From: a virus | Strand: one strand, 5' to 3' | Virus record (IMG/VR): IMGVR_UViG_3300033153_004471 | Location: 1-34,450 of that record | Length of the DNA stretch: 34,450 nucleotides | Part shown: positions 1-34,450 of the stretch, one piece after another | How positions within the stretch are numbered: the first letter of the stretch is position 1 | Layout: each line of letters starts with the position of its first letter | Program-made: the position numbers and the translations under genes | Notes under the pieces: model-generated | Told to the model about the DNA's origin: nothing | Databases searched by the model: none | Seen by the model: only the letters and a program-made list of their open reading frames with translations

Positions 1-26
1 AAAGTTGTTGGCGTCAATCAACTTGC
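1..26. repeat. Terminal direct repeat (left copy)
   Basis: Bases 1-26 are identical to 34425-34450. A reading frame continues intact through the joined ends (start at 102, stop at 33957). The repeat is therefore most simply the overlap left by assembling a circular or circularly permuted molecule. A short direct terminal repeat is less likely but not excluded. Confidence 0.9.
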
Positions 27-102
27 TGTGCCCTGGATTCAGCTCGTCCCAAATTGCGGATCGGCGACCTTTGACAACTAGCGTACTTATTCCTATGCAC
101 AT
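1..102 (-). CDS. LRR-like repeat-array protein, 5' part (gene continues at 34424)
   Basis: This is the start of a 189-residue protein whose remaining codons lie at 34424-33957. The ATG at 102-100 has the ribosome site AAGGAG at 114-109. The first 27 residues (MCIGISTLVV...) are read here, and frame is kept exactly across the 26-base terminal overlap. If the contig were treated as linear, the remainder would wrongly appear to start at a TTG at 34445. The protein opens with Met-Cys and has a His near residue 25, features shared with the neighbouring repeat protein at 156-719. Function unknown. Confidence 0.8.
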   Translation of the reverse strand, partial: MCIGISTLVVKGRRSAIWDELNPGHSKLIDANNF

Positions 103-120
103 ATTAGTCTCCTTGTTATT

Positions 121-168
121 CCGGGGCGAGCCAGGTCGATGAACATTGTTAGCTTTCACCCGCCCCGG
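121..168. other. Intercistronic GC hairpin 1
   Basis: Inverted repeat CCGGGGCG (121-128) with CGCCCCGG (161-168), in the gap between the two repeat-protein genes. It sits just upstream of the AAGGAG ribosome site of the downstream gene on the minus strand. There is no U-run after the stem, so it is not a standard intrinsic terminator. RNA stability or a translation barrier is more likely. Confidence 0.6.
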
Positions 169-719
169 TTACATGGCGGATCATTCTCCCTTTGCTTTGC
201 CGGAATATATTTTGTGCCGCCATTCCTGACGTTCTGCACCGTGCCGCCATCCCTGACGTTCTGCACCGTGCCGCCATCCTTGACGTTCTGCACCGTGCCG
301 CCATCCCCGACGTTCTGCACCGTGCCGCCATCCCTGACGTTCTGCACCGTGCCGCCATCCTTGACGTTCTGCACCGTGCCATATAAATAGGCACAACACC
401 CTTGCAAGTTGTCTATTGTTTTTCCGGGAAGAATCACCTTAGCTTTTATCCATTTAGCTAGTTCACGTCGCACCCGCTTCTCGTCTTTTTCTTTGTTGGC
501 CCATTTAGGCAGAAGGTCTTGGTCGAAACCGAACACCCACTTTCTGGCGGGGATGCTGTAGTCATTGTGGGGCGGCACTATCTCCACGCGAAGGATATTT
601 ACGCCTCTTGTTCCGCTTTCGTTCAATTTATGCTCGGCTATAATTTCCTCATGTGAATCTGATGTTCTACTCCAATAAACCTTTGTTTTGGTCAAGACGA
701 ACGACGCTTCTCTACACAT
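156..719 (-). CDS. GTVQNV nonapeptide-repeat protein
   Basis: A 187-residue protein with ribosome site AAGGAG just before its ATG. Residues 1 to about 105 form an N-terminal domain (MC at the start, SDSHEEII around 20-27, W61, D66, P71, W73). It is followed by six near-perfect nine-residue units GTVQNV(K/R/G)DG (about 114-168) and a polar tail. The DNA repeat is 27 bp, so copy number can change without loss of frame. The repeat suggests a beta-solenoid. The N-terminal domain has the same landmarks as the next gene downstream (102 to 33957), which carries a different repeat. Role unknown; a host-interaction or decoration role would be inference only. Confidence 0.75.
   Translation of the reverse strand: MCREASFVLTKTKVYWSRTSDSHEEIIAEHKLNESGTRGVNILRVEIVPPHNDYSIPARKWVFGFDQDLLPKWANKEKDEKRVRRELAKWIKAKVILPGKTIDNLQGCCAYLYGTVQNVKDGGTVQNVRDGGTVQNVGDGGTVQNVKDGGTVQNVRDGGTVQNVRNGGTKYIPAKQRENDPPCNRGG
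214..375. repeat. Six tandem 27-bp repeats
   Basis: Six consecutive 27-bp units start at 214, 241, 268, 295, 322 and 349, with a five-base partial copy at 376-380. Copies differ only in three bases around the middle (TTCCTG, TCCCTG, TCCTTG or TCCCCG). On the coding minus strand these change one Lys/Arg/Gly codon and, in one copy, Asp to Asn. Each unit encodes nine residues of the protein at 156-719. Confidence 0.97.
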
Positions 720-737
720 AGTTTGCTCCTTATTACT

Positions 738-772
738 CCGGGGCGAGCTAGGCCGACTAACGCCCGCCCCGG
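738..772. other. Intercistronic GC hairpin 2
   Basis: The same arms as hairpin 1, CCGGGGCG (738-745) and CGCCCCGG (765-772), in the gap between the lipoprotein gene and the GTVQNV-repeat gene. Flanking sequence (GAGC.AGG.CGA) also resembles hairpin 1, so the two gaps look duplicated. Confidence 0.6.
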
Positions 773-784
773 TTTACATGGCTC

Positions 785-1009
785 TCAGTCCTCCTGGCCA
801 TTATTTTTTTTGCTCGCATTACGAATCAAACGCTTGACTTCCCGGATTAGCCAAATTGCCAAGACAATACCGAGGATAACCGGCCAGCTAATCGTCACAC
901 CAGTCCAGGTAAAACTAAGATGTTGGGGTAGATTTGCAGGCCAATTAAACTCAGCAGTACAGCCAGGTAGAATCAACAACAACGTTGCACATAAAGTTAA
1001 TTTACGCAT
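785..1009 (-). CDS. Small lipoprotein with C-terminal membrane segment
   Basis: A 74-residue protein with a lipoprotein signal peptide (MRKLTLCATLLLILPGC, lipobox LPGC, Cys17) and a second hydrophobic segment near residues 40-57 (SWPVILGIVLAIWLI). A basic tail follows (EVKRLIRNASKKNN). Lipid anchor plus C-terminal membrane helix is the layout of unimolecular spanins such as T1 gp11, but this protein is much shorter. The gene sits in the accessory block, preceded by AAAGGAG. A spanin-like or superinfection-exclusion role is possible; neither is shown by the sequence. Confidence 0.7.
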   Translation of the reverse strand: MRKLTLCATLLLILPGCTAEFNWPANLPQHLSFTWTGVTISWPVILGIVLAIWLIREVKRLIRNASKKNNGQED

Positions 1010-1034
1010 AATTGGTCTCCTTTGTAGCGGCCTG

Positions 1035-1063
1035 GGCCGGGCTATCCTTGCGTAAACCCGGCC
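1035..1063. other. Intercistronic GC hairpin 3
   Basis: Inverted repeat GGCCGGG (1035-1041) with CCCGGCC (1057-1063), enclosed by a further GGCC pair (1029-1032 and 1067-1070). It lies between the XRE gene and the lipoprotein gene, in the same position as hairpins 1 and 2 but with different arm sequence. Confidence 0.55.
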
Positions 1064-1069
1064 TTTGGC

Positions 1070-1270
1070 CTAACCGTTGCCACGGTTATTTGGAAAAATA
1101 TCATCCAAGGGCACATCCAATAGCCAACTGATTGTTTGGGCTTGCTCTACAGTCGGGGCTGTCTGGCCGATTATCCAATTTCTAATGGTTGCCGGCGTAA
1201 CCCCAATTTGCTCCGCCAGCCACGACTGCCTACGCCCCTGGGCTTCTAATGTCTCAGCGAGTTTATTCAT
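1070..1270 (-). CDS. XRE/Cro-family DNA-binding regulator
   Basis: A 66-residue helix-turn-helix protein of the Cro/C1 class. The motif runs through LAEQIGVTPATIRNWIIGQ (about 19-37), and the C-terminal VPLDDIF is typical of the family. It is the only clear transcriptional repressor-like gene in the genome. The ATG follows an AAAGGCGG ribosome site and an extended -10 promoter (1291-1319), so it can be transcribed independently of the tail operon. It is the first gene of the accessory block and may control its own transcription, although no operator repeats are obvious. Confidence 0.85.
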   Translation of the reverse strand: MNKLAETLEAQGRRQSWLAEQIGVTPATIRNWIIGQTAPTVEQAQTISWLLDVPLDDIFPNNRGNG

Positions 1271-1495
1271 CGTTACCGCCTTTCGCTAAAAGTATAGCAT
1301 CCCGTCAAGACAAGCGCAATGATTTTTTCTAAGAATGTCAATTATTTTTACTGTGAACACAAAAGAAATGTGCCAAATTGGCTAGGTTGGACACCTGGTT
1401 TATAGGACTTTGCGGTCAAAACCCGGCTTGTTAGCCCAAAAACGGCGATTTTGGTAGGTTCATAAAAACACCATAGATAATATCAGCCCGCCACT
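1271..1495. other. Intergenic region between tail operon and XRE gene
   Basis: This 225-base AT-rich gap carries the XRE promoter at its left side. On its right side are two weak stem-loops: CCAAAA/TTTTGG arms (1436-1441 and 1449-1454), and a short GGCT/AGCC stem (about 1425-1436) followed on the minus strand by GGGTTTTG. These may end transcription of the tail operon, but neither is a textbook terminator. I see no gene here. Confidence 0.45.
1291..1319 (-). promoter_or_regulatory. Promoter of the XRE gene (extended -10)
   Basis: Minus strand: -35-like TTGCGC (1319-1314), 17-bp spacer, and -10 TATACT (1296-1291) preceded by TGC, making an extended -10. The start of transcription would be near 1284, about 14 bases before the XRE ATG at 1270. 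The weak -35 is compensated by the TGn element. Confidence 0.6.
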
Positions 1496-1897
1496 TCATC
1501 CGGGGGAGACCGACCCTGACTCGGCAACGGGCTGAATAGTCCAGTATCCGTGCGGGCATGGTACGATAATATGTACCAGTAGTTTGCCTCCGCAGCAGAC
1601 GGTCGTATTCGGGCAGCTTCGCGCTTCATGGCAGTTCTGGCAAATACTGATAGCGTCCGCCGGTATATCCTCTCGCTGCTGTGCTTCTTTGTGCCTTTGT
1701 GCCTTTGCCCCTTTTATCTTCGCTTGTTTTAGCTCCTTCGTCCACGGCTTACCGTGCGGGCACTCGAAGTCTATTTCCGGCACGTCGTAATGCCTGGCAA
1801 TGCTGTCCCGCCACTTTCTCCCTTCCTCCGACTGCCAGCGACAGGTTCCGCAATGGGCTTGGCTAGTACAATGGAATGATGTAAAGAAGTTTCTCAT
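1496..1897 (-). CDS. Cys-rich small protein, possible zinc-binding
   Basis: A 133-residue protein with ten cysteines: a first cluster (HC...HCGTC about 9-19), one in DFECPHG (about 47), and a second cluster (CQNC...SCPNTTVCCGG), plus VPCPHG near the end. Spacing resembles paired zinc ribbons. The ATG overlaps the stop of the upstream Cys-rich gene, so the two are translationally coupled at the end of the tail operon. The central KELKQAKIKGAKAQRHKEA stretch is charged and probably helical. No named family recognised. Confidence 0.7.
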   Translation of the reverse strand: MRNFFTSFHCTSQAHCGTCRWQSEEGRKWRDSIARHYDVPEIDFECPHGKPWTKELKQAKIKGAKAQRHKEAQQREDIPADAISICQNCHEARSCPNTTVCCGGKLLVHIIVPCPHGYWTIQPVAESGSVSPG

Positions 1898-2511
1898 ACA
1901 GGCGTTATCGTTACCGTTCCTCCATGCCCAAAACTGAGTATTTCCGTACAGAGGCAGGGGGTTCTGGGGGCACTAGCATATCCAACACATCCAGCCAATT
2001 CATTGGGTATTACTACAGGACCACAATCACCAGCAGCAACCGTTTTCGTGCCATAGAAAACGATAAGATTGCACGCAAAGTCGTCAAACTGAGAATACAG
2101 TATTGTGCATTGCCATTCCGTCGCCCATCTTGATATAGATATATACCTCCATTCAATATCAGTAGTAAACAACAACGGCTCATCACCACAATTTGCCCCG
2201 CCCCAGCGTTTTTGTTCTCCAAAAGTTCCTTCTGTAACTTTCTTCCAGCCGCAATCGGTCCATCTGGTTAATGTATGATTGCCATTTGGGTCGATTCCTG
2301 TAACCGTTGTACTACATTGGTCGCCCTCTCCAGGGTCGCTATCATAGCAAACACTGTTGCATACTGTTACACCACTTACCACGGCTTGATACTGATTATA
2401 CTGTTCCGTACAATCACAATAAGAGCAAGGCTCCCCCTGGATATACTTTACCAAATGCCCCGCCGCATTCTTGAGCAAATGACCGTCTGCACCTTTTTTC
2501 AAGTGTACCAA
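1894..2511 (-). CDS. Cys-rich tail-region structural protein
   Basis: A 205-residue protein with a TTG start preceded by GGAGACTAAA. It opens with a duplicated phrase (GADGHLLKNAAGHLVK) and then has about 14 cysteines spread throughout, including CSYCDC near residue 29 and TPCLCT near the C-terminus. Position after the tape measure and two baseplate-like genes suggests a tail-tip component. The many cysteines could bind metal or form disulfides. Function inferred from position only. Confidence 0.6.
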   Translation of the reverse strand: MVHLKKGADGHLLKNAAGHLVKYIQGEPCSYCDCTEQYNQYQAVVSGVTVCNSVCYDSDPGEGDQCSTTVTGIDPNGNHTLTRWTDCGWKKVTEGTFGEQKRWGGANCGDEPLLFTTDIEWRYISISRWATEWQCTILYSQFDDFACNLIVFYGTKTVAAGDCGPVVIPNELAGCVGYASAPRTPCLCTEILSFGHGGTVTITPV

Positions 2512-2520
2512 TTTAGTCTC

Positions 2521-3255
2521 CTATGGACACGCTCCGGGGTCGTCGATTGTGTATTCAGTCTCGGCTGAGATGTCCGTCAGCCTACCCATCTCGTCGAAAG
2601 TGAAGGTGCGGTAGAAGCCGTGTAAATCCTCGTCCCCATTGTGGTCGTACACTAGACGGCAGGTTATCGGTATTGTCAGCCCATCCTTACCCGCCGTCGG
2701 GGACTCTCTGTCCCATGTGTCAGCATCGGCAGCATCGTTAGATGTGCCGTCTATCGCTACGCCGATAGCATCAGGGACCGCAGGGTCGTCTAGCTCGCCC
2801 AGTGAATAGAAATAGTATCGAGCTATCGGCTCTTGGTCCCAACCCCGAAAAACTATTACTCCGGTTTGCACTTCAGTTAATAAATGCGTTTGACTGGCAA
2901 CCTCCGCGAGATTTGTAGCTGTTACCCAAAGCGCAGTATCCGTATCTTGAGGAGCAAAAACCAAATCGGTCGTATCGGGTTCGCCGCTATTGGTTATCTT
3001 TAGTTCTCGCACCCAATAGCGTTGGTCGGTATAATTAGCCTCCGCGTTTGGGCCTTCACTTTCAATTACAGCTGGGAAAAAATCAGGGCTTCTTGAGGCC
3101 AATGATAGCACAGCGCCCTGCGCCGTTCTAAGTAGCCGCAAAGGCGGAGCTACAGAGAGATTAGAGTTACCCTCGACGAGTTTACAGATACGATTCCACT
3201 CGTTCGCAGATAGTGGGTCGATACCAGCTCTCTTTCTCTTGAATGGCGTTATCAT
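2521..3255 (-). CDS. Tail-tip/baseplate-region protein
   Basis: A 244-residue protein whose ATG overlaps the stop of the upstream gene by four bases. The N-terminus (MITPFKRKRAGIDPLSANEWN) followed by beta-rich, acidic sequence is common in phage tail-tip and fibre-adaptor proteins. I recognise no catalytic motif. Location third after the tape measure supports a baseplate or tail-fibre attachment role. Confidence 0.55.
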   Translation of the reverse strand: MITPFKRKRAGIDPLSANEWNRICKLVEGNSNLSVAPPLRLLRTAQGAVLSLASRSPDFFPAVIESEGPNAEANYTDQRYWVRELKITNSGEPDTTDLVFAPQDTDTALWVTATNLAEVASQTHLLTEVQTGVIVFRGWDQEPIARYYFYSLGELDDPAVPDAIGVAIDGTSNDAADADTWDRESPTAGKDGLTIPITCRLVYDHNGDEDLHGFYRTFTFDEMGRLTDISAETEYTIDDPGACP

Positions 3256-4043
3256 GCAGACAACCCTAGCGTAGTAAAATCGCCGGACTCGTATATAGGA
3301 TCATGACCGTTCTTGGTTCGTACTGCCTCCGCCGCTCCAATCTTATCTCGATAGGCATGGTTCCAGCTATGTCTTTTAATAAGAAAATGATAAGTAAGTT
3401 CCCAATCTTCGGCGCCGTCTACAGTAGTCGAGCGCCTAGCCTCGGCCCCCGCAAATACTACGTGCTCAGGATCATAACCGCGCCACTCTGCATCATTCAC
3501 TTTACCCGTCAGACTGGATACCGTCAAATCTGGCAAGCTGGCTACATGATAACGGGTAATGCTAAAGTGTGTAGTGCTCGTTATCTTACCAGGCATTACA
3601 TCGCCTTTGATGGGTGTGCCGTCGCTGGTCCATTCATATTCTGTATCTGGCAAGGTGAGCATCTCAGTTGCCACAGATATATTTTCCTCTTCTACAATCT
3701 CCGGGTTATCAGGGCTAACATTCAGGACATGACCATATTGTGCAGTTATTTTGGCATACTCATACGTAATATACGGTCCATCGGCATTAAATGATTCCCC
3801 GGGTACGCCCAAGCCTTCGACGCGAACAGACTCGCATTGCAGAAACGGCGCGTAAGGAAATGAGTTTGGCGGTTCAAACTCACCCGGAGGCCATATCTTA
3901 TAGCTACCCCTAAGCCATGTAGCGAATGCCACAGCGTCAGACCACGCAACTTTGAATATCCGAGTAGCCGACGAGCCGCCTTTGGCGAATGAAAAAGAAC
4001 AGGAACCTACCAGCTCTTCATACGGTATATCTGTTGCTGCCAT
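3252..4043 (-). CDS. Tail protein downstream of tape measure (distal-tail-like position)
   Basis: A 263-residue protein, the first gene after the tape measure, preceded by AGGAATACATT. Composition is mixed alpha/beta with long beta-like stretches. Phrases such as WELTYHFLIKRHSWNHAYRDK look structural. In siphophages this position normally holds the distal tail or tail-hub protein, but I cannot see a diagnostic motif, so the assignment is positional. Confidence 0.55.
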   Translation of the reverse strand: MAATDIPYEELVGSCSFSFAKGGSSATRIFKVAWSDAVAFATWLRGSYKIWPPGEFEPPNSFPYAPFLQCESVRVEGLGVPGESFNADGPYITYEYAKITAQYGHVLNVSPDNPEIVEEENISVATEMLTLPDTEYEWTSDGTPIKGDVMPGKITSTTHFSITRYHVASLPDLTVSSLTGKVNDAEWRGYDPEHVVFAGAEARRSTTVDGAEDWELTYHFLIKRHSWNHAYRDKIGAAEAVRTKNGHDPIYESGDFTTLGLSA

Positions 4044-4052
4044 AATGTATTC

Positions 4053-5765
4053 CTATTGCAATGCCCAGGGGGAGGCAGACTTAAACCAATCAATGAGCGT
4101 GCCTATGCCCGATGCAGTTTTCTGTTGATGCTTTTCTTGTTTCTTCATTACCGTTAGTTGATTTTGCTGAATCTTCTCCGGTGATATTTTACCAAACGCC
4201 GCAACCTGTACCCTCTTCCATGCCTCCTCAAGACCGACGAATTCCGGCGTGGGTCTTTCTTTAGCTTTTGCCCATTCAGGTATAGGCTGTTTTGCTAGAG
4301 CTTGTGCAAAGCCTATCCTTACCTCACCCCATACTACCTTAAAAGCATCGCTGACTTCTTTCCACCAAGCGCCCAATGACTTCTTGACCGCAGGCTCCGT
4401 CCGTTCCAACGACTTTCTAAAACCGTCCATTGCTCTTTCGAGTAAGCTGACCGCCGGGGCTAATTCTATAAACCATAATCTATATTGTCGGATAAGCCCT
4501 AACTGCTCCTCTTTCATTCTACCCCACAAACTAAGTTGGCTGGACATCGAGTTATTAATCTTCCCCATAGCCTCGGCCATTATCTCGGCTACCTCGGCAA
4601 AAGCTGGGCTTACGATTGCCTCATCTTCTTTAGCTCTACGCCGAGCCACTTCCTCTTTAGATACTGTGCGCAGTTCGCGGCCTAACATTCCGAATAGGCC
4701 TCTAGGTTTACCTATATATTCTGTTCTCATTCCACCAGTAATTCTATCTAGCTTTGATTCTATCCCCCTCTCTATACCAACTACTATTCCCTTACCGGCG
4801 GCCATAGCAAGTACCGCAGCGGCTCTAACAAACGCTTTGAGCATAATCAGAATCGAATCTATCATCGCCTGGAACTTGCCTTTGAAGTCTGTTTCCTGCC
4901 AGAAGTTCTTTAGGATTCCGGCGAAGTATTTTACATGCACCACCGCTTTTTGTGCCCATATCCCCCACGCCCGCTCGTTCTTTTCAATCCATTTATTCAA
5001 ACCTATTAGCCCGCGAGTAGCCGAGCCAATTAAAGACTTGCCGATAGTCTCAGCAACGTTTTTGATATTACCTCGTAGTCGCTGCATCTGGTTGGCATAA
5101 CCTAGAGCAGTTCTTGTAGCGTCCGTCATGGCGTCTGTAGAAGAAGCCACTATGATATTATATCTAACCTGCAATCGCTGGGCCGCAGTAAGTGCTTTGA
5201 GATTCTTACCTAACCCCATAGCCCAAGCCGCCTGCTTCATCTTGTTTTCATCTATCATTATACCATATTTACGGACAGTCTCGTGATTGCCGACAAGGGC
5301 AGATGTAAAGTCCCTAAGCACATCTTCGCTGGCAACGTTACTGAACGATCCCACGTCTACAGCTAATTGCACGATAGCCTGTGAAAGCCCCATTGCCTCC
5401 TTGCGGGCAAGGCCCATCGGCACGAGAATGTCCTGTATCCCCGACATCCATCGTTTTACATCCTGCCTAGCCCTGCCGACTGCTTTAGCAAAAGTATTGG
5501 CCCACCTATCCGCAGCCTTGCTGTGCTTGCCGAAAACGACATTGAACTTGCTTTGAATTTCGAGCATATCTCCGGCAGCTTGGATAGCCTTTCGCATCGC
5601 AAGTACTATCGCTGCCGCAGATGCCGCCACAAGAACAGCCATGCGTTTCGCCATCTGAGCAATGCCGCTCATAACCCGCTTCATCTGATTGCGTACATTC
5701 GCTAGGCCGCGCATGAACTTACCAGTGCGGGCGGTTATGTCTACATAGGCTTCGGCTAGTTTCAT
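4053..5765 (-). CDS. Tape measure protein
   Basis: A 570-residue, mostly helical protein: MKLAEAYVDITARTGKFMRGL start, hydrophobic segment around 40-60 (MAVLVAASAAAIVLAM), then the TMP core (about 75-260) with phrases such as SQAIVQLAVDVGSFSNVASED and KYGIMI. At roughly 1.5 angstroms per residue the length predicts a tail of about 85 nm. The ATG overlaps the stop of the frameshift extension (ATGA at 5765-5762), the usual chaperone to tape-measure coupling. Confidence 0.9.
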   Translation of the reverse strand: MKLAEAYVDITARTGKFMRGLANVRNQMKRVMSGIAQMAKRMAVLVAASAAAIVLAMRKAIQAAGDMLEIQSKFNVVFGKHSKAADRWANTFAKAVGRARQDVKRWMSGIQDILVPMGLARKEAMGLSQAIVQLAVDVGSFSNVASEDVLRDFTSALVGNHETVRKYGIMIDENKMKQAAWAMGLGKNLKALTAAQRLQVRYNIIVASSTDAMTDATRTALGYANQMQRLRGNIKNVAETIGKSLIGSATRGLIGLNKWIEKNERAWGIWAQKAVVHVKYFAGILKNFWQETDFKGKFQAMIDSILIMLKAFVRAAAVLAMAAGKGIVVGIERGIESKLDRITGGMRTEYIGKPRGLFGMLGRELRTVSKEEVARRRAKEDEAIVSPAFAEVAEIMAEAMGKINNSMSSQLSLWGRMKEEQLGLIRQYRLWFIELAPAVSLLERAMDGFRKSLERTEPAVKKSLGAWWKEVSDAFKVVWGEVRIGFAQALAKQPIPEWAKAKERPTPEFVGLEEAWKRVQVAAFGKISPEKIQQNQLTVMKKQEKHQQKTASGIGTLIDWFKSASPWALQ

Positions 5766-5950
5766 GTCATACCCTTACGCTCACGGAACTCGGCAACGCG
5801 ACGATTGACCTCTGCTAAACTAATACCCTTGGGCTTGCTTTTGCCGCTCATTGCCTGAAGCTGCAGGAAAGTCAACTCACCTATCTGCCTGGGCGTGTAC
5901 TGATAAGCCTCCATGAGCGCCTTATACAATTCGGGCCAGTCTATCTGCTC
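5762..5950 (-). CDS. Tail assembly chaperone, probable -1 frameshift extension
   Basis: In the -1 frame relative to the upstream gene, an open reading stretch continues past its stop (TAG at 5943-5941). It encodes EQIDWPELYKALMEAYQYTP, then RQIGELTFLQLQAMSGKSK and a charged tail, stopping at 5762 over the tape-measure ATG. The residues match what the second half of siphophage G/GT chaperones looks like. No good ribosome site precedes the possible internal TTG (5929) or ATG (5914), favouring a frameshift. A plausible slip site is TCCAAAA about 45 bases before the stop, which is not an ideal heptamer. Confidence 0.6.
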   Translation of the reverse strand, partial: EQIDWPELYKALMEAYQYTPRQIGELTFLQLQAMSGKSKPKGISLAEVNRRVAEFRERKGMT

Positions 5951-6414
5951 TTGCTTTTGCGATTGCGAGGAGCTTTCTTGCTGACCCGTTTTGGAGAAGG
6001 GCGGCTGAATCCATTTATCGCATCAAGCCGCTGCTGAACGTAAGGCAGCTTATCTAAGGTGAGCATCTGTGAGACCGCCTCTAAGCTAAGCTCCGGCTGT
6101 TCGCGCCTAAGACTTAGCCATATCAAAAAGCTAATCCCCGTTATGCTAGTCATCTGTGAAGTTATCCGGTCCTGCCGTTTGTCTGGGCTTTCAAGTAATG
6201 CCGCAGTTGCAGCATCTTGGGCTTGCTGTAAAAACTTCATCTGCTGATCTGGGGTCAGACTATCTAAGTTGCGTGCGGCCTGCCGGATAGGCGCATCGTC
6301 TACCCAGCGCTCGAACTCCGCAAAGTCATCGATTGTTAGTGGGCGCATGCGATACGTTGAACCGTTTAACTGTATCTCAGCAGCAGCGCCCGCCATGTCT
6401 GGTAGGTTCGTCAT
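5941..6414 (-). CDS. Tail assembly chaperone (G-like)
   Basis: A 157-residue protein with GGAGG ribosome site, between the tail tube gene and the tape measure. It has a small N-terminal beta unit (IQLNGSTYRMRPLTIDDFAE), a helical body, and a Lys/Arg-rich tail (PSPKRVSKKAPRNRKSKSR). Its length and place fit the first tail chaperone, which binds the tape measure during tail assembly and is not in the virion. Its 3' end overlaps the -1 open frame described at 5762-5950. Confidence 0.75.
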   Translation of the reverse strand: MTNLPDMAGAAAEIQLNGSTYRMRPLTIDDFAEFERWVDDAPIRQAARNLDSLTPDQQMKFLQQAQDAATAALLESPDKRQDRITSQMTSITGISFLIWLSLRREQPELSLEAVSQMLTLDKLPYVQQRLDAINGFSRPSPKRVSKKAPRNRKSKSR

Positions 6415-6432
6415 AATAGCCTCCTAAATAGA

Positions 6433-6831
6433 TTACCAGTTTCCAGCCGGGATAGTCCACGCACCTGTAGCTGTCCAACTAACCGATATAGACACAATAC
6501 CATCGACGGGTACTGAATAGCTAACGCTATTGATTATCGCATTGTCGATATCTAAATTACCCTCCCCCGCTTCGAGATAGAGGACAAAGCTACTTATAGT
6601 GTCGCCTTCAATTAAGCCTGGAGCAGCTGCTTGCGGGTTAGCCGCAGCGTCCCAGTTCAGCTCTACCGTGCCGGTACAGCCGCGAAGGCCGGGTACGAAA
6701 GTCTTTAGCCCGGACGAGCCGCTATGAGATGTTTCTGCTAAATCGCAGGTAGTCTCAGCAGTCCAGTTAGTTACATCGACAGTTGTGCCGCCGGCGTCAA
6801 GATATCCACTTTTTCCAGAAAAAAAAGCCAT
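6433..6831 (-). CDS. Major tail tube-like protein
   Basis: A 132-residue beta-rich protein: MAFFSGKSGYLDAGGTTVDV start, VTNWTAE phrase, and a C-terminal VPVDGIVSISVSWTATGAW. These are characteristic of small tail-tube subunits that polymerise as hexameric rings. AAGGAG precedes the ATG. Position immediately before the chaperone gene agrees with the call. Confidence 0.7.
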   Translation of the reverse strand: MAFFSGKSGYLDAGGTTVDVTNWTAETTCDLAETSHSGSSGLKTFVPGLRGCTGTVELNWDAAANPQAAAPGLIEGDTISSFVLYLEAGEGNLDIDNAIINSVSYSVPVDGIVSISVSWTATGAWTIPAGNW

Positions 6832-6850
6832 TGTCTGTACTCCTTATTTA

Positions 6851-7399
6851 TTAGTTATTCTCACCGATAAACACGAATTCAACCGTAGGTGTCTTTCCGG
6901 CAGCCGCCGTAAGCAGAAGCTCGTCATTGGTCCCAGCCCCGATAGTACAATTATCTGCATCCGCGCCAGGTGCCCACCAGAAGAAAATGCCGTTTGGTTG
7001 GAGCCTAATCGTATGGGTGTCTGCTCCAAACAACGCAAGACTCTGAGCCGCTGAACCGCCAACAGTAACATACTCACCCGTCGCAGTAGATGTGTTGTGT
7101 AGGAGTATTCCCTTGAGCTGGTCCATGCTTAAGGCTGTCCCAAAGGCGTCCGTCTTTGCGACAGGGCCAGCGGGCTCATCAGCAATACCGATAGGGAAAA
7201 AGTCGAAGGTAAAGCCGCCATCGTCTACCGTTACCTCGTCGGCCCAGATGCACTCCGCCTTATTTAACCCTTTCCCATTAGCAAGCGCATCGCTTAAGTC
7301 ATAGGTTAGCGTGGCTGTCGGTTCGGACAGATCGACATCCGTGGTCTTGTAGCTAGTACTCAAAATTAACGTCAACCTTGTCGCTAATGAAGTTGCCAT
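6851..7399 (-). CDS. Virion-region protein, paralogue B of tandem pair
   Basis: A 182-residue protein starting MATSLATRLTLILSTSYKTT. It is clearly homologous to its upstream neighbour (7420-7944): both have MATSLAT, (A/D)ECxW(A/S)D, (L/M)SMxxxKGxLxHNTS, GEY(V/I)xV and a W(A/S)PGA segment at matching spacing. Preceded by GGAGG. Sits between tail terminator and tail tube, so a role in tail or capsid surface is likely but unproven. Confidence 0.6.
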   Translation of the reverse strand: MATSLATRLTLILSTSYKTTDVDLSEPTATLTYDLSDALANGKGLNKAECIWADEVTVDDGGFTFDFFPIGIADEPAGPVAKTDAFGTALSMDQLKGILLHNTSTATGEYVTVGGSAAQSLALFGADTHTIRLQPNGIFFWWAPGADADNCTIGAGTNDELLLTAAAGKTPTVEFVFIGENN

Positions 7400-7419
7400 A
7401 GTTTATACCTCCTTATTTA

Positions 7420-7944
7420 TTAGTTATTCGTGCCGATAATAATCATCTCAATTACAGGCGCAGTGCCAGCGGCAGCGGTAATTTTAATCTCATCTCCACT
7501 ACCGGCTGAAGCAACAGGGCAGTCAGCGGTTGCCCCGGCTCCAGGGGACCACATGAACAGAATACCGCCGGGGAATACCCGCACCTCATCCGTATCGCCG
7601 GTCATATATAAACAAGTGAGCCCCGCGCCTGAACCGAATACATCTATATATTCGCCCGACACGATAGACGTATTATGGATGAGTAATCCTTTTATATGCT
7701 TCATGCTCAGAGTGTTCCCATATACATCGGTAAGACCTCCGAATATGTCGTATATTACGCCTGCTGGATTCGCCGCAAAGCTATCCGACCATACACACTC
7801 AGCTTGGTCTCGATCATCGCCATCAGCAAGTAAATCGCTAATCGATTTAGTTATTACATCAGTTACCGTAGACATGTGCCCATTAGTAGTTCCATATGTA
7901 GTTTTCAGCATCAACTGCAAACTGGTTGCTAATGAAGTTGCCAT
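7420..7944 (-). CDS. Virion-region protein, paralogue A of tandem pair
   Basis: A 174-residue protein, paired with 6851-7399 by tandem duplication. Shared landmarks include MATSLAT, ECVWSD, LSMKHIKGLLIHNTS, SGEYIDVFGSG, FMWSPGAG and a C-terminal VIEMIIIGTNN against VEFVFIGENN in the partner. Ribosome site GAGAGGA. Divergence is substantial, so the duplication is old or both copies are under different selection. Confidence 0.6.
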   Translation of the reverse strand: MATSLATSLQLMLKTTYGTTNGHMSTVTDVITKSISDLLADGDDRDQAECVWSDSFAANPAGVIYDIFGGLTDVYGNTLSMKHIKGLLIHNTSIVSGEYIDVFGSGAGLTCLYMTGDTDEVRVFPGGILFMWSPGAGATADCPVASAGSGDEIKITAAAGTAPVIEMIIIGTNN

Positions 7945-7968
7945 AATAGAATCCTCTCAAAAAAAACA

Positions 7969-8379
7969 TCATAAAGTCCTATGCACTTGTATCTGATAAT
8001 CAACTCTGGTATGCCAGATATTATCATCTTCTCTAGTAATCTCTTCAGCCTCCGGCAGAGTCATTATGCAAGAAGCGGCTCCGGCGATAGCAATTTTCTG
8101 AGCGTCAAATCTCGCTCGCAGCGCCGCACGTGCGGTCTCGCCCGTAGCTTGTGTAGTGCTAAAAATACTAAACTGTATACCGTGGGTGTCGATATATGGT
8201 GTGCCGGAAGTAAACTCGAAACTATTGCCAAGGTCCACCATAACCGCATACGGTCTGTCTATTGGCCGACTGCCAATGTTTTGTGGTGGGGCCTGGGCAA
8301 GAAATAGTCCGCCGGGCACAGCAGCTACCAGCGCCGCGTCCGCCATCCACCAGTCACGAATTGCCGTAAATAAATCCAT
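7969..8379 (-). CDS. Tail terminator / tail completion protein-like
   Basis: A 136-residue protein. MDLFTAIRDWWMADAALVAA, then a PYAVMVDLG beta strand and the terminal WHTRVDYQIQVH, is the pattern of DUF3168/tail-terminator proteins that cap the tail tube. It follows the gp10-like gene directly, the usual order in HK97-type siphophages. Confidence 0.7.
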   Translation of the reverse strand: MDLFTAIRDWWMADAALVAAVPGGLFLAQAPPQNIGSRPIDRPYAVMVDLGNSFEFTSGTPYIDTHGIQFSIFSTTQATGETARAALRARFDAQKIAIAGAASCIMTLPEAEEITREDDNIWHTRVDYQIQVHRTL

Positions 8380-8757
8380 CTACTTTATCTTTCCTGCAAG
8401 TAGCTTCTTTATCTGCTTGCGATTCTTATATACCGCCGGTCTTAGATATGGACGGGCGGCCATATCGCCCGTGCCTACCTCAAGGAACTTGCCGTACTTT
8501 ACATTCGTACCCACCCTTGCAGTTGTAGCGGTCACCTCGTGGGTAATGCTCCGGGCCAGCCTGCCAGTACGTCTGTGTGGCGGCTCGCCAGGTGAGCTTG
8601 CCGGAGTGCTGGGGTGAGTCTTAGTCGGCCCTGCTTTAGTCAGGCTCTGTTTCACCTTACGAACTACAAACAAAGCGGCCTTAGTAAGATTCCTCTGCAA
8701 TCCCGTATCTATCGCCTTGGCCACTTTCGGTCCATGCCATATCATGCCAGAAGCCAT
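8380..8757 (-). CDS. HK97 gp10-like head-tail/tail completion protein
   Basis: A 125-residue basic protein. The start is taken at ATG 8757, which overlaps the upstream stop (TAATG). The C-terminal half has RTGRLARSITHEV, VGTNVKYGKFLEVGTG and the RPYLRPAV phrase, the signature of the HK97 gp10 family. These proteins join head and tail in siphophages. Longer upstream translation would read through the neighbouring gene's sequence and lacks a ribosome site. Confidence 0.8.
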   Translation of the reverse strand: MASGMIWHGPKVAKAIDTGLQRNLTKAALFVVRKVKQSLTKAGPTKTHPSTPASSPGEPPHRRTGRLARSITHEVTATTARVGTNVKYGKFLEVGTGDMAARPYLRPAVYKNRKQIKKLLAGKIK

Positions 8758-9074
8758 TATAGAATCTCCACACAATCTACCGTCGATAGCCTGCCTTGTT
8801 CGTCTATATCCCGCACACCAACTACCTCGAATGTTCTGCTGCCATATACAATCCTGTCCGGCTCCTGTATTCCACACGGTACACAGTAGAGCCGTATCCC
8901 TATATCCGTAGCCTCGCGGCCCAGCTTGACTAGTTCAGCTGCTGTAAGCGGCTGTATTCGGGCCTTGGCGGTTGTAAGAGTGTCGTACACTTCTTCATAC
9001 GCACCCGCTTCGGATACTATTGCCGTGGCCCGTTGCACCGTGATAGTCTTATCGGTCAGGCTGTCTATACTCAT
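8757..9074 (-). CDS. Head-tail joining protein (gp16/head closure-like)
   Basis: A 105-residue beta-rich protein. ITVQRAT at the N-terminus, ARIQPLTAAELVKLGRE in the middle and DRIVYGSRTFEVVGVRDIDE near the end match the phage head-tail joining family (SPP1 gp16-type head closure). It sits between a connector gene and the gp10-like gene. Confidence 0.8.
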   Translation of the reverse strand: MSIDSLTDKTITVQRATAIVSEAGAYEEVYDTLTTAKARIQPLTAAELVKLGREATDIGIRLYCVPCGIQEPDRIVYGSRTFEVVGVRDIDEQGRLSTVDCVEIL

Positions 9075-9302
9075 CTAAACTCCACTGTTTCTTAGTACGC
9101 TGACCAGGGCTACGCCTAGTCCTACGCAAGCCGACGACAGGATCGACAATAGTACAGTAGTCGGCCAGCCGGGTCGTTTCAGCGCCTGCTCAATCGTCTT
9201 TCTCAAGTTAGCAAAATCTTGACGAAAGGCAGCCAAGTTATCCTCCAGCCCAGTAATCCTCGCTTCATTCGACGCGCCTTGTGCACAATCCCCGTTACTC
9301 AT
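9075..9302 (-). CDS. Small coiled-coil membrane protein, XhlA/holin-like
   Basis: A 75-residue protein with NEARITGLEDNLAAFRQDFA coiled coil (about 12-45) and one C-terminal membrane segment (VLLSILSSACVGLGVALVSVL). This architecture is seen in XhlA-type and other accessory holin proteins. Its ATG overlaps the connector stop. A second holin-like gene lies at 14861-15070, so which one lyses the cell is open. Confidence 0.6.
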   Translation of the reverse strand: MSNGDCAQGASNEARITGLEDNLAAFRQDFANLRKTIEQALKRPGWPTTVLLSILSSACVGLGVALVSVLRNSGV

Positions 9303-10159
9303 ACCGAAATCCTCATAAATTGTTCTAGGCGTTTAAGAAGTTCCCTGCGGAAACTTTCGGTGCTACCAGCTTTAGCGGACCAGGCATAATCCCCTAGCTT
9401 CTCAGATTGTAGACCGGGGTCTCTATTTGTCCCGAAATAATAATAGGCTATAAGCATCAGGCAGGCTTGCTCAACGCCGTATGGAATTGTTGTGAAACCA
9501 CCGGTATATTCAACATAGATATTTTGGATTCCTTTAACAAATCCACCCGTATAATACAGCCTGCCTGAATCCCCATCCCAAACATAATCGTTTAGCGATT
9601 TCTGTGGATGTGGCAAATAAGCATATCTATTCAAACAATAAAGAGCCGGAGTTTGGGCAAGGTCCGTCGTTAGATAATCACCGTAACTAAGGTCCAACGC
9701 ACTCCAACCGCTGCCCACAGCATTTACCTGTGCAGCCAAGGCCGTTAAGGTTGTATATGTGCCAAATGACAAAGTAGTTGTTGTAGTACCGGTATTGTCT
9801 GTATGGATTAGGATTAGCCCACTACTAGTAACTCTAGCGGTAGCATGGGTAACAGTGCTCGAACTGCATCGGACGCCCAGAACATTCAGCCTGCCGGAAC
9901 TTACCCTAGTTACCGCTGTTACCGGCCAGTGATCCAGGTAGAGCTTTTGATCGCCCGTGCCGTCATACCAAGTCGCATAGCTGGTAGAATTAAAGTATCG
10001 ACCACAGATAGTTTCGATTTCAGCCGAAGCCCGGTCTATAAGATTACCGATAAGCGCATCGTCATCATCTCCGGCCCGTAGATACTCTTTGGCGTTCGCC
10101 AGAGTCGTAAGATCGTGGCTTACTCCAACTATCGGTGCTCCTACGCCGTCCCAAGCCAT
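9299..10159 (-). CDS. gp6-like head-tail connector protein
   Basis: A 286-residue protein preceded by GGAGG. The N-terminal AKEYLRAGDDDDALIGNLID and ASAEIETICGRYF motif (about 25-60) and the C-terminal YGVEQACLMLIAYYYFGTNRD are those of gp6-family connectors that attach below the portal. A central insertion of about 100 residues (roughly 95-200, beta-rich, TTTTLSFGTYTTL) makes it longer than the usual gp6 protein. Confidence 0.75.
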   Translation of the reverse strand: MAWDGVGAPIVGVSHDLTTLANAKEYLRAGDDDDALIGNLIDRASAEIETICGRYFNSTSYATWYDGTGDQKLYLDHWPVTAVTRVSSGRLNVLGVRCSSSTVTHATARVTSSGLILIHTDNTGTTTTTLSFGTYTTLTALAAQVNAVGSGWSALDLSYGDYLTTDLAQTPALYCLNRYAYLPHPQKSLNDYVWDGDSGRLYYTGGFVKGIQNIYVEYTGGFTTIPYGVEQACLMLIAYYYFGTNRDPGLQSEKLGDYAWSAKAGSTESFRRELLKRLEQFMRISV

Positions 10160-10210
10160 TATGACACTACCTCCGAAATTATTTTATTTCTCTTTTGAAA
10201 ACATTGATTC

Positions 10211-11011
10211 TCACGTCGCATACTCCGTATCAGGATTCACGAATATATAGCCCGCTTTTTCACGCCATACGTAAATAGGTGTGCCGGTAGGAAGGTCATG
10301 ATGGAATGTAACTTTGCCTAGTCCATTAGTATGACCTAAGCGAATTACATTCGTGCCCGCCAAATCGGTACTTAACCATACCCGGACCCCATCAATCGGC
10401 AGGCCGGTTATTGAATCAATTACCGTATAAGTTTCAGCAGTAACACCTGAACCTGTGCCAATGACATCTAGTTGGTCCGATAGAGTTTCAAGCGTATCAC
10501 CACTTGCACCTATTACGTCTGACAGAATATAGGCCGGAATGGTTGTCCCAGTGTCAAGCAGGATAGCGGTCGCATCTGTTTGTACGCCATCTATTTGATC
10601 GGAGATTACTGTCAAGTCGTCGCCATCCGGCCCCATTATTGTTGATTCAACAATATCCATAACTTCAAAGATATCCACTTCGGTCGAACCACCATCCCAT
10701 ATCATTGTGCCAGTCTCGCCAATCCGCTCATCGTCGGCTACAACGGGGGCACCACCGGCTTGCTCGAATAGGACTACAGAATAAATACCCTCGACCATGT
10801 TCACATCAACTGGCCAGTCTGCTCTATATTGTCCACTGTTCACTGCAATCTCGCCCAACGGAATATCGTAATTATCAATGTCGGCGGCGGCATAAGCCGT
10901 AAAACTGTTGGCACTGCCACCAGCAACATTCCATACCTCCCCCGCCGCGTTGAACGCCAGGGCGTATAGCGTGAATCCCGTATCGTATGTAGCTCTTATC
11001 TCGTCAGCCAT
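10211..11011 (-). CDS. Multidomain virion protein with C-terminal Ig/regulatory-like fold
   Basis: A 266-residue protein. The N-terminal half is a beta domain ending RADWPVDVNMVEGIYSVVLF. A helical or coiled-coil linker of repeated DxVxDQ(I/L) type phrases (VISDQIDGVQ, TLSDQLDVIG) follows. The C-terminal domain reads like a carboxypeptidase-regulatory/Ig-like module (TYTVIDSITGLPIDGVRVWL...GKVTFHHDL). Such architecture fits a head or neck fibre or baseplate appendage. Function inferred. Confidence 0.55.
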   Translation of the reverse strand: MADEIRATYDTGFTLYALAFNAAGEVWNVAGGSANSFTAYAAADIDNYDIPLGEIAVNSGQYRADWPVDVNMVEGIYSVVLFEQAGGAPVVADDERIGETGTMIWDGGSTEVDIFEVMDIVESTIMGPDGDDLTVISDQIDGVQTDATAILLDTGTTIPAYILSDVIGASGDTLETLSDQLDVIGTGSGVTAETYTVIDSITGLPIDGVRVWLSTDLAGTNVIRLGHTNGLGKVTFHHDLPTGTPIYVWREKAGYIFVNPDTEYAT

Positions 11012-11520
11012 TATGTGCCGCCTATTTGAACGATGTTGATATTTGCGTCAATTATTGTCAAATCTACATCTCCGGCGTCGTCATGCCTTACTCTGAAATC
11101 TATGTCTTTTGCTGCCGGACAATCAATTAGGCCCACAATGGTCGAGCTACAAGATTTAAGTGCGGCAACAAACTCTTTTTTACAGACCAAACTATCTTGC
11201 TTTGTTCCGTCTAAGAATATAGCGCCCTCAATTTCTACGTTTGCCGTATCTACAATTCCACTGAATCTTGCGACTATTTTATACACACCTGTTTTTACCG
11301 TTGTAATCTTTGCATTTGCTCCGTCTGCCGTACAGTTATTAGAGGCCCCATTAGCCATTGCTCCATCCATTAAAGTCCAACCTGCTCCTGTTGGGATTGT
11401 TTTTGCCACAGCATTATCATTGGTGTATATTTCAGCATACGGAAGTCCAGCGGTTGACCCTACAAATACCACCGGCGTATCTGTATATTCAATGCCGTCT
11501 GTATTAGACCTCTTAGCCAT
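11011..11520 (-). CDS. C1q/TNF-like jelly-roll virion protein
   Basis: A 169-residue protein with a predicted beta-sandwich. IPTGAGWTLMDGAM, then ITTVKTGVYKIVARFSG and a final VDLTIIDANINIVQIGG, resemble C1q/TNF-type trimeric heads found in fibre tips. The ATG overlaps the upstream stop. It lies among other fibre-like genes, consistent with a decoration or receptor-contact role. Confidence 0.55.
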   Translation of the reverse strand: MAKRSNTDGIEYTDTPVVFVGSTAGLPYAEIYTNDNAVAKTIPTGAGWTLMDGAMANGASNNCTADGANAKITTVKTGVYKIVARFSGIVDTANVEIEGAIFLDGTKQDSLVCKKEFVAALKSCSSTIVGLIDCPAAKDIDFRVRHDDAGDVDLTIIDANINIVQIGGT

Positions 11521-11774
11521 TAGGGCAAGTCCTCAACTTGAATTTCTTTTGCAGCCTCGATAGCTTCTTTGAGCTTAGTATACACAGTCAACATTGCTTG
11601 AGCATCGTCACCAAGTTCGGCTGCAATCGCTTGCCGTCCATATCTGCGAACAAGATAACGAATCTCCTGTAGGCGAATATCAGCAATTCCAATAACACCA
11701 CCCAGCTTCTCGCGGATTTTATTAGCCTTATCAGTTATCGTTTCTTCTGGTATGTGAATATCAACTAAGCTCAT
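11520..11774 (-). CDS. Small helical protein in fibre cluster
   Basis: An 84-residue protein, probably mostly helical (ETITDKANKIREKLGG, GRQAIAAELGDDAQAMLTVY). GGAGACTGAT precedes its ATG, and its stop overlaps the next start. No family recognised. In this position it could be a chaperone or linker for the neighbouring fibre proteins. Confidence 0.55.
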   Translation of the reverse strand: MSLVDIHIPEETITDKANKIREKLGGVIGIADIRLQEIRYLVRRYGRQAIAAELGDDAQAMLTVYTKLKEAIEAAKEIQVEDLP

Positions 11775-11783
11775 ATCAGTCTC

Positions 11784-12830
11784 CTAATCAGCGAATCCTA
11801 CTCGAATCATTTCCACAGTCGCCGCCCATCGAATATTATGCCCGGCTAGACCCTCTACCCAGACTTCCAAATTAGTTGCGCCCGCTAGAATGGATACAGG
11901 CAAGCCGCCACCAGCACCCCAGCCGCCTGCGTTGTTTTCATAGACAATATCTACCGCACCTACAAGGGCAGGTGCGCCACCGCCGGTACGCTGAATTAGT
12001 GCGTGATAAATCCCCATGAAATTATCCACACCTGTATCTTGTCTACCCACAACCGTTATTGTGCAAGCATAAGTGTACTCATCGAGAATAGTCAGCTCGT
12101 CGTCATTCCCGTCGAGAAACAATTCTGTTAGCGTGGCGTCGGTTGTGCCCGCTGGAACTGAGCGGAAGATTACTCTGCTAAACTGGCAATCGCCCTGGTC
12201 GGCAAAATACCCAGCAGCTTCTGCATGTTCGGCGTATAAAGCAGCTATAGCCCGATTCCCCTGTGCATGACTAAAATCCCCCAAAGCTGTAGTGCTGAAA
12301 CCCTCAGAGTGAGAATACGAACCAATCGCATCAGTGCCGCCACCTTCGGCATGAGTGCGAACACCACTGGCAAGTGTTCCTTCGCCTTCTGCATGCGCAA
12401 AGGAATTAATTGCTTGAGTTTTTGAGCCTTCCGCATAGGCACATACACCTGAAGCATTCAGTTCGCCATTGCCTCGGCCAATTTCTCGCCAGTAAGTACC
12501 ATCCCAGACAACTTCAAGCCAAGCACCTTCTCCATAAGTATCGCCGATTCGCCAATTACCATTAAGTTTAGTCAAGCCCCCCCCTGCGGTGCTGCTCAAG
12601 ACCCTGATCTCATTAGCATCATCGACTGCAATAATGGTAAGTTTTTGGCCAACTCGAATACCTGCTTGGATATGCGGCGCAACAGAAATTTCATTTGCAT
12701 CGCCGCAAGTCAGCAATAACACACGACGATTATTGTGTGTAACTACAAAATTCGCTGCTGGTACTTTCTGCGTAGCCGCATCACGGATATTGCGACCGTC
12801 TATCAAAGGTCTGTCTATCGGTATTTCCAT
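11784..12830 (-). CDS. Tail fibre-like protein with YadA-head-type repeats
   Basis: A 348-residue protein. Residues 1 to about 120 are a beta-rich base. About 125-210 are five to six 14-residue repeats of the form (A/S)HAEGxxTxAxGxx (AYAEGSKTQA, AHAEGEGTLA, THAEGGGTDA, SHSEGFSTTA, SHAQGNRAIA), the left-handed beta-roll of YadA/Hia heads. A C-terminal jelly-roll-like domain follows. Trimeric adhesin-like architecture makes it the best receptor-binding candidate in the genome. Confidence 0.7.
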   Translation of the reverse strand: MEIPIDRPLIDGRNIRDAATQKVPAANFVVTHNNRRVLLLTCGDANEISVAPHIQAGIRVGQKLTIIAVDDANEIRVLSSTAGGGLTKLNGNWRIGDTYGEGAWLEVVWDGTYWREIGRGNGELNASGVCAYAEGSKTQAINSFAHAEGEGTLASGVRTHAEGGGTDAIGSYSHSEGFSTTALGDFSHAQGNRAIAALYAEHAEAAGYFADQGDCQFSRVIFRSVPAGTTDATLTELFLDGNDDELTILDEYTYACTITVVGRQDTGVDNFMGIYHALIQRTGGGAPALVGAVDIVYENNAGGWGAGGGLPVSILAGATNLEVWVEGLAGHNIRWAATVEMIRVGFAD

Positions 12831-12838
12831 TATCGCCT

Positions 12839-13279
12839 CTAATCGTAGAAGTTCGCCAAAGGTGCGTGCCCCAGGCTATATCTCAAATACCAAGTACCGC
12901 CCGAGCTTGCCCCAACCGTTATGCTAATATATGTGTTGGGGGTTACCGCTATACAAGCCAAACCCTTAGCCGCATACTCTACTCCCGTTACCAAGCCCCA
13001 GGTAACCCTATCCGTTGTAATCGTCTGGTCACTCGCGCCCCAGGCAACGCCTGTCATTCTGTTGATGGTTGCAAGAGTCCCGACCAATTCCGTGTGTTCC
13101 CATAGAGCCAAGGTGCAAGTTTGGGCGGCTGTAGAGTTCATGGGCCATAACACGATATTTTCATGATCGCCCGTGGATATGACCTCCGGTGCAGTTCCCA
13201 GGGCAATCCAGGCTGCTGAAGTCGCGCCTGCCTGTAGAGCATTGGTAACTCCGCCACCGTCATATATTTGCATAAGCAT
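12839..13279 (-). CDS. Paralogous structural protein (pair with 13289-13735), copy 2
   Basis: A 146-residue protein nearly colinear with its upstream neighbour: IYDGGG start, GDHENI, TCTLALWEHTELVGTLAT, (L/I)ACIxxTPNxY and a terminal WYLRYSLGHAPLANFYD. The identical C-terminal YSLGHAPLAN suggests strong constraint there. Probably a beta-sandwich virion component. Confidence 0.65.
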   Translation of the reverse strand: MLMQIYDGGGVTNALQAGATSAAWIALGTAPEVISTGDHENIVLWPMNSTAAQTCTLALWEHTELVGTLATINRMTGVAWGASDQTITTDRVTWGLVTGVEYAAKGLACIAVTPNTYISITVGASSGGTWYLRYSLGHAPLANFYD

Positions 13280-13288
13280 GTTTCGCTC

Positions 13289-13735
13289 CTAATCGTAATA
13301 GTTGGCCAACGGTGCATGACCGAGGCTGTATCGCATATACCAAGTCTCGTCCGCCTCGGAGTTATCCGAAACGACTATACTCAGGTAGACGTTGGGGGTT
13401 ATGCTAATGCAGGCTATTCCCTTCGCCGCCCGCTCCGTGCCCGCAACCAAGCCCCAGACTAGCCGATCGGTCGTTGCTGTCTGGTCGACATTGTTCCAGT
13501 TGCCCTCTACTACGCGATTTACAGTTGCCAGCGTTCCCACAAGCTCGGTATGCTCGATAAGGGCAAGGGTGCAAGCCGAGGCCGCCGTTTCGTTCATCAG
13601 CCAGATTGCGATATTCTCATAATCGCCGGTGTATATAACTTCAGGCCGGGGGTCTAATGCAATCCACGCTGCCCCCGTTACCGCGTCCAACAACGAGTTG
13701 TTAGCCCCGCCGCCGTTGTATATCCTGCTAAGCAT
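13289..13735 (-). CDS. Paralogous structural protein (pair with 12839-13279), copy 1
   Basis: A 148-residue protein with TAGGAG ribosome site. It shares IYNGGG, GDYENI, CTLALIEHTELVGTLATV, ACISITPNVYLSI and WYMRYSLGHAPLANYYD with the adjacent gene, showing tandem duplication. Neighbouring genes are fibre- or decoration-like; exact role unknown. Confidence 0.65.
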   Translation of the reverse strand: MLSRIYNGGGANNSLLDAVTGAAWIALDPRPEVIYTGDYENIAIWLMNETAASACTLALIEHTELVGTLATVNRVVEGNWNNVDQTATTDRLVWGLVAGTERAAKGIACISITPNVYLSIVVSDNSEADETWYMRYSLGHAPLANYYD

Positions 13736-13744
13736 TGTTTACTC

Positions 13745-14377
13745 CTAGTGTTTATTCACCAGCTCATACCAATTTAGGTCCAGACAGTGCTGATTTGTAT
13801 TGGCCCCGATGTTCTGCATACGAATCAGATATTTACCACCCTGATCCAGTATCCATTCTTGCGCACCTCTGCCTTCGCCGCCAACAGCCATTGGCCCTTC
13901 GCCGCCCGCTAATAGGTGATGGGTTAGTATCGTTCCAGGTGTATAATTAGCTCCAACAATCTGAGCCTCGGTGAACGTCGTAATCGAACCGGCAGTCCCT
14001 GCGGTAGTAAGTGGTTTTACGATACTTGTATTCCCGCTGTTTCTATTACGATTGTATATCGTCTGCTCGGTCCCTTTGTCGTTATCTATAGTGGGGTTTT
14101 CCTCAAAGAACACTTCGGCAGGTTGCGACGCCATAACCTTAAGTACTAGATGAATCCAAGTAGTTGTATCAGGAACTGTGAAGCCTATCGCCGTTCGATG
14201 ATCGTCGTTGTTAGTTGTTATGTTATCAAAATGAGCTTGGAACGAACGCTCTTCGTGTACTTTGAGGTGCTCGGATTCTATAACAGGTAAAGCGTTTGAT
14301 ATTGCATCTATATGTATAAAATCATAATCGCCCGCCTTCGGTCCCCATTGCCCTGCCATTAGTTTCCAGATACTCAT
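13745..14377 (-). CDS. Phage structural protein, family not named
   Basis: A 210-residue protein. N-terminal MSIWKLMAGQWGPKAGDYDF, a central TTWIHLVLKVMASQPAEVFF and EENPTIDNDKGTEQTIYNRN, and C-terminal EWILDQGGKYLIRMQN suggest a jelly-roll surface protein. The ATG overlaps the stop of the small Cys protein upstream. I recognise the style from phage decoration or collar proteins but cannot assign a function. Confidence 0.55.
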   Translation of the reverse strand: MSIWKLMAGQWGPKAGDYDFIHIDAISNALPVIESEHLKVHEERSFQAHFDNITTNNDDHRTAIGFTVPDTTTWIHLVLKVMASQPAEVFFEENPTIDNDKGTEQTIYNRNRNSGNTSIVKPLTTAGTAGSITTFTEAQIVGANYTPGTILTHHLLAGGEGPMAVGGEGRGAQEWILDQGGKYLIRMQNIGANTNQHCLDLNWYELVNKH

Positions 14378-14568
14378 TTCGGTATTCTCTTGAACCGCTT
14401 GTCTATTTTGTATCCCTTACAAGTTTCTGTCGAAGAACCACAATATCTTTTGTCTTGCTCGTCGCTCAAATCGAATCTCCGCCAATCTCGACATAGTTTA
14501 CCGCCACCCATAGAATGCAAATAATGAGTACACCGCCAAGCTGCTATATCATGTGGGCAGGATTTCAT
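14374..14568 (-). CDS. Small Cys/His-rich protein
   Basis: A 64-residue basic protein with five cysteines and several histidines (CPHDIAAWRCTHYLH, CRDWRRF, YCGSSTETCKGY), consistent with a small metal-binding fold. Its ATG overlaps the lipoprotein stop and its own stop overlaps the next ATG, so it is translationally coupled on both sides. Role unknown. Confidence 0.55.
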   Translation of the reverse strand: MKSCPHDIAAWRCTHYLHSMGGGKLCRDWRRFDLSDEQDKRYCGSSTETCKGYKIDKRFKRIPK

Positions 14569-14804
14569 GTCTTTACTCGCTTACTCAGGACAAATTTGCC
14601 ACCAAGCAGGCTACCTAATACCAGCATAGCCAAGCCACCGCCAGCGTACGCCAGATTGCTAATAGGTTCAGTTCGTGCAGGGTCGTCATCCGGCCTTGTA
14701 TCTATCCCGTCGATACCGTCAGCGGCACCACGGAGCAGAGAGGCTACGGGCGAGCAACCTACCAATAGCAATCCCAGCAAACATAATATGGCGAATGTTT
14801 TCAT
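14565..14804 (-). CDS. Lipoprotein with C-terminal membrane segment (spanin candidate)
   Basis: A 79-residue protein: lipoprotein signal MKTFAILCLLGLLLVGC (lipobox LVGC, Cys17), a short acidic periplasmic stretch (DGIDGIDTRPDDDPARTEP), then a membrane segment (GGGLAMLVLGSLLGGKFVL) with a KRVKT basic end. An outer-membrane lipid anchor joined to an inner-membrane helix is the unimolecular spanin design, and the gene directly follows a holin-like gene. The linker of about 35 residues is short for that job, so the call stays tentative. Confidence 0.6.
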   Translation of the reverse strand: MKTFAILCLLGLLLVGCSPVASLLRGAADGIDGIDTRPDDDPARTEPISNLAYAGGGLAMLVLGSLLGGKFVLSKRVKT

Positions 14805-14816
14805 ATAGCCACCCTA

Positions 14817-14847
14817 TAGGGCCGACGAGATAAGCACATCGGCCCTA
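14817..14847. other. Perfect 9-bp inverted repeat between holin-like and lipoprotein genes
   Basis: TAGGGCCGA (14817-14825) pairs perfectly with TCGGCCCTA (14839-14847) around a 13-base loop. It lies in the 56-base gap between the holin-like gene and the lipoprotein gene. No U-run follows on the minus strand, so partial attenuation or RNA processing is more likely than full termination. Confidence 0.65.
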
Positions 14848-14860
14848 ATAGAAAAGATGG

Positions 14861-15070
14861 TTATTCCGTCTTCTTGCCTTTAAGGGCCATGCCTGTATCA
14901 CTAACAGTAATACCGGCAATCAGGGCGATGCCCAACTTGACGACCGTATCAACAACAATCTCAGCCGTTTCTTCCGGGACATTGAAAATCTCGACGGCTA
15001 TACATATTAGCAACGTAGCTATAGCCGCCCAGGCCCGCTTAGATTCCAGAAGTTTCTTCAGTCCTGACAT
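14861..15070 (-). CDS. Holin-like small membrane protein
   Basis: A 69-residue protein with two membrane segments (AWAAIATLLICIAVEIF about 13-29 and VVKLGIALIAGITVSDTGMAL about 43-63), separated by a short acidic loop (NVPEETAE), with a charged KGKKTE tail. This is a class II holin-like profile, and SDTGMAL resembles the end of several small phage holins. It overlaps the upstream stop, with GGAG before the ATG. The lysozyme gene is far away at 32738-33331. Confidence 0.65.
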   Translation of the reverse strand: MSGLKKLLESKRAWAAIATLLICIAVEIFNVPEETAEIVVDTVVKLGIALIAGITVSDTGMALKGKKTE

Positions 15071-15221
15071 CAGATTGCTCCTTTGATTTAGACTTCTTCT
15101 TCGACACCTTGACCTTTTCGACTAGGCCGGTAGCAATTACCCGCAAAGCCTTAGCGTCGGATAACTCCATAGTATCGCCTGCCTGTCTACCAGCCCAGTC
15201 AACTAACAGTTTGACCTTCAT
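15039..15221 (-). CDS. Small basic protein with MCP-N-terminus-like domain, copy 2
   Basis: A 60-residue protein: KVKLLVDWAGRQAGDTMELSD and AKALRVIATGLVEKV, followed by a Lys/Ser-rich tail (SKKKSKSKEQ). The first 40 residues align with the neighbour at 15218-15436 and with the N-terminus of the capsid protein (pattern L-x-W ... aG ... D(D/A)xA ... L). GGAAGGAAAG precedes the ATG. Possibly a small capsid-associated or nucleic-acid-binding protein. Confidence 0.55.
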   Translation of the reverse strand: MKVKLLVDWAGRQAGDTMELSDAKALRVIATGLVEKVKVSKKKSKSKEQSDVRTEETSGI

Positions 15222-15436
15222 AGCACTTTCCTTCGTAATGGATGTTTACGCTTAGCCTTTTTCTTAACTGCTTTAAGCTTGGCCGAAACGGGCGACGCTT
15301 CCGATTCGGGAACTGGGGCGGTAGCATCAAAGGCTATACCCTTACCGACAAGAACAGTGGCAACTTTATCCTCGACGACCACCCGTTCGCCAGGCATGTG
15401 TGGGCCCCATGCCTTTAGAAGTTTAATGTTTTTCAT
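15218..15436 (-). CDS. Small basic protein with MCP-N-terminus-like domain, copy 1
   Basis: A 72-residue protein with AGGAGGACAG ribosome site. KNIKLLKAWGPHMPGERVVV then DKVATVLVGKGIAF forms the small domain, and the tail is strongly basic (KAVKKKAKRKHPLRRKVL). Overlaps and resembles the next gene (15039-15221), giving a further tandem pair. Function not recognised. Confidence 0.55.
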   Translation of the reverse strand: MKNIKLLKAWGPHMPGERVVVEDKVATVLVGKGIAFDATAPVPESEASPVSAKLKAVKKKAKRKHPLRRKVL

Positions 15437-15451
15437 ACTGCTGTCCTCCTA

Positions 15452-16243
15452 TTAGATTAATACTCTAGTCGAGCGTGCGCCCCAGATGCTGCATTTATCG
15501 ATGTACAGGCTTCCATTCTCGGCAACCGCTGCATGGTCAAGCATGAAATAGGGCTGGAACATGGCCTCGGTTGCCGTCAGGTCGCTCATATCGAAGGTTG
15601 TAGCACCAGCCACCCTTGTCCCGTCTACGTAGAATCTAACGTCCGAGAGATTGCCGAAGTCGATGCGGAAGATATGATATTCGTCTTCAACTAGTGTTAT
15701 GCCGGTTGCCACAGCATCATTCTCATGTGCTCCAGTTGTATCATCTGATTCCACAAGCAAGGCCGCCGAACCTTGAAGCCGGAACCAGGCGCTTTCCGCC
15801 ACGGTATCTTTGTCCAGATTGTGATGTCCACACATGCCGAATACAGCCGTAGTGTTTGCCTCTGGTATAACGTGCATGGCCAGCCTACACTCAAATACAG
15901 TATCGTTATAGACCGATACGGCGGTCTGGTCGCCCCAATAAATACCCGAATCCTGGGCCTCATTGTTCCCGTCGTCTACCATGATTTCTACTACCCCGGT
16001 CGCAGCGTCCGCACCGGTCCCCGCAATTATATGCGGCGTGGTAGTAGCACCAGTGCCAACGGCCAGTATTTCCCAGGTCTCAGCGATATCCCCTACTTCC
16101 AAACCCGCATGGCCCACAAAATCATCTGTAAAATAAAAGGGTGCGTTTACGTGCACAGTTTCAAACGTAGCGGCATCGTAAAATTCCTGCATGCCGTTTA
16201 CCCATCGACACTTAATATGTGTTCCAGTAATTGCTCCAGCCAT
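15452..16243 (-). CDS. Concanavalin-A/LamG-like virion protein
   Basis: A 263-residue protein, GGAGG before the ATG. Beta-rich throughout, with DSGIYWGDQTAVSVYNDTVF, FECRLAMHVIPEAN, YHIFRIDFGNLSDVRFYVDG and a final SLYIDKCSIWGARS. These are the strand patterns of lectin-like jelly rolls that bind carbohydrate. Likely a head fibre or decoration protein given its place after the capsid genes. Confidence 0.6.
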   Translation of the reverse strand: MAGAITGTHIKCRWVNGMQEFYDAATFETVHVNAPFYFTDDFVGHAGLEVGDIAETWEILAVGTGATTTPHIIAGTGADAATGVVEIMVDDGNNEAQDSGIYWGDQTAVSVYNDTVFECRLAMHVIPEANTTAVFGMCGHHNLDKDTVAESAWFRLQGSAALLVESDDTTGAHENDAVATGITLVEDEYHIFRIDFGNLSDVRFYVDGTRVAGATTFDMSDLTATEAMFQPYFMLDHAAVAENGSLYIDKCSIWGARSTRVLI

Positions 16244-16267
16244 AGCTCCGAACCTCCTTTCATGTAG

Positions 16268-16384
16268 TTAGGTCCGACTCAGCGAAGTGGTCCGCTTTTT
16301 GCGCAACCTCTTTCTCCGCTTTGCCGAAGCTATCGCCTTATTCTTTGACATTGTCATCATCTTATCGCGGTTTTTAATTTGCAT
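16268..16384 (-). CDS. Very small basic peptide (38 aa)
   Basis: An open frame in the gap between two structural genes: MQIKNRDKMMTMSKNKAIAS followed by AKRRKRLRKKRTTSLSRT. Strongly basic, so it could bind nucleic acid or a capsid surface. The possible ribosome site (GAGACGAG) is weak. It fills an otherwise empty 150-base gap with correct orientation, which is the main support. Confidence 0.4.
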   Translation of the reverse strand: MQIKNRDKMMTMSKNKAIASAKRRKRLRKKRTTSLSRT

Positions 16385-16394
16385 GACTCGTCTC

Positions 16395-16811
16395 TTAAGT
16401 CATTGGGTCTAACATCGGGTGCTCTGCGTACCTGAATCTGTAGGCGGCTATGAATACGCAACCATAAGTTGTACCACCTATGTTGCTGGTAATCTTGAGC
16501 CACTCAAACCCGCCATCTATGTCTAGCTCCGGTGCGGTTACATTAACCGTTTCTATGCTGTTTGCTACTGCCGCAATCGTCTTGCCTGTTCCTATTGCCT
16601 TAGCATCACTATTTGCGTCGTTGTCTAGGGTGCATTGCTCTACAATGATATTTTCAGGTGCAGCCAAAGCTGCGGTATAGCAGCACACCAACACGGCGTC
16701 GTAATACTTCATGTGCACGTAATCGCCGGTGAATGGACCACCTGCCAAGTCGATAGGATGGATACACGGCTTGAGAACTACGTGCCTGGTGTGCTGCTGC
16801 GGAGTCGCCAT
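16395..16811 (-). CDS. Capsid-neighbour structural protein, paralogue B
   Basis: A 138-residue protein. The start is taken at ATG 16811 overlapping the upstream stop (TAATG). It shares CI(H/S)P(I/L)D, TGDY(V/I)HMKxYDAV, (E/Q)QCTxDxDAxxDAKA and DGGFEWL(K/E) with the gene directly upstream (16811-17245). Position right after the major capsid gene suggests a head decoration or head-associated protein; family not named. Confidence 0.65.
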   Translation of the reverse strand: MATPQQHTRHVVLKPCIHPIDLAGGPFTGDYVHMKYYDAVLVCCYTAALAAPENIIVEQCTLDNDANSDAKAIGTGKTIAAVANSIETVNVTAPELDIDGGFEWLKITSNIGGTTYGCVFIAAYRFRYAEHPMLDPMT

Positions 16812-17245
16812 TATGTAGTAGCACTCGGCATGGTGGCCCCGGCGTATCTGGCCCGGTAACATAGAGCTACGGCAGAAACCATGCTTGTTGAAGCGGCATC
16901 GTCTGTTTCTAGTTCGAGCCACTCAAAGCCGCCATCAACATCCATATCAGTCGCCACATTTACCGTAAGTACCTGAGTTGTATTCTCGTCGGTGCCATTA
17001 GTAAAAAGGCAGGTCTTCGCATTTGTGCACGCTTTGGCGTCGGCCCCGGCATCCGCGTCTTGTGTACATTGTTGGACCGTAAAATTAACATCGTCGTCCA
17101 TTTCTCCAACCATACAGACAAAAGTAACAGCGTCATAATTCTTCATGTGAATATAATCGCCGGTTTTGACGGCACCAGCATTGTCTAAGGGACTGATGCA
17201 ATGGACAACAGCTATATTTTTCTCAAGGTCTTGTAAATTAGCCAT
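16811..17245 (-). CDS. Capsid-neighbour structural protein, paralogue A
   Basis: A 144-residue protein with AGGAGG ribosome site, the first gene after the major capsid protein. Landmarks: CISPLDNAG, KTGDYIHMKNYDAVTFVCMV, VQQCTQDADAG, DVDGGFEWLELETDD. It is a tandem paralogue of 16395-16811. Decoration proteins often occupy this position, but no diagnostic motif is visible. Confidence 0.65.
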   Translation of the reverse strand: MANLQDLEKNIAVVHCISPLDNAGAVKTGDYIHMKNYDAVTFVCMVGEMDDDVNFTVQQCTQDADAGADAKACTNAKTCLFTNGTDENTTQVLTVNVATDMDVDGGFEWLELETDDAASTSMVSAVALCYRARYAGATMPSATT

Positions 17246-17281
17246 ACGTTATTCCTCCTGGGTATTATCACCCGGTTAGAT

Positions 17282-18658
17282 TTACGGTCTTCCGGCGAGT
17301 GCAATAAACGGAGACATCGTCTGTGTTGCTCCGCCGTGTATCGGGGTTAGGGTCGTCTGCCACCAAGGTTGACCATCGTAACGCAACACGAATCTGAATA
17401 CCGTCTTGTCATAATCGAAGTACAGATGCATGGAGCTTGCCGTCTGAATACCCGCGCCGGGCTTACCGCCAATAAGATACTGACTCCAGTCGACCAGAAT
17501 GATATCGCCGGTTGTGCCCAAAGCCTGGCAGTGCTCAGTTAAAATCAAGGGTAGGCCCATTAGGGTATTGTAGGGTTTGCCCGCAAGGCCATTAGCTGGC
17601 TGCCAAAGCACGGTGCCGCCCGTACCGACAGCCATGTTCAACTGAGCTAACTGCGGGAAACATCCCATATTGGCCATCCAGATAGCGTTGCCATACGACG
17701 GGGGATGTAGTCTTGAGAACATCTTAGTGATATTCGCAGCCCAGATAGTGCCCGCTGGTTGGCCGCCTTCAATAGCCTGAGTAACCAAAGCGCCTGATGC
17801 CATGATACCCAGAGCTTGGCCTACGCCAGTACCGTTGATAAAATCTTCCTCTTCGGTAAAGTTGATTGCTTGGCCGAACATGGCGTTGACAAGCGGGGGT
17901 ATCGAGATGGGGCTGTCTTCAATCAGCTCATCAGTAACATCTACCAGACCTACTAGCTTCTTGAGCGTAAGCTGCAGTCTACTGAACGTTGGCTTAGATG
18001 GCGTCTTTTGGGCGCCCTCGCCTGGCCGATAGATTACGATTCCACCAAACAACGAGCCGGAATGCGTAGATTCGGCCACGTAGGGAATCTGAATCGAATT
18101 AGTTCGCATAGGAACAAAAGTAGCCCGACTACGGATAGTAGCCGTTTCCTGCTGTTTTTGCAAAAGAGTTGCCAGAAATTCAGTAGGCACCAGGTAGCCA
18201 CCCTGTTCATCATCGCCTTCTTGCATAGTTGGTTTGCTATGGTAAAACTCCGTCCACTTCCTCATTTCCGGCGAACTATTTCTACCGTCAGGGCCTGCTT
18301 TGTAAATATCGCGTAAGAAATGGGCGAAATTGCGGAATCCACCTGTCTTGGCAAACTCAACATCATTTTCGGCCATACGAACTTCTTTGGTCTTGCCGGT
18401 CGCGCCCTCGATACCAGCGACCACTGATTCGCGTATCATGGTCCGCATCTGTTCGTCAGATAGCTTGAGCATGAAGCCTTCAGTATTCTTTGTGCCTTGT
18501 TGTTCTGCTGATTGGACTTCCATGCCTTTGTATCGCTGGGCCGTCTCATCCCAGACTAAATCCTTAGCCACAGCGTCGTCTACGTCCAGAACGGTCCCGG
18601 CGATATATTCTTTACCGCTACCCGGATCCGTCCAATTTTTTGCTAATAGTATTTGCAT
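17282..18658 (-). CDS. HK97-family major capsid protein
   Basis: A 458-residue protein, GGAGGTGAG before its ATG. Residues 1 to about 45 form a small extra domain (NWTDPGSGKEYIAGTVLDV); about 50-140 is the delta/scaffold-like region. The HK97 fold begins near GGYLVPTEFLATLLQ and includes VGLVDVTDELIEDS, EEEDFINGTGVGQALGI and LPLILTEH, ending WWQTTLTPIHGGATQTMSPF. The region before GGYLVPTEF is probably removed by the protease encoded just upstream. Confidence 0.92.
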   Translation of the reverse strand: MQILLAKNWTDPGSGKEYIAGTVLDVDDAVAKDLVWDETAQRYKGMEVQSAEQQGTKNTEGFMLKLSDEQMRTMIRESVVAGIEGATGKTKEVRMAENDVEFAKTGGFRNFAHFLRDIYKAGPDGRNSSPEMRKWTEFYHSKPTMQEGDDEQGGYLVPTEFLATLLQKQQETATIRSRATFVPMRTNSIQIPYVAESTHSGSLFGGIVIYRPGEGAQKTPSKPTFSRLQLTLKKLVGLVDVTDELIEDSPISIPPLVNAMFGQAINFTEEEDFINGTGVGQALGIMASGALVTQAIEGGQPAGTIWAANITKMFSRLHPPSYGNAIWMANMGCFPQLAQLNMAVGTGGTVLWQPANGLAGKPYNTLMGLPLILTEHCQALGTTGDIILVDWSQYLIGGKPGAGIQTASSMHLYFDYDKTVFRFVLRYDGQPWWQTTLTPIHGGATQTMSPFIALAGRP

Positions 18659-18698
18659 TGTCGCTCACCTCCAGAATAGGGATTAACCACGTCGTTAG

Positions 18699-18790
18699 AC
18701 CTGATAATCTCCAGTTCTGGCCACCCTGATAGCTCTAGGCCAGTGCGGCCCTGCTATCTCCAGGTGAGCATCAAAACCTGATATCTCTAG
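18699..18790. repeat. Four degenerate ~25-bp spaced repeats upstream of capsid gene
   Basis: On the minus strand four copies of CT(A/G)GAGATATCAGG-like sequence lie at 18790-18775, 18763-18748, 18738-18723 and 18714-18699, about 25 bases apart, filling the gap between protease and capsid genes. The spacing is near two and a half helical turns, which could suit a regulatory protein or an RNA structure. No gene is visible in the 149-base gap. Confidence 0.65.
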
Positions 18791-18807
18791 TCCATGTCAA
18801 CTTACAA

Positions 18808-20046
18808 TCAAACACGCCCCTTCGCTCGTTCTAACTCTTCACGTACTACTGTAACAACTTTTTTCCGTATGTCAAGAACATTTTTTGGAACAAATACCAC
18901 CTGCCGCACCTGGGGGACCATAATCACGCTTTTGACCTTGCTAGGCAGGCTTATTAGCTCTGTGGGTTGTTTGGCGGCCTCGAATGTACCGTCATGCTCT
19001 TTACAGTGCGCGCGGGCTTGAGTAGCCGTCCAAACCTCCTTATCGTAACGATACGCCTGTTCTTCCCACTTACTAGCGTCGTCTTTCCTCTGACAGGTTA
19101 GGACGCTATATTTCTTGCCGTCGCTCGTTCTGCTCGTCCTCCGGCAAGTCTTATATAGGTCAGGACTTTTAAGTCTGCATGAATGTTCCTGGGGATAGGG
19201 CTTACTTTCCTCTATTTCAAACAACTCCTGCCCAGGCCCCGGCCTCTCGGCCCTTCTCATCTGTCCGCCGCACTCAGGACACGCCAAATCTTTGCAGTGT
19301 TTGTCAGAACTCATTGAATACCCGCATTTAATACACTCACAATCATAAATTGCTTTCTCGCGCCCAATTCTCTCAAGCCTGCCCTTCTCGACCTCATTAA
19401 TAAAAGCCTCGTTCATATCTAGCCCAAGCTGTTTCTGAAGCTCTATGCTTAGACTAATATCTTTGCTGCAGGCCATTTGCAGAGCCTCTCTATTGCTGGG
19501 CACGGGGACCACGGAGTATTCCAATAGTTCCCACTTATCGTATATCCGCCTGGCTCCAATATATTCCGGGTGCTTCGCAAGCTCCCGGTCGTCCGGTTCG
19601 TGGCTTTCGATAGGGATAAAACCTACACTACGAGCTGGGAGAAAGCCACCCTTGATAAGAGACCATATCTCCTCGGCAAACTCCGTAGTCGCATAGATAG
19701 TCTTGGCTAATAGCCCTTGCTTAGTGGAATCTTTTTTTACCCAGGCAGAGCGACCTATCGGAGGCATCCGATAATCGTGCGCCCAGAGCACCTGCGGATT
19801 CTTCTTATAGTGCTGGAGCATTGCACCCTTGGGTAATAGTATCTCATTATCCCTATCGGTATTGGCCGTCGATATAAGCTCGATGCTGGATCGTTCCTCG
19901 CTATCCATGCCTTTAGATTCAGACACAAAACCTTTGCGAATAAATTCAAGCTCGGACGGCTTACAGCACCGTTCAATTGCAAGCTCGTCACATCGGCGCT
20001 GGTCTACCTCGCCAAGCGGTAGGCGTTCTGTGATTATCTCATTCAT
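18808..20046 (-). CDS. HK97-type prohead protease with C-terminal zinc ribbon
   Basis: A 412-residue protein. ATG 20046 is chosen because AAGGAG precedes it by six bases. The S78-type protease domain (about 50-190) shows His90 in WAHDYRMPPIG, Ser140 in LPARSVGFIP and the LLEYSVVPVPSN ending. Residues about 236-259 are a zinc ribbon (CECIKCG...CPECGG). The C-terminal domain (SCRL, then WTATQARAHCKEHDGTFE around 339-356) is an appendage seen in some phage protease proteins. The protease matures the capsid encoded next. Confidence 0.88.
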   Translation of the reverse strand: MNEIITERLPLGEVDQRRCDELAIERCCKPSELEFIRKGFVSESKGMDSEERSSIELISTANTDRDNEILLPKGAMLQHYKKNPQVLWAHDYRMPPIGRSAWVKKDSTKQGLLAKTIYATTEFAEEIWSLIKGGFLPARSVGFIPIESHEPDDRELAKHPEYIGARRIYDKWELLEYSVVPVPSNREALQMACSKDISLSIELQKQLGLDMNEAFINEVEKGRLERIGREKAIYDCECIKCGYSMSSDKHCKDLACPECGGQMRRAERPGPGQELFEIEESKPYPQEHSCRLKSPDLYKTCRRTSRTSDGKKYSVLTCQRKDDASKWEEQAYRYDKEVWTATQARAHCKEHDGTFEAAKQPTELISLPSKVKSVIMVPQVRQVVFVPKNVLDIRKKVVTVVREELERAKGRV

Positions 20047-20066
20047 GGTCAACTCCTTGTAACATA

Positions 20067-23036
20067 TCAGGTCTCCTTGATTACAGGTAATAAGTCGCAA
20101 CGGCAATTACTTGACAAAACCCCATTGGCACTGTATAATGTCCCCCTAGATTGGAGGTCGTACACATGACCAGTAAAAGAATAGCGATTGACGTAGACAA
20201 TCTTATTAGGCTTTATCAGGCTGGAATGTCTGAGAAGAAGGCTGCGGAGTTCTTTGGTGTGGACCGCGGCACTATCCGCAAGCGGCTCTTGGCTGCTGGA
20301 ATCAAGCCCAGAGGGAGAAGCGAGGCTATGTACCTCCGCATGAGCCAGACTTCGCCTGCTGAACGCCGGAGACTCAGTTCTGCCGCCCATAATGCGATCA
20401 GAGGCTCTAGCCAGACTGATAAGCATAGGTGTAAGATTGCTCGGACCATTGAACGTAAAGGTCTTCTTGTCTCTCGTATCGAGCGGAAAGCTATTGCCAT
20501 GCTGCGTGTACGCGGATTCTCTTGCATTCCTCAAAAGGCCGTCGGTCGCTACAATATCGATATAGCCATTACAGAACCTCCCATCGCCGTGGAGATATTC
20601 GGGGGCCACTGGCACGCTAGTAATCTCCACGCCCGGAGATTCCATAAGCGACGCAAATACATTCTCGACCAGGGCTGGCTCCCAGTGTGCATTTGGGTTA
20701 CTAGGGACTACCCGCTCGAAGCTGGAGCAATCGAGTATATCGTCGCCCTCGCACAACGACTTCGCAGAGGTGAAACCATCGACAGTCAGGAGGAGATGAT
20801 TCGGGGTAACGGCGAGTTGTCTGCCGTCGGCAAGCGTAAGTTCGACAACTTCGCCTGAGTACCAAGCCTTAAATCCCGATACAATGTCAGGGGCTATTAC
20901 TGCTTGGCCCGGCAATATACAATTCGGATGAATTGGCGGGTAATTTATAGGCCCATAGTCAGTGCCCAGCTTGCCGCCGTCTACGCCTGTTACCGTCTCG
21001 CCTTGATCTACGAATGTACTGCCAAGAGATACGCCGCCGGTTCCCGGCCCAAATTGAGCATTCATGGCCTGGCAGAACTCGCACATATCGGCGGCACCGT
21101 TCCATTCTTTAGCCACAACGACTTCAGAGTCGCCCCATGCTTGCTCAGTCCCAGCCATCATAGCTCTGGCTGATTCAGTACGGGCAATCATATCGGCACG
21201 GTTCCGGGTGATCTCCGGGCCGAACACCTTCTCCTCGATTCGCTTGCGTAACTCTATCATAGTCTCCCCGGCCTCAAGGCCCTGGGCAAAATGTAGCTGT
21301 AGTTTGGCATTGGTCTCTTTGTTCACCGCTTGGGCGAACTTGAAGCTATGCTTCTTGACAAACGCCTGAGCCTCCGGGGTGTTTATATCGAAACTAAGGC
21401 CAAGGCCAAGCTGCTGCATACCTCGCTTGCCACCAGCAGCTAAAAGCTTCTTCATGTCCGCCTTGCTACGTTTCACAAGCTCTTTGTTCCACTTGTCGAC
21501 ATTCACCTTGGGCACTTTTGCCTTTGCTTGAATAACAGCTTTCGGCATACTTCCCAACACTTCGGCCTTCTGTTGCTGGAATACCTGCCTAAGTATAGCT
21601 GCTAGACTATCTCGTGGCGGTGGCAAGTCGTCCGGGTCGATAAAACGGAGAGTAGGACCAGCTTCTAAACCAGTCCTATCTCCGCCTGAGAGAGAAGGAG
21701 AGAAGCTTTGTGTTCCTAACGGCACTAAGTTCATAGGCATAATCGGAGTATCACCCCATTCTACGGGTTTTCGGTTATCTTCAAGACGTTCTTCGTTGAT
21801 TGTTGTGTAACCCGTTCTGAGATTGATTTCGCGTTCCTCAGCTGCGGCCCTTTTATCTTCCGGTACAGGATTATCAAAGGCTACGAATAGCTTCGGGTCG
21901 TATAATGGCAATAGCTGCTCGTTTAGCTTCTCCTCGATACGTCTGCAACGTGGCCGTATAGTACGCCGGGCATAAGAAACATTGCCTACAATCATACCCG
22001 TTACCGGGGCACTTTTGATATCCTCGACTGTGAGCAAACTCATAGGCACGCCAAAGATAGCCGCTATCTCTGTGCGAGTTACTTTACGGCCTTGCAAAAA
22101 TCCCATCTCTCGCGGCGTCAGTGCGATATTCTTAATGTCCAAACCGCCTTGGAGTATTGCAGTCTTTCCCGCATTTCTTGGCCCCCGATGCTTGGCGTTC
22201 CATTCATCTTTGAATCGTGTTATTTGGGCATCGGTAAGATTTTGCTCTGTCACAAAAATATTTTCAGGAATAGCATTATTACGCATCAAGGTGTTTTCGT
22301 AGGCACTCATCCCCTGGTGAGTATCGGCGGCTAGCGCAGCAGCGGCTAATGGACCTTTACCGTAATATATGTCAGCGGGGTCTGGATATTTCATGTGTAT
22401 AATTTCTTCCGGTTCATATCGCTCGCGGTTCATGGGATTTTTGCCGAATAGATAGCCATCGATAAATTTCTCCTTGCTCGGCAGTATTTTCATCCATTGG
22501 GCGGGTAATATCCATAGCTGAATAGGGACGTTTAGGCTGTTATAAATTATCAAAGTGTAGCAATTACCGGCAAGTTCCTGATATAACGTCCATTGTTCGA
22601 TAAGGTCGAAGGAGTTCATATACGGATTCACGTTCGCCATCAAATCCAGATACGGATGTTCAAGCACTTCCTCAACTTCCGCCGCGTTGATTAGTTTAGT
22701 CTGAAATGATTTATCAGCAAATAGGTAATCTCTAACCTTTGAGCTAACCGGGCGGGTCTTAGTTCTAATCTTTTGCGATTTACTGGATTTGGCTACGTAG
22801 AGTCGTAGAGGCACTGAGGCCACGGTAGTCGCGTTGATATTCGCACAAGCATATACCCAGGACACATATCGAGCTATGAGTTTATCATGACTGAGGTTTT
22901 GATATTGCGAATACAATTCATTTAGCGAAGCTGGCTGCGTGCTGATAAGTGATTGTGCCCGCTCTGGTACAGGTTCACCCGCTCTTTGTATCAGCCAATG
23001 CCCAAGGCTCGCCACGGCTGAATTAATTACACCCAT
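20067..23036 (-). CDS. Portal fused to Mu-F head morphogenesis protein, interrupted by an intein
   Basis: A 989-codon frame. Residues 1 to about 470 are an HK97-type portal (SWVYACANINATTVASVPLR, GNCYTLIIYN, TRTEIAAIFGVPMSLL). About 500-705 plus 978-989 are a Mu gpF/SPP1 gp7-like domain (ARTESARAMMAG, MCEFC, PPIHPN|CRC). Residues 706-977 are an intein of 272 residues inserted between Asn705 and Cys978. Splicing would give a 717-residue product. The portal forms the packaging ring and Mu-F acts in head assembly. ATG 23036 follows AAAGGAT. It lies directly after the large terminase and a tiny gene. Confidence 0.9.
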   Translation of the reverse strand: MGVINSAVASLGHWLIQRAGEPVPERAQSLISTQPASLNELYSQYQNLSHDKLIARYVSWVYACANINATTVASVPLRLYVAKSSKSQKIRTKTRPVSSKVRDYLFADKSFQTKLINAAEVEEVLEHPYLDLMANVNPYMNSFDLIEQWTLYQELAGNCYTLIIYNSLNVPIQLWILPAQWMKILPSKEKFIDGYLFGKNPMNRERYEPEEIIHMKYPDPADIYYGKGPLAAAALAADTHQGMSAYENTLMRNNAIPENIFVTEQNLTDAQITRFKDEWNAKHRGPRNAGKTAILQGGLDIKNIALTPREMGFLQGRKVTRTEIAAIFGVPMSLLTVEDIKSAPVTGMIVGNVSYARRTIRPRCRRIEEKLNEQLLPLYDPKLFVAFDNPVPEDKRAAAEEREINLRTGYTTINEERLEDNRKPVEWGDTPIMPMNLVPLGTQSFSPSLSGGDRTGLEAGPTLRFIDPDDLPPPRDSLAAILRQVFQQQKAEVLGSMPKAVIQAKAKVPKVNVDKWNKELVKRSKADMKKLLAAGGKRGMQQLGLGLSFDINTPEAQAFVKKHSFKFAQAVNKETNAKLQLHFAQGLEAGETMIELRKRIEEKVFGPEITRNRADMIARTESARAMMAGTEQAWGDSEVVVAKEWNGAADMCEFCQAMNAQFGPGTGGVSLGSTFVDQGETVTGVDGGKLGTDYGPINYPPIHPNCILPGQAVIAPDIVSGFKAWYSGEVVELTLADGRQLAVTPNHLLLTVDGFTSAKSLCEGDDILDCSSFERVVPSNPNAHWEPALVENVFASLMESPGVEITSVPVAPEYLHGDGRFCNGYIDIVATDGLLRNARESAYTQHGNSFPLDTRDKKTFTFNGPSNLTPMLISLARASDRIMGGRTESPAFSRRSLAHAEVHSLASPSGLDSSSQEPLADSAAVHTKELRSLLLRHSSLIKPNKIVYVNRYSFTGHVYDLQSRGTLYSANGVLSSNCRCDLLPVIKET
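20111..20139 (+). promoter_or_regulatory. Consensus sigma-70 promoter for the endonuclease gene
   Basis: Plus strand: TTGACA (20111-20116), 17-base spacer, TATAAT (20134-20139); both hexamers perfect. The predicted start is near 20146, just before the TTGGAGG ribosome site (20151-20157). The promoter is embedded in the minus-strand codons for the intein C-terminal splicing motif (LYSANGVLSS). Confidence 0.85.
20166..20858 (+). CDS. Vsr-like homing endonuclease, antisense inside the intein
   Basis: A 230-residue protein, the only convincing plus-strand gene. ATG 20166 follows TTGGAGG by eight bases and a consensus promoter. Residues about 12-50 are a helix-turn-helix (LYQAGMSEKKAAEFFGV, DRGTIRKRLLAAGIKPRG). 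About 100-200 form a Vsr/EDxHD-type nuclease core: E106 (SRIERKA), D132 (YNIDIAI), E143 with IFGGHWH (H148, H150), and KYILDQGWLPVCIWV. It should cut an intein-less portal gene near the HPN-C codons and drive homing. Its codons lie exactly opposite intein codons 22-252, so none of its Leu or Ser codons is TTA, CTA or TCA. Confidence 0.85.
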   Translation: MTSKRIAIDVDNLIRLYQAGMSEKKAAEFFGVDRGTIRKRLLAAGIKPRGRSEAMYLRMSQTSPAERRRLSSAAHNAIRGSSQTDKHRCKIARTIERKGLLVSRIERKAIAMLRVRGFSCIPQKAVGRYNIDIAITEPPIAVEIFGGHWHASNLHARRFHKRRKYILDQGWLPVCIWVTRDYPLEAGAIEYIVALAQRLRRGETIDSQEEMIRGNGELSAVGKRKFDNFA

Positions 23037-23037
23037 A

Positions 23038-23160
23038 TTAGTTATCCTTTAGCATGGCCTCAATTAATTCGGTTATGCTATTATCATCATCATCATAACA
23101 GTAATCGCCCGCTGGGAGCATGCCTTCACAATCTCGGCAAATCTTTATCCGATTTGCCAT
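23038..23160 (-). CDS. Very small acidic protein with CxxC (40 aa)
   Basis: An open frame filling the gap between large terminase and portal: MANRIKICRDCEGMLPAGDY, then CYDDDDNSITELIEAMLKDN. Its ATG starts two bases after the terminase stop, and its TAA ends one base before the portal ATG. A CRDC pair plus a later Cys hints at metal binding. Function unknown; the tight packing supports reality. Confidence 0.6.
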   Translation of the reverse strand: MANRIKICRDCEGMLPAGDYCYDDDDNSITELIEAMLKDN

Positions 23161-23161
23161 A

Positions 23162-24457
23162 TCAAGTCTCTCTCCAGTACCGAGGGTCGTCGGTCAGCAT
23201 GATATCCTCGCCGTCCATTGTCTCACCGTCCTCTAACCCAAGATTCAGGGTAATTATCTTCGGCTCCGGGCTACCGTCAGCACCCATTATGGCGTATCGA
23301 AGCGCATCACAACAATGGTCCCGTTCCTTTACTGGTTTGTCCGTATCCTCTTTGTAGCGGTAGGTCTCGGCCTCGGATATCAGATTCCGGCATTCCGGTG
23401 ATATTTTCAGCCGCCCGCTCTTGCCACGCTGCGTTACCCGCTCGATACCCATAGCCACGTCGTTCTTAGCACCCTGAGTAGCTACGCCTAGGCTAATCAT
23501 CTCCTCGATTTCCTGCTTACCCGACGGGTCGGCATAGTAGGTAGTCCGCTTATCCAAAACCTTAGCATGTTCGGCCAACAGAGTCCGAGTAAGGCACCGC
23601 TCACGGTAGACCCACATTACGTCGTCCCGGTCTATAAACGCCGATAGGCCGACGAATGGGTTATTATAGCCCCAATCTATGCCCCCTACCCAGCGAATCG
23701 ATTCTGGGGCACCTTCAGCAGCCTGAAGGGCTTCTACGGCTTCAGCCGCCTGACATACCCAGCTATCGAACTCCGGCCACACCAGCCCGGCCATTTTACG
23801 GAACTCGCCCATATATCGCATGGCAAAGGTCCGCTCGTCCATCGTCCGTTTAGCTCGCTCGAACTCCTCTCTGGGATATTCAGGATTTGCCGTACTGCTA
23901 AACTGGCTTATAAAGTAATCTTTATCTCCATTCTTTGCAGGCAGATATATATCCGAATGTAACCAATTCATACCATAGGGTGTCGTAGTCAGTAGCAAAC
24001 GTCCTTGTTTGAAGCCTAGTCTGGCCTGTACGACAATCCAAATCCACCGCTTCATCTGGCCAGCTTCATCCAGCCACCAAGCATCATACGCACCACCTTC
24101 TAAGTGATTAGGATTATCAGCGGAGCAGCAGTAGATAATACCGCCGGTAGGTAGAAGATATTCGCCATTAGCTTTTTTATATTCACCTTCGAGAGTAGTA
24201 CCCCGAAAAGCTGATATAAGCATCGGCACAGTTGTTCTGCTGAGTATTTTGTACGTTGGAGCACCAATGCCGAATACCCCGGTTGGATTCTTGGCAATCT
24301 CGCGGGATAGCCACCAGGGACCACAATATGTCTTGCCGCCGCCGGTGCCCGCGATTAAGGCGATAAAGCGAGCGTCGGTCTGGAATACAGGCGCCTGTCC
24401 AGCGTGCAGATTGACCCGCTTTCGCGCGGTCCCTGCAGTCTTTTTAGCTGTAGTCAT
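23162..24457 (-). CDS. terL: Terminase large subunit
   Basis: A 431-residue packaging motor. ATG 24457 is preferred over the TTG at 24463 because GAGGA lies six bases before it. ATPase: Walker A AGTGGGKT (36-43) and a Walker B/Glu segment DAWWLDEAGQ. Nuclease: VGGIDWGYNNPF with the first Asp, YYADPSGKQEI, and HCCDALRYAIMG with the last Asp. It works with the small terminase upstream and the portal downstream to package DNA. Confidence 0.92.
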   Translation of the reverse strand: MTTAKKTAGTARKRVNLHAGQAPVFQTDARFIALIAGTGGGKTYCGPWWLSREIAKNPTGVFGIGAPTYKILSRTTVPMLISAFRGTTLEGEYKKANGEYLLPTGGIIYCCSADNPNHLEGGAYDAWWLDEAGQMKRWIWIVVQARLGFKQGRLLLTTTPYGMNWLHSDIYLPAKNGDKDYFISQFSSTANPEYPREEFERAKRTMDERTFAMRYMGEFRKMAGLVWPEFDSWVCQAAEAVEALQAAEGAPESIRWVGGIDWGYNNPFVGLSAFIDRDDVMWVYRERCLTRTLLAEHAKVLDKRTTYYADPSGKQEIEEMISLGVATQGAKNDVAMGIERVTQRGKSGRLKISPECRNLISEAETYRYKEDTDKPVKERDHCCDALRYAIMGADGSPEPKIITLNLGLEDGETMDGEDIMLTDDPRYWRET

Positions 24458-24476
24458 AGCCAATCCTCAGCCCTTA

Positions 24477-24671
24477 TTATGATAATAATCCCCAAAAATA
24501 TAGGCTCCCCAGCATTGTAATAGCACTAACAGCCACCACGCCCAATAAAATCCCATATACTGCCACCGCCACCCTCCAGCCATCTACAAGTAAAATAGCC
24601 ACAGACAAACCACTAGATAACACGATAAACGCTGTAATCGTACAACCCACGATTCTCATATCTTCAGTCAT
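24477..24671 (-). CDS. Small membrane protein between terminase genes
   Basis: A 64-residue, almost wholly hydrophobic protein with two membrane segments (CTITAFIVLSSGLSVAILL and VAVAVYGILLGVVAVSAI). GGAG precedes the ATG by seven bases. A membrane protein between small and large terminase is unusual. It might be an extra holin or an exclusion protein; no family is recognised. Confidence 0.6.
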   Translation of the reverse strand: MTEDMRIVGCTITAFIVLSSGLSVAILLVDGWRVAVAVYGILLGVVAVSAITMLGSLYFWGLLS

Positions 24672-24682
24672 CTCAGGTCTCC

Positions 24683-25159
24683 TTAGTTATCCCCGCTCAC
24701 CAATACTCCCGTCAGCCGTTCGGCCAACGGGTCTACCTTGTCATTGCCGCTGGTACTCAAGACGATTTCGATCACCTGCTTCTGCTCAGTGGCTAATTTA
24801 CCCTCAAATAACGCTAAGTGTTTGCCCAACATCTCTAGCGCCTTATTGGCCCCAGCAGCGTTGAATGTAAAACCAGATGGGGCGCCATTGGCATCTGTAA
24901 TCGGTACAGCCTGCATACAGCGCTGATAGATATCCATATAGCCTTCAAGGACATATTCGGCACTTAATCCAGCTACTTTAGCCATACGCTCTTGAAGTTC
25001 GGCTATTCTAGCCTGTATCTTAGGTTTTTTTAGGTGTTCGCAAGCAATAACCCCAGCCGTTTTCTCGCTATAGCTAGCTCTGATTGCAGCCTGCGTGCCA
25101 TTGCAGTCGATAATGTATTCCTGGCAGAATCGCTCTTGTTTAGCCGTTAGTTTAGCCAA
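24683..25159 (-). CDS. terS: Terminase small subunit
   Basis: A 158-residue protein with TTG start after GAGGACTAAA. The N-terminal LTAKQERFCQEYIIDCNGTQ and AAIRASYSEKTAGVIACEHLKKPKIQARI are the standard helix-turn-helix and linker of the terminase small subunit (XtmA/P27 class) that recognises the packaging site. First gene after the putative late promoter. Confidence 0.9.
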   Translation of the reverse strand: MAKLTAKQERFCQEYIIDCNGTQAAIRASYSEKTAGVIACEHLKKPKIQARIAELQERMAKVAGLSAEYVLEGYMDIYQRCMQAVPITDANGAPSGFTFNAAGANKALEMLGKHLALFEGKLATEQKQVIEIVLSTSGNDKVDPLAERLTGVLVSGDN

Positions 25160-25191
25160 TTTAGTCCTCGCCCAAGATTCTATCCTCTTAT

Positions 25192-25219
25192 ACCATATAG
25201 TTTTTTACTCAAATGTCAA
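25192..25219 (-). promoter_or_regulatory. Probable promoter of the packaging/structural operon
   Basis: Minus strand: perfect -35 TTGACA (25219-25214), 16-base AT-rich spacer, -10-like TATGGT (25197-25192), in the non-coding gap before the small terminase. Just upstream is an A/T-rich imperfect inverted repeat (about 25218-25238). This is the best candidate start for late transcription. Confidence 0.55.
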
Positions 25220-25256
25220 GTCTTTTTTCCGAAAAAGTCCCTAATGAGAGAAACCG

Positions 25257-25463
25257 CTAATCCTCCGTCAGCTGCTTAGCCAAATTATATCCACGCTGGA
25301 TGCCCTGGAGGAGGGCGAGACGGCTCGTCCAATAGCGATAATGAGTTGACAGTAGGGCTATTTCGGGAGCACTTGATTTGTGGTCGGCCTGTTCAACAAG
25401 CTCAGACATCGTGCAGCCGAAGCTATTTTTCCAGAACTCGTCTAATTCGGGTAATTTAGGCAT
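25257..25463 (-). CDS. Small hypothetical protein
   Basis: A 68-residue protein (MPKLPELDEFWKNSFGCTMS), mostly helical, with AAAGGAGCAAC before the ATG. It is the last gene before the late promoter and overlaps the end of a small basic gene. No family recognised; the position suggests an early or packaging-accessory role. Confidence 0.6.
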   Translation of the reverse strand: MPKLPELDEFWKNSFGCTMSELVEQADHKSSAPEIALLSTHYRYWTSRLALLQGIQRGYNLAKQLTED

Positions 25464-25600
25464 TGTTGCTCCTTTGCTTTGTTGGCCTTTTTCCTGATAT
25501 CAAGAAAATGGTCTCTGGTTTTCTTCTTCCCCCATATCCTCATCCAGCCTTTGGCATAGGCTCCTGGTTTCCCCGGTCTGCGTCTGCTACCCTTGCCCAT
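25442..25600 (-). CDS. Very small basic protein (52 aa)
   Basis: Open frame MGKGSRRRPGKPGAYAKGWM, then RIWGKKKTRDHFLDIRKKAN and KAKEQQCLNYPN. Its ATG overlaps the stop of the zinc-ribbon gene upstream (TAATG), and it overlaps the next gene by 22 bases. The strong positive charge suggests nucleic-acid binding. Function unknown. Confidence 0.55.
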   Translation of the reverse strand: MGKGSRRRPGKPGAYAKGWMRIWGKKKTRDHFLDIRKKANKAKEQQCLNYPN

Positions 25601-25866
25601 TAGAGAAAATCCTTGATATCTCCACCATGCATTGCTGCTTTCAGTTTACGGGCACGCGCTAGCCGTTGCGAGATTTTCCCCTTATTAGTCCGTCTTCTAC
25701 GCTTAGGCACATAATCCGGGCCTCTGTACGGTCTGCCTGTGGCTCTGTCCTTGGCGTATTTGCATGGTCGGCATACGGTACGACCTGGCAGATATAGCCA
25801 ACCAGTACGAATCGCACCGCACTTACTACACGGCTCGCCTATATGATTTTCTTTATGCCTACCCAT
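25600..25866 (-). CDS. Small zinc-ribbon, basic DNA-binding-like protein
   Basis: An 88-residue protein with CSKCG (about 13-17) and CRPCKYAKDRATGR (about 32-45), paired CxxC as in zinc ribbons, then a very basic region (VPKRRRRTNKGKISQRLARA). CAAGGAGTTACA precedes the ATG. It resembles small phage zinc-finger proteins that sometimes precede terminase genes, without an intact HNH motif. Confidence 0.65.
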   Translation of the reverse strand: MGRHKENHIGEPCSKCGAIRTGWLYLPGRTVCRPCKYAKDRATGRPYRGPDYVPKRRRRTNKGKISQRLARARKLKAAMHGGDIKDFL

Positions 25867-25935
25867 TGTAACTCCTTGCTACATTTTCCGAGCCATATTT
25901 ACATAATACATACCTTCCCTTCAAGCGTTATCGAG

Positions 25936-26070
25936 TTAGTCATCGTCGGCCTTCTTTTGTTCTTGCAATAACTTGATCAAAACGTCGCCGTGGTCTGCTG
26001 GCCTACCACCCGCAAACTCCGCCAGCCAATCCTTGTCCGCCTGGCTTAACTTGCCTTGTAAGTCGCTCAT
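25936..26070 (-). CDS. Very small acidic protein (44 aa)
   Basis: Open frame MSDLQGKLSQADKDWLAEFA, then GGRPADHGDVLIKLLQEQKK and ADDD. Its ATG overlaps the upstream gene's stop by four bases, with GGAGGGCGAG just before it. A single amphipathic helical protein; function unknown. Confidence 0.55.
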   Translation of the reverse strand: MSDLQGKLSQADKDWLAEFAGGRPADHGDVLIKLLQEQKKADDD

Positions 26071-26327
26071 CTCTCGCCCTCCTTCAGCTTGTTGATAACA
26101 AACATGATTTTTGCAAGCTTCACCACACGCTTACCGTCTGCATCGAGATACCAGTTTTGCTTCATACTCGCTACTATGTCTCCAATTACTTTCTTCCGCT
26201 CGGCCTTGGCTCCATCAAGGCAACCAGCGTTATAGCCAGCGTCATAGCCAGCCTCGGCCCAGTCTCTCCAGTCTTTATTAAGAAAGCAACTCATCGTATT
26301 ACCCGCTTCTATTCGTTCGTCGTTCAT
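26067..26327 (-). CDS. Small hypothetical protein with AGYDAGYNAG motif
   Basis: An 86-residue protein, MNDERIEAGNTMSCFLNKDW start, then AEAGYDAGYNAGCLDGAKAE, a glycine-aromatic repeat, and a helical C-terminus. GGAAAGGAAAAAC precedes the ATG. The motif is found in many small phage proteins of unknown role. Confidence 0.6.
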   Translation of the reverse strand: MNDERIEAGNTMSCFLNKDWRDWAEAGYDAGYNAGCLDGAKAERKKVIGDIVASMKQNWYLDADGKRVVKLAKIMFVINKLKEGER

Positions 26328-26358
26328 GTTTTTCCTTTCCTATGTTGCTCCTTGTTCA

Positions 26359-26844
26359 TCAGCCTATCTCCAATAATTCCTTAATTTTTGTCTGTGCCTC
26401 GCGGCGATGATGATATATCTTCCAGTAACCGCCGAATTTGGTTCGTAATTCTTTGCTTAGATCAGTCTCAATCTGATGCCAATCGTGATCGATGAGTTTA
26501 TCCGGTCTGTATGAGTAGCGATATACATTCCCAAGTTGACCACCCTTGAAATCATCCAATGCCACGCAAACCATGCTGAATTCCAGCAAAGCCGTGCTAG
26601 GCATATACTCCGCACTGGCCCGTCTAGCATCTTTGCATCTGCTGTACATTATTTTCCGGTTGGGGTTTATTCCACCGTAAGCGACAACAGCATCGATAAT
26701 ATCCGCACCGTCCTTCTCGATTAGCGGCATCAGCTGGTCTCGCCACCAAATCCGCTCTTCTTCACTGGGGCCCTTGCTGTTATTCCATCTGCGGAACATA
26801 GAGACCAAGTAATTTACAAGAGTTCTAGCTTCGTGATTTTTCAT
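26359..26844 (-). CDS. Replication-module protein (helicase-loader position)
   Basis: A 161-residue protein. ATG 26844 overlaps the stop of the replication gene upstream (ATGA); the longer reading frame would run into that gene. Helical, with MKNHEARTLVNYLVSMFRRW, PLIEKDGADIIDAVVAYGG and a basic C-terminus (YWKIYHHRREAQTKIKELL). Coupling to a DnaD/O-like gene suggests a loader or replication accessory, but no ATPase motif is present. Confidence 0.6.
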   Translation of the reverse strand: MKNHEARTLVNYLVSMFRRWNNSKGPSEEERIWWRDQLMPLIEKDGADIIDAVVAYGGINPNRKIMYSRCKDARRASAEYMPSTALLEFSMVCVALDDFKGGQLGNVYRYSYRPDKLIDHDWHQIETDLSKELRTKFGGYWKIYHHRREAQTKIKELLEIG

Positions 26845-27557
26845 ACCTGACCCTCTTTTTTCTCGATTTCGTCCCAAATCTCATCGTTTGATTTCGGGAC
26901 ACTACCTTGATCCTTCTCCACCTGCCCAATTACCCAGTTCAAAATAGCATGGTAATCACTAACATATTTCTTTCCATTAGAAGCCTTATAATTCTCCAGC
27001 TTATCGTAGCAAGCATCGAGCTTTGCCTGGCCCAGCTTGGTGAACAACTTATCATTCTGGATTTGAGTTAGAGTAACATGGTCACGGAAATTGATTTTGG
27101 GTGTGGGGTTCTCTTCTCTTCTTTTCTTTTCTTTTCTTTTCTTGTCTTGTCTAGTCTCGGATGACCATTGTCTACCCTCTGGTATGTCGCCGGTAGTACC
27201 AATGGCATCCACTGTCGATAACCATCCCACTGACAACAACTTATGAATGGCGTACTCTAGCTTTTTGGCGGGTATCATGGTGTCAACGGCCAGTTCTTGA
27301 AGGGTAGCAGGTCTGGCTCCGGCTCCCGGCGATCGAAGTATGCCCTCATCCCGACTCTCCTTGGACTGTCTACCCCATGACGCGACAATGGCATACCAAG
27401 CGGCAACCACTTCCATACCACGGCGGTCGGCTAATAACTGCTTATATCTCCGATTTTGGCTAGTCGGACACTTCCACCACTTGATAGCTCCGGTTGGATG
27501 GCGGTCGCTCCGCTTAGGCGGCTCAATTTGTTCCCAGTCTGTTATCTTCCAGGCCAA
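26841..27557 (-). CDS. DnaD/O-like replication initiation protein
   Basis: A 238-residue protein with TTG start 27557 after GGAGAGATAGT. An N-terminal winged-helix-like part (GMEVVAAWYAIVASWG; LAVDTMIPAKKLEYAIHKL; SVGWLST) is followed by a highly charged linker (ETRQDKKRKEKKRREEN, about 135-151) and a C-terminal unit ending KKYVSDYHAILNWVIGQVEK. This order is that of phage replisome organisers (DnaD/phage O type). The charged linker is encoded by a long purine tract. Confidence 0.7.
   Translation of the reverse strand: MAWKITDWEQIEPPKRSDRHPTGAIKWWKCPTSQNRRYKQLLADRRGMEVVAAWYAIVASWGRQSKESRDEGILRSPGAGARPATLQELAVDTMIPAKKLEYAIHKLLSVGWLSTVDAIGTTGDIPEGRQWSSETRQDKKRKEKKRREENPTPKINFRDHVTLTQIQNDKLFTKLGQAKLDACYDKLENYKASNGKKYVSDYHAILNWVIGQVEKDQGSVPKSNDEIWDEIEKKEGQV
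27109..27143. repeat. 35-base polypyrimidine/polypurine tract in the replication gene
   Basis: An uninterrupted run of 35 pyrimidines on the plus strand, dominated by TTTTC pentamers and near mirror-symmetric. It encodes the Lys/Arg/Glu linker of the replication protein. Such tracts can open easily or form triplex DNA, and phage origins often lie inside the initiator gene. Confidence 0.85.
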
Positions 27558-27558
27558 A

Positions 27559-27726
27559 CTATCTCTCCATAGAAAGACCCCAGCCTGGTAGTATGGCCAA
27601 TATCGGGCAAGATACAGGTCGCCAAGCCGGGGTCATATACGCTAATTCAGGATATTGTCCAATATTAACCATACTATCCTCATCGTACCCCCGCTTATCC
27701 AGGAAATCAAGAAAAATTTCTAACAA
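27559..27726 (-). CDS. Possible small protein (55 aa, TTG start)
   Basis: An open frame filling the gap before the replication gene: LLEIFLDFLDKRGYDEDSMV, then NIGQYPELAYMTPAWRPVSC and a hydrophobic end. TTG 27726 has an imperfect AGGTCAGG ribosome site. It ends two bases before the replication gene start. A shorter ATG start (MVNIGQYPEL, 27669) is possible. Confidence 0.4.
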   Translation of the reverse strand: MLEIFLDFLDKRGYDEDSMVNIGQYPELAYMTPAWRPVSCPILAILPGWGLSMER

Positions 27727-27738
27727 AGTCCTGACCTT

Positions 27739-28002
27739 TCATTCCACCGCCTCTATGCTAATAACCCAGCCCGTAGGGATATTCAAATAGTCGCATTCAG
27801 CCTCTTCAAGGGGCACGCCATCCTCAACGGTCGTCATTATTTGCAATATAGCCTTAGTTCGCTTGCTAATATAGCCTATTGTTAGCTGCTTGGCAAAGCT
27901 ATTGTCGGCCATAGCATCTATCATGCGTATGCTGGATTTGGCAAAAGCGTCATTCCATAACACTTTATGTATCTTACCTTTGCGCGGATCTTTCTTAGCC
28001 AT
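27739..28002 (-). CDS. Small hypothetical protein
   Basis: An 87-residue protein with basic N-terminus (MAKKDPRKGKIHKVLWNDAF) and mixed alpha/beta body ending WVISIEAVE. AAGGAGCGATA precedes the ATG. It sits in the replication block; no family recognised. Confidence 0.6.
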   Translation of the reverse strand: MAKKDPRKGKIHKVLWNDAFAKSSIRMIDAMADNSFAKQLTIGYISKRTKAILQIMTTVEDGVPLEEAECDYLNIPTGWVISIEAVE

Positions 28003-28071
28003 TATCGCTCCTTATCAGTTGACAATTCAGACCAATACCCGTAGTTTTGTGCTGTGTTTTGCAATGAGTCG

Positions 28072-28350
28072 CTATGCTTCTTTCACTTTCTTGTTGTGCC
28101 CGCATCTGCATTTTTCTTTCTTGGCCAACCTATACTTTCTGTCATAAGCGTTTTGTTTGTCCCGATTTCGCTGAAGCCACCTCTTTTTTTGGGCCTTGCG
28201 AACAGCGAGATGATCATAATAGTATTGTAGGGTTTGGAGCGATCGCGTGGCTCTGACTTTTTTATAGTGATTTCTGGCATACCATCTTCGGTGTTCTTGC
28301 ACAATCTCCTCAACTTCTGCTGTCCATTCTGCCGTTGTTATCATGGTCAT
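28072..28350 (-). CDS. Small basic protein with C-terminal CxCGH
   Basis: A 92-residue protein, helical and very basic (RRWYARNHYKKVRATRSLQT; KAQKKRWLQRNRDKQN), ending EKCRCGHNKKVKEA. The ATG overlaps the phosphoesterase stop; a second ATG lies two codons in. DNA or RNA binding is likely from charge alone. Confidence 0.6.
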   Translation of the reverse strand: MTMITTAEWTAEVEEIVQEHRRWYARNHYKKVRATRSLQTLQYYYDHLAVRKAQKKRWLQRNRDKQNAYDRKYRLAKKEKCRCGHNKKVKEA

Positions 28351-29108
28351 AGCGTCACTATCTCCGCCTTGGGCCGTGCCAACCGTTTAACAAAGTGCCG
28401 AGTAAAGTAATCCTCATCGCCTTGCCGGATTAAACTACCACCTATCTGTGGTTGACTTTGTCTGGCCCCGGCGATACGATAAGCAAAGGGCGTTTTTAGT
28501 TGCCAGCCTGCGGCGCCCGATTGCCCAGCTTCGGCAAAAGCATTAATAAGCTCTTTTTGTGGGGCAGATGATTCATACGCCGACGAGCCTGTTGTACCAA
28601 TATGATGTAGAAGATGGACTAAACAATTGCCAACTTCAATCCACAACTCATACCGGGCGTGCTGGCCTTCCGCGTTGGGAATGGCCCCAAGTTCCTTAGC
28701 CAACCGATTTTCCTCAGCCCCTGATTTGCCGACGTGTGCCTCAGTACCACGTATCATAAAAAATCGCCCCTCGCATAGTTCTACGACGGGTCTTAGTATG
28801 GTCTCGGCTATACTCGCCTGATCACTAAGATTGTGGCTTATCTGGGTAGTGCTGCCATGGTGTACGCCATCAAGCGTATCGCCGTTGGTTACAACCGCAT
28901 ATGGTTCGCCCTTCGTTACCTTGGGAACCCATTCACCCCAGAACTCCTCCCACCATGTCCAGAGTTTTCGCTGCACCTTGGATATTGTGTAGGTGCCCCC
29001 ATCGTCTAAGGGGACAGGCTCGGGCGAACACAGGCCCAACTTACAGCCGCAGTGGGTATCGGATATAATGATGAGATTGTTGCACCGCTTTCGTTTTTTC
29101 TTTGCCAT
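28347..29108 (-). CDS. Calcineurin-like metallophosphoesterase
   Basis: A 253-residue protein. ATG 29108 follows GGAGG by seven bases. Metal-binding motifs: LIIISDTHCG (D17, H19), VVTNGDTLDG (D77), MIRGTEAHVG (121-126, where many relatives have GNHD/E), and LVHLLHHIG. These define a dimetal phosphoesterase. In phage early regions such enzymes may act on nucleotides or nucleic-acid ends; the substrate cannot be told from sequence. Confidence 0.8.
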   Translation of the reverse strand: MAKKKRKRCNNLIIISDTHCGCKLGLCSPEPVPLDDGGTYTISKVQRKLWTWWEEFWGEWVPKVTKGEPYAVVTNGDTLDGVHHGSTTQISHNLSDQASIAETILRPVVELCEGRFFMIRGTEAHVGKSGAEENRLAKELGAIPNAEGQHARYELWIEVGNCLVHLLHHIGTTGSSAYESSAPQKELINAFAEAGQSGAAGWQLKTPFAYRIAGARQSQPQIGGSLIRQGDEDYFTRHFVKRLARPKAEIVTL

Positions 29109-29119
29109 AATCAAACCTC

Positions 29120-29536
29120 CTAATTATTGTTCAAATCGCTTATGTGCTGAGCCATAAGAGCCAGGTCTGTGAATAAGCCCAGCTCTTCCTTGCGTTGCAT
29201 TTCCTTAGCCCAGGCTACCTCGCGCAGTACCCCTCCTGTTGGTACAAGCAATTCCCCAGCCCTATTCCCCTCTCGCACTTGTGCCCAGAAAGCAAGTGAA
29301 CAAGTCTGTAATTCATCGTAGCACCAGGTCATGGCCTGTTCGTAGTCCATAATACCAATCAAGCACGCCCAGTGGGCTTGTGGCACGACAGGGCGTATTT
29401 GTGGACATTTGATAAACGCATTCCGCACGATACAATCCAAACTCATAAGATTATCCCGGACCTGCTCAGGCGTGGCCCTGCCGCCGTCCGTCAACGGATG
29501 TATAAAATAGGTGCGTGTGCTTCCGGGTTTAATCAT
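29120..29536 (-). CDS. Hypothetical early protein
   Basis: A 138-residue protein. ATG 29536 lies inside the last codons of the upstream gene, and the longer frame upstream lacks support. It starts MIKPGSTRTYFIHPLTDGGR and has a Cys/Trp-rich middle (VVPQAHWACLIGIMDYEQAM; WCYDELQTCSLAFWAQVREG). No family recognised. Packed among replication and recombination genes. Confidence 0.6.
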   Translation of the reverse strand: MIKPGSTRTYFIHPLTDGGRATPEQVRDNLMSLDCIVRNAFIKCPQIRPVVPQAHWACLIGIMDYEQAMTWCYDELQTCSLAFWAQVREGNRAGELLVPTGGVLREVAWAKEMQRKEELGLFTDLALMAQHISDLNNN

Positions 29537-29870
29537 TAGCCGACTCCTCTCGTAGTAAAGTCTCCATTTGCATCCGCTCAACAAAGGACAGGTAAACAAC
29601 GCTGTCGGCAAAATTATCCTTGACATAGTTACCTGAAGCTATGCGGTTTGTCTTAATAGCTAACATGAACAATGGAGCGAGATCGCTCATTAATCCTTCT
29701 TCCATCAAATCCATCACCGCTTTGGCAGCACAGGGTTTTCCAGCAGCAGCAAGCCGGTTGGCAAGCATCCCGCACATTTGTACACTTGTGCCGAGCATGT
29801 TCCATTCCCACGGCCCGTATACGCCCTGCCTGCTGTCCTGAATCTTCTGTAATTCTTCTGATAACACCAT
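29529..29870 (-). CDS. DUF6378-like / MazG-like small protein
   Basis: A 113-residue helical protein. RQGVYGPWEWNMLGTSVQM near the start and AIKTNRIASGNYVKDNFADS near the end (a KxxRxxxG...KDNxxD pattern) resemble the DUF6378 group of phage proteins related to all-helical nucleotide hydrolases. AAAGGAGCT precedes the ATG. A nucleotide-pool role is inference. Confidence 0.6.
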   Translation of the reverse strand: MVLSEELQKIQDSRQGVYGPWEWNMLGTSVQMCGMLANRLAAAGKPCAAKAVMDLMEEGLMSDLAPLFMLAIKTNRIASGNYVKDNFADSVVYLSFVERMQMETLLREESAND

Positions 29871-29882
29871 AGCTCCTTTGCA

Positions 29883-30269
29883 TTAGAACATCTCAGCCCG
29901 GTCATCACCATCACCAAAGACCCATATCGGGCCGTGATTCTGCTTGACAATGAGTGCGTATTCTATCGCATCGGCAGCCTCGGCGGCCTGTCTCGTTTCT
30001 ACCAACCACTTCCGTATTTCCTTGGCGGACAGCACAGCCCTAGTCCTACATTCAACATACCAACTAATACAGGAAGCTGTGCCTTTTATCTCCATGCCTT
30101 TCTCGTCGCAAGCCGCAAGGTCGCCAAAATACTGCTTATCGCCCCGTTGGGTACGCTTCCAGTATTTCCAGCCCGTGAGCAAAGGCATTATTTCTTTGCA
30201 GCAACGTCGCTCGAACGCCTTGCCTTTGTTTCTACTCAATCGCCCAGCTTGTTCTCTGTTTCTAATCAT
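29883..30269 (-). CDS. PD-(D/E)XK-type nuclease, Holliday-resolvase-like
   Basis: A 128-residue basic protein. RLSRNKGKAFERRCCKEIMP (Glu near 20), KRTQRGDKQYFGDLAACDEK (Asp near 50), MEIKGTASCISWYVECR and a C-terminal ALIVKQNHGPIWVFG form a compact nuclease pattern like archaeal-type Hjc and related phage nucleases. The ATG overlaps the upstream stop. It probably resolves recombination or replication intermediates. Confidence 0.65.
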   Translation of the reverse strand: MIRNREQAGRLSRNKGKAFERRCCKEIMPLLTGWKYWKRTQRGDKQYFGDLAACDEKGMEIKGTASCISWYVECRTRAVLSAKEIRKWLVETRQAAEAADAIEYALIVKQNHGPIWVFGDGDDRAEMF

Positions 30270-30529
30270 TTTGGGGGCGCCTCCGGCGGGCCCAGTGGTA
30301 TTACCCTGACGCGATTCGCTCTACCCGTAAATATCTCCAATGTGGCTGCATCCTGCTCCGCCGCCGCCAGGTTCCAATTAGCACCATCTATCGCAAGAGC
30401 CTTGGCGATGCTGGATGTGGTTTGCGGACCTTCTTTTTCGCTGTGGGTGCTGAGCCCATAGTAGTATCTCGGCACTACCGCCGGTGCTCCCTTTTTACTC
30501 ATTTCTTCGATTATAAATACGCTACTCAT
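30266..30529 (-). CDS. Small hypothetical protein in recombination cluster
   Basis: An 87-residue protein. ATG 30529 overlaps the nuclease stop. MSSVFIIEEMSKKGAPAVVP, then YYYGLSTHSEKEGPQTTSSI and a proline-rich tail. No family recognised. Coupled to the two nucleases on either side. Confidence 0.55.
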   Translation of the reverse strand: MSSVFIIEEMSKKGAPAVVPRYYYGLSTHSEKEGPQTTSSIAKALAIDGANWNLAAAEQDAATLEIFTGRANRVRVIPLGPPEAPPK

Positions 30530-31628
30530 CAGCATCCTCGCTTTCTTCTTCCCCCAAATATCCAGGCTCACCCTTATTTCGCTTGAATGTAGCTCGTTGA
30601 CTTATGACATTTACGCCCCAATAATGGTCGTCCACTTGAATGGGCCCGTTGGCGGCCACATTTGCCTTCATTGTCTTGATACGATCCGCTATCTCTGCTT
30701 GCATTTTTTCAGTGGCACCAGCAAAGGCCACGCGATCAGTATCTATATCAGCATAACGACGTTCGGCATTGCAATGATGTTTTATAGAGCAATACTGACA
30801 ACGCTCAAAGCCTGGCTGCGGGGCCCATTCTTCCTCTGTCAACATCTGGCCGACAGCACTTTTGATAATATGCTCATTAGCCTCAAGGTCTTGTAGATTA
30901 TATACATACGGCTTACCCCATGAACCCCTACGACAATAGAATGGCTGCCAAGTAACCTGTTCGACATCTTCTATATATCGCCATGTAACCACACTATAGA
31001 ACATAGGCTGTAGTCCGAAGTTGCGGCTCCAGCCCGTTTTCCAGTCAACTATCTTGATTTCGCCCTTGCCATATCCCCGGACACCCAAATCTGGTCGGCA
31101 GGATAGCACTACGTCCTCCCCCCTGGGTCCAAACCTCTCCAGCGTATAGCTGAATTGCTTCTCGTGAGCCACATAGCTTGGCTGCCAAATAGATATCCGG
31201 GCTCCGGTCAATTTGGCCAAATGCAGCAATTCGGGCTGATAACGAGCATCGGCGGCCACGGCTAACTGACAGAGGGCCTCTGGGCTGCGTGAGTCGCCGC
31301 TGGCTAGCAGTTCGTCGATATACTCGGCCATAACAGCATGGAAGGCTACGCCTACGTTAGCGGGCCTGTCAGCGTCAGCATCGGGGCGTTTACGATAGTC
31401 TACGGGGATATCCTGGGCTTCTAGCTCAAACTTACTCAGCCACCACTGATCCGAATAGTCCAAATCGCCGCTACACTCCCATCGCTCGTATATCTCGGCC
31501 AATAACTGTGCTTTGGCCCAAAAACTGCACTTGGCATAAACGTCTAAATTGCTGCGATCTATTCTGATAACCTCTTGTGGCTTGGGCTTTTTGCCAGCGG
31601 CGACGATTTGTTCGTAGAGATCGGGCAT
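30522..31628 (-). CDS. RecB/Cas4-like PD-(D/E)XK exonuclease with Fe-S cysteines
   Basis: A 368-residue protein. NVGVAFHAVMAEY with His97; CRPDLGV with Asp180; IKIVDWKTGW with Asp195 and Lys197 (PD-(D/E)XK core). Four cysteines, Cys34 and FERCQYCSIKHHC (277, 280, 286), match the split Fe-S cluster of AddB/Cas4-type nucleases. It directly follows a RecT-like gene, so the pair likely acts as exonuclease plus annealing protein for recombination and end processing. Confidence 0.8.
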   Translation of the reverse strand: MPDLYEQIVAAGKKPKPQEVIRIDRSNLDVYAKCSFWAKAQLLAEIYERWECSGDLDYSDQWWLSKFELEAQDIPVDYRKRPDADADRPANVGVAFHAVMAEYIDELLASGDSRSPEALCQLAVAADARYQPELLHLAKLTGARISIWQPSYVAHEKQFSYTLERFGPRGEDVVLSCRPDLGVRGYGKGEIKIVDWKTGWSRNFGLQPMFYSVVTWRYIEDVEQVTWQPFYCRRGSWGKPYVYNLQDLEANEHIIKSAVGQMLTEEEWAPQPGFERCQYCSIKHHCNAERRYADIDTDRVAFAGATEKMQAEIADRIKTMKANVAANGPIQVDDHYWGVNVISQRATFKRNKGEPGYLGEEESEDADE

Positions 31629-31651
31629 TATTTATCTCCTAGTGGTAATTC

Positions 31652-32644
31652 CTATTGATTTTCGACTTCCGGTGTCCCCTGGACAACACCGGGAACCCAA
31701 TGCGGGTCTAATCCATTGACCTCTAGTTCGTGGATACATTTATCCGCCAAGTCGTCAGTCCAATTATCGGTATTAGCAATATCAACACCTTCGTCGGCTA
31801 CTCGCTTAGCCAAATCCACGGCTGCAAAATATAGAATATCCGCAGTTATCTCAATTTCCCCAGCGACCTCTAGCATCATGTCCCGGAGTTTCCCCGTAAC
31901 TGCGCTTATGGCTGGGTTAATTTGGGTTGTAGCTACTACTTGCGGCGTGGCCGTTCGTTCCTCTCGTGGGGGCAGTTCCGCAGCGTTTTTAGTAGTTTTC
32001 AGCGGAACCATCGGTTCGATATCAGTATATTGGCTCGCAAGTTCTTCGGGGAATGCCGCTCGTAACGCACGGGCTTTGGGTACTTTTTCCATCATCCAGG
32101 TATTCATCTGAGCCCATGAACGGACGGGCTTGCCGTTGCGGTCCGTCTTGACAATTTCTTCGTAAGGGCATTCTACATCGATAGGATATTTACGGTCTTT
32201 GCGGTGGACTATGGCATAACCGCCAACTATTTTATGTTTATCATCACGGGGATAATCACAGGCTTTGCCTCTTATTTTTTCACCATTTACCCGCCAGACC
32301 ACCCCAGATTCTATACCATCAAACTGCGGATGTCTCTGGGCTCGGTCTACGAACACTTCGTAATTGACCACAAATGACGGGGGGTCCCCGCTTTTATAGC
32401 GAATAAAATAAGCCTGTTTGCGAAATAGCGGGTCGTATTTATTGGCCGCGCACCATGCTAGGAAGCAACCTATCTCAAAATCAGATGTTTCCTGTTCGTT
32501 TCTACACGATGACAGCAATGTTCGACAACCCCGTATAGTCGTTGGAACGACTCTAGCATCATAAGTAACGATATCGAGCCCGCCATGTTCTATAATCTGC
32601 CGAACATCTACCCTGACAATATCAGTTGTGTGGCTATCTGGCAT
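31652..32644 (-). CDS. RecT/Bet-family single-strand annealing protein
   Basis: A 330-residue protein. ATG 32644 follows GAAAGGAGCGAAA; a longer frame upstream runs into the gap. KQAYFIRYKSGDPPSFVVNY, DRAQRHPQFDGIESGVVW, GGYAIVHRKDRKYPIDVECP and TWMMEKVPKARALRAAFPEE are the RecT/Bet core (about 105-245). The C-terminal third is acidic and helical. Works with the RecB-like nuclease next downstream. Confidence 0.82.
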   Translation of the reverse strand: MPDSHTTDIVRVDVRQIIEHGGLDIVTYDARVVPTTIRGCRTLLSSCRNEQETSDFEIGCFLAWCAANKYDPLFRKQAYFIRYKSGDPPSFVVNYEVFVDRAQRHPQFDGIESGVVWRVNGEKIRGKACDYPRDDKHKIVGGYAIVHRKDRKYPIDVECPYEEIVKTDRNGKPVRSWAQMNTWMMEKVPKARALRAAFPEELASQYTDIEPMVPLKTTKNAAELPPREERTATPQVVATTQINPAISAVTGKLRDMMLEVAGEIEITADILYFAAVDLAKRVADEGVDIANTDNWTDDLADKCIHELEVNGLDPHWVPGVVQGTPEVENQ

Positions 32645-32650
32645 TTTCGC

Positions 32651-32728
32651 TCCTTTCATAACCCGCCGACGGGGTTCACCTTTCGCAAGGGAATTTACCC
32701 GGCTTACCCCGCCGGACAGGCCAATAGG
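32651..32728. other. Intercistronic hairpins upstream of RecT-like gene
   Basis: The 93-base gap between lysozyme and RecT-like genes holds two small stems: AACCC/GGGTT arms (about 32660-32676) and CCGGC/GCCGG arms (about 32699-32715). Neither has a U-run. They resemble the hairpins found between genes of the accessory block. Confidence 0.45.
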
Positions 32729-32737
32729 ATGATTCAA

Positions 32738-33331
32738 TCAGTTCGCCTCCATAATTGCTTTTACCTTCGTCCAGTATTCGTCGCTGCCTTTCATAGTCGG
32801 CCCTGCCACATGCAGTCTGGCTCTGTCCTCGTCTGTCTTGGCTCCATAGCGTTGCCAATACCACGACATCGCCTGCTCGCAGTGAGACCGTGACCAGACC
32901 AGTTCATGGTAGTCCCATTGGACCCCTGCATACTCACAAGCGTCAGCCCAATACGCCGAACTAATCTGATACGGGCCCAACGAATCTCCCTCATCTCCGA
33001 TAGCGTAATCATCACCGGCAGATTCTACTTGCCGGATAGCGTTATAAAGTGGGCGAAGAGGCGCAGGAACATCCCGCTTGTGAAGAACCACCCTTCGCCC
33101 AGTAGAGGGTTCAACGGGTGCGAGGGCCGGATTAGGACCGGCTTCTCTTTGCAAATGGTTAGGTTGTTTCGTGAGGCCAGCAATCTCACCGAGACCGGCA
33201 ACCGCGCTAACTTGCTTCAACCGTGCGTGTCTATCCACGCCGCCTCGCACCACTAAAAACAATATCAGCAACCACGCAAGCAATACACAAATCCCTACGA
33301 TAATCGCTGAATCTCTTTGACTAATCTTCAT
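32738..33331 (-). CDS. Membrane-anchored lysozyme-like endolysin
   Basis: A 197-residue protein. ATG 33331 follows GGAAGG. One N-terminal membrane segment (about 9-28, SAIIVGICVLLAWLLILFLV), a linker, then a lysozyme-like domain: NAIRQVESAGDDYAIGDEGD with likely catalytic Glu104, SLGPYQISSAYWADAC (117-132), and ARLHVAGPTMKGSDEYW (171-187). The pattern resembles i-type/destabilase-like lysozymes seen in phages. It cuts peptidoglycan; the anchor implies export by the host Sec system. Confidence 0.8.
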   Translation of the reverse strand: MKISQRDSAIIVGICVLLAWLLILFLVVRGGVDRHARLKQVSAVAGLGEIAGLTKQPNHLQREAGPNPALAPVEPSTGRRVVLHKRDVPAPLRPLYNAIRQVESAGDDYAIGDEGDSLGPYQISSAYWADACEYAGVQWDYHELVWSRSHCEQAMSWYWQRYGAKTDEDRARLHVAGPTMKGSDEYWTKVKAIMEAN

Positions 33332-33333
33332 TA

Positions 33334-33645
33334 TTAGCCTTCCAATTCCGCCACTATGCGCTTGCACGCGTGGCAATACAGAATTAGTTTGCCGTCGGTA
33401 TCCTGCAATTCAAGCTCATGGCCAGTGTGATTCTGTATGCTAAACCAACTGTAATCATCACATGCTTCAAATTGAGCAGGTTGATGGCTTATATCTGCCA
33501 ACCGTTCAATTATATCCGCGCGCTGAGAATAGAGTTGTTGCTGCTTTTGAATAAGGTCGTCTTCGGTCATATCCGACAGAGATTTTGGTTGCAGTGATGT
33601 CTCAACCATATCCAACACCTTCTTTGCATATTCTGCAGAAACCAT
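33334..33645 (-). CDS. Small hypothetical protein with CxxC
   Basis: A 103-residue protein: helical first half (DDLIQKQQQLYSQRADIIER) and beta-like second half (WFSIQNHTGHELELQDTDGK) ending LILYCHACKRIVAELEG with a CxxC. AAAGGAGTAAGAT precedes the ATG. No family recognised. Confidence 0.6.
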   Translation of the reverse strand: MVSAEYAKKVLDMVETSLQPKSLSDMTEDDLIQKQQQLYSQRADIIERLADISHQPAQFEACDDYSWFSIQNHTGHELELQDTDGKLILYCHACKRIVAELEG

Positions 33646-33671
33646 ATCTTACTCCTTTGAGATCGAATAGC

Positions 33672-33908
33672 TCAAGCCTCTTGTAATTCCTCGATCATTG
33701 CTTTCAATATTTGACCTGCAAATCGCCATTGAAGTGCCCAAGCAGTATTCTTTCGACCGTCTGTTTTGCCGCCCTGTTTGCCCGCCAGAATAGTCTTGGC
33801 GAATAGTTTGTCTGACTGCTTATAGCAAATATAGACCTTGTAATTGAGCCAGCGGATCAGTTGGGATTTGGAGTAATTTTCAGGACAGGTTTTGCAGTCC
33901 ATGTTCAT
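33672..33908 (-). CDS. Small Cys-containing hypothetical protein
   Basis: A 78-residue protein. ATG 33908 is preferred since GGAG lies eight bases before it; an in-frame ATG at 33950 would add 14 residues but lacks a ribosome site. MNMDCKTCPENYSKSQLIRW, then a basic stretch (LAGKQGGKTDGRKNTAWALQ). A CxxC near the start may bind metal. Function unknown. Confidence 0.55.
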   Translation of the reverse strand: MNMDCKTCPENYSKSQLIRWLNYKVYICYKQSDKLFAKTILAGKQGGKTDGRKNTAWALQWRFAGQILKAMIEELQEA

Positions 33909-33956
33909 CCGGACAACTCCTGCTTCAAATACATGATCATACCGGGCCATTATATT

Positions 33957-34450
33957 CTAAATATATACCGTGCCTCTTACTTTGCATTTGGACCAGTCTT
34001 TTACACCGCTGCCGCTAAGGAAAAGCGAACCACCCACGGTAGTAAGCTTGCCAAGGGATTTTACACCGGTGTTCTCAAGGTTAAGCGAATCACCCACGCT
34101 AGTAAGCTTGCCAAGGGACGTTACACTGCTGCCGCTAAGGAAAAGCGAACCACCCACGCTAGTAAGCTTGCCAAGAGACTTTACACCGGTGTTCTCAAGG
34201 TTAAGCGAACCGAGAAACTTATCCTTTTCGACCAAGTCGATAAATTTAAGCACTTTACGCCATGTCATGGCCTCCCATTTCTGGGGGTCTTTGGTATACC
34301 AGTCTGGACATGTTCCAAACTCATCAACTATAATTATCCAATCGTTGCGGTTACGGGAGGTTAGGCTGCCTTGCGGATGAGCTTCGTGTTTAACAAACGT
34401 GCGATTTATTAACGTCGTATCAGAAAAGTTGTTGGCGTCAATCAACTTGC
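33957..34450 (-). CDS. LRR-like repeat-array protein, main part (gene starts at 102)
   Basis: This is the bulk of the 189-residue protein that starts at position 102. Residues 1 to about 105 form a domain with W63, D68, P74 and W76. Residues about 107-177 are leucine-rich-repeat-like units of 20 residues (60 bp) built on SLGKLTSVGGSL, alternating between a SLFLSGS and a SLNLENT version, so the larger DNA period is 120 bp. The tail ends in KDWSKCKVRGTVYI. The N-terminal part resembles that of the protein at 156-719, whose repeats are entirely different. Such units usually form a solenoid binding surface. Virion or host-interaction roles are guesses, and no enzyme motif is seen. Confidence 0.75.
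   Translation of the reverse strand, partial: KLIDANNFSDTTLINRTFVKHEAHPQGSLTSRNRNDWIIIVDEFGTCPDWYTKDPQKWEAMTWRKVLKFIDLVEKDKFLGSLNLENTGVKSLGKLTSVGGSLFLSGSSVTSLGKLTSVGDSLNLENTGVKSLGKLTTVGGSLFLSGSGVKDWSKCKVRGTVYI
33999..34210. repeat. 60-bp tandem repeats (120-bp higher-order unit)
   Basis: Phrases such as GTAAGCTTGCCAAG recur at 60-bp steps, and alternate units match best at 120 bp (CTGCCGCTAAGGAAAAGCGA alternating with GTGTTCTCAAGGTTAAGCGA). The repeats lie wholly inside the coding sequence of the LRR-like protein and keep its frame. Confidence 0.85.
34425..34450. repeat. Terminal direct repeat (right copy)
   Basis: Exact copy of bases 1-26. Collapsing the two copies gives a circle of 34,424 bases and restores one complete gene across the junction. 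Confidence 0.9.

What the first reader, a model, noticed from the sequence alone, without database searches (positions are those of the whole stretch)
1..719. Two neighbouring proteins with a shared-looking N-terminal domain and different repeat arrays
The proteins at 719-156 and 102-33957 both begin Met-Cys. Both place His near 23-25 and a W...D...P-x-W block near 61-76, then switch to unrelated solenoid repeats: nine-residue GTVQNVxDG units in one, 20-residue LRR-like units in the other. This looks like a cassette in which a constant domain presents interchangeable repeat surfaces. No function is known to me. Candidates are host-surface or defence-protein binding.
Basis: partly seen in the sequence, partly recalled or inferred. 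Interest (0 to 1): 0.75.

Follow-up and report, generated by a model that had tools for sequence, protein, structure and literature searches.

The report
Phage constant domain with swappable binding surfaces
This phage carries two related proteins whose front ends are the same unnamed domain but whose back ends are quite different repeat structures; relatives in other phages carry yet other repeats, and some carry a lectin-like back end that is deliberately mutated by a reverse transcriptase, which suggests an uncharacterised phage protein family built to aim one fixed part at changing targets.

Summary
Confirmed and extended. Proteins A (719-156) and B (102 through the circular junction to 33957) share a real N-terminal domain of about 95 residues. 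A profile built without B finds B at 31.5 bits; the best of 2,000 shuffles scores 4.4. Invariant in 43 diverse members: Cys2, Ser6, His23, Glu46, Pro49, Asp66, Pro71, Trp73 (A numbering). Cys follows the start codon in all members whose start was read, and 48 of 60 loci allow no earlier start. Pfam, NCBIfam, PHROGs and PADLOC hold no family for it.

About 60 relatives carry 9-residue beta-solenoids, several LRR-like arrays, an Ala/Asp/Arg array or other repeats. One clade in Clostridia prophages carries a C-type-lectin domain that is the target of a diversity-generating retroelement (A sites 199/336 changed, other sites 24/840). The N-domain is under purifying selection (dN/dS 0.06-0.23) while the C-terminal parts change.

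Neighbours are mostly early genes: antirepressors, RecT, SSB, nucleases. I propose a cytoplasmic adaptor or effector aimed by a diversifiable recognition surface. Architecture and diversification are shown; target, cytoplasmic site and activity are inferred. The window itself has no retroelement.

The parts
156..719 (-). Gene A, 187 aa: constant N-domain plus six 9-residue GTVQNVxDG repeats
411..719 (-). Constant N-domain of A (aa 1-103): Cys2, Ser6, Lys11, His23, Glu46, Pro49, Trp61, Asp66-Gln67-Asp68, Pro71, Trp73
   Evidence: AlphaFold2 model with pLDDT 83-96 in blocks over residues 1-100
219..380 (-). 27-nt tandem array of A (aa 114-167); predicted one beta strand per 9 residues (flat beta-solenoid); only repeat positions 7 and 8 vary
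1..102 (-). Gene B, first part (aa 1-34), continues across the circular junction at 34424
33957..34424 (-). Gene B, remainder (aa 35-189 and stop)
34227..34424 (-). Rest of the constant N-domain of B (aa 35-100): His25 lies in the first part; Glu48, Pro51, Trp63, Asp68, Pro74, Trp76 here are in register with A
34023..34211 (-). 60-nt tandem array of B, alternating 20-residue LRR-like units (SLNLENTGVKSLGKLTSVGG / SLFLSGSSVTSLGKLTSVGD)
720..784 (-). Leader of gene A: hairpin CCGGGGCGGGC...GCTCGCCCCGG followed by AAGGAG
103..168 (-). Leader of gene B: the same hairpin arms and Shine-Dalgarno block; the outer arm overlaps the 3' end of gene A
1070..1270 (-). Context: HTH transcriptional regulator (Cro/CI type) upstream of A
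   Evidence: phrog_3, E 4e-9
31652..32737 (-). Context: RecT-like annealing protein downstream of B
   Evidence: phrog_2760, E 5.5e-35
30522..31628 (-). Context: recombination exonuclease downstream of B
   Evidence: phrog_69, E 5.5e-9
34425..34450 (.). 26-bp copy of bases 1-26 (overlap of a circular contig; lies inside gene B)

Best explanation
A and B belong to an unnamed phage protein family with two working parts. The N-terminal ~95-residue domain is constant. Its start Met should be removed (Cys is a small second residue), leaving a free N-terminal Cys next to invariant Ser6, His23, Glu46 and Asp66, a site that looks catalytic or ligand-binding. The C-terminal part is a recognition surface that evolution swaps and diversifies: 9-residue beta-solenoids, LRR-like solenoids, other repeats, or a C-type-lectin domain mutated by a diversity-generating retroelement. 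I propose that the protein is made early, stays in the cytoplasm, and uses the variable part to bind a host (or competing phage) component that differs between strains, so that the constant part can act on it or recruit it; countering variable host defences is the likeliest purpose. Shown: homology, constancy of the N-domain, swapping, copy-number change, retroelement diversification in one clade. Inferred: early timing and cytoplasmic location (from neighbours), target binding, activity of Cys2.
For: Homology. About 60 non-redundant relatives with at least six C-terminal types; 11 changes of type on the tree. N-domain dN/dS 0.06-0.23 in pairs with enough change. Two phages 99.97% identical over about 7.9 kb differ by 48 nt of repeat array in this gene and almost nothing else. 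Retroelement clade: RT (RVT_1, E 3e-15), template and variable repeats with changes at 199/336 template A versus 24/840 other bases, p 1e-103; four strains whose genes differ at 11-20 of 84 variable-region bases but 0-3 of 681 others; the C-terminal model matches C-type lectins (Z 13.2, 152 residues, rmsd 2.8, to 9qa6; about 7-8 to lectins). Within 9-mers the core residues are fixed and 2-5 other positions vary in most arrays. Context: antirepressors, RecT, SSB, YqaJ/RecE, RusA next to the genes; the retroelement versions sit among NAD synthase, NAMPT, isochorismatase, DNA methylases and GmrSD. Cys2 encoded by TGT 39 and TGC 20 times, after ATG, TTG, GTG or ATT starts.
Against: No target, partner or activity is known. 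The N-domain has no match of known function, so 'enzyme' rests on conservation alone. The retroelement clade is one branch of the tree, so its logic may not carry to the solenoid versions, and the window has no such element. Tandem arrays grow by slippage without any binding function. 'Early' and 'cytoplasmic' are inferred from neighbours in metagenomic contigs, and only the 25 commonest families per scan were shown.
Confidence: 0.55

Rival explanations
1. Prophage-encoded defence or superinfection exclusion: the variable part senses incoming phages and the N-domain is the effector that acts when a ligand is bound.
For: Temperate phages and prophages carry the genes; cyanobacterial retroelements diversify regulatory-type proteins rather than surface ones (PMC7517822, abstract seen); invariant Cys/His/Asp/Glu could be an effector site.
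Against: No PADLOC family matches; no partner gene recurs beside it; many copies lie in the early lytic block between a regulator and recombination genes rather than in a lysogenic accessory region.
Confidence: 0.18
2. Virion receptor-binding or adhesion protein: the variable surface binds host-cell or mucus receptors, like known phage retroelement targets.
For: Most characterised phage retroelement targets with DUF6273 or C-type-lectin domains are thought to be tail or decoration proteins (PMC10743442, PMC11792537, PMC8144416).
Against: The genes lie among early and accessory genes; the shown families within 20 kb of two retroelement versions include no tail or capsid family (25 of 35 families shown); no tail attachment domain was detected; small proteins beginning Met-Cys with no obvious signal peptide.
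Confidence: 0.14
3. Self-assembling solenoid: the repeats polymerise or stack and act as a scaffold, and length variation is tolerated slippage.
For: The array of A resembles self-associating beta-helices such as antigen 43 (4kh3, Z 5.0, rmsd 3.5, 89 residues) and pentapeptide proteins at the same weak level; DNA repeats are near perfect.
Against: Swapping to LRR-like arrays and to a hypermutated lectin domain is not expected of a scaffold; Z values are at background for repeats.
Confidence: 0.1
4. DNA mimic acting on gyrase or restriction enzymes, as pentapeptide-repeat proteins MfpA and Qnr do.
For: Solenoid shape, early position, weak fold resemblance to MfpA (2bm7, Z 4.7, rmsd 4.5, 84 residues).
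Against: 9-residue, not 5-residue, periodicity; the repeats are not acidic (GTVQNV[KR]DG is about neutral); the C-terminal types have little in common electrostatically.
Confidence: 0.03

Closest known systems
Diversity-generating retroelement target proteins with a DUF6273/C-type-lectin domain (tentaclins PMC10743442; Faecalibacterium prophages PMC11792537; BPP-1 Mtd)
   Same: In the Clostridia prophage clade the C-terminal half is a C-type-lectin-like domain with the variable repeat at its end, followed by an Avd-sized gene, template repeat and reverse transcriptase; mutations hit template A.
   Different: The N-terminal domain is the constant Cys2 domain described here, not a tail-attachment, Ig-like or MTD domain; the gene lies away from tail genes as far as seen; and most family members, including A and B, use tandem repeats with no retroelement.
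YdcK-like hexapeptide beta-solenoid proteins (Pfam B_solenoid_ydck) and DUF7666/DUF6948 phage proteins
   Same: Short phage early-region proteins; YdcK-like genes directly follow four copies of this family in L050, and the other two families occur among neighbours. From memory, they too join a fixed N-terminal part to a repeat tail.
   Different: No detected sequence relation to the N-domain; their repeats differ; their functions are, to my knowledge, also unknown.
Pentapeptide-repeat proteins (MfpA, Qnr)
   Same: Single-chain beta-solenoid; some act on a host enzyme.
   Different: 5-residue A(D/N)LXX units and no Cys2 N-domain; repeat unit here is 9 residues.
N-terminal-Cys proteins: class II glutamine amidotransferases (Ntn) and SRAP/YedK
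   Same: Invariant Cys immediately after the start Met.
   Different: Those domains are much larger and carry MCG-type signatures; here the domain is ~95 residues with S6, H23, E46, D66 and no detected sequence match.

Membership tests
Cys2 N-domain family (defined here) | Cys directly after the start codon with S6, K11, H23, E46, P49, W61, D66, P71, W73 in register | tested here: met
   A and B both. 48 of 60 loci have no possible earlier start
Cys2 N-domain family (defined here) | Constant N-domain, divergent C-terminal part | tested here: met
   dN/dS 0.06-0.23 on the N-domain; 11 changes of C-terminal type
Diversity-generating retroelement target (Clostridia clade) | Reverse transcriptase with YxDD nearby | tested here: met
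   19 of 22 loci checked; RVT_1 E 3e-15
Diversity-generating retroelement target (Clostridia clade) | Template/variable repeat pair with adenine-specific changes | tested here: met
Diversity-generating retroelement target (Clostridia clade) | Variable residues on a C-type-lectin fold at the C terminus | tested here: met
   DUF6273 profile E 0.003-0.05, below cut-off
Diversity-generating retroelement target (Clostridia clade) | Accessory Avd gene | tested here: inconclusive
   A 122-aa ORF in the right place, no Pfam match
Diversity-generating retroelement target (window proteins A and B) | Reverse transcriptase in the same phage | tested here: not met
   No YxDD-type motif in any window ORF of about 150 residues or more
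Pentapeptide-repeat family | 5-residue A(D/N)LXX period | tested here: not met
   Period 27 nt / 9 residues; no Pfam hit
RTX nonapeptide repeats | GGxGxDxUx motif | tested here: not met
   Unit of A is GTVQNVxDG; no Pfam hit
Leucine-rich repeat proteins (B) | LRR profile match | tested here: inconclusive
   20-residue leucine-containing units by eye; no Pfam LRR hit for B or L050
Ntn hydrolase / class II amidotransferase | N-terminal Cys nucleophile | not testable with these tools
   Cys2 invariant; Met removal and activity need experiment
Ntn hydrolase / class II amidotransferase | Four-layer alpha-beta-beta-alpha fold | tested here: inconclusive
   Model of A shows 4 short strands and 2 main helices in ~95 residues; fold lists were filled by the C-terminal parts, so the N-domain alone was not properly searched
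SRAP (YedK/HMCES) | Cys2 with SRAP profile match | tested here: not met
   No SRAP match for any of 43 members
Phage tail/receptor-binding protein | Encoded among tail genes | tested here: inconclusive
   Early/accessory context in the window, about 30 loci and two 40-kb regions, but family lists were truncated to 25

The most novel reading that the evidence does not exclude
The Cys2 domain is a new phage enzyme or adaptor that works inside the host cell, and phages have built one aiming system on it by two unrelated diversity generators, tandem-repeat recombination and a diversity-generating retroelement, so that the constant domain can be re-targeted to host factors that vary between strains: a retargetable counter-defence effector.
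Probability: 0.35. Interest if true: 0.93.

Novelty: new variant of a known kind. Interest (0 to 1): 0.77.

Why it matters
Phage retroelement targets are known almost only as tail or decoration proteins. Here the same constant domain carries a retroelement-diversified lectin in some phages and hypervariable solenoids in others, in a setting that points inside the cell. That offers a tractable question: what varies inside bacteria fast enough that phages keep a diversified recognition protein for it? It also gives a motif to a family that current profile libraries miss, and links several unexplained repeat proteins of phage early regions.

Tried and rejected
Chance resemblance of two short Met-Cys proteins: rejected. 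Known family in Pfam, NCBIfam, PHROGs, PADLOC or PDB sequences: none convincing; isolated weak hits (Spb1_C, DUF3841, CopK, excisionase) are from one or two members or repeat-driven. The PHROG hit of B (phrog_14246, E 1e-4) covers 12 residues only. Single-sequence searches for relatives of A and B in viral contigs found nothing; alignment queries did. Foldseek and VIA-align of A match only its solenoid, at background level; the viral library returned two uncharacterised phage proteins. No PDB match to the N-domain appeared, but the lists were filled by the C-terminal parts, so a known fold is not excluded. Rfam: nothing. No plasmid copies. Only 1 of 299 genomes of one bacterial family has the domain, and that one was the centre genome itself, so it is rare.

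Full report
What is there. The window is a circular phage contig of 34,424 bp plus a 26-bp overlap. Nearly all genes run on the minus strand. Gene A (719-156) encodes 187 aa. Gene B (102 across the junction to 33957) encodes 189 aa. Both begin Met-Cys. They lie between an HTH regulator (1070-1270) and a recombination block with RecT (31652-32737) and an exonuclease (30522-31628). A ends in six nearly perfect 27-nt repeats and B in about three 60-nt repeats; these are by far the two strongest tandem arrays of the window. The 31 bases ending in the Shine-Dalgarno motif are alike upstream of A and B (27 of 31 identical, score 42 versus a shuffle maximum of 23), occur nowhere else in the window, and form one arm of a strong hairpin in both.

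Are the N-domains related? A against B by BLASTP is only suggestive (E 0.028). A profile of four A-type relatives aligns with B over 80 columns (hhalign probability 91%, E 1e-6). A 24-sequence profile that does not contain B scores B at 31.5 bits; the best of 2,000 shuffled B sequences gets 4.4. With 43 diverse members the columns C2, S6, H23, E46, P49, D66, P71 and W73 never vary, and K11, W61, Q67 and D68 vary in under 10%. Cys follows the start codon in every member whose start was read, after ATG, TTG, GTG or ATT; the one apparent exception (codon CCT) is, I infer, L030, whose start lies at 3702 and not at the default position used there, and whose translation also shows Cys after GTG. The Cys codon is TGT 39 times and TGC 20 times, so the constraint is on the residue. 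In 48 of 60 loci no earlier start codon is possible.

How wide is the family? It is rare among isolates: 3 of 50,697 phage records by tblastn, no plasmid, 1 of 299 genomes of one bacterial family (the centre genome). It is present in many uncultured viral contigs and Clostridia prophages. One search lists 71 ORFs. Their C-terminal parts include 9-residue units (SATVxAYD, SSQVGEMWG, GTVQKVxGG, SSTVQRMYD), 19-20-residue LRR-like units (SGCTALTELKAEKAGYVDA; LRGTSIRRLPDNLTVEG), RDAAWDAA arrays (L013), a ~16-residue GTVSGGKAWFYGSSQ array (L048), irregular beta repeats (L023, L024) and a lectin-like domain. Six of 25 phage records hold two or more copies; one holds four in tandem. A tree of 63 N-domains, with few columns and many open forks, needs 11 changes for seven C-terminal types, minimum 6; LRR-like tails alone need five, of which well-supported branches force two.

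The retroelement clade. In 16 sampled members from Clostridia (mostly Lachnospiraceae) and their phages, the N-domain is fused to a domain with weak DUF6273 similarity. The AlphaFold2 model (pLDDT 91) matches C-type lectin folds over residues 101-256 (Z 13.2, rmsd 2.8 over 152 residues, to the N-terminal part of 9qa6; about 7-8 to lectins). Downstream come a 122-aa ORF in the Avd position, a template repeat, and a reverse transcriptase. Over 84 bases in 14 loci, 199 of 336 template adenines differ from the variable repeat, against 24 of 840 other bases. Four natural variants (L072-L075) differ at 11-20 of 84 variable-repeat bases, nearly all at template A, and at 0-3 of the remaining 681. So in this clade a dedicated machine diversifies the C-terminal surface while the Cys2 domain stays constant. 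DUF6273 as a retroelement target is known (PMC10743442, PMC11792537), and Roux et al. note that targets largely lack similarity to known domains outside the variable region (PMC8144416); I found no description of this N-domain.

Constant and variable parts in the other clades. Pairs with enough change give dN/dS 0.06-0.23 over the N-domain. L008 and L010 are 99.97% identical over about 7.9 kb but differ by 48 nt in the array. The two copies in one phage (L045, L046) have N-domains that differ by one synonymous site, and their arrays differ. Within 9-mers the V and V/M core positions are usually fixed and 2-5 other positions vary, as expected for an outward-facing surface on a fixed core. The model of A puts one strand per 9 residues.

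Where does it act? Neighbouring genes in about 30 loci are antirepressors (Ant, KilAC, Bro-N, AntA), RecT, SSB, YqaJ/RecE exonucleases, RusA, HNH and PDDEXK nucleases, with one endolysin and one terminase. YdcK-type beta-solenoid genes directly follow the four tandem copies in L050; DUF6948, DUF7666 and a BspA-type LRR protein also appear among neighbours. The retroelement versions examined over 40 kb sit among NAD synthase, NAMPT, isochorismatase, DNA methylases, GmrSD, PemK and RNA-repair genes; NAD-restoring enzymes are a known phage counter-defence theme (PMC12774641). Only the 25 commonest families were shown per scan, so 'no tail genes' is not complete. This points to an early, cytoplasmic protein but does not prove it.

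Mechanism proposed. After removal of Met1 the N-terminal Cys, with His23, Glu46, Asp66 and Ser6, forms a constant functional site. The C-terminal solenoid or lectin binds a target that differs between host strains, and brings the constant site to it. Phages re-aim the protein by repeat gain and loss, by swapping the tail, or by retroelement mutagenesis. Homology, constancy, swapping and diversification are shown; the rest is inference. Rivals are a prophage defence effector, a virion adhesin, a self-assembling scaffold and a DNA mimic.

Verdict. The family is undescribed in the libraries searched. It is a new variant of a known kind (constant domain plus diversified binding surface) rather than a proven new kind of system, because its activity is unknown.

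Noticed in passing
20067-23036 (-) and 20151-20858 (+): The portal/MuF fusion ORF has an insertion that looks like an intein (CILPGQAVIAPDIVSGFKAWYSGEVVELTLADGRQLAVTPNHLLL ... LYSANGVLSSNC). A long opposite-strand ORF nested in the same stretch looks like a VSR/HNH-type homing endonuclease. By eye only.
   Followed up: no
L079:7650-11253 (20 kb next to the retroelement version L072): NAD synthase, NAMPT/NAPRTase and an isochorismatase-type gene close together: a possible NAD-restoring set beside the diversified protein.
   Followed up: partly
L050:3322-7037: Four tandem Cys2-LRR paralogues followed directly by two YdcK-like hexapeptide genes: an island of solenoid proteins in one phage.
   Followed up: partly
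L014/L054 at 4001-4519: N-domain gene with an in-frame TAA where relatives have Glu, in a 150-kb viral contig; either a broken gene or a recoded stop.
   Followed up: no
L005:2760-3404: Upstream gene begins like DUF6948 and is followed by a highly repetitive stretch; another phage early protein with a repeat tail.
   Followed up: no
several loci (L006, L007, L015, L016, L022, L025, L026): Metagenomic contigs end inside the repeat arrays of this family, so array length is systematically under-recorded in assemblies.
   Followed up: no
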